From: Alcaligenaceae bacterium
GTDB taxonomy: Bacteria > Pseudomonadota > Gammaproteobacteria > Burkholderiales > Burkholderiaceae_B
Direction: 5' to 3'
Length of the DNA: 64,000 nt
NCBI GenBank assembly: GCA_947379755.1
Contig: CANCOC010000004.1
Coordinates: 1 to 64,000, forward strand
Of this stretch, positions 1 through 64,000 are shown in pieces. Below the pieces are notes generated by a model that ran no database searches, was not told the DNA's origin, and worked only from the letters and a program-made list of their open reading frames with translations. How positions within the stretch are numbered: position 1 is the stretch's first letter; each line of letters opens with the position of its first letter. A program made the translations under genes and the position numbers.

Positions 1-120
1 CAGGGCAAGTCGAAGGTGGCAACGAACGCAACCAAACACGGGCACCGCTCAAAGGAGGAACTAGACGTATTACGGGCAATTAAGGGTTATCTGCACGACT
101 GCAAAGAAAATGCAGGATAA
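1..120 (+). CDS. 3' end of a small protein, probably mobile-element cargo (partial)
   Basis: An open frame enters from the left edge and stops with TAA at 118-120, giving the last 39 residues of a protein. The visible part is Lys/His-rich and carries an NATKHGHRSKEE stretch followed by a short helical tail. From memory, such 'N-A-x-K-H-G' motifs occur in short proteins of prophages and genomic islands, but I do not recognise the family with certainty. A rho-independent terminator follows at once, and the 3' end of a tRNA-Ser gene lies 160 nt further on, the usual position for the last gene of an element integrated into a tRNA. The start lies outside the window. Confidence 0.55.
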   Translation, partial: QGKSKVATNATKHGHRSKEELDVLRAIKGYLHDCKENAG

Positions 121-141
121 AAGCTGACGCACACAAACAAC

Positions 142-166
142 ACCCGCTACTTAACGCGGGTTTTTC
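142..166 (+). terminator. Rho-independent terminator after the partial left-edge gene
   Basis: ACCCGC (142-147) and GCGGGT (156-161) form a 6-bp stem with an 8-nt loop, followed by a T run. It lies 22 nt after the stop codon of the partial gene. Confidence 0.8.
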
Positions 167-279
167 TTTATTTGAGGGTAAGTATCAAATGTTGCCCTTA
201 TTACCGAGGGGGGAACGGAGGGGGGAAATATAACCATCAATTCAGAGAACCGCATGGATAAAGGCTCTTGAGGCATATT

Positions 280-370
280 TGGCGGACAGAGGGGGATTCG
301 AACCCCCGATACGCTATGAACGTATACACGCTTTCCAGGCGTGCGCCTTCAACCGCTCGGCCACCTGTCC
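280..370 (-). tRNA. tRNA-Ser (anticodon GGA)
   Basis: Read on the minus strand the gene begins GGACAGGTGGCCGAG and ends CTGTCCGCCA, with an encoded CCA end at 280-282. The 7-bp acceptor stem closes with one G-T pair. The anticodon GGA is at 334-336. The long variable arm between the anticodon and T arms is typical of class II serine tRNAs, and the T arm carries GGTTCGAATCC. Length is 91 nt. The 3' end points toward the presumed mobile element at the left edge, and tRNA 3' ends are the usual targets of tyrosine integrases. Confidence 0.97.
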
Positions 371-442
371 GTGTGCATTTCTATTAAAAATGAGCCTTTC
401 AGCAACATCAGTGGAAATGACAGCCTGCCATTCTAGCAGACT

Positions 443-2311
443 CTACCGCCCTACAGCGTAGCCCTGCATGCCACGAGGATTCGCAGCCGCCCTGAGCAGC
501 AGGCCACCGTTTAATCCAGGCTCACGGGTACAGGCAGACAGGCGCCCTTCGGACCACTCGGGGCCGACCTTCACTTCGTGGCCCGCAGCGCGCAAAGCAT
601 TGATGGTGGCTTGAGGGAATCTTGACTCTAGCGTGATCTGGTTCAGGCGCAGACTGCGCGGCCAGAAGGAAATCGGAAAATGATCAATATGCCAGGCGGG
701 ACACTCGATGGCCTCTTGCAGATTCATGCCATACAACGCGTGGCGCAAAAAGAACTCGACACTCCACTGATCCTGCTGATCCCCGCCAGGCGTACCAAAC
801 ACCATATAGGGCTTGCCATCACGCAGCGCCATCGATGGTGAAAGCGTAGTCGTCGGACGCTTGCGTGGCTGCAATTGCCCGGGAACACCATCGTCAAGCC
901 AGGTCATCTGCAGACGTGTCCCCAGGGAAAAGCCCAATGCCGGGATTGCGGGACTTGAAGATAACCAGCCGCCTGAAGGCGTTGCAGACACCATGTTGCC
1001 TTCACGATCAATCACATCGATGTGACAAGTGTCACCGATAAAGACTTCACGTTCAGCCCATTCACTGACGGGGGGCAACGCGGCAAAGGTTGGTTCACCC
1101 ACGCCAAAACGGGTATCGGAGATGGCCAGTGTGCGTGCGGCAGCCTCCAGGTCGGGCAACAGCGATGCACGTCCGCCCGGCTGCCCTGCATCCAGGAGTT
1201 TTGCACTCAGCTCACCGATCCGGTCAAAGCGTGTGCGACCGTATTCATCAGATAACAATTCAGCAATCGGAACATCCACAAACAACGGATCGCCATACCA
1301 GGCCATCCTGTCCGCCATGGCAAGCTTGGTCGCCTCGGCCACACGGTGGACAAACTCTGGCGAATCAGGTGCGACGTGCTCAAGGCCCGCATGCTTCAAG
1401 ATAGACAGTTGCTGCAATAGCATCGGCCCCTGCGACCAGGGCCCGCACTTGGCGACGGTGTAACGACCAAAATCAACGGTAACCGGGGCTTCGTAACCCG
1501 CCTGCCATTGAGCCATGTCGTCATAACGCAGTAAACCTGTGTTGCGATTGCCCGTCGTATCGCGAACAGCTTCGTCCGTATAAAAGCGATCAATTTCTTT
1601 TGCTACAAAACCGCGATAAAACACATCGAGTGCAGCGTCGATTGTTCGAACGCGATCGCCAGCGCCTTGTGTGACCGCCTCCTTGAGCAAACGCGCATAC
1701 GTGTCTGCCATCGCCGGTGACTGAAACAGCTTGCCAGGTGCGGGCACACGAACTTCAGGCAACCAGACCTCGGCCGAACTCTTCCACTCACTACGAAACA
1801 GACTCTCAACGGCGAGAATGGCCTGTACCACGCGTGGCAACAAGACAAACCCGTCGCGTGCATAGCCGATCGCAGGTGCCAGCACTTCTGCAAGCGTCAT
1901 CGTGCCGTAGTCGCGCAACATGGTGAGCCAGGCGCTAAACGCACCGGGCACGGTGGCAGGTAACAGGCCAATGCCAGGCACAAGCTCCATGCCACGCTCG
2001 CGAAAATATTCTGGCGTGGCCAGTGCTGGAGCCGGACCTTGTCCGCAGATGACACGCATGCGCTGTTCTTTCTCGGACCAGATCATGATGGGGGCTTCGC
2101 CGCCCGGACCATTCAGATGCGGCTCGACCACCTGCAACACAAAACCACCCGCGACGGCAGCATCAAAGGCGTTACCGCCTTTCTCGAGGATCCCCATGGC
2201 CGTTTGCGAGGCCAGCCAGTGAGTAGAAGCCACGACACCAAAGGTCCCGACAATCTCGGGGCGTGTGGTGAACGTTGAGGTGTTGCCAGGTGCTTTGTGT
2301 GTGGAGGTCAC
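443..2311 (-). CDS. Gamma-glutamyltransferase family protein (YwrD-like)
   Basis: A 622-residue Ntn-hydrolase of the gamma-glutamyltransferase superfamily. The family is made as a precursor that cleaves itself before a catalytic threonine and then transfers or hydrolyses gamma-glutamyl groups. Here GDTCHIDVID puts the probable nucleophile at Thr428. The glycine-rich substrate loop SATPSGGW follows, and the late FGTPGGDQQ segment is also typical. No signal peptide is visible, so it is probably cytoplasmic, like YwrD and unlike the periplasmic Ggt. It starts 12 nt after ribE on the same strand and may be cotranscribed with it. The exact substrate is not evident from sequence. Confidence 0.88.
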   Translation of the reverse strand: MTSTHKAPGNTSTFTTRPEIVGTFGVVASTHWLASQTAMGILEKGGNAFDAAVAGGFVLQVVEPHLNGPGGEAPIMIWSEKEQRMRVICGQGPAPALATPEYFRERGMELVPGIGLLPATVPGAFSAWLTMLRDYGTMTLAEVLAPAIGYARDGFVLLPRVVQAILAVESLFRSEWKSSAEVWLPEVRVPAPGKLFQSPAMADTYARLLKEAVTQGAGDRVRTIDAALDVFYRGFVAKEIDRFYTDEAVRDTTGNRNTGLLRYDDMAQWQAGYEAPVTVDFGRYTVAKCGPWSQGPMLLQQLSILKHAGLEHVAPDSPEFVHRVAEATKLAMADRMAWYGDPLFVDVPIAELLSDEYGRTRFDRIGELSAKLLDAGQPGGRASLLPDLEAAARTLAISDTRFGVGEPTFAALPPVSEWAEREVFIGDTCHIDVIDREGNMVSATPSGGWLSSSPAIPALGFSLGTRLQMTWLDDGVPGQLQPRKRPTTTLSPSMALRDGKPYMVFGTPGGDQQDQWSVEFFLRHALYGMNLQEAIECPAWHIDHFPISFWPRSLRLNQITLESRFPQATINALRAAGHEVKVGPEWSEGRLSACTREPGLNGGLLLRAAANPRGMQGYAVGR

Positions 2312-2323
2312 GATGTTTTTAAA

Positions 2324-2953
2324 TTATGTTGTTTGATAAGCCAGCATGCGCTGCACGTAGCGTGCGATGGTGTCAACTTCAAGATTGACCTGCTGGCCAA
2401 CTTTCAGATGCTTAAGTGTCGTCACGGCGATCGTGTGCGGAATCAGATTAATACTGAACCGGGTCACTGCGGGAGACAAGGAAAGATCCTCCACCCGGTT
2501 AACAGTCAGGCTCACGCCATTCACTGTAATGGAGCCCTTATAGGCGAGGAACGGAGCCAGCGAGGCAGGCGCCTGAATGACAAGCTCCCATGATTCACCC
2601 ACGGGTTCGAATTTCACGACTTCGCCCAGGCCATCGACGTGGCCTGAAACAATGTGACCACCAATCTGATCGCCCACTCGCAAGGATTTTTCGAGATTGA
2701 CATCACCGACTGCATCCAGACCCATGGTCAGACGCAGACTTTCGCGTGAGACATCGACAGAAAAGCCTGCAGCATCTTTAGAGACCACGGTCATGCACGC
2801 GCCCTGGATGGCGATCGAGTCGCCCAGTCCCACATCGCTCAGATCGAGGCCACCAGCATGAATGTGCAGATGGACACCCGCATCGGACTGACCAATGCCA
2901 AACGATTCAATTTTTTCGATTCGACCGACGGCCGCGACGATTCCGGTAAACAT
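2324..2953 (-). CDS. ribE: Riboflavin synthase, alpha subunit
   Basis: Catalyses dismutation of two 6,7-dimethyl-8-ribityllumazine molecules to riboflavin, the last step of the pathway. The 209-residue protein begins with the family hallmark MFTGIV and holds two tandem lumazine-binding domains (about 1-97 and 98-195), the second opening with the GHIVSGHVDG segment. I chose the ATG at 2953 rather than one 36 nt upstream because it fits the family N-terminus and has AAGGA eight bases before it. It lies 45 nt downstream of ribD. ribBA and ribH, often next in related genomes, are absent; a gamma-glutamyltransferase gene follows instead. Confidence 0.96.
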   Translation of the reverse strand: MFTGIVAAVGRIEKIESFGIGQSDAGVHLHIHAGGLDLSDVGLGDSIAIQGACMTVVSKDAAGFSVDVSRESLRLTMGLDAVGDVNLEKSLRVGDQIGGHIVSGHVDGLGEVVKFEPVGESWELVIQAPASLAPFLAYKGSITVNGVSLTVNRVEDLSLSPAVTRFSINLIPHTIAVTTLKHLKVGQQVNLEVDTIARYVQRMLAYQTT

Positions 2954-2998
2954 CTCGTATGTCCTTTTGCGGGTCTGGGACAGACCCAAAGCTCGGCA

Positions 2999-4192
2999 TC
3001 AAGCCGATTGCGGTAAATGAATGCTTTTCATAAGAGCACGCCAGTGATCTGTCACCCGCACACGCATACGCACATCGGCACCAATCTGTCTGACGTCGAT
3101 GAATTCAAATTTATGCGCGTCTTCGAGATGTGTCAATGCAGGCACTTGCGCCATACCTTTGCCCTCACCCAATAGCATCGGTGCCATGTAAATCAGCAAC
3201 TCATCGACACAATCTGCGGCAAGTAACGCACCGTTCAGTCCCGAACCCGCTTCGACATGGACTTCATTTGTATCGTGCGCGGCAAGCCACTGCATCATCG
3301 CCTGCATGTCCACACGGGCTCTGGGACGCTCTGGCGTCGGAACGCCTTCGGGAACCAGGATCACTTGCACATTGCGTGCAGCGAGCCTTGCAGCTTTATC
3401 CGGACGCTGCGTGGCGGTAAAAATCAGTACTTCATTACCATCGATCATTGCCGCATCTTCGGCAATGTCAAAACCCGGGTCAATCACTGCACGCCGCGGT
3501 TGACGTTGTGTCACAACATGCCTGACATTCAGTTTTGGATTATCTGTCCTGACTGTGCCAATCCCCGTGAGGACAACGCAGCTCCGTGCACGCCAGTGAT
3601 GCCCGTCAGTACGTGCCTGCGGACCCGTGATCCACTGTGAAACGCCATTGGGCAGAGCCGTGCGGCCATCAAGTGACGTGGCAACTTTCATCCATACATA
3701 AGGCACGCCACGCGTCATGCGCGAGACGAATCCAGGATTGAGCTCAAGTGCAAGATCGGCGCACACCCCAACCGAGACTTCGATGCCACGCTCACGCAAG
3801 GCACGCATGCCCCGGCCTGCAACGCTGGGATTCGGATCAAAATGCGCAAACACGACGCGATCAGGCCTTGCAGCAATCAGTGCATCCACGCAAGGCGGCG
3901 TACGGCCATGATGGCTACAGGGCTCAAGCGTGATGTAGACGGTTGCGCCCTCTGCACTCAGACCATGCGCCCGCATGTCCGTCAGCGCCATCACTTCTGC
4001 ATGATGCCCGCCTACGGCCTGTGTTGCACCACGGCCAATCACCTGCGCATCGCGCACAATCACGCAACCCACACGCGGATTCGGCGAAGGCACATAGAGT
4101 GCTTGCTCGGCAAGCGCCAGGGCCTGGCGCATGAAAAACACATCCTGATCAGGATTGTGTAACTCTGTCTTTTTTGGGCTGGATATGGTCAC
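2999..4192 (-). CDS. ribD: Bifunctional diaminohydroxyphosphoribosylaminopyrimidine deaminase/reductase
   Basis: Performs two successive steps of riboflavin synthesis: deamination of the pyrimidine and NADPH-dependent reduction of the ribosyl side chain. The N-terminal deaminase domain (about 20-160) has the zinc site His64-Ala-Glu66 and the [11 protein letters not shown] motif with Cys92 and Cys101. The reductase domain fills about 165-385 of 397 residues. The chosen start is GTG at 4190-4192, which shares the bases GTGA with the nrdR stop codon and so implies translational coupling. An ATG at codon 21 is a less likely alternative because relatives carry residues before it. Confidence 0.95.
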
Positions 4193-4659
4193 GATTTACG
4201 TTGCACCGGAGGTCCCTGCATTTCGCGGATCGCATCCACAAATTCACCGATGTCTTCAAAACTTTTATAGACCGAAGCAAAACGGACATAGGCGACTTTA
4301 TCGAGTTTTTTAAGCTCAGCCATGACCAGCCCCCCCAGCGTCTCGGTGGAAACTTCACGCTGACCACTCGTCAGCAAAGTGTCCTCAATGCGCAGCACAA
4401 CCGCATCCAGCTCTTCGGTACTGACCGGGCGCTTGCGCAACGCCAGTGAAAGGCTGGCACGTAGTTTTGCAGGATCGTACTCATGACGGCTGGCATTGCG
4501 CTTGACGACAGTTGGCATCGTCAGTTCAGGCCGCTCATACGTCGTAAAGCGACGATCACAGGCACCGCAACGGCGACGCCGACGAATAAAATCACCTTCG
4601 TCAGCCCCGCGCGAATCGACCACCTGCGTATCAGGATGCCCGCAAAAGGGACACTTCAT
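4189..4659 (-). CDS. nrdR: Transcriptional repressor NrdR
   Basis: Zinc-ribbon plus ATP-cone repressor that senses the ATP/dATP state and represses ribonucleotide reductase operons. The 156-residue protein opens with [17 protein letters not shown]. Cys3, Cys6, Cys31 and Cys34 form the zinc ribbon, followed by an RRRRR basic segment, and the ATP-cone spans about 49-139. It begins 3 nt after glyA and overlaps ribD by four bases. Its probable target, the nrdAB promoter with paired NrdR boxes, is about 18 kb to the right. Confidence 0.97.
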
Positions 4660-4662
4660 AAA

Positions 4663-5907
4663 TTATCGATATACCGGCAAGGCTGCAGTCAGCGCGTTGA
4701 CACGTGCACGTACCGCAGCAATATTTGCTTCGTCTCGTGGGTTGTCCAGTACGTCGGCAATCAGATTGGCAGTCAGCTCGGACTCCGCTTCTTTAAAGCC
4801 GCGCGTGGTCATCGCTGGTGTACCGAGACGAATACCGCTGGTGACAAAAGGCTTTTCCGGATCATTTGGAATGGCGTTCTTGTTAACAGTAATGTGCGCA
4901 GCACCCAAGGCAGCTTCAGCTTCTTTGCCGGTGATCCCTTTGGCACGCAGATCAACCAGCATCACATGACTTTCAGTGCGTCCCGAAACAATCCGCAAGC
5001 CACGCTGCACAAGCACATTGGCGAGTGTCTGGGCATTTTTGACAACTTGTTGCGCATATTCCTTGAACTCCGGCTTTGACGCCTCAAGGAAGGCAACAGC
5101 CTTGCCTGCAATGACATGCATCAGAGGTCCGCCCTGAATGCCGGGGAAAATTGCTGAGTTGATGATTTTTTCGTGTTCAGCTTTCATCATGATCACACCA
5201 CCGCGCGGACCGCGCAAAGACTTGTGTGTAGTGGACGTGACGAAATCTGCAAAAGGGACTGGGTTGGGGTATGCACCGCCTGCAACCAGACCTGAATAAT
5301 GGGCGATGTCGACCATCAGCAAAGCACCGTTTTCACGAGCGATGCGGGCCAGACGTTCAAAGTCCATGCGCAAGGAATAGGCTGATGCGCCTGCAACAAT
5401 CAGTTTAGGCTTTTGGGTTTTTGCGAGCTCTTCAACCTTGTTGTAGTCGAGTTCTTCGTTGGCATCCAGACCATACTGGTGGAAGTTATACAGTTTGCCC
5501 GAAGCATTGACCGAGGCACCATGCGTCAGGTGACCACCTTCGGCAAGGCTCATACCCAGCACGGAATCACCCGGCTTGAGGACCGCCATGTAAACAGCCT
5601 GATTCGCCTGCGAACCGGAGTTGGCCTGCACGTTAGCGGCCTCTGCACCAAACAGAGCCTTAAGCCGGTCGATCGCGAGTTGCTCAACGATATCGACATA
5701 TTCACAGCCGCCGTAGTAGCGCTTGCCCGGATAACCTTCAGCGTACTTGTTTGTCAGCTGAGTACCCTGGGCCTGCATCACTGCGGGGCTTGCGTAGTTT
5801 TCGGACGCGATCAGCTCAATATGCTGTTCCTGGCGTATGTCTTCTTTTTGGATTGCAGCCCAGACTTCAGGGTCGACGCGGTCAAGAGTAAGGTTACGAT
5901 CAAACAT
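4663..5907 (-). CDS. glyA: Serine hydroxymethyltransferase
   Basis: PLP enzyme interconverting serine and glycine with tetrahydrofolate, the main source of one-carbon units. The 414-residue length is standard. The PLP lysine is Lys229 in the [13 protein letters not shown] motif, the same number as in E. coli Gly[13 protein letters not shown] near the N-terminus and [10 protein letters not shown] are also diagnostic. It is the first gene of the glyA-nrdR-ribD-ribE run, with an 89-nt gap after tyrS that should hold its promoter; I see no riboswitch there. Confidence 0.98.
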
Positions 5908-5996
5908 GTTTTGTCCTAGCTAAGACTGAAATTTGGAGTCAATATTGTACTGCCATGAGCCCCGGAGGGTCTCACCAGATCGCCCCACAAAAAGGG

Positions 5997-7223
5997 TCAG
6001 GAAATCGTGACCCGCGCGAACTTGCGTTTACCAACCTGCAGAACATAGGTCCCGGCAGATAGTTGCAACGCCTTATCTTCGATTTTGTCACCATCCACAC
6101 GCACGCCACCTTGCTCGACATTGCGCTGGGCCTCTGCACCAGAGGCCACCAGGCCGGCCTCGCGCAGTAACTTCAGGATACCGACAGGCGCGCCCAACAC
6201 ATTGATTTCAGGGATGTTTTCTGGGATGGCTCCATCGCGAAAGCGTGCCTCAAAGCTCGCCAGCGCGGCTTCGGCAGCCTGTTGCGAATGAAAACGGGCA
6301 ACAAGTTCCTGACCCAGCATGACTTTGGCATCACGCGGGTTGCGACCGGACTCAGTTTCTGCACGCAGGGCAGCGATGTCTTCAAGACTGCGAAAGGACA
6401 ACAGCTCAAAATAACGCCACATCAGCGTGTCAGAGATAGACATCAGCTTGCCGAACATGGACTCCGGGGCTTCGCCAATCCCGATGTAATTATTTTTGGA
6501 CTTTGACATCTTTTCGACGCCATCCAGCCCCTCAAGCAATGGCATCGTCAGGATGCACTGTGGCTCTTGACCATATTCCTTTTGTAATTCACGTCCTACC
6601 AGCAGATTGAATTTCTGGTCCGTACCACCCAGCTCAAGATCCGACTTCAGGGCGACCGAGTCATACCCCTGCATCAACGGGTACAGAAACTCATGAACAG
6701 AAATGGGGATCCCGCCTTTAAATCGCTTGGTGAAATCATCGCGTTCCATCATCCGGGCGACGGTATAGCGCGACGCCAGCTGGATGATGCCGCTCGCCCC
6801 GAGCGGTTCGCACCACTCTGAGTTATAGCGAATCTCTGTGCGAGCCGGATCCAGCACCAGGCTAGCCTGAGCATAATAAGTTTTGGCGTTTTCGGCGATT
6901 TGCTCTCGCGTGAGGGGCGGCCGGGTCGTATTGCGTCCCGAGGGGTCGCCAATCATTGAAGTGAAATCGCCGATCAAGAAAATCACGGTATGCCCCAGGT
7001 CTTGCAACTGGCGCATCTTATTCAGGACAACCGTGTGTCCCAGATGAATATCTGGCGCTGTCGGATCCAGACCGAGCTTGACGCGCAAAGGCACGCCCGT
7101 GGCATGACTGCGAGCCAGTTTCTGGGCAAATTCGGACTGCACGAGCAACTCATCACAGCCGCGCAGCGCAATGCGCAGGTTAGACTCAACTTCAGCGGTG
7201 ATGGTGTATTTTGAAGTCAACAT
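5997..7223 (-). CDS. tyrS: Tyrosyl-tRNA synthetase
   Basis: Class I synthetase that charges tRNA-Tyr. The HIGH-type motif is HLGH at residues 60-63 and the KMSKS loop is at 238-242. The spacing and the [12 protein letters not shown] context match the TyrZ-like branch rather than E. coli TyrS. A C-terminal S4 RNA-binding domain occupies about 345-405 of 408 residues. The gene is divergent from the M23 peptidase gene; the 171-nt gap between them is AT-rich on the tyrS side. Confidence 0.97.
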
Positions 7224-7394
7224 AAAGGAAGTAGGCCAATAAATGCAATAAATTTATTAAAAATTACTATCCGCGCCATTGAAATCGGCTAAGATCATGG
7301 TTGTCACACATCATACGCAAACTCGCGCTGACCTGCCAAAACAGAACTAAACAGAAGGACCGGCATCAGGCAGTTTCACAGGATTCACTTACAC

Positions 7395-8813
7395 ATGCTT
7401 CAACAGAATGACCAGGCCTCAAGCGAGGTTCAAACCTCCTCAGGCCCGCTTCTTTCTGCTGACAACCATTCGCGTAAAGGCTTGCTGCGCGGTGCGATCG
7501 TCGCATCCACGCTGACTTTATGTATTGGTGCAGCAGCACTCGGTATGGTTCATCCAACGACCGATTCTCTCAATCCTCCAGAGCAAAAGCTTGTCCAGCA
7601 AGTCGTGCCGATTACCGTTGCCAGCACTGAGCCTGTCACGAGTCTCACACCGGATGCCGCGCCTTTTGTTCACGAGACACGTATCCGCGCAGGCGACAGC
7701 TTGGCAACTGTTTTAAAGCGGCTGGATATTTCCGATGGCAGCCTACTGACCTTTCTGTCGCACGAGCCCAATGCGCGCGCGGTCTACAAGCTTTATCCGG
7801 GACGCTCGGTCCAGTCCGCGACCAACGCTTCTGGCCAACTGCTCTGGATCCGTTATTTTCACTCTCCAAATGTTGAGTCAGCAGGTCAGTCCGTCGCAAA
7901 ACTGCTACAGATCTCCACGACCGAGAATGGTTTTAAAGCCGAAGAAATCGAACAGCGGACAGAAACGCATACCGAAGTTGCTGTTGGCACGATCGAACGA
8001 TCCTTGTTTGCGGCTACGGACGTAGCGGGCATTCCCGATGCGATCACCTCGCAAATGGCTGAAGTGCTCGGCAGCAAGGTTGATTTTTTGCGTGGACTCA
8101 GACGGGGCGACCAGTTTCGCGTAGTCTACGAGACACGCACCAATGAAGGCCGCAATGTCGGCTCGGGACGTGTCCTCGCACTTGAGTTCGTCAATCAGGG
8201 CAAATCCTACAGCGCCATGTGGTTCGGCCCTGAAGGCAAGACAGGCAGCTATTACGATGCCGAAGGCGAAACCCTTCAAGGCGCCTTTTTGCGCAACGCC
8301 ATCAAGTTTTCCAGAATTAGCTCGACCTTTGGTATGCGCACATTGGCAGCCAACCAGGCATGGTCAGGCCATCATCCAGGGATTGACTACGCGGCGCCGA
8401 CCGGCACGCCCATTCATGCAACCGCAGATGGCACGATCGAGCACGCTGGCTGGAAAAACGGCTATGGCAACACAATCATGATCAAGCACCACAGCAAGAT
8501 ATCCACGCTTTACGCGCATCAAAGCAGATTTGCCGAAGGCATTACCGTAGGGACGAAAGTCTCACAGGGACAGCTGATTGGCTATGTTGGCTCGACGGGC
8601 TGGTCTACTGGTGCGCACCTGCATTATGAATTCCGCGTTGCTGACAAGCCGATCGATCCACTGACTGCCGTTGCCATGCCAAATGCGATGCCCCTCAGTG
8701 CTGACCAGCGCGAACAGTTTGCCCTGACAACTGCTTCATACAAGCAGCAGCTGCAAGTGCTCGCAAAATTTCAGGACGCCTTTTCAGATAGCAACAACGT
8801 AGCAAGCCGCTAA
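7395..8813 (+). CDS. Membrane-anchored M23 metallo-endopeptidase (murein hydrolase, MepM-like)
   Basis: Predicted zinc endopeptidase cutting peptidoglycan cross-links in the periplasm. The 472-residue protein has a cytoplasmic N-terminus and one membrane segment at about 30-50. A periplasmic middle region follows (about 90-290, with an OapA/LysM-like ETRIRAGDSLATVL segment), then a LytM domain (about 300-430). Zinc-site residues visible are His327 and Asp331 in HPGID and the HLH motif at 408-410. The next gene, anmK, starts 22 nt downstream, so a peptidoglycan turnover operon is likely. The start has AGGA about ten bases upstream. Confidence 0.92.
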   Translation: MLQQNDQASSEVQTSSGPLLSADNHSRKGLLRGAIVASTLTLCIGAAALGMVHPTTDSLNPPEQKLVQQVVPITVASTEPVTSLTPDAAPFVHETRIRAGDSLATVLKRLDISDGSLLTFLSHEPNARAVYKLYPGRSVQSATNASGQLLWIRYFHSPNVESAGQSVAKLLQISTTENGFKAEEIEQRTETHTEVAVGTIERSLFAATDVAGIPDAITSQMAEVLGSKVDFLRGLRRGDQFRVVYETRTNEGRNVGSGRVLALEFVNQGKSYSAMWFGPEGKTGSYYDAEGETLQGAFLRNAIKFSRISSTFGMRTLAANQAWSGHHPGIDYAAPTGTPIHATADGTIEHAGWKNGYGNTIMIKHHSKISTLYAHQSRFAEGITVGTKVSQGQLIGYVGSTGWSTGAHLHYEFRVADKPIDPLTAVAMPNAMPLSADQREQFALTTASYKQQLQVLAKFQDAFSDSNNVASR

Positions 8814-8835
8814 TCCTGCCTCGGAGACTACCAGC

Positions 8836-9960
8836 ATGTCCGACTCCTTTTATATCGGGCTCATGTCGGGCACGAGTCTGGATGGGGTGGACGCAGTGCT
8901 CGCTTGCTTTGACTCCGCAGGCAAGCCCACGGTTCACGCGCGCGCCTGCGAGCTGTTCCCAGAGGCCTTGCGCGCCGAGTTTCTTGCGCTCAATCGCACG
9001 GACGGTTTCAATGAGCTTGCACGCTCAGCACTTGCAGCCAATGCACTGGCTGAACTCTATGCACGGGCAGTCGATACCCTCCTTAAAAAATCCTGCCTGC
9101 CTGCCACCCGTATCCACGCAATCGGTGCGCACGGACAAACCGTCCGGCATCAGCCCTCTCAGGGTTTCACCATTCAGCTCAATGCACCGGCACGACTGGC
9201 CGAACTGACAAATATCAGCGTCGTGGCAGACTTCCGCAGCCGTGATGTAGCGGCAGGCGGTCAGGGTGCCCCGCTGGTGCCGATGTTCCATGCGGGTGTA
9301 TTCAGCTCCGAGCAACCCCGTGTGGTATTAAATCTGGGCGGCATCGCAAACATCACCATCCTGCGACCCGATACAGACCCGATCGGCTTTGACACCGGAC
9401 CGGCAAATGTACTGATGGATCTGTGGTGTCAGTTGCATACGGGTGCCAGCTACGATGCGGATGGAGCATGGGGCGCAGGAGGCAGATCACATCCCGACCT
9501 GTGCCAGCATATGATCGACTCTGAGCCCTGGTTTAAGCTCCCAGCCCCAAAGTCGACAGGACGCGATCTCTTTCATCAGCAGTGGCTTGAGCAACGACTG
9601 CTGCATATGGCCGGACAACTCAGCACGCGTGAACAATTGCGCCCAGCAGATATTCAGGCGACACTGCGGACGCTCACAACGCAATCCGTCGCGCTCGCAA
9701 TCAGGAACTATGCACCCGATGCGGCCGACGTACTGGTCTGTGGTGGTGGAGCGCGCAATGTCGCACTCATGCAGGAACTGCAGCTTGCGCTTGGATGCCC
9801 GGTACGGGCAACAGATGATGCAGGCATTGACACTCAGGACGTCGAGGCGCTCGCCTTTGCCTGGCTGGCCTGGGCGCATCAGCGCGGCATTGCAGCCAGC
9901 AATCCATCAGTCACGGGAGCGAAAGGCGCTCGCATCCTTGGTGCAACCTGGCCCGCCTGA
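8836..9960 (+). CDS. anmK: Anhydro-N-acetylmuramic acid kinase
   Basis: Hydrolyses and phosphorylates 1,6-anhydro-MurNAc to MurNAc-6-phosphate, a step of cytoplasmic murein recycling. The 374-residue protein opens with the family signature YIGLMSGTSLDGVDAVL and contains VVADFRSRDVAAGGQGAPLVP plus the C-terminal CGGGARN segment of the actin-like ATPase fold. It is cotranscribed with the upstream M23 endopeptidase gene. Another recycling gene, mpl, lies in the same window at 36750. It is convergent with erpA, 35 nt apart, with no clear terminator between them. Confidence 0.97.
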   Translation: MSDSFYIGLMSGTSLDGVDAVLACFDSAGKPTVHARACELFPEALRAEFLALNRTDGFNELARSALAANALAELYARAVDTLLKKSCLPATRIHAIGAHGQTVRHQPSQGFTIQLNAPARLAELTNISVVADFRSRDVAAGGQGAPLVPMFHAGVFSSEQPRVVLNLGGIANITILRPDTDPIGFDTGPANVLMDLWCQLHTGASYDADGAWGAGGRSHPDLCQHMIDSEPWFKLPAPKSTGRDLFHQQWLEQRLLHMAGQLSTREQLRPADIQATLRTLTTQSVALAIRNYAPDAADVLVCGGGARNVALMQELQLALGCPVRATDDAGIDTQDVEALAFAWLAWAHQRGIAASNPSVTGAKGARILGATWPA

Positions 9961-9995
9961 AACCTTCAGCGTTAGCCAGTGCATATCCTGAAAAT

Positions 9996-10364
9996 TTAAA
10001 CCGAAAAAGACGAACCACACCCGCAGGTTGAGGCTGCGTTTGGATTACGGATCACAAATTGTGAGCCTTCGATGTCTTCTTTGTAATCAATCTCTGCGCC
10101 AACAAGGTATTGGAAGCTCATGGGATCAACCAGAAGGGCAACGCCATTCTTTTCGAGAGTCGTGTCGTCTTCGTTGACGTCTTCGTCAAAGGTAAAACCA
10201 TACTGAAAGCCCGAACACCCGCCACCCTGCACAAACACGCGCAGTTTGAGGTTATTGTTGCCCTCTTCAATCAGCAAGTCTTTGACTTTGGCCGCAGCAG
10301 AATCAGTAAAAATAATAGGCGTTGGAGGTGCCTGAAGATCAACAGTTTGGGTGACGGTGCTCAT
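9996..10364 (-). CDS. erpA: Iron-sulfur cluster insertion protein ErpA
   Basis: A-type carrier delivering Fe-S clusters to apo-enzymes. The 122-residue protein carries the three conserved cysteines, Cys50 in [11 protein letters not shown] and Cys114/Cys116 in TCGCGSSF. I chose the ATG at 10364 over one 18 nt upstream because AGGAG sits six bases before it and the length then matches the family. It is the last gene of the argC-DUF6776-erpA run. Confidence 0.96.
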
Positions 10365-10436
10365 ATGTAACTCCTGTCTCATTCGAGACGTGTACCTGAC
10401 TTAATTGCTCAAGTATATCGCAAACTTATCTTAAAC

Positions 10437-11168
10437 CTACAGATCAACCCTTCGCGAAACAAGGATAATCCCTCCCTCCAGCACCTCGACCGAGACGCTT
10501 TTAGGCTCGAAGCCTTCTGGTAACGCCAGCAATCCCTGGCTGCGCTGGAATTGCTCAAACTCCAGGCGCAGAATCTCTGTTGCCCGTTCGCTCTGGTCAT
10601 CACCCAGCATGGCATCTGTCAGCAGCGCGGCAGAATCAGTTGCCCTGGATTGCAGGGGTTTGAGCGTGTATGTAACCTCCTTACCCGCTTCAAGGCCCTT
10701 GGCAACGAACTGCAACATCCCCGTAAAACGTTCACCAGACTTGCCGCTGCGCATCAACAACACGCGATACGACAAGGCATGCTCCTTGCGCTCAAGATCT
10801 ACCGCTCGCAATGCGATGGAGCCTTGCGGGCCGGGCGGCAACAGCTGTTCATAGAACGCCATCCGATCCTTTAAACGCCCAAGCTCTACCTGCGTCGCCG
10901 CCAGATTTTTTTCGAGCTCACTACGCGCTGCGCGCTCCATGGCGAGCTCACTCTGGGACGCTTCCAGCCGGGATTGTGCCGACAGCAACTGAGTGTCGAA
11001 CTCACTGCGTGCCAGCGCCTGCGCGAGACGATCCGAGCGCAGCTCAAGCGCCGCCGACTCGGCACCCGGGCGCTGGGCAATAAACCCACCCATTAGCGCA
11101 CCGGCCCCAACAAGCAGTACGGCCGCAGCACCCCAGGCGATAAGCGTGCTGCGAATGGTTGCAGACAT
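10437..11168 (-). CDS. Membrane-anchored coiled-coil protein (DUF6776-like)
   Basis: A 243-residue protein with one N-terminal membrane segment (about 9-31). A Glu/Arg-rich coiled coil with heptads follows at about 40-105, then a compact beta-rich C-terminal half. The layout and position beside argC and erpA match the Burkholderiales DUF6776 family, whose function I do not know. The bulk should be periplasmic. It starts 12 nt after argC and precedes erpA by 72 nt. No catalytic motif is visible. The family name is from memory and is less sure than the topology. Confidence 0.8.
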   Translation of the reverse strand: MSATIRSTLIAWGAAAVLLVGAGALMGGFIAQRPGAESAALELRSDRLAQALARSEFDTQLLSAQSRLEASQSELAMERAARSELEKNLAATQVELGRLKDRMAFYEQLLPPGPQGSIALRAVDLERKEHALSYRVLLMRSGKSGERFTGMLQFVAKGLEAGKEVTYTLKPLQSRATDSAALLTDAMLGDDQSERATEILRLEFEQFQRSQGLLALPEGFEPKSVSVEVLEGGIILVSRRVDL

Positions 11169-11180
11169 CGACAGGGTGCC

Positions 11181-12245
11181 TTAAGGCAGAATCGCGATCT
11201 GGTTCAGACCAGTTGTCTCGGGCAAACCAAACATCAGATTCATATTCTGAATCGCCTGACCTGAGGCGCCTTTGACCAGATTATCCTGCACAACGAGAAT
11301 AATCAGCCGATCACCCTGCCCTGGACGCTGCAATGCAATCCGCAAAGTATTTGAGGCGCGAACAGAGCGTGTTTCGGGCAGACTGCCAGCAGGCATCACG
11401 TCGACAAACGCTTCGTTGGCATAACGCGCTTCAAATAACGCCTGAAAATCCACTTCACGGGCTTCTGGCAGAATGCGGACATAAATCGTGCTGAACATGC
11501 CACGAATCATTGGCACCAGATGCGGCACAAACGTCAGCCCGACAGAGGTACTTGCCAGCAGATCAAGTTGTGCCTTGATTTCAGGCTGGTGACGATGACC
11601 AGCCACACCATAGGCCTTGAAGTTATCACTCGCCTCGGACAGCAGCGTGGAAACCTCTGCTTTACGTCCCGCACCACTGACGCCAGATTTGGCATCGACG
11701 ATGATGTCAGTCGTATCGATCAATGGCTGGCCGCCCAGCAAGGGCGCCAGCCCCAGCAAAACGGTCGTGGGATAGCAACCTGGATTACCAATCACCCGGG
11801 CAGCAGCAATCGACTGGCGATTGAGCTCTACCAGGCCATAGACAGACTCTGCCAAAACTTCCGGGCAGGCATGCGGCATTTTGTACCAGTGTTCAAAGAC
11901 AGCTGTGTCCTGCAAACGAAAGTCTGCCGCCAGATCAATGATGCGCACGCCCGCAGCCAGCAATGCCTTTGCTTGCGCCATGGCCACGCCATGCGGTGTC
12001 GCAAAAAAGACCACATCGCATTGCTCGAGCTTTGCTTTGTCCGGGGATGAAAAAGCAATCTTCACGTGTCCGCGTAAATTCGGGAACATTTCAGCGACGG
12101 GCATGCCGTCTTCTTTACGTGACGTAATGGCCGTCAGCTCAACACCCGGATGCTGGGCAAGCATGCGCAGCAACTCAACGCCTGTGTAACCCGTTCCGCC
12201 AACGATACCGACTTTGATGCGTTGTGCTGCTGTATGTGCCATCAT
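11181..12245 (-). CDS. argC: N-acetyl-gamma-glutamyl-phosphate reductase
   Basis: NADPH-dependent reduction of N-acetylglutamyl phosphate, the third step of arginine synthesis. The 354-residue protein has the Rossmann motif [18 protein letters not shown] (about 12-29) and the catalytic Cys157 in GNPGCYPT. Two ATG codons stand in tandem at the start; CAGGA lies just upstream and either could serve. It follows rpsI after a strong terminator, so it probably has its own promoter in the 153-nt gap. Another arginine gene, argJ, lies at 60331. Confidence 0.97.
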
Positions 12246-12330
12246 TAAATTCCTGAAAAAGCATGACCGACGTAAAAACTGCCAACAGAGATATTCTGTC
12301 CTGAATTATCACACGCAGAGTACTGACAGA

Positions 12331-12358
12331 ACAAAAAGGCCGCTTGCGCGGCCCTTTT
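12331..12358 (-). terminator. Rho-independent terminator of the rplM-rpsI operon
   Basis: On the minus strand GGCCGC-GCAA-GCGGCC (12338-12353) forms a perfect 6-bp GC stem with a GNRA-type loop, followed by TTTTT. It lies about 40 nt after the rpsI stop. Confidence 0.88.
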
Positions 12359-12398
12359 GGGTGAGGCCTGCATAATCCAGGCCTCTGTCGTTGCGCAA

Positions 12399-12791
12399 TT
12401 AGCGCTTGCTGAACTGCTTGCGACGACGCGCCTTGTGGAAACCGACTTTTTTACGTTCGACTTCACGGGCATCACGTGTCACCAGACCAGCTTTCGACAG
12501 CTGCGGCTTCAACGTTGCATCGTAATCAATCAGAGCACGGGTAATACCGTGGCGCACTGCACCCGCCTGACCGCTTTCGCCGCCGCCATGCACGTTGATA
12601 TGAAAATCAAACGATACAAGGTGACCTGTCAATTCGAGAGGCTGACGCACAACCATACGACCTGTTTCGCGAGCAAAGTATTCGTCAACGGGCTTGCCGT
12701 TCACAACAATCTTGCCTGCGCCTTTTTTCATGAACACACGTGCCACCGAAGTCTTGCGGCGGCCAGTTCCGTAATTCCAATCACCGATCAT
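12399..12791 (-). CDS. rpsI: 30S ribosomal protein S9
   Basis: Small-subunit protein whose C-terminal tail reaches the P-site tRNA. The 130-residue protein has the N-terminal [14 protein letters not shown] motif and ends in the invariant basic tail [11 protein letters not shown]. It begins 3 nt after rplM, as in nearly all bacteria, and is followed by a strong terminator. Confidence 0.99.
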
Positions 12792-12794
12792 GGC

Positions 12795-13229
12795 CTATCC
12801 TTTGAGTTCGAGGGTCTGTGGCTGCTGGGCGGAATGTGGATGCTCAGCACCCGCATAAATCTTCAGCTTTTTGATCATCGCATAACCCAGTGGACCTTTA
12901 GGCAGCATGCCCTTCACGGCCTTTTGGAACGCACGACCCGGAAAACGCTCTTGCATTTTTTCGAAGTTCGTTTCGCGAATACCACCTGGATATGTCGTGT
13001 GACGGAAGTATTTTTTGTCTTTCGACTTATTACCTGTCACGACAATATCGGCTGCATTGATAATGACGATGTAATCGCCGGTATCAACGTGCGGTGTGAA
13101 TTCTGGTTTGTGTTTACCGCGCAAACGGTGTGCGACTTCGCTGGCCACACGACCGAGGATTTTGCCCTTGGCGTCAATCACGAACCAGTCACGTTTGACT
13201 TCATGCGGCTTGGCCACAAATGTCTTCAT
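12795..13229 (-). CDS. rplM: 50S ribosomal protein L13
   Basis: Early-assembling large-subunit protein, 144 residues. The sequence shows [16 protein letters not shown], the GDYIVIINA strand and the HTTYPGG loop of the family. It is the first gene of the rplM-rpsI operon. The 236-nt gap upstream contains the terminator pair of the preceding gene and must also hold the promoter, which I could not place firmly. Confidence 0.99.
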
Positions 13230-13380
13230 GATTGGATCCTAAAAATTACTCTCCGGGACAATCCCAGTGAGCTTTACAAATTCCCGGACGAACGATGCTG
13301 ATGCAAAAGTGTTCTTGCCAAAGCGTTATGAACCGCCCGTGCTCGAAACTATTAATCCGGGAAAGCCTTCGATTCTACAA

Positions 13381-13415
13381 TAAAAAACGGATACAAGCCA
13401 AATCGGCTGTATCCG
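13381..13415 (-). terminator. Rho-independent terminator after the TRAP binding-protein gene
   Basis: On the minus strand CGGATACAGCC (13405-13415) pairs with GGCTTGTATCCG (13388-13399), with one bulge, and is followed by six T. It lies about 50 nt after the stop codon. Confidence 0.88.
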
Positions 13416-13427
13416 CAGGGTACTGAC

Positions 13428-13451
13428 GTCCTGCTCTCTGCGGAGCAGGAC
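13428..13451 (-). other. Second stem-loop ahead of the TRAP-gene terminator
   Basis: GTCCTGCTC (13428-13436) and GAGCAGGAC (13443-13451) form a perfect 9-bp stem with a 6-nt loop and no T tract. It stands 12 nt upstream of the true terminator and may protect the mRNA 3' end. Confidence 0.65.
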
Positions 13452-13465
13452 GATAAATTAAAGCC

Positions 13466-14563
13466 TTACTTCTGGCGTGACAACGCAGAGCCCAGATACT
13501 GGTCATAAGAGGCCTCAGCCACACGGAACCATGGCACGAGCTGATCGCGGTATCCCATGTAATTCTCGTAAATTGCTTTGAATCGTGGGTTTTTAGCTGA
13601 AAACTCAGCATAGACCTTGTTCGAAGCATCCCACGAAGCGTCCATGACGGCACGGGGGAATGCGCGCAATTGCGTCCCCTGCCCAAGCAAACGGCGCAAG
13701 GCAAGTGAGTTCAGGTTGTCATACTTAGCCGTCATGGTGGCTGTTGACGCACGGGTGGCTGCATCAATAATGACCTGATAACTCTTAGGCAGTTTTTCGT
13801 ACTCGCCCTGGTTCACATACAGCGAAGTCTGGGCGCCGCCTTCCCACCAGCCTGGGTAATAGTAGAACTTTGCGACTTTGGCAAAGCCGAGCTTTTCGTC
13901 ATCGTAGGGTCCGACGAACTCGACGGCATCCAGAGTCCCTTTTTCAAGGGCAGGATAAATATCACCGCCGGCGAGCTGCTGAGGGACGACGCCAAGACGT
14001 GAAAGCACTTCACCTGCAAAACCTGCGGTGCGCATTTTCAGACCTTTCAGGTCCTCAAGGGTCTTGATTTCCTTGCGATACCAGCCACCCATCTGGGCGC
14101 CGGTATTGCCGAGCGGAAAGTTCACCACGCTGTAGTCTTTATACAGGTCACGCATCAACTTCATGCCGTCACCTTCCCACATCCAGGCATTCATCTGACG
14201 TGCGTTCAGGCCAAAGGGCACTGCTGTGTCAAAACACAGAGAAGGATCTTTACCGTAGTAGTAATAGCCGCTTGAGTGGCCCATTTCAACGGTATTTTTC
14301 TGTACGGCGTCCAGCACCTGCAGGGGAGGAACAATTTCACCACCCGGGAACAGGCGGATGTTGAATTTTCCGCCCGTCGACTCGCTGACGTACTTTGCAA
14401 ACTGTTCGCTGGTGCCAAAGAGCGTATCCAGACTGCGGGTAAAACTTGAAGCCAGACGCCAGTTCAGGGTCGGTGCATCCTGGGCAAACACGGGTGCTGC
14501 AACGGCAGCAGTACCGGCAACGGCACCGACACTAGCTTTTTTTAAGAACGAACGACGTAGCAT
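13466..14563 (-). CDS. TRAP transporter substrate-binding protein (DctP/TakP-type)
   Basis: A 365-residue periplasmic binding protein of the solute-binding family 7, which feeds carboxylates or 2-oxo acids to DctQM-type membrane subunits. The N-terminus MLRRSFLKKASVGAVAG with an AAPVFAQ cleavage region looks like a Tat signal. GGEIVPPLQVLDAVQ and EFVGPYDDEKLGFAK are typical of the TakP branch. No dctQ or dctM gene is adjacent, so it is an orphan here. Its own strong terminator follows, and the next gene on the same strand is essential rplM. Confidence 0.9.
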   Translation of the reverse strand: MLRRSFLKKASVGAVAGTAAVAAPVFAQDAPTLNWRLASSFTRSLDTLFGTSEQFAKYVSESTGGKFNIRLFPGGEIVPPLQVLDAVQKNTVEMGHSSGYYYYGKDPSLCFDTAVPFGLNARQMNAWMWEGDGMKLMRDLYKDYSVVNFPLGNTGAQMGGWYRKEIKTLEDLKGLKMRTAGFAGEVLSRLGVVPQQLAGGDIYPALEKGTLDAVEFVGPYDDEKLGFAKVAKFYYYPGWWEGGAQTSLYVNQGEYEKLPKSYQVIIDAATRASTATMTAKYDNLNSLALRRLLGQGTQLRAFPRAVMDASWDASNKVYAEFSAKNPRFKAIYENYMGYRDQLVPWFRVAEASYDQYLGSALSRQK

Positions 14564-14685
14564 TCAGGATCTCCTCGCGGGGTTATTCCGGACATCTCAG
14601 GCCCGATTGAGTGAATATTACACCGACCCCCACGGTTTCCCGGGAGGATCGGAGCATGGTTTTCACCTATAGCGCACACTTAAAA

Positions 14686-16053
14686 TCAAGTCCCGGCAAT
14701 AGACATCCGCTCAATCAGGATAGATCCTGTCGTCTTGCTGCCCCGCGTGATGGTGTCCGCACCAACTGCCACAATCTGCCTGAACATGTCTTTCAGGTTG
14801 CCGGCAATGGTGATTTCTTCGACAGCATGCTTGATTGTGCCGTTTTCAACCCAGTAGCCAAAGGCCCCGCGTGAATAATCACCCGTCAGGTAATTGACAC
14901 CCTGGCCAATGAGCTCAGTAACCAGCAATCCAGTTCCCATCTTGCGCAACATCGCTTCAAAATTATCTGCGCGCCGGGTCAGTCTGGATGTAAGTTCGAG
15001 GTTATGTGAGCCACCGGCATTGCCAGTTGACTGCATGCCAAGCTTGCGCGCCGTGTACGACGAGAGGAAATATCCCTGCAATACGCCGCCGGTGATCACG
15101 TCACGCGCCTGCGTACGAACACCTTCTTCATCAAACGGCGAGCTCCCCATGGCACCCTTGATGGCGGGATTTTCCTTGACGTTGATGTGTGAGGGAAATA
15201 TTTCACGGCCCAGGGCATCGACAAGAAAACTGGTCTGACGATAAATGGCGCCGCCACTGGTCGCCTGCGTGAGCGCCCCCAGCAGTCCCAGGGCTAATGG
15301 TGCTTCGAACAACACCGGAAAATGTCCGGTCGGAATGCGGCGCGCCGACAATCTGGACAGTGCACGCTCAGCCGCATACTTTCCAACCGCTACGGGGTCG
15401 GCCAGCCGATCTGCCCGGCGACTGCTGGTGTACCAGTAATCACGCTGCATCGACTGACCACGGCCAGCGATCGGCGCAACCGAAAAACCATGCCGCGAAT
15501 ACGCGTAGCCATCCAGAAACCCACGCGTATTGCCCAGAATGAAATGACCTTCGTGCGTATCGACAGAGGCGCCATCGGTATTGGTAATTCTTTTGTCGGT
15601 CTCGCGCGCAGCGCGCTCCGCGGTGATTGCGAGCGCACTCGCTTCATCCACCGTGATCGACCAGGGGTGGTGCAGCTGTAAATTATGTTTGACACCGATC
15701 GCCAACTGATCCGCATCAGGCAAACCTGCGGCAGGATCTTCGGCGGTATAGCGTGCGATATGCCAGGCTGCCTCTACAGTCTGGCGCAGTGCAGCGGTGG
15801 AAAAATCAGAAGTCGAGGCAGAACCACGACGCTGTCCGGCAAAAACGGTAATGGCCAGCGATCGGTCGCGCGTCTGCTCCACGGTCTCGACATTGCCTTT
15901 ACGCACAGAAACAGCAAGTCCCTGGGACTCAGAAACCTCGGCCGCAGCGTCGCTGGCACCCAGATTTTTGGCGTAATCGAGCGCCTGAGTCACCAAATCT
16001 TTGAAAATTTGTCGATTTTTTGCAATTGGTAGTAAAGAATTTGAGTTTGGCAT
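14686..16053 (-). CDS. pmbA: Metalloprotease-family protein PmbA (TldE)
   Basis: Partner of TldD in a heteromeric protease that degrades unfolded peptides and matures microcins. The TldE subunit itself lacks the zinc HExxH motif, and none is visible here. The 455-residue protein shows [20 protein letters not shown] near the start and GSHNLELTS in the C-terminal half. I chose the ATG at 16053, with GGA six bases upstream, because the longer reading (from 16095) would run into the divergent darP gene. No tldD is present in the window. Confidence 0.93.
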
Positions 16054-16088
16054 ATAGGTCCATTCGCGTGAGGCTTTATGATAGCCGT

Positions 16089-16673
16089 ATGACAAACGAA
16101 TTACCTAAAACTGAAGACGACGATAAACCCGTCTATGACGGCCCCAGCAAATCCCAGGTCAAACGCGATATGCATGCGTTGCTTGATCTGGGCCGTGAGC
16201 TGGTAGAGCTATCACCAGAGCGGCTTAAACAGCTGCCCCTCTCTGAACGCCTGTACGAAGCGATTCGGCTGACACAACGTACGACCAGCCGGGAGGGCCT
16301 GCGCAGGCAGACCCATTTTGTCGGTAAATTGATGCGTGACGCACCAGCCGAAGAGATCCGCACCCAGCTTGATACATGGAAATTTGGTTCGCGCGAACAA
16401 ACCAAGACCATGCATCGCCTCGAAACGCTGCGTGACAAGCTGCTCAAGGACGATGCAGTATTGACCGAGCTGCTGACCAAATTCCCACAGGCCGATATTC
16501 AGCAACTGCGCACGCTGATCCGCGAAGGCCGCAAAGAACTGGCCGCCAACACCGTCCTGCGTCAAGGCCAGGAGCCTCAGCGCAAACACTACCGTGCGCT
16601 ATTTCAGGCAATCAAAACGCTTCACGATCCGGATACCTCGAATGACACAGACGCCGCTGCTGCAGAGTATTGA
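16089..16673 (+). CDS. darP: Ribosome biogenesis factor DarP (YjgA, DUF615)
   Basis: Small helical factor that associates with late 50S assembly intermediates. The 194-residue protein has the family segment [19 protein letters not shown] and an all-helical composition. The start at 16089 gives the usual MTNELP-like N-terminus; the gap to divergent pmbA is then only 35 nt, so both promoters are packed together. The following esterase gene starts inside its last 32 bases. Confidence 0.93.
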
Positions 16674-17316
16674 AATTGAAACAGGCCCCGCCCCCACACA
16701 CAGCGTAGTCTGGCTGCACGGGCTGGGTGCAGACGGTAATGATTTTGCACCCATCGTGCCCGAGCTGCGTCTGCCATCGTCTCTCTGCGTGCGCTTTGTG
16801 TTCCCACATGCACCTGTACAGCCTGTCACAATCAATGGCGGAATGCCGATGCGGTCCTGGTACGACATCCTTGTGCCAAACCTCGTGAGGATTGAGGATG
16901 AGACAGGGATCCGTGCCTCCGAACGGGCAGTACACGCGCTGATCCAGCGCGAAGTTAGCCGGGGCGTTCCAGCCTCTCGCATTGTTCTGGCCGGCTTCTC
17001 ACAGGGCTGCGCCATGACCTTGCACACAGGTTTGCGTGCCGACTACAAACTTGCCGGACTCATGGGGCTTTCGGGTTATCTGCCGCTGGCGGACATGGCA
17101 GACCATGATCGTCACGCTGCAAACCTGAATACACCCATCTTTCTGGCGCATGGATTGCAGGATCCTGTCGTGACAATCGATCGTGCAGAGGCCTCTCGCG
17201 ACAAACTTGTGTCGATGGGTTATCCACTGCAATGGCACACATATCCGATGCAGCACTCGGTGTGTCCACAAGAAATCAGCGACATGTCAGCGTTCTTGCG
17301 CAGCGTGCTGGTCTAG
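16642..17316 (+). CDS. Alpha/beta-hydrolase carboxylesterase (phospholipase/carboxylesterase family)
   Basis: A 224-residue cytoplasmic serine esterase. It has the oxyanion motif [14 protein letters not shown] (about 22-35), nucleophile Ser120 in GFSQG, an HGLQDPVV segment with the probable Asp, and the catalytic His near QHSVCPQE. It resembles Pseudomonas carboxylesterase II and acyl-protein thioesterases. The natural substrate is unknown. The ATG at 16642 lies within the end of darP (32-nt overlap). Its TAG stop shares the bases CTAG with the stop of the convergent Pat-like gene. Confidence 0.92.
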
Positions 17317-19760
17317 CTTTGCTCCAAGCCGAGCCAGACACGACGCATGGTCGGATCCTCGTGATCCGGATCGTTGGAAAACCCCAGGCTGGTCATCAGC
17401 GCCAGCATGGGTTTGTTGCTTGACATCACCAAACCGTCAATATATTCCAGGCCCTGTTCGGCTGCGGCCCTGATCAGCTTGTGCATCAACTCCTGACCCA
17501 GACCCAGCCGCTGCCAGTCATCTCCAATCACTAACGCATACTCTGCGCCGCGTCCGTCTGAATTGCGCAAGTAATGCGCCAGACCGATGATCTCTTCGGT
17601 TGGCAAGCCACGATTCGCAGGATTGGGCACCAGCGTGGTCGCCACCAGCGCCAGCTCACGGTGATAATCAATCTGGGTGTAGCGTGCCACCATGCGGGGG
17701 GTGAGCTCACGCATCATGGAAATGAAGCGCATGTATCGCGAGCGGTCCGAGAGCCCACGAATGAATGTCTGCAACGCCTGGGCATCCTCGGGCCGGATCG
17801 GACGCAAGGTCCAGGCGCGCCCATCCTTAAAACTCATGTGGCGAACCCAGCGATGGGGATACGGATGAATCGCCATGTGCAGATAACCTGTGGTCTGCGG
17901 ACTGGCCGATACAGGCTGCTCGAACAAAACGATCTTCAAGCGTGTCGCATACAGCGTTCGATCATTGGCATACAGCGGATCCACCACGATCTGATCCACA
18001 TCAGGCAACTCTGCAACAAGATTCGATATACGTTCAAGTGCCTCAAGCAGGCACTCATGCACATCAGGACTCAGATGCCCGTTGAGCGTGCGTTGCCACA
18101 ACACACTGCGTTCAACCAGACGACGTGCCAGATAGCGATTCAGGGGAGGCAGATCAACCGCCGCATCCGCTTCAACCAGACTGGCTGCCACACCACCTGC
18201 ACCAAACCGGACGATGGGTCCGAAGCGTCTGTCGCGGGTCACGCTGAGCGCCATGGGCACCAGATGCAGTGCGTCATGTGTCTGCGCCTCACGGTCGAGC
18301 GTCAGCGGGACATGAAACGCAGAAAATAATTGCTGAGCCTCTTCGTCTGTCAGTTCCGTGCGGCCCGCTGCGCGCACGCGTGCCAGTACATCTAGTGCGT
18401 CCGTCAGCGCAGGCAGTGTGCCATCAGGTTCAGGCGGCTGCATTTGCTGAAGCAGTTCCTGGTTGTAGTGATAACTCGCCAGGACACCAAAAGCATGCGC
18501 AGCAGACTCAGGCGTGCGAAATGCGGGGGTTCCCACATCGTCAAGCCGGCGCCGCAAGGGCCGCATACCCGCATCACCCATAAAGCAAGTAATCACAGGT
18601 TTGCGCGCACGAGGTGCGATCTCTGTCAGTTCTGCGGTGACGGCATTCAAATCCGAACGCGCATCTGGCGTTAACAGCACCAGCACCCCGTCAACCGCCG
18701 CATCGTTGAGCAGACACTCAAGCAAGGCGCGGGTCAGGGCGGGCGTCAGTGGCTGATTGGTAATCACCGGGTTGGAGGCCGAGGCCCCCGGTTCAAGCAA
18801 AGCACCCAGAATGCTGCGGGTAGCGGGCGAGAAATCCGCCTTCAGGATCGGTGAGCCTGAGGCCACCATGTCGAGCGCCATCTGGGGCGGCCCACTCGCA
18901 TTGGACATGAGCGCCAGCCTGCGTCCCTTGGGACGACGGGCATAAACCAGCACTTTGAGCGCCGAGAAGAGCTGCAAAAAGTATCTGACACGCACCGCTC
19001 CGGCACGTCGCAAGGCCGCATCAAACGCGGCCTCGGCCTCGGCCGAATCCTGCGCCCGCCCGACTTTCAGAACCACCACCGGCTTGACGCTTGCTGCCGC
19101 GCGCAACGCACTCATGAACTCCCGTCCAGAGTCGATCTCTTCAAGATACAAAACAATACTATCTGTACGGGGGTCGGTTGCGAGGTACTCAAGCACCTGG
19201 GGCAAGCGAGTAACCGCTTCGTCCCCAAGAGCGATGCCGCAGGAAAATCCGAGATGCACGTCCTCTGCCCAATCCATCAGGGCGGAGGCCACTCCACGAG
19301 ACTGCGCCACCATGGCGAGCCTGCCGTTGCGGGCGAGCGTTGGAAACTGGGACAGATTGAGACCAGCATGCGGGCGCTGTACACCAGAGTTCGGACCCAG
19401 CAAGGCACAGCCCTGCTCTTCGGCCCAGGCGCGACAAATCTCACGGGTGTGATCCGGATGAGAATCAATTTCCTCATGGGGCAACAAAATGACCGCTCGC
19501 GGACGCGCCAGACGGATTTGTTCAAGCGCCTCAATTAATTTACGTGGGGCGATACAGACTAGAGCAAGGTCCACGCGACCACCTGGCTCAACACCATTGA
19601 GCACTGTTGGCACCTGGATCGGATGACCGTGGTGACACTCGACATGCGTGAAATGACCGCGCAGGCCAGCGGGCAACGCCTGCACGATCGGGACCGGGCG
19701 ATCTGCCACGACGAGCAGGCTGCGTGGCTCAAACAAGGGTTCAAAAGCGTGGCGCAACAT
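17313..19760 (-). CDS. Pat-like protein: acyl-CoA synthetase (NDP-forming) domain fused to a GNAT acetyltransferase
   Basis: An 815-residue fusion. CoA-binding and succinyl-CoA-synthetase-like domains fill about 1-450, an ATP-grasp-like part about 470-640, and a C-terminal GNAT domain about 650-810 with a QRLGLG acetyl-CoA loop. Proteins of this build, such as Salmonella Pat and E. coli PatZ, acetylate lysines of acyl-CoA synthetases. In active ADP-forming synthetases an S-H-T-G-A-L-A-G loop carries the phosphorylated His. Here that loop is missing after KPVVVLKVGRAQDS, so the synthetase part is probably a non-catalytic sensor. It is divergent from gltX. Confidence 0.85.
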   Translation of the reverse strand: MLRHAFEPLFEPRSLLVVADRPVPIVQALPAGLRGHFTHVECHHGHPIQVPTVLNGVEPGGRVDLALVCIAPRKLIEALEQIRLARPRAVILLPHEEIDSHPDHTREICRAWAEEQGCALLGPNSGVQRPHAGLNLSQFPTLARNGRLAMVAQSRGVASALMDWAEDVHLGFSCGIALGDEAVTRLPQVLEYLATDPRTDSIVLYLEEIDSGREFMSALRAAASVKPVVVLKVGRAQDSAEAEAAFDAALRRAGAVRVRYFLQLFSALKVLVYARRPKGRRLALMSNASGPPQMALDMVASGSPILKADFSPATRSILGALLEPGASASNPVITNQPLTPALTRALLECLLNDAAVDGVLVLLTPDARSDLNAVTAELTEIAPRARKPVITCFMGDAGMRPLRRRLDDVGTPAFRTPESAAHAFGVLASYHYNQELLQQMQPPEPDGTLPALTDALDVLARVRAAGRTELTDEEAQQLFSAFHVPLTLDREAQTHDALHLVPMALSVTRDRRFGPIVRFGAGGVAASLVEADAAVDLPPLNRYLARRLVERSVLWQRTLNGHLSPDVHECLLEALERISNLVAELPDVDQIVVDPLYANDRTLYATRLKIVLFEQPVSASPQTTGYLHMAIHPYPHRWVRHMSFKDGRAWTLRPIRPEDAQALQTFIRGLSDRSRYMRFISMMRELTPRMVARYTQIDYHRELALVATTLVPNPANRGLPTEEIIGLAHYLRNSDGRGAEYALVIGDDWQRLGLGQELMHKLIRAAAEQGLEYIDGLVMSSNKPMLALMTSLGFSNDPDHEDPTMRRVWLGLEQS

Positions 19761-19864
19761 GATGGGTGGCGCTCTCTACTAAAATAGGACCCATCTTAAC
19801 AACTAACGTTTGCTAAATCATTGATTTGCATCATTGATTTTCATCACACGACAGGCGCTGCCCC

Positions 19865-21280
19865 ATGACATCTGCAATCACACCCCCCGCCTCACCCGTG
19901 CGCACCCGCTTTGCACCCTCCCCGACGGGCTTTTTGCATCTGGGCGGCGCTCGCACGGCATTATTTGCCTGGGCTTATGCCCGCCACTTCGGTGGCACGT
20001 TCATTTTACGCATCGAAGACACCGACCTTGAGCGCTCGACACCCGAGGCGGTGCAGGCCATTCTGGATGGCATGGCATGGCTGGGCCTGACGCCTGACGA
20101 AGGTCCGTTCTATCAGATGCAACATATGGATCGATACCGGGAGGTGATCGCCTCGATGCTGGCTGCCGGCACCGCATACCACTGCTACAGCACACCAGCC
20201 GAAGTCGATGCCATGCGTGAGCGCGCACGGGCCAAAGGTGAAAAGCCTCGTTACGATGGCACGTGGCGCCCAGAACCGGGCAAAGCCCTGCCTGCAGTTC
20301 CGGCAGACCGCAAGCCAGTGGTTCGCTTCAAAAGTCCACAGGGCGGCACCACCAGCTGGACCGACATGGTCAAAGGCACGATCAGTTTTGACAACACCGA
20401 GCTTGATGATCTGGTGATTGCGCGTCCAGATGGCACGCCGACTTATAACTTCTGTGTCGTGGTCGACGACTGGGACATGCGGATCACACATGTACTGCGT
20501 GGCGACGATCATGTGAACAACACCCCGCGCCAGATCACAATTTTGCGTGCGCTGGGTGCCCCGGTTCCCGAATATGGCCATGTTCCGATGATCCTCGGAC
20601 CGGATGGCGAAAAACTGTCCAAACGCCACGGCGCAGTCAGCGTCATGGAATATGACCACGATGGCTACCAGCCAGAGGCCATGATCAACTATCTGGCCCG
20701 TCTGGGCTGGAGCCATGGCGATGACGAACTCTTTACCCGCGAGCAGCTGGTCAGCTGGTTCGATCCTCAGCACCTGTCAAAGTCAGCAGCACAGTGGGAT
20801 CCCAAAAAACTGAACTGGGTCAGCGCCCACTACATTAAGCATACTGATGATGCCTTGCTCGCCCAGCAGATCGCTCCACGTATAACAGGTCGCGGCGGCG
20901 ACATTGCCAAAGTTGATCTGCTGCAGGTGGTCAAACTGCTCAAAGATCGTGCCGAAACACTTGAGCAGCTTGCCGAGGGTGCCATGCTGTTTTGTGGGGA
21001 GTTTATCCAGCCTGCCGAGGAGCTGGTCACACTGCACCTGACTGAAACCGCGCGCAACGCATTGCGGGACTTCGCTGTGCAGGCGGGTGACATTGCCTGG
21101 ACACGCGAAGCGATTTCAGCATTGATTAAAACCGTGCTGGCCACCCATACACTCAAAATGCCGCAACTGGCGATCCCTTTGCGGGTTGCCGTTGCCGGCT
21201 CAACGCATACGCCAGCTATTGATGCAGTGCTAGAAATCCTGGGCAAACAAACCGTGCTGGCCAGACTGGCCGACATCTGA
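19865..21280 (+). CDS. gltX: Glutamyl-tRNA synthetase
   Basis: Class I synthetase charging tRNA-Glu. The 471-residue protein has [20 protein letters not shown] (HIGH region) and the KLSKRHG motif (KMSKS equivalent), followed by the helical anticodon-binding domain. Length and motifs are normal for a discriminating GluRS. It is divergent from the Pat-like gene (104-nt gap) and ends 2 nt from the convergent lipoprotein gene. Confidence 0.98.
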
Positions 21281-21282
21281 CG

Positions 21283-21828
21283 TTACATCAGACGAAAGCC
21301 ATCCTGCACTTTCTTGGCAAGCAGAGTTTTGCTGTTGGGGCGGTCTTCGCGATACATCAGGCGCGTGGCATCGACTTTTTCTACAACATATGTGGTGGAA
21401 TAAATCGGATCGTTAAAGTCGATCAGTTCACCGTTGGATTTGCTCACGCGCGTGATCAGCTTGCCTGCGGGAGCTTCCCAACAGCCTGTTTCACGCAATT
21501 CGGATCTGATGTTGCGCCCCTGCTTGACGCGCGTTTGCTGGCGCAGGTTGCCATCAGCACTCAGTGTCAGTAAGGTCTGAATCTCTCCAGCCACACCACT
21601 TTGCTTGGTGACCAGATACCAGCTGCCGATCAGGGCATTGCCAGCGGTCGGGGCAATGCAACGGGGAGCAACCGCGCCGCTCGGTGCTGGCACAACGGGC
21701 GCATCCTTGGGTCTGGGCAAGCCACAGGCCGACAACAGCAGGCACAATAATAAGACACACCCGTGACGCGCGCGACGTCCAAACGCAAATACTCCCAGAC
21801 TCCAGACACCCTGCACCGCTGCAAACAT
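21283..21828 (-). CDS. Putative lipoprotein of unknown function
   Basis: A 181-residue protein with a hydrophobic stretch ending in the lipobox LLSAC-G at about residue 35, suggesting lipidation at that Cys. The predicted signal is long, so the true start may lie downstream at an unannotated GTG or TTG. The mature part holds GSWYLVTKQSG and several beta-strand-like segments, but I recognise no family. It stands alone between gltX (convergent) and the nrdA leader (divergent). Confidence 0.7.
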   Translation of the reverse strand: MFAAVQGVWSLGVFAFGRRARHGCVLLLCLLLSACGLPRPKDAPVVPAPSGAVAPRCIAPTAGNALIGSWYLVTKQSGVAGEIQTLLTLSADGNLRQQTRVKQGRNIRSELRETGCWEAPAGKLITRVSKSNGELIDFNDPIYSTTYVVEKVDATRLMYREDRPNSKTLLAKKVQDGFRLM

Positions 21829-22117
21829 TACAACTCCAGAATTTTCAATAAAACTTTATAAAAAAGGCTTGATAGCGACATAGTGCAGTAAATCGACCCG
21901 CTCGCCACGACAATATGCACTTCATTGGCACAGTCAGTGAGAGTTGATGGTTTTTACACCACACTATGCTGCCAAAAGCGATCCCAGCCACACGCAAACA
22001 GGGACGCGCCTGACACACAGAGCATCCCCGTAAACCGGAGCTTAAACGAGACACTCGGCATCAGAGTGCATGCGGACACTCACTTGTGACACCCCAAAGC
22101 CCAAGATAAAAAAATAT

Positions 22118-22136
22118 ATCAATATTAACTATTGAT
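22118..22136. promoter_or_regulatory. AT-rich palindrome upstream of the NrdR boxes
   Basis: ATCAATA (22118-22124) and TATTGAT (22130-22136) are perfect inverted repeats around a 5-bp spacer. This looks like an operator for a dimeric regulator, but I cannot say which one. It lies 15 bp before the first NrdR box. Confidence 0.45.
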
Positions 22137-22150
22137 CGAAAACCATCAAA

Positions 22151-22166
22151 CCACTAGAATTGGTGC
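22151..22166 (+). promoter_or_regulatory. NrdR box 1 (degenerate)
   Basis: CCACTAGAATTGGTGC matches the known consensus acaCwAtATaTwGtgt at 10 of 16 positions, including the core CTA and GTG. Its start lies exactly 31 bp before box 2, the spacing (three helical turns) known for paired NrdR sites. Confidence 0.7.
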
Positions 22167-22181
22167 CAATCAGATATAAAA

Positions 22182-22197
22182 ACACTATATGTAGTAG
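22182..22197 (+). promoter_or_regulatory. NrdR box 2
   Basis: ACACTATATGTAGTAG matches the NrdR consensus at nearly every core position. It stands 120 nt before the nrdA start and probably overlaps the promoter. The repressor gene itself is at 4189-4659. Confidence 0.85.
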
Positions 22198-22220
22198 CCA
22201 AGCACCAGCTTATTGAGCCG

Positions 22221-22250
22221 TATCCCCATTCTGAAAATAGCCTGGGGATA
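22221..22250 (+). other. Stem-loop in the nrdA leader
   Basis: TATCCCCA (22221-22228) and TGGGGATA (22243-22250) are perfect inverted repeats with a 14-nt loop. The element is downstream of the NrdR boxes, so it is probably transcribed. Confidence 0.55.
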
Positions 22251-22278
22251 TAGAGAGCGTCATACAAAACCCATACCA

Positions 22279-22300
22279 AAACGTGGCTTGTGCCACGTTT
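22279..22300 (+). other. Stem-loop next to the nrdA ribosome-binding site
   Basis: AAACGTGGC (22279-22287) and GCCACGTTT (22292-22300) form a perfect 9-bp stem with a TTGT loop, ending 5 nt before the Shine-Dalgarno sequence. No T tract follows, so a translational or stability role is more likely than termination. Confidence 0.6.
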
Positions 22301-22317
22301 ATTCCGCAGGAGCCTTA

Positions 22318-25230
22318 ATGCAAACATCGATCAATAGCGTGTCCAGAACAGACACAGCACCTCTTTTCGCCACATCCGAAGCGCCCATTACCGAAGCCGT
22401 GTGGACGCAGTACCACATCATTCGCCGCAATGGCTCTGTCGTCAATTTCGAACCCGGCAAGATTGGGATCGCCATGACAAAAGCCTTTCTGGCGGTCAAT
22501 GGCGGCCAGGGTGCCGCATCCGCCCGCGTGCGCGAACTGGTGGACTCGCTGACACGTCAAGTCGTGCTGGCGCTGGTGCGCAGCCGTCCAAATGGTGGCA
22601 CCTTTCATATAGAGGACGTGCAGGATGCCGTCGAATTGTCTCTCATGCGATCTGGCGAACATGATGTAGCACGTTCTTATGTGCTCTACCGTGAACGCCG
22701 TTCACAGGAGCGTGCCAGCGCAAACATCGATCAGGCTCCGATCGAAGCAAGCACACTGCATGTCATAGAGAATGGCGTACGCAAGCCGCTTGATCTGGCA
22801 AAACTCAAAGCAACCATTGAATCTGCAGGCTTTGGCCTGGGCGAGTTCGTCGACACGGCAGCGATCCAGAGAGAGACTCTTAAAAACCTGTACGACGGCG
22901 TGCCTGTCGATGAGGTCTATAAATCAGCAATTCTTTCCGCGCGTGCAATGGTCGAAAATGACCCGGCCTACAGCAAGGTCACTGCCCGCCTGCTCCTGCA
23001 TACGATTCGCAAAGAGGTCCTGAGCGAAGAAGTCTCGCAAGAAGATATGAATACCCGGTATGCAACCTACTTTCCGACATTCATCAAGCGTGGGGTCGAG
23101 GGTGGCCTGTTGAACTCAGAACTCTCACGCTACGATTTGCCACGCCTGGCAGCAGCACTTGATGCAAGCCGTGACCTGCAGTTCGACTACCTGGGCTTGC
23201 AAACACTGTATGACCGCTACTTCCTGCATCTGCGTGGACAGCGTATCGAACTCCCCCAGGTCTTCTTCATGCGCGTTGCGATGGGTCTGGCTATCGCCGA
23301 GATCGATCGCGAAACACGCGCGATCGAGTTCTATCAAATCTTGTCGTCGTTTGACTTCATGAGTTCGACACCGACCCTGTTTAACGCCGGCACGCTCCAC
23401 TCGCAATTATCATCCTGCTACCTGTCGACTGTTGCTGACAACCTCGACGGTATTTACGAAGCCATCAAAGAAAATGCACTGCTGGCAAAATATGCAGGCG
23501 GCCTGGGCAACGATTGGACACCCGTTCGTGCGATGCGCAGCCACATCAAGGGTACAAACGGCGAAAGTCAGGGCGTTGTACCTTTCCTGAAAGTCGTCAA
23601 CGACACCGCCGTCGCGGTGAACCAGGGCGGCAAACGCAAAGGCGCTGTCTGTTGCTATCTTGAGTCATGGCATCTGGATATCGAGGAGTTCCTGGACCTG
23701 CGTAAAAACACAGGCGACGAACGTCGTCGCACGCACGACATGAATACCGCAAACTGGATTCCCGATCTGTTCATGAAGCGCGTCATCGAAGGCGGCGACT
23801 GGACATTGTTCTCGCCATCGGACTGCCCAGACCTGCACGAAAAAGTCGGTGAAGCATTCGAACGCGCTTATGTCGGCTACGAAGACAAGGCCGCACGCGG
23901 CGAACTCGAACTCTTCAAAAAAATGCCTGCTACAAACTTGTGGCGCAAGATGCTGTCGATGCTGTTCGAAACCGGCCACCCATGGATCACGTTCAAAGAT
24001 CCCTGCAACATCCGGTCACCACAACAACATGTGGGTGTCGTGCACAGCTCGAACCTTTGCACCGAGATCACGCTCAATACCAACGAATCTGAAATCGCAG
24101 TGTGCAACCTGGGCTCAGTCAACCTGCTGGCCCACCTCAAGCACAATGCAGATGGTTCGCAAGTGCTTGATCAGGAAAAACTCAAACGCACCATCACGAT
24201 TGCTATGCGTATGCTCGACAACGTAATCGACATTAACTATTACGCAGTTGATAAGGCTCGCAACTCGAACGTGCGTCATCGTCCAGTTGGTCTGGGCATC
24301 ATGGGCTTCCAGGATTGCCTGCATGCGATGCGCGTGCCATATGCATCACAGGACGCCATCGAATTTGCTGACCGCTCAATGGAAGCCGTGTGCTATTACG
24401 CTTATGGCGCCTCAAGCGATCTGGCTGCAGAGCGCGGTCGTTACGCAAGCTTTGACGGCTCACTCTGGTCGCGTGGAATCTTGCCACATGACTCGATCGC
24501 ATTGCTGCGCGAACATCGCGGCGGCTACGTCGAAGTTGATGATTCGATCACACTCGATTGGGATTCGTTGCGCGCACGCATCAGACTGCAAGGTATGCGC
24601 AACTCAAATTGTGTTGCAATTGCCCCAACTGCAACAATTTCGAATATTATTGGCGTGTCTGCGTGCATCGAACCAACATATCAAAACTTGTACGTTAAAT
24701 CGAACCTCTCCGGCGAGTTCACTGTGGTCAACGAACATCTTGTTCGCGACCTCAAAAAACTCGGAATATGGGATGAAGTGATGGTCGCCGATTTGAAATA
24801 TTTCGACGGCAGCTTGTCCCGCATTGATCGCGTTCCCGCCGATCTGCGCGCCCTATACGCTACAGCTTTTGAAGTTGAGCCCACATGGATTGTTGAATGC
24901 GCATCACGTCGTCAGAAATGGATCGATCAGGCACAGTCACTCAACATCTATATGGCCGGCGCTTCGGGCAAAAAACTTGACGACACATACAAGCTTGCCT
25001 GGCTACGCGGTCTCAAGACCACCTACTATCTCCGTACGCTTGGCGCAACGAGCGCCGAGAAATCAACAGGTCGTGGTGGCGAACTCAATGCAGTCAACTC
25101 ATCGGGCGCAAACTCAACAAGTGGTACATTCGCATCCGCTCAGGTCTTGCCTGAAGCAGAGATTCTAGGTGTGGCTTGCTCGATGAGGCCTGGTGATCCA
25201 GGTTTTGAAGAGTGCGAAGCCTGCCAATAA
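22318..25230 (+). CDS. nrdA: Class Ia ribonucleotide reductase, alpha subunit
   Basis: Reduces ribonucleoside diphosphates to deoxyribonucleotides. The 970-residue protein has ATP-cone-like modules at about 35-130 and 145-235, then the catalytic barrel. Active-site residues appear in NLCTEITLN (the N-x-C-x-E motif) and AVCNLGSVNL. SSCYLSTVADNLDGI holds the other redox Cys, and the C-terminus ECEACQ carries the thioredoxin-reducible pair. The ATG at 22318 is preceded by GCAGGAG; an in-frame start 105 nt upstream would overlap the leader hairpins and is unlikely. nrdB follows after 18 nt. Paired NrdR boxes upstream imply NrdR repression. Confidence 0.97.
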   Translation: MQTSINSVSRTDTAPLFATSEAPITEAVWTQYHIIRRNGSVVNFEPGKIGIAMTKAFLAVNGGQGAASARVRELVDSLTRQVVLALVRSRPNGGTFHIEDVQDAVELSLMRSGEHDVARSYVLYRERRSQERASANIDQAPIEASTLHVIENGVRKPLDLAKLKATIESAGFGLGEFVDTAAIQRETLKNLYDGVPVDEVYKSAILSARAMVENDPAYSKVTARLLLHTIRKEVLSEEVSQEDMNTRYATYFPTFIKRGVEGGLLNSELSRYDLPRLAAALDASRDLQFDYLGLQTLYDRYFLHLRGQRIELPQVFFMRVAMGLAIAEIDRETRAIEFYQILSSFDFMSSTPTLFNAGTLHSQLSSCYLSTVADNLDGIYEAIKENALLAKYAGGLGNDWTPVRAMRSHIKGTNGESQGVVPFLKVVNDTAVAVNQGGKRKGAVCCYLESWHLDIEEFLDLRKNTGDERRRTHDMNTANWIPDLFMKRVIEGGDWTLFSPSDCPDLHEKVGEAFERAYVGYEDKAARGELELFKKMPATNLWRKMLSMLFETGHPWITFKDPCNIRSPQQHVGVVHSSNLCTEITLNTNESEIAVCNLGSVNLLAHLKHNADGSQVLDQEKLKRTITIAMRMLDNVIDINYYAVDKARNSNVRHRPVGLGIMGFQDCLHAMRVPYASQDAIEFADRSMEAVCYYAYGASSDLAAERGRYASFDGSLWSRGILPHDSIALLREHRGGYVEVDDSITLDWDSLRARIRLQGMRNSNCVAIAPTATISNIIGVSACIEPTYQNLYVKSNLSGEFTVVNEHLVRDLKKLGIWDEVMVADLKYFDGSLSRIDRVPADLRALYATAFEVEPTWIVECASRRQKWIDQAQSLNIYMAGASGKKLDDTYKLAWLRGLKTTYYLRTLGATSAEKSTGRGGELNAVNSSGANSTSGTFASAQVLPEAEILGVACSMRPGDPGFEECEACQ

Positions 25231-25248
25231 TACATACCGGAATCAATC

Positions 25249-26430
25249 ATGCTGACCTGGAACGACGAACCTACTACTACGCACACCTCGCCCCCTCAGG
25301 GCGTGGCGCCTGCGCAAGCCTCCCTGCCACAACGCAATGCCACCGGAGTATTCGGTGACGATGCGTTGCCCACCCCCGGCCTGTCTCTCAAACCGGTGGC
25401 CGCCGATGCGGCAACACGCGTCAATGTCGCGGACAAACGCATCATCAATGGCAAGACAGATGTCAATCAACTGGTGCCCTTCAAGTACAAATGGGCCTGG
25501 GAAAAATACATTGCAACCTGCGCCAACCACTGGATGCCGCAAGAAATCAATATGTCGCGCGACATCGCGCTCTGGAAAAATCCAAACGGACTGACTGAAG
25601 ACGAGCGTCGCATTATCAAACGCAATCTTGGTTTTTTCGTCACGGCTGACTCCCTGGCTGCCAACAACATCGTGCTGGGAACCTACCGCCACATCACGGC
25701 TCCCGAATGCCGCCAGTTTTTGTTGCGCCAGGCGTTTGAAGAAGCGATTCATACCCACGCCTATCAATATATTGTTGAGAGTCTGGATCTTGATGCCTCC
25801 GAAATCTTTAATGCCTACAACGAAGTCCCTTCGATTCGGGCCAAAGACCAATTCCTGATTCCGTTCATTGACGTCATTGCAGATCCTCTGTTCAAGACCG
25901 GTACACCCGAGGCTGACCAGACACTGTTGAAATCGTTAATTGTGTTTGCCTGCCTAATGGAAGGCCTGTTCTTCTATGTCGGTTTTACACAAATTCTTGC
26001 ACTGGGTCGCCAGAACAAGATGACAGGAGCCGCGGAGCAGTACATGTACATCCTGCGTGATGAATCCATGCATTGCAATTTCGGCATTGATCTGATTAAC
26101 ACGATCAAACTTGAAAATCCTCACCTCTGGACACCTGCATTCCGCGAAGAAATTCGTGCACTGTTCGCAAAGGCTGTTGATCTGGAATATGCATACGCTG
26201 AAGACACCATGCCACGTGGCGTGCTGGGTCTGAATGCACCAATGTTTAAATCATATCTGCGCTTTATTGCAAATCGTCGTTGCCAACAGATCGGTATTGA
26301 GCCATTATTCGCACAGGAAGAAAATCCATTCCCGTGGATGGCTGAAATGATTGACTTAAAGAAAGAACGTAACTTTTTCGAAACACGTGTGATTGAGTAT
26401 CAGACTGGCGGTGCCCTGAACTGGGAGTAA
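25249..26430 (+). CDS. nrdB: Class Ia ribonucleotide reductase, beta subunit
   Basis: Di-iron subunit that generates the tyrosyl radical used by NrdA. In the 393-residue protein the first metal ligand is probably the Asp of [20 protein letters not shown] supplies the E-x-x-H ligands and the radical Tyr seven residues after the Glu, and DESMHCNFG supplies the second E-x-x-H pair. The first ~60 residues are Pro/Ala/Thr-rich and look disordered. It is cotranscribed with nrdA. After its stop comes a 261-nt structured gap and then the histone H1-like gene. Confidence 0.96.
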
Positions 26431-26466
26431 TCCGCTAGTCAGAGTCTTGACGCGCAGCAGTAACTT

Positions 26467-26493
26467 CCGATGGATGGCAAAAAAATCCATCGG
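26467..26493 (+). other. Perfect stem-loop between nrdB and the H1-like gene
   Basis: CCGATGGAT (26467-26475) and ATCCATCGG (26485-26493) form a 9-bp stem with an A-rich 9-nt loop. No T tract follows on the plus strand. It is 36 nt after the nrdB stop. Confidence 0.55.
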
Positions 26494-26494
26494 T

Positions 26495-26543
26495 GCCATT
26501 TGAATTGGTTCGCGCCCTCTTGGCGGGAGGCAGTTCAAATGGC
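26495..26543 (+). other. Larger stem-loop in the H1-like gene leader
   Basis: GCCATTTGAA (26495-26504) and TTCAAATGGC (26534-26543) are perfect 10-bp inverted repeats; the enclosed 29 nt contain a smaller CGCC/GGCG hairpin. Directly adjoining the preceding stem-loop, it suggests a folded RNA leader or a small RNA. I do not recognise a known family. Confidence 0.5.
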
Positions 26544-26691
26544 TGTGCCGTATTCATTAGCACAAACCAGTTGTCTACCGAGGTCTGGTTGTGGTTTGTT
26601 CCTATGAATAACTCGGGCGACACAAAGTCCCATGGTGGGATGAGTCAAGCACGGGTTTAATGTTTGGGACCCTGAACTAAGGAGTATTACC

Positions 26692-27075
26692 ATGGCAACA
26701 GCCAAAAAAGCAGTCAAGAAAGTTGCAGCAAAGAAAGTAGTTGCTAAGAAAGTAGTTGCTAAGAAAGTAGTTGCTAAGAAAGTTGTGGCAAAGAAAGTTG
26801 TAGCTAAAAAAGTTGTAGCTAAGAAAGTTGCAGCTAAGAAGCCAGCAGCTAAAAAAGTTGCCGCTAAAAAGCCTGCAGCTAAAAAAGTAGCAGCTAAGAA
26901 GCCTGCAGTTAAGAAAGTTGCAGCTAAGCCAGCAGCCAAAAAAGTTGCCGCCAAAAAGCCAGCAGCTAAAAAAGTCGCAGCTAAGAAGCCTGCAGCTAAA
27001 AAAGTTGTCGCTAAGCCAGCCGCTAAAAAAGTAGTCAAGCCAGTCGCAGCTAAGCCAGCTGCAAAAAAAAAATAG
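26692..27075 (+). CDS. Histone H1-like, Lys/Ala-rich DNA-binding protein (zero frame ends at a poly-A tract)
   Basis: Almost the entire 127-residue product is Lys, Ala and Val in KKVVA/KKPAA/KKVAA pentads, the composition of bacterial H1-like proteins (Bordetella BpH1, HctB types) that bind and compact DNA. Start ATG is preceded by AAGGAG. The zero frame stops with TAG directly after ten A residues (27063-27072). The -1 frame then continues for 41 codons with matching composition, giving a 168-residue product. So this reading probably lacks the real C-terminus, unless slippage restores it. Codon use is A-rich and unlike neighbouring genes. A long structured leader precedes it and a terminator follows at 27223. 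Confidence 0.88.
   Translation: MATAKKAVKKVAAKKVVAKKVVAKKVVAKKVVAKKVVAKKVVAKKVAAKKPAAKKVAAKKPAAKKVAAKKPAVKKVAAKPAAKKVAAKKPAAKKVAAKKPAAKKVVAKPAAKKVVKPVAAKPAAKKK
26731..26820 (+). repeat. 15-bp tandem repeats encoding KKVVA
   Basis: Three perfect copies of AAGAAAGTAGTTGCT stand at 26731-26745, 26746-26760 and 26761-26775, followed by three imperfect copies; more degenerate pentad repeats continue to about 27060. Copy-number change would lengthen or shorten the protein by five residues without shifting the frame. Confidence 0.92.
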
Positions 27076-27197
27076 TTAAAAAAGCTGCGGCCAAAAAGCC
27101 TGCAGTCGCTGCCCCCACGGCAGTTGCAGCACCAGTGGCCAAAACAGCCCTGAATCCTGCAGCATCGTGGCCATTTCCTACGGGCGGCCGTCCTTAA
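27063..27197 (+). pseudogene. -1 frame C-terminal part of the H1-like protein (frameshift at A10)
   Basis: After the ten-A run, the -1 frame (codons from 27072, stop TAA 27195-27197) reads through more Lys/Ala sequence and ends KTALNPAASWPFPTGGRP. From memory, an 'ALNPAAxWPFPTG' ending is characteristic of Burkholderiales H1-like proteins, so this is very likely true coding sequence. Joining the frames needs one extra base (or two fewer), equal to a -1 slip on A-AAA-AAA. The cause may be programmed slippage, a variable tract, a real inactivating mutation or a sequencing error. It is entered as a pseudogene only because the frame is broken. Confidence 0.8.
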
Positions 27198-27222
27198 GCT
27201 TTAAGGCTTAGGCTAGTACTAA

Positions 27223-27248
27223 CCGCCCAGTTCGCTGGGCGGTTTTTT
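27223..27248 (+). terminator. Rho-independent terminator of the H1-like gene
   Basis: CCGCCCAG (27223-27230), loop TTCG, CTGGGCGG (27235-27242), then TTTTTT. It lies 25 nt after the -1 frame stop and 147 nt after the zero-frame stop, which supports the longer reading as the real gene end. Confidence 0.95.
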
Positions 27249-27333
27249 ATTTGCTTCGCGGGATTGACTGCGAACTGGATTCAAGGCATGGCTCATGCGA
27301 CAATGAATCCCTACCCCAGTTGTTAAGGACGGC

Positions 27334-27903
27334 ATGCATATGCTTGGTGATATTCTGCGTTTTTTACTCGAAATCGGCTCATCTCTCTTTGGCGCGGCTT
27401 TGTTGGCACGGGCCTGGATTCATGCCGTCAGACTGCACCCATTTAACCCGATGTCACAGGCCATCCACCAGGCCACGAACTGGCTGATTCTGCCTCTTCG
27501 CAAACTTCTTCCCGCAGGCAAGACGCTTGACTGGGCCAGCCTGGTTGCAGCGTTAATCGTTGCAATGCTTTATTTGATTCTGATGTGGGTCGTATCGACC
27601 GGCACACTTCCGCCGCCGAGCCTGCTTCCAGCAGTTGTAGGTGCCGCAGTCGTGACCATGGCACGCTGGGCGCTTAACCTGATTGTCTGGATGACACTGA
27701 TACAGGCAGTGCTTTCATGGGTGAATCCACTGGCGGCAGTTATGCCCGTATTGCGTACGCTGACAGAACCCTTGCTGTTACCGATCCGCCGGATCATGCC
27801 CCAGTTCGGGTCGCTCGACCTCTCGCCCATTGCCTTGCTGATACTCGCACAAGTTGCGATGATGGTGCTCAATCGAATCAGCTTCTCACTGTTTGGCGTG
27901 TAA
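27334..27903 (+). CDS. YggT family integral membrane protein
   Basis: A 189-residue membrane protein with two copies of the YggT module, each a pair of hydrophobic helices. The first lies at about 5-75 and the second at about 95-180, with the ALSWVNPLAAVMPVLRTLTEP type of motif in the second. The family is linked with division-site and osmotic-stress phenotypes in some bacteria, but its molecular role is not settled. Two start codons, at 27334 and 27340, lie after AAGGA; the spacing (4 or 10 nt) does not decide between them. The MscS-type channel gene follows after 3 nt, so the two are cotranscribed. Confidence 0.9.
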   Translation: MHMLGDILRFLLEIGSSLFGAALLARAWIHAVRLHPFNPMSQAIHQATNWLILPLRKLLPAGKTLDWASLVAALIVAMLYLILMWVVSTGTLPPPSLLPAVVGAAVVTMARWALNLIVWMTLIQAVLSWVNPLAAVMPVLRTLTEPLLLPIRRIMPQFGSLDLSPIALLILAQVAMMVLNRISFSLFGV

Positions 27904-27906
27904 ACC

Positions 27907-30315
27907 ATGTACTGTGCTTCAAAAAGTCTTCAGTCCCTGTCCATTGCGCTGACAGGACTTGTACTCACACTATGCATGCATACCGGCCAGGCCCAGATCC
28001 TGCCCGGCTCGCAACTCTTTAATCCTGCAACAAAGACCAGCAAAGACAGCAAGGCAGGCGCAAAAGTCACCTCACTGACTGGTGCACAGCTGTCACTGCG
28101 CACTGTCGCAGAAATTGATGCGCAACAGTCAGAAATGCAAGCAAGACTGGACACGACCAAGTCTGAACTGAACAAAACCCAGAATGCGCTCAAAGACATT
28201 CTGCCTTCCGATACGGCCGCACGCGAAACACTTAACGAGCGCATCAGCTATTTACAAACGCAGTCTGATGGCTACAGCCAGATTGTTGACACATTAAAAG
28301 ACCTGCGCAGACTCAACGACAAAGTCACCCGTACACAGAAAGAATACGATAGCTGGCAACCCCCCGCAGGTGCAGCCCCCTGGCGCCTCTCGGTTGGAGA
28401 TGAAGTCCAGCTTTCAATTTTGCAAGTTCAGTATCAGATTCAGCACCTGGATCAACGTCTCGGCATTCTGGACGAACAGATCCTTGACCTCAAAAAAGCA
28501 CACTCTCAGATCGAAGTTGATTTGCGCCAGGTGAGCAACAAGACAGAGCCCACTTCAACATCAACAATCCTGCCCCCAGGGCGCTCGGCAGAAGCCCTGC
28601 AGCGCCGGATGGAGCTCAACAATAGCGAGATATCTTTAACCGTCATCGACAAAGATACGGTCATGACCGAGCGGCTGATTGCATCGATCCGGCTGTCTAC
28701 TCTCAAAAAGACATGGGCATACTACGACAACCAGTTTGAATTTTCTGATGAAGACCTCAGGGTCATGCTGGCGGATCTGGATAAACAGATTGCCACGCTT
28801 CGCAGCAAGGAGCTGCAAGCCAGCTCAAAGATCAACCGGACCCTTGATCAGGCCGTCGTCGCAAAATCACAGCTGGAGCAAGCGCTTGCATCACCCACAG
28901 CAACATCAGAAACGCTGACCCAGGCAAAAAACACCTTGCGGATGGCTGATATTCAGGCCGAAGCCGCACGTATCGAGCGTGAAAAATATCGCGCGCTGAT
29001 CGAACTCGTCAATCTTCAGATTCAGCTCTGGAAAATCAGACACAATATTTACTCTCCAAACCAGACGGCAGCAGACTTCCTGACCGCTAAAACACAACAG
29101 CTCAACCTGGTCCGACGACTCGATCAAGGTCAGCAATACCTGACGCAGATGATTGCAGAAAAATCACAGTCGTCATTTGATATCAATGAACAACTTAAGA
29201 CCGCACAATCCAATACTGAAAAAGCCTTTTTAACAAGCCTGACCAAACCCATCACCGAGCAGCTCGATAATGCACGCTCGGTATATGCGGAAGTCGGCCG
29301 CGTCAAACAATTGCTGCAAATCACCAACGAAGAGATCAACAGTAAAGAGTCTAATCGCAGCATCAGCCAAAAACTGGATGCCTTGCACGGTATCGTCTGG
29401 TCGGCCGCAAAAACCGTATGGAACTACGAGATTTTTGCAGTCGATGACAGCATTCTGGTCGATGGTCGCGAGGTCAAGCTCAAACGCAGTATCACGATTG
29501 GTAAAAGCGTCGGTGCGCTGGCCATTCTGATTATTGGTTTTATGCTGATCACCGGACTCATCCGGCGCACACTGGCGCTGGCCGTTAACAAAGCGAATCT
29601 TGGTGCAAGCAAATCGATCGTGATTGGCCGCTGGCTCACGCTGCTTGCCGGAGTCACGCTCATCATTTCAGCGTTTAATCTGGTTGAAATCCCGCTCAGT
29701 GCCTTTGCCTTTTTTGGTGGTGCACTGGCAATTGGCGTTGGTTTCGGAACTCAGAATTTGCTGAAAAATCTGATTAGTGGTGTCATGCTGCTAATTGAAA
29801 AACCCATCCGGATCGGAGATCTGGTCGAGATTGATGGCATCACAGGCACCGTCACTTCGATTGGCATTCGGTTCTCCACTATCCACGGCGCGCAAGGAAC
29901 CGACACGCTGATTCCAAACAGCGTGCTGGTCGAGCAAAAGCTGGTGAACTGGACATACTCCACTCCAGATATCCGCAAAGAGCTGCTGGTCACCGTCGAT
30001 GCTGGCTCAGACACACAAAAAGTCTGCGACTTGCTTCTTAAGGTGAGTCTTGACCACCTTTCTGTGATGCGGACACCTGGACCGTTGGTCACACTAGAAG
30101 ATTTTGGCGACAATGGCCTGGTGTTTAAATTGCAGTGCTGGATGAAAATCCAGCCTGGCTTGAATCCCAATGTGGTTCTGAGCGAAATGAGATTGAATAT
30201 TCTGCAGAAGTTCAATGCTGCTGGCATCAAACTGCCATTTCCACAACGCACGGTGCAGTTTGATCAGAACAGCCCGATCCAGGTGCATATCAATCCAACA
30301 GAAACAACATCCTGA
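27907..30315 (+). CDS. Large mechanosensitive channel of the MscS family
   Basis: An 802-residue inner-membrane protein expected to open under membrane tension. A signal peptide (about 1-30) leads to a long Gln/Lys/Glu-rich periplasmic region with coiled-coil segments (about 60-500). Hydrophobic helices follow (about 535-620), then the MscS pore and beta domain, with FFGGALAIGVGFGTQNLL, KPIRIGDLVEIDGITGTV and TLIPNSVLVEQKLVNWTY. The layout resembles the MscK class with a shorter membrane part. It is cotranscribed with YggT and convergent with the next lipoprotein gene. Confidence 0.92.
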   Translation: MYCASKSLQSLSIALTGLVLTLCMHTGQAQILPGSQLFNPATKTSKDSKAGAKVTSLTGAQLSLRTVAEIDAQQSEMQARLDTTKSELNKTQNALKDILPSDTAARETLNERISYLQTQSDGYSQIVDTLKDLRRLNDKVTRTQKEYDSWQPPAGAAPWRLSVGDEVQLSILQVQYQIQHLDQRLGILDEQILDLKKAHSQIEVDLRQVSNKTEPTSTSTILPPGRSAEALQRRMELNNSEISLTVIDKDTVMTERLIASIRLSTLKKTWAYYDNQFEFSDEDLRVMLADLDKQIATLRSKELQASSKINRTLDQAVVAKSQLEQALASPTATSETLTQAKNTLRMADIQAEAARIEREKYRALIELVNLQIQLWKIRHNIYSPNQTAADFLTAKTQQLNLVRRLDQGQQYLTQMIAEKSQSSFDINEQLKTAQSNTEKAFLTSLTKPITEQLDNARSVYAEVGRVKQLLQITNEEINSKESNRSISQKLDALHGIVWSAAKTVWNYEIFAVDDSILVDGREVKLKRSITIGKSVGALAILIIGFMLITGLIRRTLALAVNKANLGASKSIVIGRWLTLLAGVTLIISAFNLVEIPLSAFAFFGGALAIGVGFGTQNLLKNLISGVMLLIEKPIRIGDLVEIDGITGTVTSIGIRFSTIHGAQGTDTLIPNSVLVEQKLVNWTYSTPDIRKELLVTVDAGSDTQKVCDLLLKVSLDHLSVMRTPGPLVTLEDFGDNGLVFKLQCWMKIQPGLNPNVVLSEMRLNILQKFNAAGIKLPFPQRTVQFDQNSPIQVHINPTETTS

Positions 30316-30333
30316 CCGACCGAGGCTTTTGTC

Positions 30334-30780
30334 TCAGTTGGGCAGGACCCGTGTGACACCTGAGCCACTGATGACTTGCACGCGCTGGTTCAGTTTGATG
30401 CTGACATCCGACTGCTGTGTAATCGTGCGGATCTCGCCGTTATCGAGCCGCACAGTGATCTCAAAACCATCCGTCTGACCGGAGTGCTCTTCGGTTGTAT
30501 CGCCTGCAAGGTTGCCAAGAACCGCTCCCCCCACCTGCGACAGCGAACGTCCGGCAGAGCCTGCAGGCTGTGAGGCACGCTCCTCACTTAAATAGATCGC
30601 TCGCACGTTGATGACGATCCCGTTGCGGGCGATCTGTTCACGCGAGCTTGCAGGCCGGTCACCTGCGGCACCTGATGAAGGCGTGCTGGTCTGAGCACAC
30701 CCCACCACGCTCAGCACGCACACGAGCACCATCCAAAAACATTTTGTATGACGTGGATCAGACAAAAAAATAGAAGGCAT
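30334..30780 (-). CDS. Putative outer-membrane lipoprotein with a glycine-zipper-like segment
   Basis: A 148-residue protein with a signal peptide ending in SVVGC (lipobox-like). A short helix-prone GGAVLGNLAGD glycine-rich stretch follows in the middle, then a beta-rich C-terminal half (GFEITVRLDNGEIRTI). This resembles SlyB/Pcp-type envelope lipoproteins. The ATG at 30780 was chosen because AGGGG stands seven bases upstream. It is the last gene of the aroQ-acc-prmA run. Confidence 0.82.
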   Translation of the reverse strand: MPSIFLSDPRHTKCFWMVLVCVLSVVGCAQTSTPSSGAAGDRPASSREQIARNGIVINVRAIYLSEERASQPAGSAGRSLSQVGGAVLGNLAGDTTEEHSGQTDGFEITVRLDNGEIRTITQQSDVSIKLNQRVQVISGSGVTRVLPN

Positions 30781-30814
30781 GATCGTACCCCTGCATTCAA
30801 ACATGAATCAAAAA

Positions 30815-31756
30815 CTAGCCAGGCAAATGCAGGCCAAACTGCGCATGCAGCTGGGCACTGATCTCAGCACGGTTCGGGGCATGGTTTTGAGGCCCGCGCG
30901 AAGCAATCTTGATTGAACCCATCAAATTACCAAGCTTGCACGCATCGCTCCACCCCCAGCCTACAGTCAAACCATAGAGCAACCCGGCGCGATGTGCATC
31001 ACCGCAACCTGTTGGATCCACCACGCCGCTTGGTGTGACGGGATCGATATGCTCCTGGTGACCATCCGTGTACAGCGTCGCTCCGTTCGCACCGCGTGTG
31101 ACGACGACGGCTTGCAGACCTTCGGCCAGCTGGGCAATCGAGCGCTCAGTACGCTGTTCAACCACGCTCGCCTCGTAATCATTGACACAGAGCACTTGCG
31201 CGAGCGAGAGCATGTGCAGGATGTCTTTGCCATCAAACAGGGGCATGGCCTGACCCAGATCAAAGATAAATGGAGTGCCCTGGGCATGCAAACGCTCTGC
31301 GTGCGCCAGCATGCCGGCTTTTGAGTCCGGAGCCACAATGGCCCAGGGAGCCTGATGACCCGTCAAGTCATTCTGTGACGAGTGCTCCATCGCACCAGGG
31401 TGAAAGGCCGAGATCTGATTGTCATCCAGATCGTTGGTAATAAAGCATTGCGCCGTCAGGGTATCGGGAATCACACGCATCATGCTGACGTTAATGCCAA
31501 GCTGTTCAAAGCGCTGGATATAGTCCGAGGCATCCTCACCGACTGTCGCAATGGGAACAGGTTGACCGCCAAGCAAATTCAGGTTGTACGCAATATTGCC
31601 TGCGCAGCCGCCAAACTCGCGTCGCATGCTTGGCACCAAAAACGATACGCTGAGCGCATGAATGCGATCAGCCAGAATATGGTCTTTAAAACGCCCTTCA
31701 AACACAGCGATCGTATCGAACGCAACGGAACCACAAATCAGTACGGGAGCTGTCAT
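30815..31756 (-). CDS. PfkB-family carbohydrate kinase (adenosine kinase-like)
   Basis: A 313-residue ribokinase-fold sugar or nucleoside kinase. FGGCAGNIAYNLNLLGG near the N-terminus is the substrate-lid signature, and DPTGCGDAHRAGLLYG is the second PfkB signature with the catalytic Asp and anion hole. Burkholderiales homologues at this locus are often called adenosine kinase, but the substrate cannot be read from sequence. Of two nearby ATGs I chose the second (31756), because GAGG lies seven bases before it but only one base before the first. It follows the DUF3426 gene closely. Confidence 0.9.
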   Translation of the reverse strand: MTAPVLICGSVAFDTIAVFEGRFKDHILADRIHALSVSFLVPSMRREFGGCAGNIAYNLNLLGGQPVPIATVGEDASDYIQRFEQLGINVSMMRVIPDTLTAQCFITNDLDDNQISAFHPGAMEHSSQNDLTGHQAPWAIVAPDSKAGMLAHAERLHAQGTPFIFDLGQAMPLFDGKDILHMLSLAQVLCVNDYEASVVEQRTERSIAQLAEGLQAVVVTRGANGATLYTDGHQEHIDPVTPSGVVDPTGCGDAHRAGLLYGLTVGWGWSDACKLGNLMGSIKIASRGPQNHAPNRAEISAQLHAQFGLHLPG

Positions 31757-31765
31757 GCTCATGCC

Positions 31766-32722
31766 TCAAGGAAAAAATTTATCGAGTTGAAAACCATTAA
31801 TCTGCAACCCAGTCACCGTAAACGGCAACGAGAGATTGACTTCCTGCCCTGCTGCAAAAGCCTGATCAGTCAGACTGGAGGGCAAGTATTGATAAGGAGC
31901 GATGATCTTGCGAACGACCGTTGTGCCCGAGGCATCTTTGAGTTCAAGGGTCAAATGCGGCCAGGGCTGGTTCTTATCATACCGGTTACGCATCGTGAAG
32001 CGAAGCGTCAGCTCCGTTGGCTGACCTTCCTGCGTCTGCCCGGCGGATTGCTGTAAAGAAGACGCATCAATAGAGATCCGCTCAAGATGGCGAGTCAAGG
32101 AGATGTCACACCCCAGCCGCGCACAGGCACTGAGCAAGAGTGGCTGCATACTGGGCAAGCGGGTCACGATTTCATTACGATAGATGTATACGCCCTGGGC
32201 AAGCAGGGCAAGCAACGCCAATCCGGCAGCCATGCTCCACAAGATCTTCACAAACAGGCCTGGCCCCTCGTCTGCCATCAGAAAATCAGGCTGCCGCCCC
32301 ATCGCCATCAAATGCGGCTCGCGCCTTCTGGTTTCGCCCTGAACGCCTGAGGCCTGCTGAACAGGCTCCTGTTCAGCAAAAAACTCGACACTCGATCGGC
32401 TGCGCATCACGGCAGGCGCTGGCTGTGGTGGTTCCGGGGCAAGGTATTGTTCAATGCGAACAGAGCTATCCATACGTGGTGCGACAGTCGGCTCAACCGG
32501 CATGTATGAAGGTACTGATGCTGGCGCATGCGCATCCTGTGAAACTTCCGAAGGCTGGGAGGCACGGGTTGTCAGCGTGGGCAGATCATTTTCGAGGTTG
32601 GCATAGCCATCAAAAATTTTGGAGCATGTCCCGCAACGTACCAGCCCGTCATTGAGGCTCAACTGTTCCGGCGAAACCAGAAAGTCATTCTGACATTTGG
32701 GGCAGCGCGTCACAAGACTCAT
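31766..32722 (-). CDS. Zinc-ribbon and DUF3426 domain membrane protein
   Basis: A 318-residue protein. It opens with an MJ0042-type zinc ribbon (CPKC at about 8-11 and CGTC about 20 residues later), then a Pro/Ser-rich linker. One transmembrane helix follows at about 165-185, then a periplasmic DUF3426 domain ending in LPFTVTGLQINGFQLDKF. Function is unknown; the family is widespread in Betaproteobacteria beside prmA, as here. It starts 9 nt after prmA. Confidence 0.88.
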   Translation of the reverse strand: MSLVTRCPKCQNDFLVSPEQLSLNDGLVRCGTCSKIFDGYANLENDLPTLTTRASQPSEVSQDAHAPASVPSYMPVEPTVAPRMDSSVRIEQYLAPEPPQPAPAVMRSRSSVEFFAEQEPVQQASGVQGETRRREPHLMAMGRQPDFLMADEGPGLFVKILWSMAAGLALLALLAQGVYIYRNEIVTRLPSMQPLLLSACARLGCDISLTRHLERISIDASSLQQSAGQTQEGQPTELTLRFTMRNRYDKNQPWPHLTLELKDASGTTVVRKIIAPYQYLPSSLTDQAFAAGQEVNLSLPFTVTGLQINGFQLDKFFP

Positions 32723-32731
32723 GACAACGCC

Positions 32732-33634
32732 CTAGGGCTTGGTGCCTGCGAGGCACACCCAGCCATCGCGGGCCTGCCAGACAGACATTGGCAGCCATGC
32801 CGCATAGGCTGCGGCAACTTCCTCAGCCTGACGTTCAAGAACGCCAGACAAAATCAGCTGCCCGCCTGGGCGCACACGACCGGCCAGCATTGGAGCCAGC
32901 ACTTTGAGCGGATTGGAAAGGATATTCGCAACAACAACGTCGAACTGTCCGTCCTGCAACCCATCGGGCAGCATGGACGCTACCGTCACACCGTTGGCAA
33001 TCGCGTTATCACGCGTAGACTGGACAGCTTGCTCATCGATGTCGACACCAACCGTGCGCAAGGCGCCCAGCATGGATGCAGCGATCGCGAGAATACCTGA
33101 ACCACAACCATAATCCAGTACCGTTGCCTGCGCGGGCAGGCAGTCCGCCAGCCACTCCAGACATAAGTGCGTAGTGGGATGACTGCCGGTCCCAAATGCG
33201 AGGCCTGGATCAAGCTGGATCGCAATGCGATGAGGCTCGGGTGTTGCCGGCATCTGATCAGCGTGCCAGCTTGGCACAATCAGAATGCGTTGACCAACAG
33301 AGATGGGACCGAATTGCGACTGCGTCAGGCGCACCCAGTCTGCATCAGGGACGTCACGCAGATGCCATGGCAGCTCAGCAATGGGCCCCGTGTCCTGCAA
33401 CGCAGCCTCAAGCATTTGCTCTGGATCTGCACCATCGGCAAGCAAGACGACCAGGTGATTGCGCATCCAGGCCTGCGAGTTGGGCTCACTACCCGGCTCA
33501 CCAAACAATGGTTGCTCAGCCTCCGTGTCAAGATCTGCATCCTCGACAGAAACTGAGAGCGCGCCAGCCTCAAGCAGCGCATCTGAAAGCGATTCAGCAA
33601 AAGAACCCGGGCAAAGCAATACCATTTCACGCAT
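32732..33634 (-). CDS. prmA: Ribosomal protein L11 methyltransferase
   Basis: SAM-dependent enzyme that trimethylates lysines and the N-terminus of L11. The 300-residue protein has the SAM motif VLDYGCGSGILAIAASMLGA, the LDPGLAFGTGSHPTT signature just before it, and the catalytic VVANILSNPL. An ATG three codons downstream is an alternative start. It lies 54 nt after accC in the same direction. Confidence 0.97.
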   Translation of the reverse strand: MREMVLLCPGSFAESLSDALLEAGALSVSVEDADLDTEAEQPLFGEPGSEPNSQAWMRNHLVVLLADGADPEQMLEAALQDTGPIAELPWHLRDVPDADWVRLTQSQFGPISVGQRILIVPSWHADQMPATPEPHRIAIQLDPGLAFGTGSHPTTHLCLEWLADCLPAQATVLDYGCGSGILAIAASMLGALRTVGVDIDEQAVQSTRDNAIANGVTVASMLPDGLQDGQFDVVVANILSNPLKVLAPMLAGRVRPGGQLILSGVLERQAEEVAAAYAAWLPMSVWQARDGWVCLAGTKP

Positions 33635-33688
33635 GACGATTTCCGCTCATCCGGTTGACCTGCCCGGGTTGATCCAGCACACAGCCGG

Positions 33689-35035
33689 TCAAGGACGGGC
33701 TGCCAGTTTTTGTTCCAGATAATGAATACTGGTGCCGCCTTCTACAAAGCGGGCATCCACCATCAATTCACGATGCAGGGCAATATTGGTTTTAATACCT
33801 TCGACCACCATTTCAGACAAGGCAATCGTCATACGCGCGACAGCCTGTGCCCGCGTATCACCATAGGTGATGACCTTGGCAATCATCGAGTCGTAGTGTG
33901 GCGGTACAAAATAACCATTGAACACGTGTGAATCAATCCGCACTCCCGGACCACCAGGTGTATGCAGATTAGTGATCCGTCCGGGGCTGGGGACAAAATT
34001 GAAGGGATCCTCAGCATTAATCCGGCACTCAAGCGCGTGGCCTTTAAAGGTGACGTCACGCTGACGTAAAGTAAATTTCTCGCCTGCAGCCACCAGGATC
34101 TGCTGCTGCACCAGATCAATCCCTGTAATCAGTTCGGTCACAGGGTGCTCGACCTGAATGCGAGTGTTCATCTCGATAAAATAAAACTCACCATTTTCAA
34201 ACAGGAATTCAAACGTACCTGCACCGCGATACCCCATCTTGCGGCATGCCTCGGCACAACGCTCGCCGATGCGCTCAATCAGTTTGCGCGGGATCCCTGG
34301 AGCGGGCGCCTCTTCAATGACTTTCTGGTGACGACGCTGCATCGAGCAGTCGCGCTCGCCGAGCCAGACCGCATTGCGTTCACCATCAGCCAACACCTGG
34401 ATCTCGATATGACGCGGATTTTCCAGATATTTTTCGAGGTAGACCTCGGGATTGTTAAAGGCGGCACCGGCCTCAGCCTTGGTCATCGTCACGGCGTTGA
34501 GCAAAGCGGCTTCGGTATGCACCACACGCATGCCCCGTCCACCGCCGCCGCCGGCGGCCTTGATAATGACCGGGTAACCGACTTCGCGTGCCGTGCGCAG
34601 GATTTCTGCCGGATCATCAGGCAAGGCGCCTTCTGATCCAGGTACGACGGGCACGCCCGCCACGATCATGGCCTGCTTGGCGCTGACCTTGTCACCCATC
34701 AGACGAATGGTCTCCGGGCGCGGCCCAATAAATACAAAGCCACTTTTTTCGACACGATCGGCAAAGTCGGCATTTTCGGAAAGAAAACCGTAGCCAGGGT
34801 GAATCGCTTCTGAATCAGTGACCTCAGCGGCCGCGATGATTGCAGGCATATTGAGGTAACTGTCACGCGAGGCGGCGGGCCCGATACAAACAGACTCATC
34901 GGCCAGACGCACATACTTGGCGTCCCGGTCAGCTTCTGAATGAACAACGACAGTCTTGATACCCATTTCGCGGCATGCCCGCTGAATACGCAAGGCAATT
35001 TCGCCACGGTTGGCGATCAGAATTTTTTCAAACAT
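33689..35035 (-). CDS. accC: Acetyl-CoA carboxylase, biotin carboxylase subunit
   Basis: ATP-grasp enzyme carboxylating the biotin on AccB, the first half-reaction of fatty acid synthesis. The 448-residue protein starts with the canonical [18 protein letters not shown] therefore used the ATG at 35035, not the in-frame TTG nine bases upstream. The glycine-rich ATP loop [10 protein letters not shown] and the [13 protein letters not shown] segment are present. It begins one base after the accB stop (TGA-T-ATG), so the two are translationally coupled. Confidence 0.98.
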
Positions 35036-35036
35036 A

Positions 35037-35495
35037 TCAGGCAATCACGAATAGAGGTTGGCCATATTCAACCGGCTCACCGTTTTCAACCAGGATCTCT
35101 TTGATCACGCCTGTTTTATCCGCCTCAATTTCATTGAGGAGCTTCATCGCTTCGATGATGCACAGCGGCTCGCCTTCTTTGACCGCCTGGCCAACCTGAA
35201 CAAAAGCAGGTGAGCCAGGGTTGGGAGAACGATAGAATGTTCCGACCATAGGCGATTTAACAGTATGACCAGTCGGCGCAGCTGGAGCGGCAGGCGCGGC
35301 AGCGCTGGCTGCAGCGGCATCGGCTGCAGCTGGAGCCGCAGGAGCCGCAGCGGGTGCGGGTGCGTAGGCAACAGGCTGCACGGTTTGAGAAAACTTGACA
35401 ATGCGAACCTTGCCCTCGCCTTCGGTAATCTCGAGCTCGGCAATGCCAGACTCCGCAACCAGGTCGATCAGGGTTTTAAGTTTTCTGAGATCCAT
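35037..35495 (-). CDS. accB: Acetyl-CoA carboxylase biotin carboxyl carrier protein
   Basis: Carries biotin between the carboxylase and transferase subunits. In the 152-residue protein an N-terminal helix (1-35) is followed by an Ala/Pro-rich swinging linker (about 42-76) and the biotinyl domain. The biotin lysine is Lys118 in [13 protein letters not shown]; the second position after the Lys is Leu where Met is more usual, a mild variation. It lies between aroQ (41 nt) and accC. Confidence 0.97.
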
Positions 35496-35536
35496 AGTAT
35501 TTCCGTAAAGTTTTTAATGAACCAGCGTTTGAGTGA

Positions 35537-35983
35537 TCAGGCTGGCTGGACGTGCTGCACGGCGAACCGCACAGCGGCCTCGTAGCCCTGTGGGCCAAGA
35601 CCCGCCACCACACCAAGCGCCAGATCTGACAGGTATGAGTGATGACGAAAAGCTTCTCGCTGATAGACGTTGGAAAGATGCACTTCGACAAAAGGAATCT
35701 TTACTGCTGACAGGGCATCGCGGATTGCAACACTCGTATGTGTATAAGCACCCGCATTGATCACGATGAAATCCGTACCATCCAGGCGAGCAGCCTGTAT
35801 GCGATCAACCAGCTCACCCTCATGATTACTTTGGTACGTATCCAGACTGGCACCCAGGCTCGAAGACAGACCACCCAGCCGGGCGTTAAGCTCGGGGAGC
35901 GTGGTATGACCATAGAGATGTGGTTCGCGCGAGCCCAGCAAATTCAGGTTGGGGCCATGCAAAACCAGGATGCGTTGTGCCAT
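35537..35983 (-). CDS. aroQ: Type II 3-dehydroquinate dehydratase
   Basis: Third step of the shikimate pathway. The 148-residue dodecameric-type enzyme has [20 protein letters not shown] with catalytic Tyr24, [16 protein letters not shown], and the VEVHLSN motif. Its position just upstream of accBC is conserved in many Proteobacteria. Another shikimate gene, aroE, lies at 40990. Confidence 0.97.
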
Positions 35984-36045
35984 ATAAGAATCAGCTATCT
36001 ATCTAAACAGAGCTCTTTTTAAGCTAAAACCCGCGATTTGTCTAC

Positions 36046-36633
36046 TTACGTCCTTGATTTTGTAACAAGTGACTCAACCTGGGTACGTAGCGCATCAGGT
36101 TTGACCTGACCCAGAACTGTATCGATCATGTTGCCTTCTGCATCAAACATGACGGTAAAAGGCAGTCCACCCGAGGGGTTACCCAGCTCTCTCATCATCG
36201 AAATTCCTGCATTACCGGCAATCAGCAAGGGATAAGAAACCTTGATTTTATCTACAAATTGACGGATATTGTCTACAGTATCTATGCCGATACCAACAAA
36301 ATGAACTTTCTGAAAGGTCTGAGCCATTAAATCAAGATCTGGCATCTCCTGGACACAAGGTGCACACCAGGTCGCCCAGAAATTGACCACGATCGGCTGG
36401 CCAAGAAACTGCTTAAAGGCCACCTCACGACCGGACAGGTCAGGCAGCGTCGACTCCAGTAGCGCGCCCGGATTCAAGGTAGTCCTTGGAAGCGTCGTCC
36501 CAGCCGTTGCCGCGCGATTCGCCTGAGGCGCTTTGCGCGATGACTCTCGCCAGGCCAGCCAGCCCGCGCACGCCATGGCCGCGAGCCCCCCCGCCCCAAA
36601 TATGATCGTTCTTCTCTTCATGCGTTCAATCAT
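36046..36633 (-). CDS. TlpA-family thioredoxin-like protein
   Basis: A periplasmic, membrane-anchored disulfide reductase or redox protein of about 195 residues. A basic N-terminus and one hydrophobic helix (IIFGAGGLAAMACAGWLAW) are followed by a thioredoxin fold with WATWCAPC as the active site and SGGLPFTVMFD containing the cis-Pro. Two ATG codons, at 36633 and 36621, are possible and neither has a clear ribosome-binding site. A role in cytochrome c maturation or in general thiol reduction is possible, but no partner is adjacent. It is divergent from mpl. Confidence 0.88.
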   Translation of the reverse strand: MIERMKRRTIIFGAGGLAAMACAGWLAWRESSRKAPQANRAATAGTTLPRTTLNPGALLESTLPDLSGREVAFKQFLGQPIVVNFWATWCAPCVQEMPDLDLMAQTFQKVHFVGIGIDTVDNIRQFVDKIKVSYPLLIAGNAGISMMRELGNPSGGLPFTVMFDAEGNMIDTVLGQVKPDALRTQVESLVTKSRT

Positions 36634-36749
36634 AACGCCGAGGGCATGGGAACGGGACAATTCATCCCATCGCGATCCGGGAACCTGTCAAAGCTATGCA
36701 GGGGCGCCCACAAGGCATCTCCCTCTACAATGCGGACAGGAGATTGTTC

Positions 36750-38120
36750 ATGCACCTGCACATACTAGGAATTTGCGGCACCTTCATGGGTGGACTGGCG
36801 TTGATCGCGCGCGCGGCCGGACATCGTGTCACCGGGTGTGACGCGGGTGTCTATCCCCCCATGAGCACTCAGCTGACCGAACAAGGCATCGATCTGATCG
36901 AAGGCTTTGGCCCCGAACAGCTCGATCTGAAACCCGATTTATTTGTAATCGGTAACGTCGTGTCGCGTGGCAACCCCCTCATGGAAGCCATTCTGAATGA
37001 AGGGCTGCCTTATGTCTCCGGTCCGCAATGGCTCGGCGAACATGTATTGAGCGGCCAGCACGTCCTGGCTGTTGCAGGTACACACGGCAAAACCACCACC
37101 AGCTCAATGCTGGCCTGGATTCTGCAATCTGCAGGAAAGTCTCCAAACTTCCTGATCGGTGGCGTTGCCCCAGGATTACAGGTCTCTGCGCGCTTTGATC
37201 CTGCTTCTGCGCTCTTTGTGATTGAGGCCGACGAATACGATACGGCGTTTTTCGATAAACGCTCAAAGTTTGTCCACTACCGCCCCCGGACCGCGATCCT
37301 CAACAACCTTGAATACGATCACGCTGATATCTTTCCCGATCTCGCTGCAATCGAAACACAATTCCATCACCTGCTGCGCACAGTGCCGGGCCAGGGACAA
37401 GTGATCCTTCCCGCCCGGGACGCGGCACTCGAACGTGTTCTGGCGCGCGGCTGCTGGTCTGAGGTGGTTCGAACAGGCGAGACTTCCGGCTGGCATACAC
37501 AAACAATCGATGCACAAAGCTTTGATGTGTATCAGGGCATGGAATGTATTGGACGTGTGCACTGGGAACTGACTGGTGCCCACAATTGTCATAATGCACT
37601 GGTCGCGATTGTCGCAGCCGCACACGTCGGCGTCGGAGCGACACGCAGCATTGAAGCGCTGTGCAAATTTTCAGGCGTCAAGCGACGCATGGAAGTCCGC
37701 GGCACGATCAACGGCGTCACCGTCTACGACGACTTTGCCCATCATCCGACGGCCATCCGTACGACTCTGGACGGACTGCGCGCACAAGTCGGTACCCAGC
37801 GTATTTTGGCCGTTCTGGAGCCTCGTTCAAATACAATGAAGCTTGGGACCATGGCGGCGCGCCTGCCCGAAGCACTCGCCGCTGCAGACCTTGTATTCTG
37901 TTTTGGTGAGCGCACGGGCAAACAGGCGCTCGGCTGGGATCCTGCCCACGTCCTGTCTGCGCTGGGCGCGCGCATGCAGTCACACGACCAGATCGACCAG
38001 ATGGTCACTGCCATTGCCCAGGCCGCCCGACCAGGTGACCACGTCCTCATCATGAGCAATGGTGGCTTTGGTGGTATCCATCAGCGCCTGCTCGACACCC
38101 TTGGCTCAAGTGCAGCCTGA
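36750..38120 (+). CDS. mpl: UDP-N-acetylmuramate:L-alanyl-gamma-D-glutamyl-meso-diaminopimelate ligase
   Basis: Mur-ligase family enzyme that reattaches recycled murein tripeptide to UDP-MurNAc. The 456-residue protein starts MHLHILGICGTFMGGLA, the Mpl-type nucleotide loop (G-T-F-M instead of the MurC G-I-G-M). It has the ATP loop GTHGKTTTSSML and DDFAHHPTAI. ATG at 36750 has GGAG seven bases upstream. With anmK in the same window, murein recycling is well represented. Confidence 0.97.
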   Translation: MHLHILGICGTFMGGLALIARAAGHRVTGCDAGVYPPMSTQLTEQGIDLIEGFGPEQLDLKPDLFVIGNVVSRGNPLMEAILNEGLPYVSGPQWLGEHVLSGQHVLAVAGTHGKTTTSSMLAWILQSAGKSPNFLIGGVAPGLQVSARFDPASALFVIEADEYDTAFFDKRSKFVHYRPRTAILNNLEYDHADIFPDLAAIETQFHHLLRTVPGQGQVILPARDAALERVLARGCWSEVVRTGETSGWHTQTIDAQSFDVYQGMECIGRVHWELTGAHNCHNALVAIVAAAHVGVGATRSIEALCKFSGVKRRMEVRGTINGVTVYDDFAHHPTAIRTTLDGLRAQVGTQRILAVLEPRSNTMKLGTMAARLPEALAAADLVFCFGERTGKQALGWDPAHVLSALGARMQSHDQIDQMVTAIAQAARPGDHVLIMSNGGFGGIHQRLLDTLGSSAA

Positions 38121-38155
38121 ATAAAGCGGCTCACGTATCACAACCGGAATCCAGA

Positions 38156-40066
38156 ATGTTTGTTTTGTATGAAGAAGACGGCGCGTTTAAAGCGGGCCAC
38201 ATCATGTCTGAAACCGAGGCTGCACTGCAGGTCGAGTCAGGCTCGGGCAAGCGCAGCAAAATCAAACGCACGCACTGCATTTTTACCTTTGCAAGCCCTG
38301 CGCCTGAGGCCTTGCTTGCACAGGCGGAACAAAGTGCTCAGGAAATAGATGTCCCCTTTTTGTGGGAATGCGCGCCCAAAGAGGAGTTTGATGTCGAAAC
38401 CCTGGGTGCAGACTATTTTGGCCATGCTCCTGATGCGCTCGAAAAAGCCACTCTGCTCCTGAGACTGCATGCCTCACCCATCTACTTTCACCGGCGAGGC
38501 CGTGGTCGATATCGTGCGGCTCCGCCTGAAATACTCACCGCAGCACTCGGCGCGCTGGAAAAGAAACAAAAACAAGCCGAAGAAATCCAGGGCTGGGCCA
38601 GCGAGATGATTGCAGGGCGCCTGCCGGGCGGAATTGCTGAACTCGCGATGACGCTCATTATTCGTCCAGACAAGAACTCGCAGGCATGGAAGGCGCTCGA
38701 TGCCGCCTGCACGCAGGCGCAAAAAACACCCGAGCGTCTGCTGCTTGATCTGGGTGCGTGGCCGCATGCCCTTGCTCTGCATAAAGGCAAATTTCTTGCG
38801 ACCCACTTCCCGCGCGGCGTGGGATTCCCTGAGCTGGACTTGCCCACAGCGGGAGCAGAGCTCCCACTGGCCGAAGTCCAAGCCTATTCAGTGGACGATA
38901 TCTCGACGACCGAAATCGACGATGCACTGTCGGTCACGATGCTGCCTGATGGCAATATTTGCGTGGGCATCCACATCGCGGCACCCGGCCTTGCCGTCAC
39001 ACGAGACAGCGAGCTTGACCGTCTCGCGCGCGCAAGGATGTCAACGGTATACACACCGGGCGAAAAAATCCCCATGCAACCGGAGAACGTCATTAACGCG
39101 TTTTCCCTGGAAGCCGGTCGTGCCGTGCCCGCCCTGTCACTTTATGTGACCGCGAACCCTGTGACGGGTGACATCCTGTCCCACACCAGCAAGCTCGAGC
39201 GACTGGCCGTGCGTGAAAACCTGCGTCACAATTTGCTGGATGCCGAGATCACCGAGGCCACACTGGCAGATTCTGACCATATCCTGCCGTATAACGACTG
39301 GATTCGACCGCTCTGGGCATTCGCCATGCAACTGGCCAAACAGCGTGAAGACGTCCGGGGCAAACCTGAAAATAACAATCGGGTGGAATACAGTTTTTAT
39401 CTGGACGGGACCGCTGACAGTCCGGATACTCCGGTAAGCATCCTGCCACGCATGCGCAATGCGCCGCTTGATCGCCTGATTGCCGAATACATGATCCTGG
39501 CCAACAGCACCTGGGGTGGAGTGCTCGCGGCGCATGGCGTACCGGGCATCTACCGTTCACAACAAACCGGTCGCGTCAGAATGAGTACGCATGCCTTGCC
39601 TCACGAGGCGATCGGGGTCTCGCAATACGCCTGGTGCACCTCGCCCTTGCGGCGTTATGTTGACCTCGTGAATCAATGGCAATTGATCGCCACCATCCAG
39701 CATGGCATCTCTGCCCCACTCGTGGCTCCGTTCAAGCCTCGCGATGCAGACTTGTTTGCGATCATTGGCGGCTTTGAAGCCCAGTACACCGCATGGAACG
39801 ACTTCCAGAACAGCATGGAACGCTACTGGTGCCTGAGGTGGTTGCAACAACAGAATATCTCGACATGCCTGGCAACCGTCCTGAAAGAAGACTTGGTTCG
39901 GCTGAGCAATGCCCCACTTGTCACGCGATTGTCCGGCATGCCGGAACTTGGCCGTGGCCAGCAGATCGAACTCAGGATCCAGGGGTTCGACGAGCTTGGG
40001 CTCGAACTGGATTGCGGATATCTGTCAGCCATTGAACCTCTCCCGGAACACACAGAGAACGCCTAA
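38156..40066 (+). CDS. RNase II-like exoribonuclease (RNB domain)
   Basis: A 636-residue protein of the RNase II/R superfamily, which degrades RNA processively 3' to 5'. The RNB domain occupies about 240-545. Its metal-binding acidic cluster is DDISTTEIDDALSV, and CTSPLRRYVDLVNQWQL is the conserved late motif. The N-terminal ~230 residues do not look like standard cold-shock domains and may be a divergent RNA-binding part. It is shorter than RNase R and lacks a clear basic tail. It sits 35 nt after mpl and 33 nt before the tonB-like gene. Confidence 0.9.
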   Translation: MFVLYEEDGAFKAGHIMSETEAALQVESGSGKRSKIKRTHCIFTFASPAPEALLAQAEQSAQEIDVPFLWECAPKEEFDVETLGADYFGHAPDALEKATLLLRLHASPIYFHRRGRGRYRAAPPEILTAALGALEKKQKQAEEIQGWASEMIAGRLPGGIAELAMTLIIRPDKNSQAWKALDAACTQAQKTPERLLLDLGAWPHALALHKGKFLATHFPRGVGFPELDLPTAGAELPLAEVQAYSVDDISTTEIDDALSVTMLPDGNICVGIHIAAPGLAVTRDSELDRLARARMSTVYTPGEKIPMQPENVINAFSLEAGRAVPALSLYVTANPVTGDILSHTSKLERLAVRENLRHNLLDAEITEATLADSDHILPYNDWIRPLWAFAMQLAKQREDVRGKPENNNRVEYSFYLDGTADSPDTPVSILPRMRNAPLDRLIAEYMILANSTWGGVLAAHGVPGIYRSQQTGRVRMSTHALPHEAIGVSQYAWCTSPLRRYVDLVNQWQLIATIQHGISAPLVAPFKPRDADLFAIIGGFEAQYTAWNDFQNSMERYWCLRWLQQQNISTCLATVLKEDLVRLSNAPLVTRLSGMPELGRGQQIELRIQGFDELGLELDCGYLSAIEPLPEHTENA

Positions 40067-40099
40067 AATCAAACACTTGTCATCGATCAGCAGCCGAAC

Positions 40100-40993
40100 G
40101 TGACTTCGCACATCCAACCTCCTCTGGCTCCACTGCCCAAGCAGTGGCGAGCATCCGAGCAGCGCTTTTTGCGCTGGGCGATTGCGCTGTCGATCCTGAC
40201 ACATGTTGTGCTCATCGCCTGGCAACGCCCTCCCGCCCAGCAAGCCCTGGATGCAACGCAGACGATGGAAGTCGTGATGGTCAATGCCAGCACTGACTTG
40301 CCACCTGCCCATGCCCGTTTGCTTGCACAGAACAATCTGGATGGTGGGGGTGACGCCGCAGCCGTCAATGCATCGCACGACATGCCCTATTCGGGCGACA
40401 CAGGCGTTCAGGTCGAGGTGCAGGCCCTGACAAAAAAAAGGCTCCAGCTTGAGTCCGAACAGCAGCGTCTGCTGACGCGCATCCAGTCGCCCGAACTGGT
40501 GGCTCAACCACAAACCTCGCCTTACTTCATGAAGGAAAGCGAGGCACCGGGCACTGACGATGCCCAGCGCGACAGTATTCTGCAGAATGCAAAGATCGCA
40601 ATCCTTGCGCAGCAGGTCCAGGATTACAACCAGCGCCCACGCAAACACTTTGACGCACCCGCCACACAAGCCGTACGTTACGCCGCCTACATTGACCAGT
40701 GGCGCCAGCGGATCGAACAGATCGGCGCACTGCATTATCCGCGCAGCACAGGCAAGACCGTCTACGGCACGGTCCAGGCGACACTCACGATCCGTCAGGA
40801 CGGGACATTGTCAGACATCACGATCGACCAGCCGTCGGACCAGGCACTGCTGAACCAGGCGGTTCGCCGGATCGCGCAACTTTCCGCACCTTTTGGCCCC
40901 TTTCCTCCGGACATGGCCAGGCAAATCGACCAGCTCGTCATCACCAGGACCTGGCATTTTGTCAACGGCGTTCTTCAAACTCGCGAACCATGA
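40100..40993 (+). CDS. TonB-family energy transducer
   Basis: A 297-residue protein with a short cytoplasmic N-terminus and one membrane anchor (FLRWAIALSILTHVVLIAW). A long periplasmic linker leads to a C-terminal TonB domain, with YGTVQATLTIRQDGTLSDI and an AVRRIAQLSAPFGPFP helix. The linker is less Pro-Lys-rich than in classic TonB, and no ExbB/ExbD is adjacent, so it may serve a different envelope role. Start is GTG at 40100. Its TGA stop overlaps the aroE ATG (ATGA). Confidence 0.87.
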   Translation: MTSHIQPPLAPLPKQWRASEQRFLRWAIALSILTHVVLIAWQRPPAQQALDATQTMEVVMVNASTDLPPAHARLLAQNNLDGGGDAAAVNASHDMPYSGDTGVQVEVQALTKKRLQLESEQQRLLTRIQSPELVAQPQTSPYFMKESEAPGTDDAQRDSILQNAKIAILAQQVQDYNQRPRKHFDAPATQAVRYAAYIDQWRQRIEQIGALHYPRSTGKTVYGTVQATLTIRQDGTLSDITIDQPSDQALLNQAVRRIAQLSAPFGPFPPDMARQIDQLVITRTWHFVNGVLQTREP

Positions 40994-41874
40994 ACGACAC
41001 ACAATCAGGCAAGACTCAACAGGCACAGATCCCCAGGTTCGCCGTCATCGGCCATCCGGTCAAGCACAGCCGCTCCCCAGCCATTCATCAGCTATTTGGC
41101 CAACAGACAGGAATCGCCCTGCAATATTCACGGATTGAGGCACCAACAGATGCGTTTGCGTCGACCCTCAATGATTTCTTTTCCCAGGGTGGTCGTGGGC
41201 TCAACGTCACGGTGCCGTTCAAACAACAGGCCTGGCAACTCGCCAGCGCACACCTCAGTGCACGCGCACGCACGGCTCAGGCTGTCAATACCCTGTGGAT
41301 GCATGAGGGTGCGCTGCATGGCTGCAACACCGATGGCGTCGGACTCGTACGCGACCTGCAGCGCCTGGGTGTGCAATGCAAAGATGCACGTATCCTGATG
41401 ATTGGTGCCGGGGGGGCCGCACGCGGGGTCATGGGCCCGCTGCTTGAGACTGGCTGCGCTGAACTTCGCGTGGTCAATCGCACTCCTGAACGAGCCAGAG
41501 ATCTGATGGCTGGCTGGCAGCCCGTCGCCCGGGCATCCGGTGTGACACTCAGTGCAGGTGGTTTGCAGCAGGCAAGCCATCAGCCAGGATGGGACCTTGT
41601 TATCAACGCCAGTGCGAGCAGCCTGGGAGAGGCACCGCCTGATATACCTTCAGGCATATATGCACCCGGCGCCTGGGCATATGACATGATGTATAGCGCC
41701 CGTCCAACTCCTTATATGCAGCAGGCCATCCGCGAGGGTGTCTGTCACACTGCAGATGGTCTGGGCATGCTTGTCGCGCAGGCAGCAGAGAGTTTTCTGA
41801 TATGGCATGGTGTGACACCAGCCATTGAGCCGGTGATTGCTGCGATCCGTGCCGAGCTTGATGCCTCGATATAG
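40990..41874 (+). CDS. aroE: Shikimate dehydrogenase (NADP+)
   Basis: Reduces 3-dehydroshikimate to shikimate. The 294-residue protein carries FAVIGHPVKHSRSPAIHQLF, the catalytic Lys in NVTVPFKQQAW, and the dinucleotide loop MIGAGGAARGV. The ATG at 40990 overlaps the tonB-like stop by four bases. Relatives often carry mtgA directly after aroE; here lptG follows after 73 nt. Confidence 0.97.
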   Translation: MNDTQSGKTQQAQIPRFAVIGHPVKHSRSPAIHQLFGQQTGIALQYSRIEAPTDAFASTLNDFFSQGGRGLNVTVPFKQQAWQLASAHLSARARTAQAVNTLWMHEGALHGCNTDGVGLVRDLQRLGVQCKDARILMIGAGGAARGVMGPLLETGCAELRVVNRTPERARDLMAGWQPVARASGVTLSAGGLQQASHQPGWDLVINASASSLGEAPPDIPSGIYAPGAWAYDMMYSARPTPYMQQAIREGVCHTADGLGMLVAQAAESFLIWHGVTPAIEPVIAAIRAELDASI

Positions 41875-41947
41875 AACAACGCTTAATGCAGATAAAAAAC
41901 AAACCTGATCCCGATCGTTTCATCGACCAGGCATTACACTGGAACTT

Positions 41948-43126
41948 ATGCGTACCGCTCGCCGTTATCTCGCTCGTGAAATATACCGTTCCTCCTTTGT
42001 CGTGGTGGTGGCACTGCTTGGCCTGTTCACATTCTTCACGCTGGTCGACGAGCTCGACACCGTGGGTGAAAAATTCCCTCTGAGTGCGCTGTTCTATCTG
42101 CAGATGCTCGCGATGCCGACGCGTCTGTATGACTTGCTGCCCATTGGCCTGCTGATTGGTGCGATTCTGGCGCTCGCCGGGCTCGCGCAACGCAACGAAC
42201 TCGTGATTCTACGCGTGTCAGGCGTAAGTGGCATGGGCTTGCTCAAGATGCTCTGGACCATCTCGATCCCGATCATCTGCGGTGCACTCCTTCTGTCAGA
42301 GGTCCTGACACCCATTGCTGAAGTCAAAAGCGGCGAAGCCAATCTGCTGCTGCGCGGCCGGGTCGAGGGCGGCATGCTCGCGACAGGTTACTGGTTCAAA
42401 GAGCCGACCACCAACGGCGGCACACGCGTCATCAACATTGGAAAGTTACTGGCTTCTGGCAACGTTGCAAATCTGCGCATGTATGAGTTTTCAGACGCGA
42501 CGAACTTCTCTGCCATGTCACAGGCGGATACTGGGCGTTTTGTCGACGGCAAGCTCGTCATGCAGAATGTGACCGAAAACAGAATCACGGCGTCTGCAAA
42601 AAATGCGCTGGCAGACGCAAAAGTCACTAACAGCCCGCTCATGGTGGTCGAAAAGCTCAAGGAGCGCACGGTCGACACAACGCTCACACCCGAGCGTCTG
42701 GTCGCCCGGATTCTCATGCCAGAGCGCATGTCCCTGCTGGCCTTGCGTGACTACATTGATTATCTTAATAAAAACCAGCTGCAGGCAGACCGGCAGGTTG
42801 TCGCTGTCTGGCGCAAGATCGCCTATCCGTTCACGCTGATTGTGATGCTGACAATCGCCGCTCCCATCAGCTTTATGCAGACACGACGCGGTGGCGTCGG
42901 GGCAAAGGTTTTTATCGGCATTCTGCTTGGCACCGGCTTTTTCATGATTAACCAGCTCGCGCTGAACGTGGGGCTGCTCTACAAATGGCCGCCCGTAATT
43001 ACGGCGCTATTCCCAAATATTTGCGCGATGCTCATTGCGCTGGGATGTACCTGGCTCATGGAAAACCGTAATGCACTCGCATCGCGCAATACAGGTACAT
43101 GGCCCTGGAGCAAATCGCCGATATGA
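41948..43126 (+). CDS. lptG: LPS export ABC transporter permease LptG
   Basis: One of the two membrane subunits of the LptB2FG complex that extracts lipopolysaccharide and feeds the periplasmic bridge. In the 392-residue protein, paired N-terminal helices are followed by a periplasmic beta-jellyroll (about 130-270) and C-terminal helices. [14 protein letters not shown] and the GYWFK motif fit LptG rather than LptF. Its usual partner lptF is not adjacent and is absent from the window. The stop overlaps the apaH start (ATGA). Confidence 0.9.
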
Positions 43127-43965
43127 TCGTATTACCCAACGTGTGGATGATTGGAGACATACAAGGATGCTGCGGATCACTCGATGATTTACTGCAACAG
43201 CCCGAGATTGCTCTGGACACCAAAGCGCGCTTCTGGTTTGCTGGCGACCTGGTCAACCGCGGTCCCAACTCATTGTCGACACTCAGACGCCTGATGGCAA
43301 TGCAGGATCGCAGCGTAGCCATTCTTGGCAATCACGACCTGCACCTGCTGGCCGTCGCGGCGGGCGTGAGACGTCTGGGCAAAAACGATACCTTACTCGA
43401 AGTGCTCGATGCACCAGATGCACAGGAGATCATCGACTGGTTACGCTGGCGACCATTGGCGCATTATGAGATGAATCACTTACTGGTGCATGCAGGTGTC
43501 ATGGCCAAATGGGATGTGACAAAAACGCTTGCGCTTGCCAACGAAGTCGAAACCGCCCTGCGCGGAAATAACTGGCAAAAAATGTTGCAAAAAATGTATG
43601 GCAACGAACCCGATCACTGGAAGGAAGGTCATACCGGCGGCAAGCGCTATCGCGTCATTATCAATGCCCTGACACGCATGCGCATGTGCACGCTAAAAGG
43701 CCACATGGCGATGCCGGTCAAGGGGCAGCCGGATATCCGGGAAGAAGCACTGGTGCCATGGTTTGACGTACCGGATCGCGCCACGCGTGATGTCACAATC
43801 GTCTTCGGACACTGGTCGACACTTGGACTGGTGATGCGTTCAGATGTCATCTGCCTGGACACGGGCTGCGTCTGGGGCGGACATTTAACAGCCGTGCGCC
43901 TGCAGGATCGCAGGGTCGTGCAAGTCCCGTGCAAACAGAGCCAGAATCCGTTCGCTCCAGACTAA
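43123..43965 (+). CDS. apaH: Symmetrical bis(5'-nucleosyl)-tetraphosphatase
   Basis: Calcineurin-type phosphoesterase that splits Ap4A into two ADP, controlling alarmone and Np4-RNA cap levels. The 280-residue protein shows the metal-binding series GDIQGC, GDLVNRG, GNHD and later FGHWS. The ATG at 43123 shares ATGA with the lptG stop; an ATG 24 nt upstream is a less likely alternative. It is convergent with the next hydrolase gene, 4 nt apart. Confidence 0.95.
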
Positions 43966-43969
43966 ACGC

Positions 43970-44818
43970 CTACACTTCGCCGAACCACTCCAGTAACAGC
44001 GCATTGACTGCTGAGGCTGCCTCATATTGCACCCAGTGTCCTGCGGCAGGAATGATGCGAAAACTGCGATGAGAATGCGCATTGACCAGCGCAGGGACCA
44101 GAGCTTGCGGGGTCGCAGTCACCTCCTGCTCACCCCAGATAAAAAGCGTATCACCCTCATACTGATCGAGCGCCTGAGCCAGGCCGCCTTTCATGGAGTG
44201 CCCACGACTGCGGTAGCGTGTCTGTATGCAGGACTGGGTATGAATGCCGATCGCCAGAGGATCAATTTGCATGTCTGCATCAAGCATATGCACCCAGAGG
44301 TTATGCCGCATCGCCTCAAGCAATTCAGCTTGCGTGGTGGCAAGCTTCCAGTTCACCAGCTTGCCGCGTGGGCGGCGGGGACCACCATGTCCTGCAGGGC
44401 CGAGCAGGGCCAGACGTTTAACCGAAGCACGTCTGGCGGCAATATGGGCACTCACCAGTCCGCCAAAAGAAAAACCAGCCAGATTGATCGCAGTGCTTGC
44501 ACCGAACAGTTGATCCAGACTGTGCAACGTAATCTCAACCAGACTGTCGAAATCATCAAACTGGGGTGTACTAGAGTCACCATAACCTGGCAGATCAGGT
44601 ACCCAGACGGAAAACCGCTCTGCTAAAGCCTCAATATTGCGGGCCCAATGCATCCAGCTGCCATGCCCGCCATGGATTAATACCAGCGGCTCTCCCGTTC
44701 CAAACTGCCGCCAGCAGACCTCGCCTGGCTGGGTATACACCATGTGACGGCCCATGGGTGGCAGGTGCGCCTCTATCCATTGCTGGGTTTGGTGGTGCAT
44801 GAATTGCGGTATTTCCAT
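43970..44818 (-). CDS. Alpha/beta-fold hydrolase
   Basis: A 282-residue hydrolase with the oxyanion segment VLIHGGHGSWMHW and nucleophile Ser117 in GFSFGG. The GYGDSS loop and a C-terminal PAAGHWVQYE provide the usual Asp/His context. It resembles meta-cleavage product hydrolases and other ester or C-C hydrolases; the substrate is not evident. The ATG at 44818 was chosen because AGGAGG stands four bases upstream. It is divergent from a Bug/ligJ pair, which fits an aromatic-degradation role but does not prove it. Confidence 0.87.
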   Translation of the reverse strand: MEIPQFMHHQTQQWIEAHLPPMGRHMVYTQPGEVCWRQFGTGEPLVLIHGGHGSWMHWARNIEALAERFSVWVPDLPGYGDSSTPQFDDFDSLVEITLHSLDQLFGASTAINLAGFSFGGLVSAHIAARRASVKRLALLGPAGHGGPRRPRGKLVNWKLATTQAELLEAMRHNLWVHMLDADMQIDPLAIGIHTQSCIQTRYRSRGHSMKGGLAQALDQYEGDTLFIWGEQEVTATPQALVPALVNAHSHRSFRIIPAAGHWVQYEAASAVNALLLEWFGEV

Positions 44819-44885
44819 TCGTCCTCCTGATCGTGGCACAATCGACACAAACAATAAACCCATCCGCATTTCCAGAGGAGACAAC

Positions 44886-45866
44886 ATGGATCGCAGACAG
44901 CTTTTGACCACGCTCGCCGCAGCGTTGGCCGCAGGGATCACATCAACCAGCTTCGCCCAGCAATTAGCAGGTAAACAGTTCAGATTTGTCGTTGGCTATC
45001 CCGCAGGCGGCGTTGTGGACTTCGCTGCCCGTACGATTGCTGACGGACTGAGCCACGAAACCGGCGCAACGTTCATTATAGAAAACAAGCCTGGTGCAGC
45101 GAGCAATATTGCAACCGAGTTTGTAGCACGCCAGCCTGGCGACGCTGGCGTATTTGGCGTATTTGCAAACTCGACGCTTACGACCAACCCCTTTGTCCCA
45201 CAGCTGGCATCCAAATCCGTAGATCCTTTTAAAGATCTGAAGCCGGTCGCCGCTTTTGCCGATATGATCCTGGTGCTTGCCGTGACGGAGCAACTGGGCG
45301 TGAAATCCCTTGATGCGTTTCTCGCTAAAGCCAAAGCCTCCCCTACGCCCTTGCGTGTCGGACTGGCCGGGATTGGGAGCCCACACCACCTTGCTGCATT
45401 ACTGCTTGAGCGCTCCGCCCAGCTCAATCTGACGATGGTGCCCTACAAAGGCGGCGCCCCCATGATCGCAGACGCTGCAGGCGGTCACCTTGATGCCGTC
45501 TTCACTACAGTTCCCGTGGGCGGGCCAATGGTCGCAAGTGGAAAATTGCGCTGGATTGCAATTGCCCAGCCAAAAACCATTTCCAGCCTGCCTGGCGTGC
45601 CTTCGCTTGTGGAAGTCTTCAAAGGCTCTTCGGTGCCCTCCTGGATCGGAGTCTTTGCCCCTTCCAGCACCCCCGACGCTCTGGTTGCGATGATGCACGA
45701 CAGCATCAACAAAGTGGTCGCCAGTGCGACTGTTGCAGACAAACTGCGCAAAAATGGTCTCGAACCCTTGAACTGGACACTGCCTGAGACGAACACCTTC
45801 ATCAGCAACGAAGCCGTCTTCATGAAAAAATTCCTGTCTGAATTCAAACTGGATTTTTCTGCTTAA
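44886..45866 (+). CDS. Bug-family tripartite tricarboxylate transporter substrate-binding protein
   Basis: A 326-residue periplasmic binding protein (TctC family). The signal peptide MDRRQLLTTLAAALAAG ends around TSFAQ. FVVGYPAGGVVDFAARTIAD is the family's first carboxylate-binding loop, and MVPYKGGAPMIADAAGGHLD is the second signature. Start ATG at 44886 has GAGGAG just upstream. No TctA/TctB membrane genes are near. ligJ follows after 54 nt, suggesting that the ligand could be an aromatic acid or a tricarboxylate intermediate. Confidence 0.93.
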   Translation: MDRRQLLTTLAAALAAGITSTSFAQQLAGKQFRFVVGYPAGGVVDFAARTIADGLSHETGATFIIENKPGAASNIATEFVARQPGDAGVFGVFANSTLTTNPFVPQLASKSVDPFKDLKPVAAFADMILVLAVTEQLGVKSLDAFLAKAKASPTPLRVGLAGIGSPHHLAALLLERSAQLNLTMVPYKGGAPMIADAAGGHLDAVFTTVPVGGPMVASGKLRWIAIAQPKTISSLPGVPSLVEVFKGSSVPSWIGVFAPSSTPDALVAMMHDSINKVVASATVADKLRKNGLEPLNWTLPETNTFISNEAVFMKKFLSEFKLDFSA

Positions 45867-45877
45867 ATATTTTCACG

Positions 45878-45893
45878 CGTAAACATTTACGCC
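45878..45893. promoter_or_regulatory. Short palindrome between the Bug gene and ligJ
   Basis: GCGTAAA (45878-45884) and TTTACGC (45887-45893) are perfect inverted repeats separated by two bases. The 2-nt spacing rules out a normal RNA hairpin loop and favours a protein-binding site. Confidence 0.4.
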
Positions 45894-45920
45894 CGACTCA
45901 CCTTTTATCAGCACCGCATC

Positions 45921-46955
45921 ATGATCATTGACTGTCACGGCCACTTCACCACGACACCACCTCAGGTCGCGCAATTTCGCGCAGATCAGATTGCTGAGTT
46001 TCAGCGCACAGGCATCGCTCCCACGGGTGCACCGCCCGCGGTCAGTGATGACGAAATACGCTCAGGAATCGAAAATAAACAATTGCGCATCATGCGTGAG
46101 CGCGGGATTGATCTGACGATCTTCTCGCCGCGCGCGATGGGCATGGATCACCACATGGGCAACGAACAAACGAACGTCGTGTGGGCACGTTACTGCAACG
46201 ACCTGGTCAACCGTGCCTGCAAAATGTTTCCCGACGCCTTCGTTGGCGTATGCCAGTTGCCTCAGGCCGCAGGGGTTGCACCAGGTGCACGGGTATTCGA
46301 AGAGCTGGAGCGTTGCGTCAACGAGTTTGGCTTTATCGGTGCCAACCTGAATCCTGATCCGACCGGAGGGCGCTGGACCGACCCGCCTCTGTGGGATAAA
46401 AAATGGTGGTATCCGCTATACGAAAAAATGGTTGAGCTTGATGTGCCCGCCATGATTCACGTCAGCGGTTCATGCAATCCACATTTCAATGCGGTGGCCA
46501 CCCATTACATCAATGGTGACACCACAGCGTTTGTGCAATTCATGACCTCAGATATATTCAAGGATTTTCCGACACTCAAGTTCGTCATTCCACACGGGGG
46601 TGGTGCTGTCCCTTACCACTGGGGACGTTACCGTGGGATTGCCCAGGACATGGGCCTGCCACCACTCGAAGAAAAAGTTCTGAACAATGTGTTCTTTGAT
46701 ACCTGTGTCTACCACCAGCCCGGTATCGATCTGCTGTTAAAGGTACTTCCCACCAAAAATGTATTGTTCGCCTCAGAAACAGTTGGCGCAGTTCAAGGCA
46801 TTGACCCTCTGACGAACTTCTATTTTGACGATACCAAACGGTACATCGATGCCTCAAATTCGGCCGATGACGCGCAAAAGAAACAAATCTACGCAAACAA
46901 TGCTTTAGGTGTCTATCCGCGTTTGCGTGCGCATCCGAGATGCCAGAGCTGCTAG
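45921..46955 (+). CDS. ligJ: 4-oxalomesaconate hydratase (amidohydrolase fold)
   Basis: Hydrates 4-oxalomesaconate in the protocatechuate 4,5-cleavage (meta) pathway. The 344-residue protein begins MIIDCHGHFTT, with metal ligands His6 and His8. It shows INLNPDPSGG-like ANLNPDPTGGRW, FVIPHGGGAVPYHWGR and NVFFDTCVYHQPGIDLL, all close to what I remember of Sphingobium LigJ. The C-terminus (HPRCQSC) differs from relatives but the length is normal. The other pathway genes (ligAB, ligC, ligI, ligK) are not in the window. Confidence 0.87.
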   Translation: MIIDCHGHFTTTPPQVAQFRADQIAEFQRTGIAPTGAPPAVSDDEIRSGIENKQLRIMRERGIDLTIFSPRAMGMDHHMGNEQTNVVWARYCNDLVNRACKMFPDAFVGVCQLPQAAGVAPGARVFEELERCVNEFGFIGANLNPDPTGGRWTDPPLWDKKWWYPLYEKMVELDVPAMIHVSGSCNPHFNAVATHYINGDTTAFVQFMTSDIFKDFPTLKFVIPHGGGAVPYHWGRYRGIAQDMGLPPLEEKVLNNVFFDTCVYHQPGIDLLLKVLPTKNVLFASETVGAVQGIDPLTNFYFDDTKRYIDASNSADDAQKKQIYANNALGVYPRLRAHPRCQSC

Positions 46956-46956
46956 G

Positions 46957-47682
46957 TCAAAGTGTCAGATTAATCGCACTGTGCGCGAGACGACTCAGCT
47001 CGGCGCGCACAGGCGGTTCACTCTGACCGTCCCAGATCACCGGTAAAAATACCATTTCTACCGAAGTCCCTGTGCCACCAAGTACGCACCACATGTTGTG
47101 CAAAAGCGTCTGATCGCCAACGAAAGCGGCAAAGTCGCTACGTGCGCCATGGTGATAAAACCTGAGCGCAACGGGCTGAATCACAGCACCTGCTTTTCGC
47201 GCAGGCTCAAACAGATTGGCATAAAAAGGCAGGACCGAAAGCCCGGGTGACGTGGTGCCTTCGGGAAACAGGCCAACAGCCTGCCCGCTGGCAAACCTCT
47301 GCTGCATCGCCTCACCGACCTTGTGTACAGCATGACGCGAGGCGCGTTCGATAAAGATCGTATCCGCCCCTCTCGCCAGCCAGCCGATCAGCGGCCAGTG
47401 CCGAATTTCGCTTTTAGCGACAAAGGCTGTTGCACGCACGCGATTGAGCACAAAGATATCGAGCCACGAGACGTGGTTCACGACCCACAACACGGCGCCC
47501 CGCTCAACGGGTGCGCCACGCTGCGTGACACGCACGCCACAGAGCCAGAGCAGCACGACAGACCAGTATTTTTTAGACCACAACCTGGCTTGCAGACCAC
47601 AAAGGGCAAAAGTCAGCGCCATGAACAGCAGGCCTGCCAACACCCAGGTCAGCGCAGCCAGCGCACGTGCCAGGAACCGCAC
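46957..47682 (-). CDS. Lysophospholipid acyltransferase (1-acyl-glycerol-3-phosphate acyltransferase family)
   Basis: PlsC-type membrane acyltransferase, about 241 residues. One N-terminal hydrophobic region (LTWVLAGLLFMALTFALCG) is followed by the catalytic NHVSWLDIF (an H-x4-D motif) and the substrate-binding FPEGTTSPG. The start is uncertain: GTG at 47682 and TTG at 47691 are both possible, the TTG overlapping the pyrC' stop codon. The longer open frame inside pyrC' is not credible. It is the last gene of the rubredoxin-algH-pyr run and ends 1 nt from convergent ligJ. Confidence 0.85.
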   Translation of the reverse strand: MRFLARALAALTWVLAGLLFMALTFALCGLQARLWSKKYWSVVLLWLCGVRVTQRGAPVERGAVLWVVNHVSWLDIFVLNRVRATAFVAKSEIRHWPLIGWLARGADTIFIERASRHAVHKVGEAMQQRFASGQAVGLFPEGTTSPGLSVLPFYANLFEPARKAGAVIQPVALRFYHHGARSDFAAFVGDQTLLHNMWCVLGGTGTSVEMVFLPVIWDGQSEPPVRAELSRLAHSAINLTL

Positions 47683-47687
47683 GCCAT

Positions 47688-48986
47688 TCAAGCAGAAGCT
47701 TCCCAGGCTACGCGTCCACGCACAATTGTTGCCATCACACGTCCAGGCAACTCCATATTCAGGAAGGGCGTGTGCTGACTCTGACTCAGAAGTGATTGAC
47801 GATTGACTTGCCAGCATGCGTGAGTGTCCACGATGCAGACATCGGCAGCATCACCCACGCCGAGCTGACCGCAGGCAGGCACTGCTGGTGACGAAGCGCA
47901 CACGATCCGGGCGGGATCCCGGGTCACCCGAGCAATGGCATCAAGCAAGGGAACACCTGCATCCTGGGCCCATTTAAGGGTCAGTGACAACAGCAGTTCA
48001 AGGCCTGTTGCACCGGGCTCGGCCTCGGCAAATGGCATCATCTTGCCGTCATCATCGACAGGGGTATGGTCCGAACATATCGCGTCAATCGTGCCATCCG
48101 CCAGACCGGCACGAATCGCATCGCGGTCACGCTGGCCACGCAAAGGCGGATCCAGACGGAAATTGCTGTCGTAGTAACCAATATCCACATCTGTCAGATG
48201 GACGTGATTGGCCGAGACATCACACGTCACCGCAAGGCCTTCGCGCTTGGCGGCGCGAACGAGCTCAATGCCCGCTGCAGACGACAGGCGGCACAGGTGC
48301 AAACGCACATCTGAGGTGCGCTGCAATTCGAGCAAGGTATGAATGGCAATGGTTTCGGCCTGAACCGGTACGCCCGACAGACCCAGCCTGGAGGCATAGG
48401 CACCACTTGCAGCAACACCTGAGCGAGACATCCAGGGATCCTGCGCGCGCAACCACAATACATAATTAAACGTACGCGCATACTGCATCGCACGTAATAC
48501 AACATTCGTATCCAGCACAGGTGTATCAGCTTGTGAAAACCCGATACAGCCGGCTTCGGTGAGTTCGGCCATCTCAGTGATCACTTCACCTTTGAGGCCC
48601 ACTGTCATCGCACCGAGCGGATACAGATTGACCTGATCGATCTGCCGGGCACGATGTTTAAGCATCTCTACCAGACCCGGCTCATCGAGCGTCGGATCGG
48701 TATCAGGCGGCAGCACCAGGCTTGTAATCCCGCCAGCCAGTGCTGCTCTCAATTCTGATTCAAGCGTCGCCCGGTATTCAAAACCCGGCTCGCGCAAACG
48801 TGCAGCCAGATCCACCAGGCCCGGAATGACCAGCTTGCCAGTAGCATCGATCGTACGTTCAGCCTTGAACCCCGCGGGGGCGTCATCAAGTGCCGCAATC
48901 TTGCCATCGGCAATAAACACACTGGTTACGCGATCTACACCATGTGCAGGATCAATCACGCGACCATTTTTAATCTCCAGCTTCAT
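47688..48986 (-). CDS. pyrC': Dihydroorotase-like protein, probably catalytically inactive (PyrC'/PyrX)
   Basis: A 432-residue amidohydrolase-fold homologue of dihydroorotase. The canonical metal motif D-x-H-x-H-L-R-E-P-G is [10 protein letters not shown] here, so both His ligands are replaced (Ala61, Arg63). The later His ligands also appear lost ([17 protein letters not shown]), while CSDHTPV is kept. Such PyrC' proteins form non-catalytic cores of aspartate transcarbamoylase in Pseudomonas, so a structural role with PyrB is likely. A true dihydroorotase must then be encoded elsewhere. Its ATG overlaps the pyrB stop (ATGA). Confidence 0.88.
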
Positions 48987-49939
48987 GCTGATGCTCCCGC
49001 CACAATGCTCATGACCGCCATCCGGACCGCTATCCCGAAGGTCACCTGATTCAGAATCACAGACTGACTGCCATCCGCCACCGCGGACTCTATTTCTACG
49101 CCACGATTCATCGGCCCGGGATGCATCACGATGCAGTCGGGTTTGGCCAGCGCGAGTTTTTCTTCGGTCAGGCCATAATGCTTAAAGTACTCGTGCGACG
49201 AGGGCAGCAAGGCCCCCCGCATGCGCTCGTTTTGCAGACGCAGCATGATGATCACGTCTACGTCCTTCAGTCCTTCGTTCATATCGGTGAACACACGCAC
49301 ACCCATTTGTTCCAGCCCGCTTGGCAGCAGGGTGAGCGGTCCGATGGCACGGACTTCGGCAACACCGAGCGTGGTGAGCGCGTGGATATTGGAACGCGCG
49401 ACACGCGAGTGCAAGATGTCGCCCACCACCGCAACGGTCAGATTGGAAAAATCCTTTTTGAAATGGCGGATCGTATACATGTCCAGCAGGGCTTGCGTCG
49501 GATGCGCATGGCGGCCATCGCCCGCATTGATCACATGCACATGCGGCGCCACATGCTGCGCAATCAGATAGGGTGCACCGGAGGCTTCGTGCCGCACCAC
49601 AAACAAGTCGGCCTGCATGGCAGACAGATTGGCAATCGTGTCGAGCAGCGTCTCGCCTTTTGCTGCGGACGACACATTGATGTTGAGGTTGAACACGTCA
49701 GCAGACAGTCTTTTAGCCGCGATCTCAAAGGTCGTGCGTGTACGGGTTGAGTTTTCGAAAAACAGGTTAAAAACACTTTTGCCGCGCAGGAGAGGAATTT
49801 TTTTGACATCACGATCGGCCAGCGGCACAAAAGTCTCAGCCGTATCGAGAATGTGCGTCAGGATGCTGCGTGGCAGCCCCTCGGTGGTAATCAGATGTGT
49901 CAGCTCGCCGTGCTGATTGAGTTGGGGGTTGCGCATCAA
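48983..49939 (-). CDS. pyrB: Aspartate carbamoyltransferase catalytic subunit
   Basis: Condenses carbamoyl phosphate and aspartate in de novo pyrimidine synthesis. The 318-residue protein has the carbamoyl-phosphate motif [11 protein letters not shown] and the [12 protein letters not shown] segment. It overlaps pyrR upstream and pyrC' downstream by ATGA, consistent with the PyrR-PyrB-PyrC' module of Pseudomonas and Burkholderiales. No pyrI is present, as expected for this class. Confidence 0.97.
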
Positions 49940-50478
49940 TGCTCCTCGGATTCAACTGTCAGGACCAGGCCCCCGTCTTCGGTCTGCGACAGGACAAGAC
50001 TCCCCTCGGGAGCAGGCTCGACGCATCCGCCAACAGCCACAGCGGCAATCGGCAGTTCGCGTCCGCCCCGGTCAACCAGGACAGCCAGACGAATCGATGC
50101 GGGCCGACCATAATCAAATAGCTCATTCATCGCTGCACGTATGGTTCGTCCGGTGTAGAGCACATCATCGACCAGAATCAGGTGTTTGTCTGCGACCGGA
50201 AAGGTAATTTCCGAAGGCAGAACTTGTGCATGCAAGCCGATCTTGTCAAAATCATCGCGGTAAAAACTGATATCAAGCGTGCCATAGGGCTGAACCAGCT
50301 TGAGGTCGCGGTGCAGACGCTGGGCCAGCCAGGCGCCACCAGAATGAATCCCTACCAGATGGACTTGCTGGACAGGTAAGGACTGGATTTCCTGGCGCAC
50401 GGCACAGAGCAGATTCGCATAGAGCGTTTCGGCATCCGGCAATTGTTCAGGGGTATAGATGTTTGGGGTGTATGCCAT
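49936..50478 (-). CDS. pyrR: PyrR: pyrimidine operon regulator/uracil phosphoribosyltransferase
   Basis: A 180-residue type I phosphoribosyltransferase with the PRPP loop [18 protein letters not shown]. In Firmicutes PyrR controls pyr mRNA attenuation; in Gram-negative relatives its regulatory role is less sure and it may act mainly as a UPRTase. It starts 8 nt after ruvX and overlaps pyrB by four bases. I saw no attenuator upstream. Confidence 0.93.
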
Positions 50479-50486
50479 GGGAGCCT

Positions 50487-50879
50487 TCAGGTCAGCGCGT
50501 CAAAGTATCGTTGCAGAATAATAGCCGCTGCGTGCGCATCATCTGCGTCATTTCCGGTGATTTTCTGGGCCAATACGCTCGAGCCACGTTCGTCAACCAG
50601 TACGACGGGAATGCCAAAGCGTCCCTCAAGCTGGCGTGCAAAACGTCGGCAATGTCCTGCAGGATAGTGTTCTGAACCATCAGATTCGAGGGCCAGACCC
50701 ACTACCATGCGCTCGGGTTGCCACATTTCGATCAGCGCGGCGATCCTGGCAAACCGGCCGATCCGGGTGGGCTCAAGGATGATATCAAGCGGACGGGACT
50801 GTTTAAGCAGGGAATTGCCAATTGCCACGCCCAGCTTTTTTGCACCATAGTCAAACGCAAGCAGGGTTTCTTCATGCAT
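50487..50879 (-). CDS. ruvX: Putative pre-16S rRNA nuclease / Holliday-junction resolvase-like protein (YqgF)
   Basis: RNase H-fold nuclease implicated in 16S rRNA 5'-end maturation. The 130-residue protein has LLAFDYGAKKLGVAIGN with the first catalytic Asp, VVGLALESDG with the Glu region, and DERGSS late. I chose the ATG at 50879, but a GTG at 50891 is an alternative. It overlaps the end of algH by eight bases, a gene order (yqgE-yqgF) found across Proteobacteria. Confidence 0.93.
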   Translation of the reverse strand: MHEETLLAFDYGAKKLGVAIGNSLLKQSRPLDIILEPTRIGRFARIAALIEMWQPERMVVGLALESDGSEHYPAGHCRRFARQLEGRFGIPVVLVDERGSSVLAQKITGNDADDAHAAAIILQRYFDALT

Positions 50880-51453
50880 GCCCGGCGACACCCGTCAGCA
50901 TCACCGGATCAATCCCCAGGAGTTTCAGGGCCGCAGCATAGCGTTCGTCTGGCGGCATGCCAAAAATAATATTTTTGTCGGCCTCCACACTTAACCATGC
51001 ATTCTGGGCCAGTTCGTTTTCAAGCTGTCCAGCTCCCCAGCCTGCGTAACCAAGGGTCACGAGCATTTTTTCAGGGCCACGGCCCTCGGCCACCTCTTCG
51101 AGCACATCGCGTGAAGTCGTCAGTGCCATGCCTTCGAATTTGATGCTGGAACTGTACTCGCCGGCTGGCGCATGCAGCACAAACCCCCGGTCTGTCTGCA
51201 CCGGCCCGCCAAAAAAGACAGGCGTGTCATGCCTGGGGACAATTTCCAGTTTTAAATCAATTTTTTCGAGCAAACTGCCAAGCATGAGGTCCGTCGGACG
51301 GTTAATCACCAGGCCGAGTGCACCTTTTGGGGTGTGTTCACAAATATAAATCACGGTACCCGCGAGATTGCCACCCACCATGCCAGGCATCGCCATCAAA
51401 AACTGGTTGGACAAGTCAATCGCAGCATCAGAGTATTGAGTCTGTTCGGTCAT
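50872..51453 (-). CDS. algH: YqgE/AlgH family protein (DUF179)
   Basis: A 193-residue protein of the UPF0301 family. SNQFLMAMPGMVGGNLAGTV opens the fold and GALGLVINRPTDL is the family signature, with FFGGPVQTDRGFVLH next. In Pseudomonas AlgH affects alginate production, but the biochemical role is unknown. It lies between the rubredoxin gene (31 nt upstream) and ruvX. Confidence 0.94.
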   Translation of the reverse strand: MTEQTQYSDAAIDLSNQFLMAMPGMVGGNLAGTVIYICEHTPKGALGLVINRPTDLMLGSLLEKIDLKLEIVPRHDTPVFFGGPVQTDRGFVLHAPAGEYSSSIKFEGMALTTSRDVLEEVAEGRGPEKMLVTLGYAGWGAGQLENELAQNAWLSVEADKNIIFGMPPDERYAAALKLLGIDPVMLTGVAGHA

Positions 51454-51484
51454 GATCAGTCCTTTAGGTCAAAAAATACGGGAA

Positions 51485-51649
51485 TCAGATTTCCATCATT
51501 TCGAAATCTTCTTTGCGAGCGCCACACTCCGGACAGACCCAGTTTGGAGGAACATCTTCCCATTTGGTACCTGGGGCGATCCCTTCTTCGGGCAAACCCA
51601 AGGCTTCTTCATAAATCCATCCGCAAATCAGACACATCCAGGTACGCAT
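51485..51649 (-). CDS. Rubredoxin
   Basis: A 54-residue electron carrier with one iron bound by four cysteines: Cys6 and Cys9 (MCLICGW) and Cys39 and Cys42 (VCPECG). The aromatic core (Trp11, Tyr13, Trp30) and the GIAPGTKWEDVPPNWVCP segment are typical of alkane-hydroxylase-type or general rubredoxins. The start at 51649 gives the usual short N-terminus; one at 51667 would add six residues. It begins the minus-strand run and is divergent from thiD, as in many Burkholderiales. Confidence 0.96.
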   Translation of the reverse strand: MRTWMCLICGWIYEEALGLPEEGIAPGTKWEDVPPNWVCPECGARKEDFEMMEI

Positions 51650-51821
51650 AGCTCTCTCTTTATTCATACCCCGCTAATCGGTAATACACAGATTATTACG
51701 GGTCATCTCTTACAATGGGGTCAATTTTACCGAAACCAACACTTGCTTGCCGAACCATTACTGGTTGTTTGATGCAAATCACTGGTTCAAACGTGTTTAA
51801 AAGTCATCGGAACCTATTTCA

Positions 51822-52661
51822 GTGCCAAATTACTCTTTACCTATTACGCTAGTTTTTGGACCGTTTGACCCGACTGGGTCGGATGGGCTACCTGCTGACG
51901 CGGTCACCTGCGCCGCGCTGGGTGGCCACGCACTCGCCACGCTGACCGCCATCACGACGCAAGACAGTGCAAAAACCGAAACGGTCCATCCCTGTTCTGG
52001 CGAACAAATTGATGACCAGGCGCGCTGCGTACTCGAAGACATGCCTGTTCAGTCCATCAAAGTCGGAGCACTCTCCTCGACTGAAGCCGTCAGCGCGGTC
52101 GCCCAGATTGCCGCCGATTACAGCCAGGTGCCGCTCGTACTGCATCTGGGCCTGCAGGAGCTCGATTCTGAAGAAGAGCCCGAAGAAGATGAGGTAGAAG
52201 ACCTCGTGGGCGCCACCATCGAACTGCTGGTCCCCCAGGCGCACGTTGTCGTGGTTGAGGCCAAACGTCTGGCGCACTGGATTACAGAGGACGTGCTGGA
52301 GGCCGCCGGGCAAACCGCTGGCCCCCAGGCACTTCAGGCGATTGGCGCAGCCTGGGTGCTGGTCACAGGCAGTCAGCAGCGCCCCGGCCATCTGGTCAAC
52401 ATTCTGGTCGGACCCGCCAATGAAATCGTGAGCTGGCCCTGGCAATCCCCACCGGAACGCGTGCGCGATGCGGGCGGCCTGGTTGCCACCGCGCTCGCCG
52501 CCTTTCTGGCTCAGGGCCTGAGCGTTCCTGAAGCAGCCAAAAAGGCCTGCGCACATGCCGAACTCGCCCTGGCGCAATCCTTCCAGCCGGGCATGGGGCA
52601 GCGCATTGCACGCAGGGTCCCCCTGCAACAGTCTTCTAACGAATCTGCCGGGCTGTCATGA
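51822..52661 (+). CDS. thiD: Diverged ThiD-like hydroxymethylpyrimidine/phosphomethylpyrimidine kinase
   Basis: A 279-residue ribokinase-fold protein at the normal thiD position, expected to phosphorylate HMP for thiamine synthesis. The usual N-terminal G-x-D-P-S-G-G-A-G-I-Q-A-D is changed to GPFDPTGSDGLPADAVT, and the late anion-hole/catalytic G-T-G-C segment is replaced by RDAGGLVATALAAF. An acidic loop EEEPEEDEVED lies near residue 115. This form appears typical of Burkholderiales from memory, so activity may still exist, but it rests on unusual residues. It shares ATGA with thiE. No TPP riboswitch is seen in the 172-nt gap upstream. Confidence 0.85.
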   Translation: MPNYSLPITLVFGPFDPTGSDGLPADAVTCAALGGHALATLTAITTQDSAKTETVHPCSGEQIDDQARCVLEDMPVQSIKVGALSSTEAVSAVAQIAADYSQVPLVLHLGLQELDSEEEPEEDEVEDLVGATIELLVPQAHVVVVEAKRLAHWITEDVLEAAGQTAGPQALQAIGAAWVLVTGSQQRPGHLVNILVGPANEIVSWPWQSPPERVRDAGGLVATALAAFLAQGLSVPEAAKKACAHAELALAQSFQPGMGQRIARRVPLQQSSNESAGLS

Positions 52662-53311
52662 TTTCCACCACCAAGTTCCCTCGTGGCCTGTATGGTGTGA
52701 CGCCAGAGTGGGATGACCCCGTCAGGCTCGAAGATGCCGTGCGCGCAGCAGCGCGCGGGGGCATGCGCGCCTTGCAGCTACGTCACAAAACCGCAGACGC
52801 GGCACTACGCCGGTCCCTGGCTGTCCGCATCCAGGAGGTCTGCAAAGAACTGGGTGTGGTGTTTCTGATCAATGACGACTGGCGTCTGGCGCAGGAAATC
52901 CAGGCCGATGGTGTACACCTTGGCCAGCACGATGATGCGCCTGATCTGGTGCGCCGTGCGCTGGGGCCCGACATGCTGCTTGGCGTGTCCTGCTATGCAG
53001 ACCCCTTGCGTGCGCAAAGCCTGATTCAATATGATGTAGCCTACATTGCCTTTGGTGCGATGTTTGCCTCACAAACCAAGCCACTTGCACCTGCGGCTCC
53101 ATTGGCCGTACTGCAGGCGGGCCGCAAAATTTGCCTGGAGCAAGCCATGCCCAGGCCTGCCGTGGTGGCAATTGGCGGAATCAATCTGGACAATGCACAA
53201 ACAATTGCCCAGGCAGGTGCTGATGCCATTGCGGTCGTGGGCAGCCTGTTCCTGGCGACCGATATCGAAGCCACGGCGCGCGCGCTGGCAGCACCTTTTT
53301 CTCTCACATGA
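52658..53311 (+). CDS. thiE: Thiamine-phosphate synthase
   Basis: Joins HMP-diphosphate and thiazole phosphate. The 217-residue TIM barrel has LQLRHKTAD, the NDDWRLAQEIQADGVHLGQ diphosphate/Mg region and the phosphate-binding VAIGGINLDNA. It is coupled to thiD by a four-base overlap, and hemL follows after 30 nt. A second ThiE-like domain occurs in the Nudix fusion at 62446. Confidence 0.95.
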   Translation: MISTTKFPRGLYGVTPEWDDPVRLEDAVRAAARGGMRALQLRHKTADAALRRSLAVRIQEVCKELGVVFLINDDWRLAQEIQADGVHLGQHDDAPDLVRRALGPDMLLGVSCYADPLRAQSLIQYDVAYIAFGAMFASQTKPLAPAAPLAVLQAGRKICLEQAMPRPAVVAIGGINLDNAQTIAQAGADAIAVVGSLFLATDIEATARALAAPFSLT

Positions 53312-53341
53312 TTTTTTTGCCCGTCCGACTGGAGCTTTTGA

Positions 53342-54628
53342 ATGTCCCGTAACGTTGAACTCTTTGACCGTGCCTGCCTGAGCATTCCTGGCGGCGTAAA
53401 TTCACCCGTGCGAGCATTTCGCTCCGTCGGCGGCACGCCACGCTTTGTCGCGCGCGCACTGGGGCCATACTTCTGGGATGCCGATGACACACGCTACATC
53501 GACTACATCGGCTCCTGGGGTCCGGCAATCCTGGGGCACGCACACCCCGAAGTCGTGCGTGCAGTCCAGGAAGCAGCGGTCCATGGTCTATCGTATGGCG
53601 CACCAACCGAGGCTGAGGTCATCATCGCTGAAATGCTGATCGAGCGTATGCCCTCGATCGAGCAGGTCCGACTGGTGAGCTCGGGCACCGAAGCCACCAT
53701 GACCGCCATCAGACTGGCACGGGGCGCAACCGGCCGCAACAAAATCATCAAATTCGAAGGCTGTTATCACGGTCACGCAGACAGCCTGCTGGTTAAAGCC
53801 GGATCCGGCCTGCTCACCTTTGGCAACCCAACCTCAGCCGGCGTACCTCCTGAATTTGTTGCACACACACTCGTGCTCGACTACAACGATATCGACGGCG
53901 TCAAGGCCGCCTTTGCAGAACACGGCAAAGAAATTGCCTGCATCATCGTCGAGCCGATCGCGGGCAACATGAACCTGATCAAACCCATTCCAGGTTTTCT
54001 CGAAACACTGCGCAGCGAATGTACCGCTCACGGTGCCCTGCTGATATTTGACGAAGTAATGACGGGCTTTCGTGTTGGTCCACAAGGCGTGCAAGGGTTA
54101 TCAGGCGTCACGCCTGACATCACCACCCTCGCAAAAGTGATTGGCGGCGGCATGCCAATTGGCGCCTTTGGTGCAAGCAAGGACATCATGCGGCACATCG
54201 CACCACTTGGTGGCGTATATCAGGCAGGCACGCTTTCTGGCAACCCGGTTGCCGTCGCCGCAGGGATCACAACGCTCAAGCTGCTGTCCGAGCCTGGCTT
54301 TTACGAAGACCTCGCCGCACGCACACATAATCTTGTCACAGGTCTGGTGACACGTGCGCACGCACACAACATTCCATTCAGCGCAGACTCAGTTGGCGGA
54401 ATGTTCGGTCTGTATTTTTCGCATACGGTTCCGACCACGCTTGCTCAGGTGTCTGCCAGCAATATTGAAATGTTCAAAACCTTCTTTCACGCCATGCTTG
54501 ATGAGGGCGTGTACTTTGCGCCATCGGCGTACGAAGCGGGCTTTGTTTCCTCGACCCATGATGACAGCGTCATTGCTGCCACCATAGACATTGCAGACCG
54601 CGTCTTTGCCAAACTGGCAAAAGGCTAG
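53342..54628 (+). CDS. hemL: Glutamate-1-semialdehyde 2,1-aminomutase
   Basis: PLP enzyme forming 5-aminolevulinate for heme synthesis by the C5 route. The 428-residue length is standard. The PLP lysine is Lys265 in [12 protein letters not shown], the same number as in E. coli. [10 protein letters not shown]-type [18 protein letters not shown] and [18 protein letters not shown] are diagnostic. The TAG stop shares CTAG with the stop of convergent livF. Confidence 0.98.
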
Positions 54629-55332
54629 ACACCCAGATAACGCGTCCACACGCTACGGTCGGCATCGAGCGCTTCTGAGCTCCCTTGCCAGACCACGCAG
54701 CCGCGCTCAAGAATAATATGTCGATCAGCAAGCCTGAGCAGACGATCGACATATTTATCAATCACCAGAATCGTCTGACCATGCTGACGCAGTTGCGCCA
54801 GGCACTGCCAGATTTCTTCCCGGACTTTGGGCGCAAGGCCTTCTGTGGCCTCGTCCAGAATCAACAGGCGAGGATTGGTGACGAGTGCGCGACCAATTGC
54901 CAGCATTTGTTGTTCTCCTCCCGAAAGCTGATTGCCCATATTGTTTGCACGTTCACGCAAACGGGGGAACATATCAAAGACCCGCGCGACGTCCCATAGC
55001 TGTTGTGCGTCAGGATGACGCACGTCTGCAAAAGCAGTCAGATGTTCGCGCACAGTCAGGTTCGGAAAGCACTGGCGACCCTCGGGCACAATCGCCATAC
55101 CGAGACGGGCAATGCGATCTGGCGCCCAGCCCGTTACATCCTGTCCGCAAAACTGAAGGGATGCGCCGTTTTTAAGTGCCAGCAGGCCAAACATTGTACG
55201 GACCAGCGTAGTTTTACCCATGCCATTGCGCCCGAGCAGGGCCACCACTTCTCCGCTCGCAATCTCAAGCGACACATCAAACAGCACCTGACTCATGCCA
55301 TAGCCGCTACAAAGTCGCTGTGCACTCAGCAT
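54625..55332 (-). CDS. livF: Branched-chain amino acid-type ABC transporter, ATP-binding protein LivF
   Basis: A 235-residue ATPase with Walker [12 protein letters not shown], signature [10 protein letters not shown] and Walker [12 protein letters not shown]. It powers the HAAT-type importer encoded upstream. Its ATG overlaps the livG stop as ATGCTGA, the same seven-base overlap seen at the livM-livG junction. It is the last gene of the liv operon. Confidence 0.95.
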
Positions 55333-56072
55333 GGAGCCTCCTCGCCAAGATAGGCTTGCCGCACATCCGCATTGGCACGAATTTCTTCAGGCGTCCCGGT
55401 CGCAATCAGACGTCCATAGACCAGCACGGAAATCCGGTCGGCCAATCGAAACACCGCCTGCATGTCATGCTCGACTAGCAGGATGGTCATGCTGCCACGC
55501 ATCGATTCAATCAGTTCGGTTAAACGCAATGTTTCGTCAGGCCCCATGCCAGCCATCGGCTCATCCAGCAGCAGCACTCTGGGCTGTGCAGCCAGTGCCA
55601 GTGCGAATTCAACTTTTCTTTGCTCACCATGCGGCAGCGTGCCGGCAGTCTGTTGCCACAAGCCTGAGTCAATCGCACAAGCTTGTGCCAGTTCACGCGC
55701 AGCATCTGTCAGTGCCACATCCCGGCTGCGTGCCTGCCAAAACCTGAAGCTGCTGCCTGCATGCGACTGAACGGCGAGCAACAGATTGTCAAACACTGTC
55801 AGTGTGTTAAAGATATTTGTGATCTGATAAGAACGCGACAATCCCGCAGCCACCCGCTGATGCGCCGTCTCGCGCGTGACCTCGTGGCCATCGAGATGGA
55901 TCGCGCCCGCATCGGCAGGCATGGTGCCCGACAGGAGATGGATCAGTGTCGACTTACCCGCTCCATTGGGTCCAATCAAGGCATGGATTTCGCCCGCCCT
56001 GAGCTCCAGTGACACGTGATCGGTGGCAACCAGCGCACCAAAGCGTTTGACGAGCTGATGGGTCCTCAGCAT
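55326..56072 (-). CDS. livG: Branched-chain amino acid-type ABC transporter, ATP-binding protein LivG
   Basis: A 248-residue ATPase with Walker A GPNGAGKSTLI and Walker B RVLLLDEPMAGM. The signature position reads LPHGEQRKVEFALAL, with LPHGEQ instead of LSGGQ, as in many LivG-type proteins. The start at 56072 is inside the livM end (ATGCTGA). The longer open frame reaching 56306 only overlaps livM and is rejected. Confidence 0.95.
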   Translation of the reverse strand: MLRTHQLVKRFGALVATDHVSLELRAGEIHALIGPNGAGKSTLIHLLSGTMPADAGAIHLDGHEVTRETAHQRVAAGLSRSYQITNIFNTLTVFDNLLLAVQSHAGSSFRFWQARSRDVALTDAARELAQACAIDSGLWQQTAGTLPHGEQRKVEFALALAAQPRVLLLDEPMAGMGPDETLRLTELIESMRGSMTILLVEHDMQAVFRLADRISVLVYGRLIATGTPEEIRANADVRQAYLGEEAPC

Positions 56073-57019
56073 GATTTCGATGCGCCCATTTTTAATGCCA
56101 CGGATGCCCACAAGCCAGACAGGCCACGCGGCGCCAGCAGCACAATCCCAAGCAGCAAGATGCCCAGCGGCAGATGCCAGTAGTCGGTGTAGAGGCGCAA
56201 GAATTCTTCGAGCGTGAGCATCACCGCCGCCCCCACCAGGCCTCCGTAGCGCAGGCCCATGCCACCCACTATCACCATGATGATGAGGTTGGCAGACTCG
56301 GTCCAATGCATGAGGCTGGGAGAAACAAACAGATTATGTTCTGCGAGCAAGGCCCCTGCCAGACCCGCAAAGGCGCCTGCGATCACAAAGGCCAGCAGCT
56401 GGATGCGCATCACCGGATAGCCCATCGCTTCCATGCGGGAAGCGTTTTCACGAATGCCCTGCAGCGCCTGGCCAAACTTTGCGCGAACGAGACGATGCAT
56501 GACATACAGACAGATCAGGACGACTGCGCACACCAGATAATAAAACTGCGTGTCATCTGCGAGATCTACCCCGGGAAACTTTGCATGTGCCACAAGGTTG
56601 AGTCCGTCATCGCCACCATACTTGCGCAGCGAGACAAAAATGTAATAGATCATCTGTGCAAATGCCAGAGTGATCATGATGAAGTACACGCCCCGCGTGC
56701 GTAGCGAGATCAGGCCAACCAGCAGGGCAAGCAGCGCCGTGACCAGCACGGCGACCGGCCAGGCGATCAGGGCACTGGTCACGCCTTCGGCAGACAGGAT
56801 GGCTACGACAAAAGCCCCTGCCCCAAAAAAAGCTGCATGTCCCAGAGCCACCATCCCACCATACCCCAGGATCAGATTCAAACTGCTCGCAGCGAGCGCA
56901 AAAATCATCACCCGCCTCACAAAGGAAACATAAAAGCCCAGATCCATGAGCGGTGCCACGAGCGGAAACAGCGCCAGCAGGATGATGCACAAGCTTGAAA
57001 GTACCAGTGATGCGCGCAT
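56066..57019 (-). CDS. livM: Branched-chain amino acid-type ABC transporter, permease LivM
   Basis: A 317-residue permease with about eight to ten membrane helices. The hallmark GYGGMVALGHAAFFGAGAF and the C-terminal IIMVIVGGMGLRYGGLVGA are present. The ATG at 57019 lies two bases after the livH stop (TGA-TC-ATG); the in-frame extension to 57253 runs through livH and is not used. Confidence 0.95.
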   Translation of the reverse strand: MRASLVLSSLCIILLALFPLVAPLMDLGFYVSFVRRVMIFALAASSLNLILGYGGMVALGHAAFFGAGAFVVAILSAEGVTSALIAWPVAVLVTALLALLVGLISLRTRGVYFIMITLAFAQMIYYIFVSLRKYGGDDGLNLVAHAKFPGVDLADDTQFYYLVCAVVLICLYVMHRLVRAKFGQALQGIRENASRMEAMGYPVMRIQLLAFVIAGAFAGLAGALLAEHNLFVSPSLMHWTESANLIIMVIVGGMGLRYGGLVGAAVMLTLEEFLRLYTDYWHLPLGILLLGIVLLAPRGLSGLWASVALKMGASKSC

Positions 57020-57021
57020 GA

Positions 57022-57942
57022 TCAGCCGCGTGCCGGAAAGAGACCAGCAGGTCTGAACACCAGAACGACTGCCATCAGGACGTAGATGGAGATCGCAGCG
57101 AGCGTCGGTCCGACACTGGAGGCCACAGCAGGCGAGAAAAAAGTTTTCAACAAGCTTGGCAAAAAAGCACGTCCTGCGGTATCGACAAAGCCCACCAGCA
57201 GCGCACCGACAAAGGCGCCACGCATCGAGCCGATGCCACCAATCACAATACACACAAGGACCAGGATCAGGATCTGCTCGCCCATGCCGGCCTGAATCGC
57301 GGAGACAGGACCGAGCAACGCACCAGCCAAGGCAGCTAGCATGGCGCCCAGCACAAATACACCCAGAAACAGCAAAGGAACTCGCACACCCATCAGCATC
57401 GCCATCTGCCGGTTGGACGCGCCCGCTCGCACTAGCACGCCGGCACGTGTTCGGGTCACAAACAGATACAGACCCAAAGCTGTCGCCAGACCTACAGCAA
57501 TAATGAGCAATCGATAGGCAGGGTAGAGAAAATCAGGGAGCAGATGCACAGGTCCCGACAAGCTTGCAGGCATATTCATCATCATCGGTGCCGGGCCCCA
57601 GATCATTTTGACCAGATCATTGGCAATCAGGATCACAGCAAAGGTACCCAGCACCTGCGCCAGATGATCCCGCAGCACAAGCTTGCGAATCAATACGATC
57701 TCAATGATCAGGCCCACCCCGGCAGTCACCAACGCAGAAACCACGATCGCAGCGAGCAGCGAACCCGTCACCTGCATGGTCTGGGCGGCCACATAGGCGC
57801 CCGCCATGTACAGCGAACCATGTGCGACATTCAGGATATCCAGAATGCCAAACACCAGTGTCAAGCCTGCCGCAATCAAAAACAGCATCAGACCGAACTG
57901 CAAACCATTGAGCAACTGCTCGGCAACGAGCGTCGGACTCAT
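57022..57942 (-). CDS. livH: Branched-chain amino acid-type ABC transporter, permease LivH
   Basis: A 306-residue permease with repeated hydrophobic helices and the LivH signature LTLVFGILDILNVAHGSLYM near the N-terminus, plus VIGGIGSMRGAFVGALL late. Start ATG 57942 lies 10 nt after the livK stop. It forms the channel with LivM. Confidence 0.95.
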   Translation of the reverse strand: MSPTLVAEQLLNGLQFGLMLFLIAAGLTLVFGILDILNVAHGSLYMAGAYVAAQTMQVTGSLLAAIVVSALVTAGVGLIIEIVLIRKLVLRDHLAQVLGTFAVILIANDLVKMIWGPAPMMMNMPASLSGPVHLLPDFLYPAYRLLIIAVGLATALGLYLFVTRTRAGVLVRAGASNRQMAMLMGVRVPLLFLGVFVLGAMLAALAGALLGPVSAIQAGMGEQILILVLVCIVIGGIGSMRGAFVGALLVGFVDTAGRAFLPSLLKTFFSPAVASSVGPTLAAISIYVLMAVVLVFRPAGLFPARG

Positions 57943-57952
57943 CGAGGCAATC

Positions 57953-59125
57953 TTACGAAGGCTTCTTGCATTCACCCACGTAAACGTCTTGATAGGAATC
58001 AAACACCTTGCCCACCAGTTTGTTGGTGATGCGACCGTCCGCGCCCTTTTCGATCACGCGCAGGTAATAAGGCTGGATCGGGAAATTATTGACCCCGTAC
58101 GTGAACGGACCGCGTACCGAAGCAAAATCTGCCTTTTTCAATGCAGCCAGAACTGCGGCACGATCACTGACTTTGCCATCGACAGCCTTGGTTGCAGCAT
58201 TGATTGCCATGATGACGTCATAGGCCTGCGCGGCGTAAACCGAAGGGTTGCGGTTGTTGTATTCCTTGCGAAAGGCATCAACAAACTGCCTGTTCTGCGC
58301 GTGATCGAGATCAAAGGCCCATTGCGCCGTGTTGAGCATACCAACCATGGGCTCACCCACGGCCTGAATCACATCTTCATCCGCAGAAAAACCAGGACCG
58401 ATCAGTTTGATATTCTGGTTCAGGCCAGCCGAGACAAACTGTTTGATGAAGTTAATCCCCATGCCGCCGGGCAAAAAGATATAGACCGCATCAGGTTTGG
58501 CTTCACGCAATTGCGCAAGCTCCGCTGCGTAGTCGATCTGGCCAAGCTTGGTGAAGACTTCCTGATTCACCGATGTCTTGTAACCCCGTTTGAAGCCTGT
58601 CAGCGCATCCTTGCCAGCCGGATAGTCTGGCGCCATGATGACCATTTTTTTAAAGCCGCGATCTGCCGCAACCTTGCCTGCTGCTTCGTGAAAGGCATCA
58701 TTCTGGTAGGTCAGGCCAAAGAAGTAGTCGTTACATTGTGCGCCAGCATATTGGCTTGGGCCCGGATTATTCGACAAATAAGGAATCTTGGCCGCAAACA
58801 AAGCCGGACCGACTGCGAGTGCAACGTTCGAGCCAATCGGGCCGGTAAAAAAATCAATCTTGTCGCGTTGAATATAGCGCGTCACCAGCTGCTTGGCCTG
58901 ATCAGGATTACCACCCATATCCGTTTGAAGAAACTCAGCAGGCTGGCCACCAAGTTTGTTGCCCAGCTGTTTGATAGCCAGATTGAAGCCATCGCGCGCC
59001 TCAGCGCCGAGTGCGGCAAAAGGACCTGACAAATCATTGGCAATGCCTACCTTAATCGGGGTCTGAGCCATGACCAGGCCCGGCAACATCAGAGCCGCAA
59101 CAAACAAACGATGAAACAGACGCAT
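57953..59125 (-). CDS. livK: ABC transporter substrate-binding protein (LivK-type)
   Basis: A 390-residue periplasmic type I binding protein. The signal peptide MRLFHRLFVAALMLPGLVMAQ is followed by IKVGIANDLSGPFAALG. The family binds branched-chain amino acids, amides or aromatic acids; the ligand cannot be fixed here. It is the first gene of the livKHMGF operon, divergent from a Bug gene with a 110-nt gap that should hold both promoters. Confidence 0.93.
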   Translation of the reverse strand: MRLFHRLFVAALMLPGLVMAQTPIKVGIANDLSGPFAALGAEARDGFNLAIKQLGNKLGGQPAEFLQTDMGGNPDQAKQLVTRYIQRDKIDFFTGPIGSNVALAVGPALFAAKIPYLSNNPGPSQYAGAQCNDYFFGLTYQNDAFHEAAGKVAADRGFKKMVIMAPDYPAGKDALTGFKRGYKTSVNQEVFTKLGQIDYAAELAQLREAKPDAVYIFLPGGMGINFIKQFVSAGLNQNIKLIGPGFSADEDVIQAVGEPMVGMLNTAQWAFDLDHAQNRQFVDAFRKEYNNRNPSVYAAQAYDVIMAINAATKAVDGKVSDRAAVLAALKKADFASVRGPFTYGVNNFPIQPYYLRVIEKGADGRITNKLVGKVFDSYQDVYVGECKKPS

Positions 59126-59235
59126 AGAAAGTCTCCAGAAATGTCGGTTACGACACGCGATTCAGTGCAAAATACACATAATATTTGGTTTCAAATAGTA
59201 GCAGGTGGTCATACTTTTCCGAAATGGAGTGACGC

Positions 59236-60207
59236 ATGAATAGACGTACCGTATTGGCCTGTATTTCCGGTCTTTTCGCCGCAATCAGCTTGTCGTCGGT
59301 GTTCGCTCAAACACAGGGCAAACCGATTCGCCTGATCGTGCCGTTCCCTCCTGGAGGTTCGACAGATATTGCAGCACGTGTGCTTGCGGAGCCCCTGGGC
59401 AAAATTCTCGGCCAGACCGTTGTGGTTGAAAACCGCGGAGGTGCCGGCGGATCGATTGGCATGATGGAAGTCGCCAGAGCGGCGCCAGACGGCCTGACCT
59501 TTGGCGTGGCAACCGTATCGACTCACGGTGTCAACCCTGCTGTCTATAAAAACTTGCCTTATGACCCGATCAAGAACTTTGCTCCCGTCACAGAACTTGT
59601 CCAGGCACCTGGCGTACTGGTGGTCAATGCCAGCCTGCCGGTCAAGAACTTTGCCGAGTTCCTCGCCTACCTGAAGGCCAACCCTGACAAGCTCAGCTAT
59701 GCCTCGACCGGCAACGGAACAATCAGTCATATGTGGGGCGAGTTGTTCAAAAGCACCACTCAGACCTCGATGACACACGTGCCCTACAAAGGTGCGGGTC
59801 CTGCGCTCAACGATCTGATCGGAGGTCAGGTCATGGTGTATTTCGATCAGGTGGCATCTGCCATGCCGCATATTCAGTCGGGCAAACTGCGCGCGCTGGC
59901 CGTTTCGTGGCCCACCCGTCTGGCGCCCCTTCCTGATGTCCCGACCTATGCCGAACTGAATCTCGCCTCGAACAATGATCCCTCATGGTTTGGGCTGGTC
60001 GCACCTGCTGGCACACCAGCCAAAGACATCCAGCGCGTGCGCGACGCCGCAGCACTAGCCGTCAACGAACCTGCTGTGCGCGATCGACTGGCACTGATGG
60101 GTCTATTCCCCTCGGGTACAACGCCCGCCCAGTTTGCGCAAACCATCCGCAAGGAAATCGACAAAATGCAGGTACTTGCCAAGGCAACAGGCATCTCGAT
60201 CGATTAG
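59236..60207 (+). CDS. Bug-family tripartite tricarboxylate transporter substrate-binding protein (second copy)
   Basis: A 323-residue TctC-type periplasmic protein. The signal MNRRTVLACISGLFAAISL ends near VFAQ. Family loops LIVPFPPGGSTDIAARVLAE and THVPYKGAGPALNDLIGGQV are intact. As with the copy at 44886, no membrane subunit genes are nearby. It sits alone between the liv operon (divergent) and argJ (same strand). Confidence 0.94.
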   Translation: MNRRTVLACISGLFAAISLSSVFAQTQGKPIRLIVPFPPGGSTDIAARVLAEPLGKILGQTVVVENRGGAGGSIGMMEVARAAPDGLTFGVATVSTHGVNPAVYKNLPYDPIKNFAPVTELVQAPGVLVVNASLPVKNFAEFLAYLKANPDKLSYASTGNGTISHMWGELFKSTTQTSMTHVPYKGAGPALNDLIGGQVMVYFDQVASAMPHIQSGKLRALAVSWPTRLAPLPDVPTYAELNLASNNDPSWFGLVAPAGTPAKDIQRVRDAAALAVNEPAVRDRLALMGLFPSGTTPAQFAQTIRKEIDKMQVLAKATGISID

Positions 60208-60262
60208 CAAGACCGAAATATCCAGGTGATTTTTGATTAATTGGCACCTGGCATCGACATTC

Positions 60263-60312
60263 ATGGGTGACAGCGTCCGCAAAAAAGCGATAATTGCGGA
60301 TTCTTCACCCAT
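60263..60312. other. Nested inverted repeats over the argJ promoter
   Basis: Outer arms ATGGGTGA (60263-60270) and TCACCCAT (60305-60312), and inner arms TCCGCAA (60276-60282) and TTGCGGA (60294-60300), are all perfect. They may be operators or, if read from upstream, an RNA fold. Confidence 0.5.
60267..60294 (+). promoter_or_regulatory. Likely sigma-70 promoter of argJ
   Basis: GTGACA (60267-60272) and GATAAT (60289-60294), 16 bp apart, each match the -35 and -10 consensus at five of six positions. Transcription should begin near 60301, about 30 nt before the argJ ATG. The promoter lies inside nested inverted repeats. Confidence 0.65.
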
Positions 60313-60330
60313 TATTCTTTGCGACACGCC

Positions 60331-61557
60331 ATGGCCGTTAATTTATATATTCCGTCGGACGATGCAGTTTTCCCCGTTGCTGGCATTGAAATCGGTGTCA
60401 CCGAGGCAGGCATCCGCAAGGCAGATCGTCGTGATCTGACCGTCTTTCGTCTGAGTGCAGGTACGAGTGTTGCAGGTGTATTTACCCGCAACCGGTTTTG
60501 TGCGGCACCCGTGATTGTGTGTCAGCAACATCTGGCCTCTGGTCAGGCGATTCGCGCCCTGGTCATTAATACCGGCAATGCCAACGCCGGGACAGGTGAA
60601 CCGGGCATGCTGGCGGCACAGCAAACCTGCGATGCGCTCGCAGGACTCATGGGCGTCAGCAGCCAACAAATTCTGCCTTTTTCGACAGGCGTCATCCTTG
60701 AGCCGCTGCCGGTCGACCGTATTGTGGCGGGGCTGCCTGGCGCAATCAAGAACTTATCACCCGGCAACTGGGTCTCGGCAGCCCACGGCATCATGACCAC
60801 CGACACCTTGCCAAAGATCCACTCCCAGCGTGTGGAACTGGGCGAGCACACCATCACCATCACAGGCATCAGTAAAGGTGCAGGCATGATTCGCCCTAAC
60901 ATGGCTACCATGCTGAGCTATCTTGCGACCGATGCAGGCATTTCACAACCCTTGCTCACTCAGCTGGCACGCGAACTCGCCGATGTCTCCTTTAACCGCA
61001 TCACCGTGGATGGCGACACCTCCACCAATGATTCTTTTATTGTGATGGCAACTGGACAGTGCGGCCTGATGATCGACAGCACCTCCCATCCGCACTACAC
61101 CGCGCTGAAAGATGCACTGGCTAACGCGGCAAAAGACCTTGCACAAAAAATCGTGCGTGACGCCGAAGGCGCCACTAAATTCATGACCATTTGCGTCGAG
61201 CAAGCCAAAACCGCCGAAGAAGCTCTGCTTGTTGCCTACGCAGTGGCACATTCACCTCTGGTTAAAACGGCATTTTTTGCCTCCGATCCAAACCTCGGCC
61301 GCATTCTGGCTGCTGTCGGCTACGCAGGCATCCTGGATCTGGATGTAGCTGGCGTCAATCTCTGGCTTGGCGATGTACTGGTGGCCACACGTGGCGGACG
61401 CAACCCCGACTATCAAGAATCAGATGGTCAACGCATTATGAAAGAACCTGAAATTCTTGTACGGATCGCCCTGGGCCGGGGCGAAATCACCGAAACTGTT
61501 TACACCTGTGATTTTTCGCACGAGTACGTAAGCATCAACGCCGACTACAGATCCTGA
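60331..61557 (+). CDS. argJ: Bifunctional ornithine acetyltransferase / N-acetylglutamate synthase
   Basis: Recycles the acetyl group in the arginine pathway. It is made as a precursor that cleaves itself before Thr193 in the NMATML motif, giving alpha and beta chains. The 408-residue protein also has [22 protein letters not shown] and [11 protein letters not shown] chose the ATG at 60331 (MAVNLY) over an in-frame TTG 12 nt upstream. Its TGA stop overlaps the next ATG by one base. Possession of both activities implies the cyclic acetyl pathway, together with argC at 11181. Confidence 0.97.
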
Positions 61558-62453
61558 TGAACAACTCAAACACAACCCAACCTATCGCTTCATCCGAAAT
61601 GACAGAGTTACTGGCGCGTGCAGTGCGCGTGCTCACGCAGCTTGAAGCGTGGCTGCCTCCGGCGCCGCCTGCGATGAACTGGGACGCCCGCGCCTTTCGC
61701 TGGCGCAAACGTGGCGCCTCACACGGCTGGCTAGATGCGATTACGCATGTATCGCTGATCAACACCGAAGACCTTCAGCACATCGAACGTCAAAAAGAAA
61801 TCATTGATCGCAACACGCTGCATTTCGTCGAAGGCAAGCCTGCCAACAACGTACTGATGACCGGTGCGCGCGGCACAGGTAAAAGCTCACTGGTCAAAGC
61901 CATGCTTGCTGCCTACGGTGATCGCGGCCTGCGACTCATTGAGGTTGACAAGGCTGACATGGCTGATTTATCGGACATCGTGGATGCCGTAGGTGCGCGG
62001 CCAGAAAAATTCATCGTGTTCTGCGATGACTTGTCTTTCGAAGAAGGCGAGCCCGGCTACAAGGCGTTGAAATCCGTACTTGATGGTTCTGCCGCCTCGA
62101 CGGGTAACAACGTCCTGATCTATGCCACCTCGAACCGTCGCCACCTGATGCCTGAATACATGAGCGAAAACCTCAGCTATCAGCATCAGTCAGATGGCGA
62201 AATCCATCCTGGCGAAACCGTCGAAGAAAAAATCTCGCTGTCCGAACGTTTTGGTCTGTGGCTGTCTTTCTATCCATTCCGCCAGGATGACTATCTGGAC
62301 ATCGTGGCTCACTGGCTGCGCACACTCGGCTGCACCGAAGCGAGCATCACCGACTCCCGCACCGAGGCCTTGCAGTGGACCCTTGAGCGTGGCTCACGTT
62401 CCGGACGCGTGGCGTGGCAGTTTGCACGCGACTGGGCCGCACGGCATGCCTGA
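61557..62453 (+). CDS. DUF815 family AAA+ ATPase
   Basis: A 298-residue ATPase with Walker [15 protein letters not shown], Walker [12 protein letters not shown] and a later [12 protein letters not shown] sensor-like segment. The DUF815 family is conserved in Proteobacteria, often beside argJ and a mutT gene as here, but its function is unknown. Start overlaps argJ by one base (TGATG) and its end overlaps the Nudix gene by eight bases (ATGCCTGA). Confidence 0.92.
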
Positions 62454-63411
62454 CAAAATCATTGATGTTGCCGTTGGCGTGCTGCTGCGCCCGGATGGCA
62501 CTGTTTTGCTGGGTAACCGGCCGGCTGGCAAGCCCTGGCCGGGCTGGTGGGAGCTGCCTGGTGGCAAACTCGAACCAGGCGAAACCGTCCTTCAGGCACT
62601 CGCGCGCGAACTTCAAGAAGAAATCGGCATCCAGATGACCGAAGCTACACCCTGGGTCACCTATATCCACAAATACCCCACGACGACCGTGCGCCTGGCT
62701 TTTTGCCGCGTCACGGGCTGGACGGGTGAGCCTGTCGGCCTCGAAGGGCAAGCGTTACAGTGGGTCGCACTCGAGCATGCCCACGAAGTTCCCCAGCTTC
62801 TGCCTGCCACCTATCCGCCTCTGCGCTGGCTGCAGCTCCCAGATTTTTATGCGATCTCCTCCGCTGGTTCTGCAGAACAGATGCCTGCTTTTTTAAGGCG
62901 GCTGGATCAGGCGCTCGCTAATGGGCTCAAGCTTTTACAGTGGCGCGAACCTGTCTGGCCAGCTGGAGACGCGGCTGACGACCTGCTCGCAGCGTTGCAA
63001 ACGGTCTGTGCACGTTGTCATGCAGCCGGTGCGCGCGTCCTACTCAACAGTGTCCATCCTGCTGCCTGGCTTGAATATACCGATGGCTTGCATCTGCGCA
63101 CGCTTGATGCACAGGCACTGACTGCTCGCCCTCAGCTGGCACCCCATCAATTACTGGGGATGTCCACGCATAATCAGGCCGATCTGGAGCTTGCACGACA
63201 TTTGCAGGCAGACTTCGCAGTACTCAGCCCGGTGCTGGCGACTGCTTCACATCCTGGCGTGGCAGGCATGGGTTGGTCACAGTTTGCTGCCCTCAACGCG
63301 CAGGCAGGTCTCCCCGTTTACGCACTGGGTGGACAATCTGCCGAGACCCTGCACATCGCACAATCAGTTGGTGGGCACGGTGTTGCTGGGATTCGCAGTT
63401 GGGTTGCCTGA
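62446..63411 (+). CDS. Nudix hydrolase fused to a thiamine-phosphate-synthase-like domain
   Basis: A 321-residue fusion. The N-terminal MutT-type Nudix domain (about 1-130) has the Nudix box [23 protein letters not shown] and probably cleans oxidised or unusual nucleotides such as 8-oxo-dGTP. The C-terminal half (about 145-321) resembles ThiE, with [14 protein letters not shown], and [11 protein letters not shown] in place of the phosphate site. Key ThiE residues look changed, so it may bind rather than make a thiamine intermediate. The fusion is known in other Proteobacteria. The true start is the ATG at 62446; the longer open frame inside DUF815 is rejected. Confidence 0.9.
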
Positions 63412-64000
63412 AGCATCCAGTTTTTTAAGGTCCTCGACAGACCAGCCACCACCGATTGCCGCAATCAGTCGCACGCTTGCACTTAACCGGTTACCCGTCA
63501 GGGTGATGTAGGTCCGCTCATTATTCAGTGCCGCCGTTTCGAGAATCGAGACACTCAGATAATCAATCAGACCCTGATCGTACTGGTTACGTGTCAGCCT
63601 GAGCGACTCCTGTGCGGCCTGAACCGCCAGGCGCTGGACGACAGCCTCCTGCTCGAACACCCGCATCTGTACCATGGCATTTTCAACTTCCTGCAAAGCT
63701 TGCAGGACGGTCTGGCGATAAATTGCGGCCTGCAAATCAAACCCCGCACGTGCCTGCTCAATCGCGGCCTGTCGGGCACCACCATCGAATATCAGCATCG
63801 CGAGCTGGGGACCTAACGCCCAGAACTGCGCAGGTGCGGTAAACCACTGCGTGTAATCATTACCGCGATAACCCGTATTGCCGTTAATCGTCAGACTGGG
63901 AAACCAGGCTGCCGTTGCAACGCCAATCAAGGCATTTGCCGAAGCGGTCCTGCGTTCGGCACCCGCTACGTCCGGGCGTCGTTCAAGCACGAGTGAGGGC
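63364..64000 (-). CDS. Outer-membrane efflux channel (NodT/OprM family), C-terminal part
   Basis: The frame runs off the right edge, so only the last ~211 residues are visible. [19 protein letters not shown] and [20 protein letters not shown] are the signature of OprM-type outer-membrane factors of RND pumps, and the rest is the helical tunnel repeat ([10 protein letters not shown]). Its stop lies inside the end of the Nudix/ThiE gene, giving a 48-bp convergent overlap. The pump genes, if present, would lie to the right. Confidence 0.92.

Follow-up and report, generated by a model that had tools for sequence, protein, structure and literature searches.

A histone H1-like gene of Burkholderiales that probably makes two protein forms through programmed -1 slippage at an A tract

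When the reading frame of a bacterial gene stops directly after ten A residues and the -1 frame goes on into a conserved tail, is the gene broken or does it make two products? We address this question for a histone H1-like gene in a window of 64,000 nucleotides (the whole stretch analyzed here, positions 1 to 64,000 of contig CANCOC010000004.1). The gene adjoins nrdA-nrdB on their downstream side; its upstream neighbor nrdB (25249..26430, plus strand) serves as our anchor for relatives and for a tree. The zero-frame ORF (26692..27075, plus strand) starts with ATG, has AAGGAG immediately 5' of it, and translates to 127 amino acids ending in KPAAKKK. At its end it reads GCA AAA AAA AAA TAG: the third base of GCA and the three AAA codons form an A10 tract (27063..27072, plus strand) that contains the heptamer A_AAA_AAA, and the TAG (27073..27075) abuts it. 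The -1 frame re-reads A27072, begins ATA GTT and continues for 41 codons (IVKK...LNPAASWPFPTGGRP) to a TAA at 27195-27197, so that the extension occupies 27072..27197 on the plus strand; the tail peptide, ...TALNPAASWPFPTGGRP, ends in WPFPTGGRP, while the third frame meets a stop two codons past the A10. An earlier note on this DNA had described the stop directly after the A10 and, in the -1 frame, 41 more codons with a WPFPTG-type tail, giving products of 127 and 168 residues, and both descriptions agree with the sequence and its translation.

The same note held that the terminator fits the longer gene. A terminator-like hairpin of 10 pairs followed by a T run does lie 3' of the tail stop (27221..27244, plus strand), and visual inspection of 25 genomes of the window's genus shows a GC-rich hairpin plus T run 3' of the tail stop in each; a single call of this kind is weak, since the kilobase of the gene holds 3 terminator-like sites on its two strands against 1.9 expected from shuffles. 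The A10 is the sole A/T run of at least ten in the 3.37 Mb assembly, in which a search for A9 returns 42 matches at 41 places. We did not see a second tailed paralogue in this genome: the tail pattern matches once, and a search with the gene region returns one full match and a weak one of 47 bases.

The product appears to be a member of the H1-like (HC2) family, and its presumed role in DNA binding and compaction rests on composition. More than one third of its residues are lysine, and the 127-aa product scores 51.4 bits against Pfam PF07382 (HC2), above the cut-off of 40, compared with 49.7 bits for an in-frame relative (L107). The piece 27063-27195 aligns to profile positions 150-194, which is the end of the profile, with 24.7 bits and an E value of 2.9e-5, a score that alone is below the family cut-off. 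With its Lys/Ala repeat body and a tail that corresponds to the profile end, the protein resembles other HC2 proteins (Chlamydia Hc2 and the Burkholderiales copies), from which it differs: among 80 named loci, 58 have an in-frame tail. Size variation in Chlamydia Hc2 arises from repeat number (PMC2848022).

Our preferred reading, which we hold at a probability of roughly 80%, is that one gene yields two forms of an H1-like nucleoid protein through programmed -1 slippage. Ribosomes translating the Lys/Ala-rich DNA-binding body would arrive at the A tract and its adjacent TAG, and many molecules would end there as tailless proteins of 127 amino acids. Some would slip back one base, most likely through re-pairing of tRNA-Lys on A_AAA_AAR next to the stop, and these would gain the 41 codons with the conserved WPFPTG tail and end as proteins of 168 amino acids. 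We infer that both proteins are made and that their ratio matters; the tail would serve some contact other than DNA binding.

How common is this arrangement among close relatives? The window's genus (g1) comprises 32 genomes, and a search that required A9 recovered tract and tail from 25 of them; loci anchored on nrdB agree with this recovery. The tail lies in the -1 frame in 22 of the 25 (20 with A10-TAG and two, G003 and G022, with A9-G-TAG), and the three in-frame tails (G001, G012, G019) still have the A10 or A9. Immediately 3' of the tract stands TAG in 20 genomes, GTAG in four and GTAA in one. An A_AAA_AAA or A_AAA_AAG in zero-frame phase is shared by 22 of 25 genomes, 24 of 25 have 125-126 nt between the tract and the stop of the tail, and GC-A10-TAGTTAA is identical across the 18 aligned sequences of the 20 A10-TAG genomes (two lie outside the alignment). 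Zero-frame lengths among the shifted, NrdB-anchored genes span 72-128 aa; in G013 and G020 the contig begins within the gene, so that the start codon is outside. The remaining seven genomes divide into four with a partial tail at a contig edge and three without a tail match. Assemblies of this genus often break in or beside the repetitive histone-like gene (L086, L089, L091, L093, L095, L105, L111 and L201-L204).

On a tree built from nrdA and nrdB, one clade of the genus has 26 rows, 20 of them with known state: 19 are shifted and one (G001) is in frame. Its sister clade places the shifted G022 alongside the in-frame G012 and G019.

If the extension is a real part of the product, it should evolve as protein in the -1 frame, and this is the pattern we find. 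Across 24 genomes of the window's genus, with G003 excluded for a 9-nt insertion and 268 usable pairs out of 276, the tail has dN 0.056, dS 0.78 and dN/dS 0.072, and both remaining frames are interrupted by stops in all 24. In a third genus, g73, introduced below, two tail lengths were scored: the ratio is 0.18 for the 15 unique sequences of the first (103 of 105 pairs) and 0.35 for the seven of the second (20 of 21 pairs). By this measure, purifying selection maintains the protein sequence that the -1 frame encodes. For the tract itself, the four silent zero-frame sites show no changes among 18 A10-type genomes on the nrdA/nrdB tree, and the third positions of five tail lysine codons show one to three changes each; 10 of 41 tail third positions are also unchanged, so that invariance of a single site is unremarkable.

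The arrangement reaches beyond the genus. In a second genus of the same family (g40, seven genomes) the tail is -1 shifted in G249, G250, G251 and G255 and in frame in G252, G253 and G254, with G249 and G254 truncated by contig ends. The shifted G251 has two A_AAA_AAG heptamers and no run above A6 at the junction. The third genus, g73, belongs to another family and counts 186 genomes, mostly of 1.4-2.6 Mb. There, A9-G-TAA stands ahead of TGGCC, a motif of the tail, in 126 of 186 genomes by pattern match, and inspection of 34 distinct loci places the tail in the -1 frame in 33, with the heptamer in phase in 33; the exception, L315, has a different register from an extra base further on. Among the 60 g73 genomes lacking the pattern, 38 were searched again, 35 had the tail motif and 25 loci were fetched: eight are -1 shifted, two are in the third register with A8, 14 are in frame and one is unclear. 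Three of these eight shifted loci (G663, G690, G740) have merely A8-G following GCT. Four of the 14 in-frame loci (L355, L360, L363, L370) have A10-GTA at the junction, a state like that of G001 and G012, and the other ten are without a run of at least nine near the tail. In G671 (L353) and G702 (L362), A8 after GC puts the tail in the third register, beyond a single -1 slip.

Most of the other relatives we looked at have an in-frame tail. Among 91 stretches from other genera of the window's family, the tail frame is open for at least 100 aa or cut by a contig end in 81 (eight cut), with the longest A run at most eight within those 81 tail ORFs; the rest are six short complete genes and four uninformative cases. 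Three genomes of genus g25 have A9 and in-frame genes. The 80 named loci reached from nrdB resolve into 58 in frame (one by eye), one with Ns in the gene, 20 without the tail and one shifted, the last (L004) coinciding with G014 of the window's genus. An order-wide scan of 399 genomes from 159 genera for AAAAAARTAR before the tail, in a sample that held one g1 genome and none of g40, matched nine genomes: the window's own, all six sampled g73 genomes, and two further places that lack a tail ORF of this kind. In all, some 160 species-level genomes have the arrangement (22 + 4 + 126 by site pattern + 8), with the frame checked in 67; the data set has one genome per species and many metagenome bins, and the number of genomes does not equal the number of independent events. 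Because in-frame genes lie between the three genera, we infer that the recurrences in them are independent. Four short basic proteins of genus g23 (L220, L221, L222, L224) have few lysine repeats and retain a WPFPTGSRP tail, which suggests a tail with a role of its own.

This distribution bears directly on two ways of explaining the break away. An error of base calling or assembly, or the decay of a pseudogene, would be natural to suspect in a homopolymer of a single assembly many of whose relatives are metagenome bins, and the earlier note had listed a base-calling error among its alternatives. The same break recurs, however, in 22 genomes of one genus and in another genus in 33 of 34 inspected loci (126 genomes by pattern), with a tail under purifying selection, and we consider this explanation scarcely credible. 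The other alternative raised there was a variable tract that switches the tail, in which replication slippage would turn the tail on and off within a population. An A10 is plausible as a contingency tract, and A7, A8, A9 and A10 all occur among g73 species, each sampled by one genome. Under such switching mixed lengths would be expected among close relatives, whereas in the window's genus all but two of the 22 shifted genomes have exactly A10, and 33 of 34 g73 loci have exactly A9; phase variation is thus disfavored and very improbable. What the note had proposed first, a slip on A-AAA-AAA or on the A10 that gives 127- and 168-residue proteins, gains support from the comparison, in that three genera conserve the arrangement and the -1 tail is under purifying selection.

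A subtler objection is that the shift is a tolerated indel: slippage of either kind would happen to rescue a mutation, and the short form would have no role. That g1 and g73 each hold in-frame and shifted alleles speaks for it, as do the two or more switches that the nrd tree, judged by eye, suggests within g1. Yet a long A run should revert readily, and still 22 of 25 genomes in g1 and most of g73 are shifted, with the same body/tail junction across three genera; we regard a tolerated indel as unlikely. The shifted state is kept in most genomes of two genera though in-frame alleles should be within reach; of the in-frame alleles, the three of g1 and G252 of g40 retain the tract with a concealed stop behind it, and 10 of 14 in g73 do without it. 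This suggests selection for making both forms where the tract is retained.

If slippage joins body and tail, which machine slips? The -1 cases with an adjoining stop have in common an A_AAA_AAR in zero-frame phase, and A_AAA_AAG ranks with the most efficient -1 motifs of E. coli given a stimulator, with stimulatory structures usually beginning 5-8 nt downstream (PMC4066793). A stimulator, be it such a structure or an SD-like element upstream, is usual but not obligatory. Several of the A9-G sites have a candidate structure of this type. In g73, 11 of 24 unique sequences have a predicted stem of 7-8 pairs with its core starting 6-8 nt past the heptamer, and three others a shorter version; changes in this hairpin are one-sided or break pairs, with no clear compensation. 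G003 (L108) has a perfect 12-pair stem 10 nt past A9-G, within the tail coding sequence (z -4.63, -4.75) and unlike its relatives, and G255 of g40 has a 5-pair stem (z -2.78) and GAGG upstream. The strong stem of G022 falls within its shuffles (z -1.07), and none was found downstream in G249, G250 or G251. For the A10-TAG sites we sought a common downstream structure in 17 unique sequences and found none (mean z about -0.5), which counts against a ribosomal -1 slip there and for slippage by RNA polymerase; the window's own 70 nt have z -2.6, compared with -1.2 to +1.3 for seven relatives folded alongside. SD-like GGAG, GAGG, AGGA or AGGG within 18 nt 5' of the last heptamer is absent in 22 of 22 shifted g1 genomes, 41 of 41 in g73 and three of four in g40, which also counts against a ribosomal slip.

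The competing account is that RNA polymerase stutters on A9-A10, so that tract lengths vary among mRNAs and body and tail are joined at the level of the transcript. In-frame alleles that keep the tract would likewise give rise to both forms under this account. GTAG or GTAA is concealed just behind the tract in the three in-frame g1 alleles and in G252. A run of at least nine is present in all 25 recovered g1 genomes and in all 34 inspected g73 loci, although both sets were found through A9. The codon that precedes KKK in g73 ends in A in 34 of 34 of these loci (GCA 28, GTA 5, GAA 1), despite GCA making up 110 of 1057 alanine codons in the bodies of the same genes, a figure biased upward by the A9 pattern through which the loci were found. 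An A kept ahead of the lysine codons is more than the last heptamer requires and would fit either transcriptional slippage or tandem heptamers. More generally, Thermus dnaX slips on nine A, and selection against A/T runs is evident at nine nucleotides in a large share of 108 bacterial genomes (PMC1088944). The in-frame tails of G001, G012, G019 and 14 of the 25 fetched g73 loci also weigh against programmed -1 slippage, as does the A8 register of G671 and G702, which a ribosomal -1 slip would leave unserved and which seems to fit neither ribosome nor polymerase simply.

Other variants point the opposite way. G251 with its two A6-G heptamers, and G663, G690 and G740 with A8-G, are shifted identically and suit a ribosomal slip, and the hairpins predicted downstream of A9-G in G003, in G255 and in 11-14 of the 24 unique g73 sequences likewise weigh against polymerase slippage. 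A9 runs are also found within ORFs of the window's genome. We looked there for avoidance of A9 in coding DNA, which would hint at a slippage-prone polymerase, and it is not evident: several of the 30 A9 loci fetched out of 42 matches (29 places) lie within ORFs of at least 90 codons. On balance we favor the ribosome over RNA polymerase as the main slipper, by a modest preference; transcriptional slippage is a serious possibility, somewhat less probable, with the polymerase a strong rival or a helper. The natural site variants (A10-TAG, A9-G-TAA with or without hairpin, A8-G, tandem A6-G and in-frame A10) could serve to separate ribosomal from transcriptional slippage.

This picture has precedents. 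E. coli dnaX undergoes a -1 frameshift on A_AAA_AAG, and its shifted product is the short one. The H1-like gene resembles E. coli and Thermus dnaX as a cellular gene with an A-rich slip site and two products that differ C-terminally; in contrast to E. coli dnaX, the shifted product here is the long, conserved one and the A10 sites lack a common hairpin, and unlike dnaX the protein is H1-like. In genes of IS elements, an A/T run of about nine joins two ORFs by transcriptional slippage (PMC1088944). The present gene shares with these the run of about nine between two ORFs, but whereas IS elements are mobile it is found as one copy in the window's genome, beside nrdAB. Recoding is well known in few non-mobile bacterial genes, prfB and dnaX being named as the best-known recoded bacterial genes beside IS elements in the GeneTack survey (PMC3711429), and here it would act on a chromatin-like gene. 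Our literature search, which did not extend to bioRxiv preprints, found no report of frameshifting or slippage in histone H1-like genes, including those of Burkholderiales and Polynucleobacter; the word histone is absent from the main text of the GeneTack survey and appears once, in a eukaryotic context, in the text consulted of the review PMC5009743. A practical caution for annotation is that such H1-like genes should not be called broken.

A broader idea, which we offer as speculation and think improbable, is that a frameshift-gated tail module arose separately in several Burkholderiales lineages and that the ratio of tailed to tailless protein could report lysyl-tRNA supply or translation rate. 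The thought follows from the slip falling on lysine codons that end a protein rich in lysine, so that the ratio of H1 forms could report lysyl-tRNA supply; if true, this ratio would adjust how compact the nucleoid is to the growth state, with no regulator protein involved.

Finally, the slip site has a counterpart in viral contigs. Phages make the tail-assembly chaperone G/GT through a -1 frameshift, and the H1-like gene is like it in that a -1 slip would add a C-terminal extension and unlike it in that protein and function are unrelated. A 19-base form of the site, GCAAAAAAAAAATAGTTAA, has exact matches in two IMG/VR contigs, at L302:3898-3916 on the minus strand and at L303:2297-2315 on the plus strand; the reversed pattern has no match, and a one-base variant has one, without a notable -1 ORF. 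In both contigs a -1 extension of about 70-80 aa follows an ORF of 117 or 120 aa whose last residues before the stop are EAKKK. This ORF matched no PHROG or Pfam family; it has a phrog_290 tail protein on one side and, on the other, an ORF with matches to tape-measure families, a place that we take to be that of the frameshifted tail chaperone of the G/GT type. These contigs speak for a -1 slip at such a site: the same 19 bases appear to be used independently in a viral tail region, where the chaperone name rests on position.
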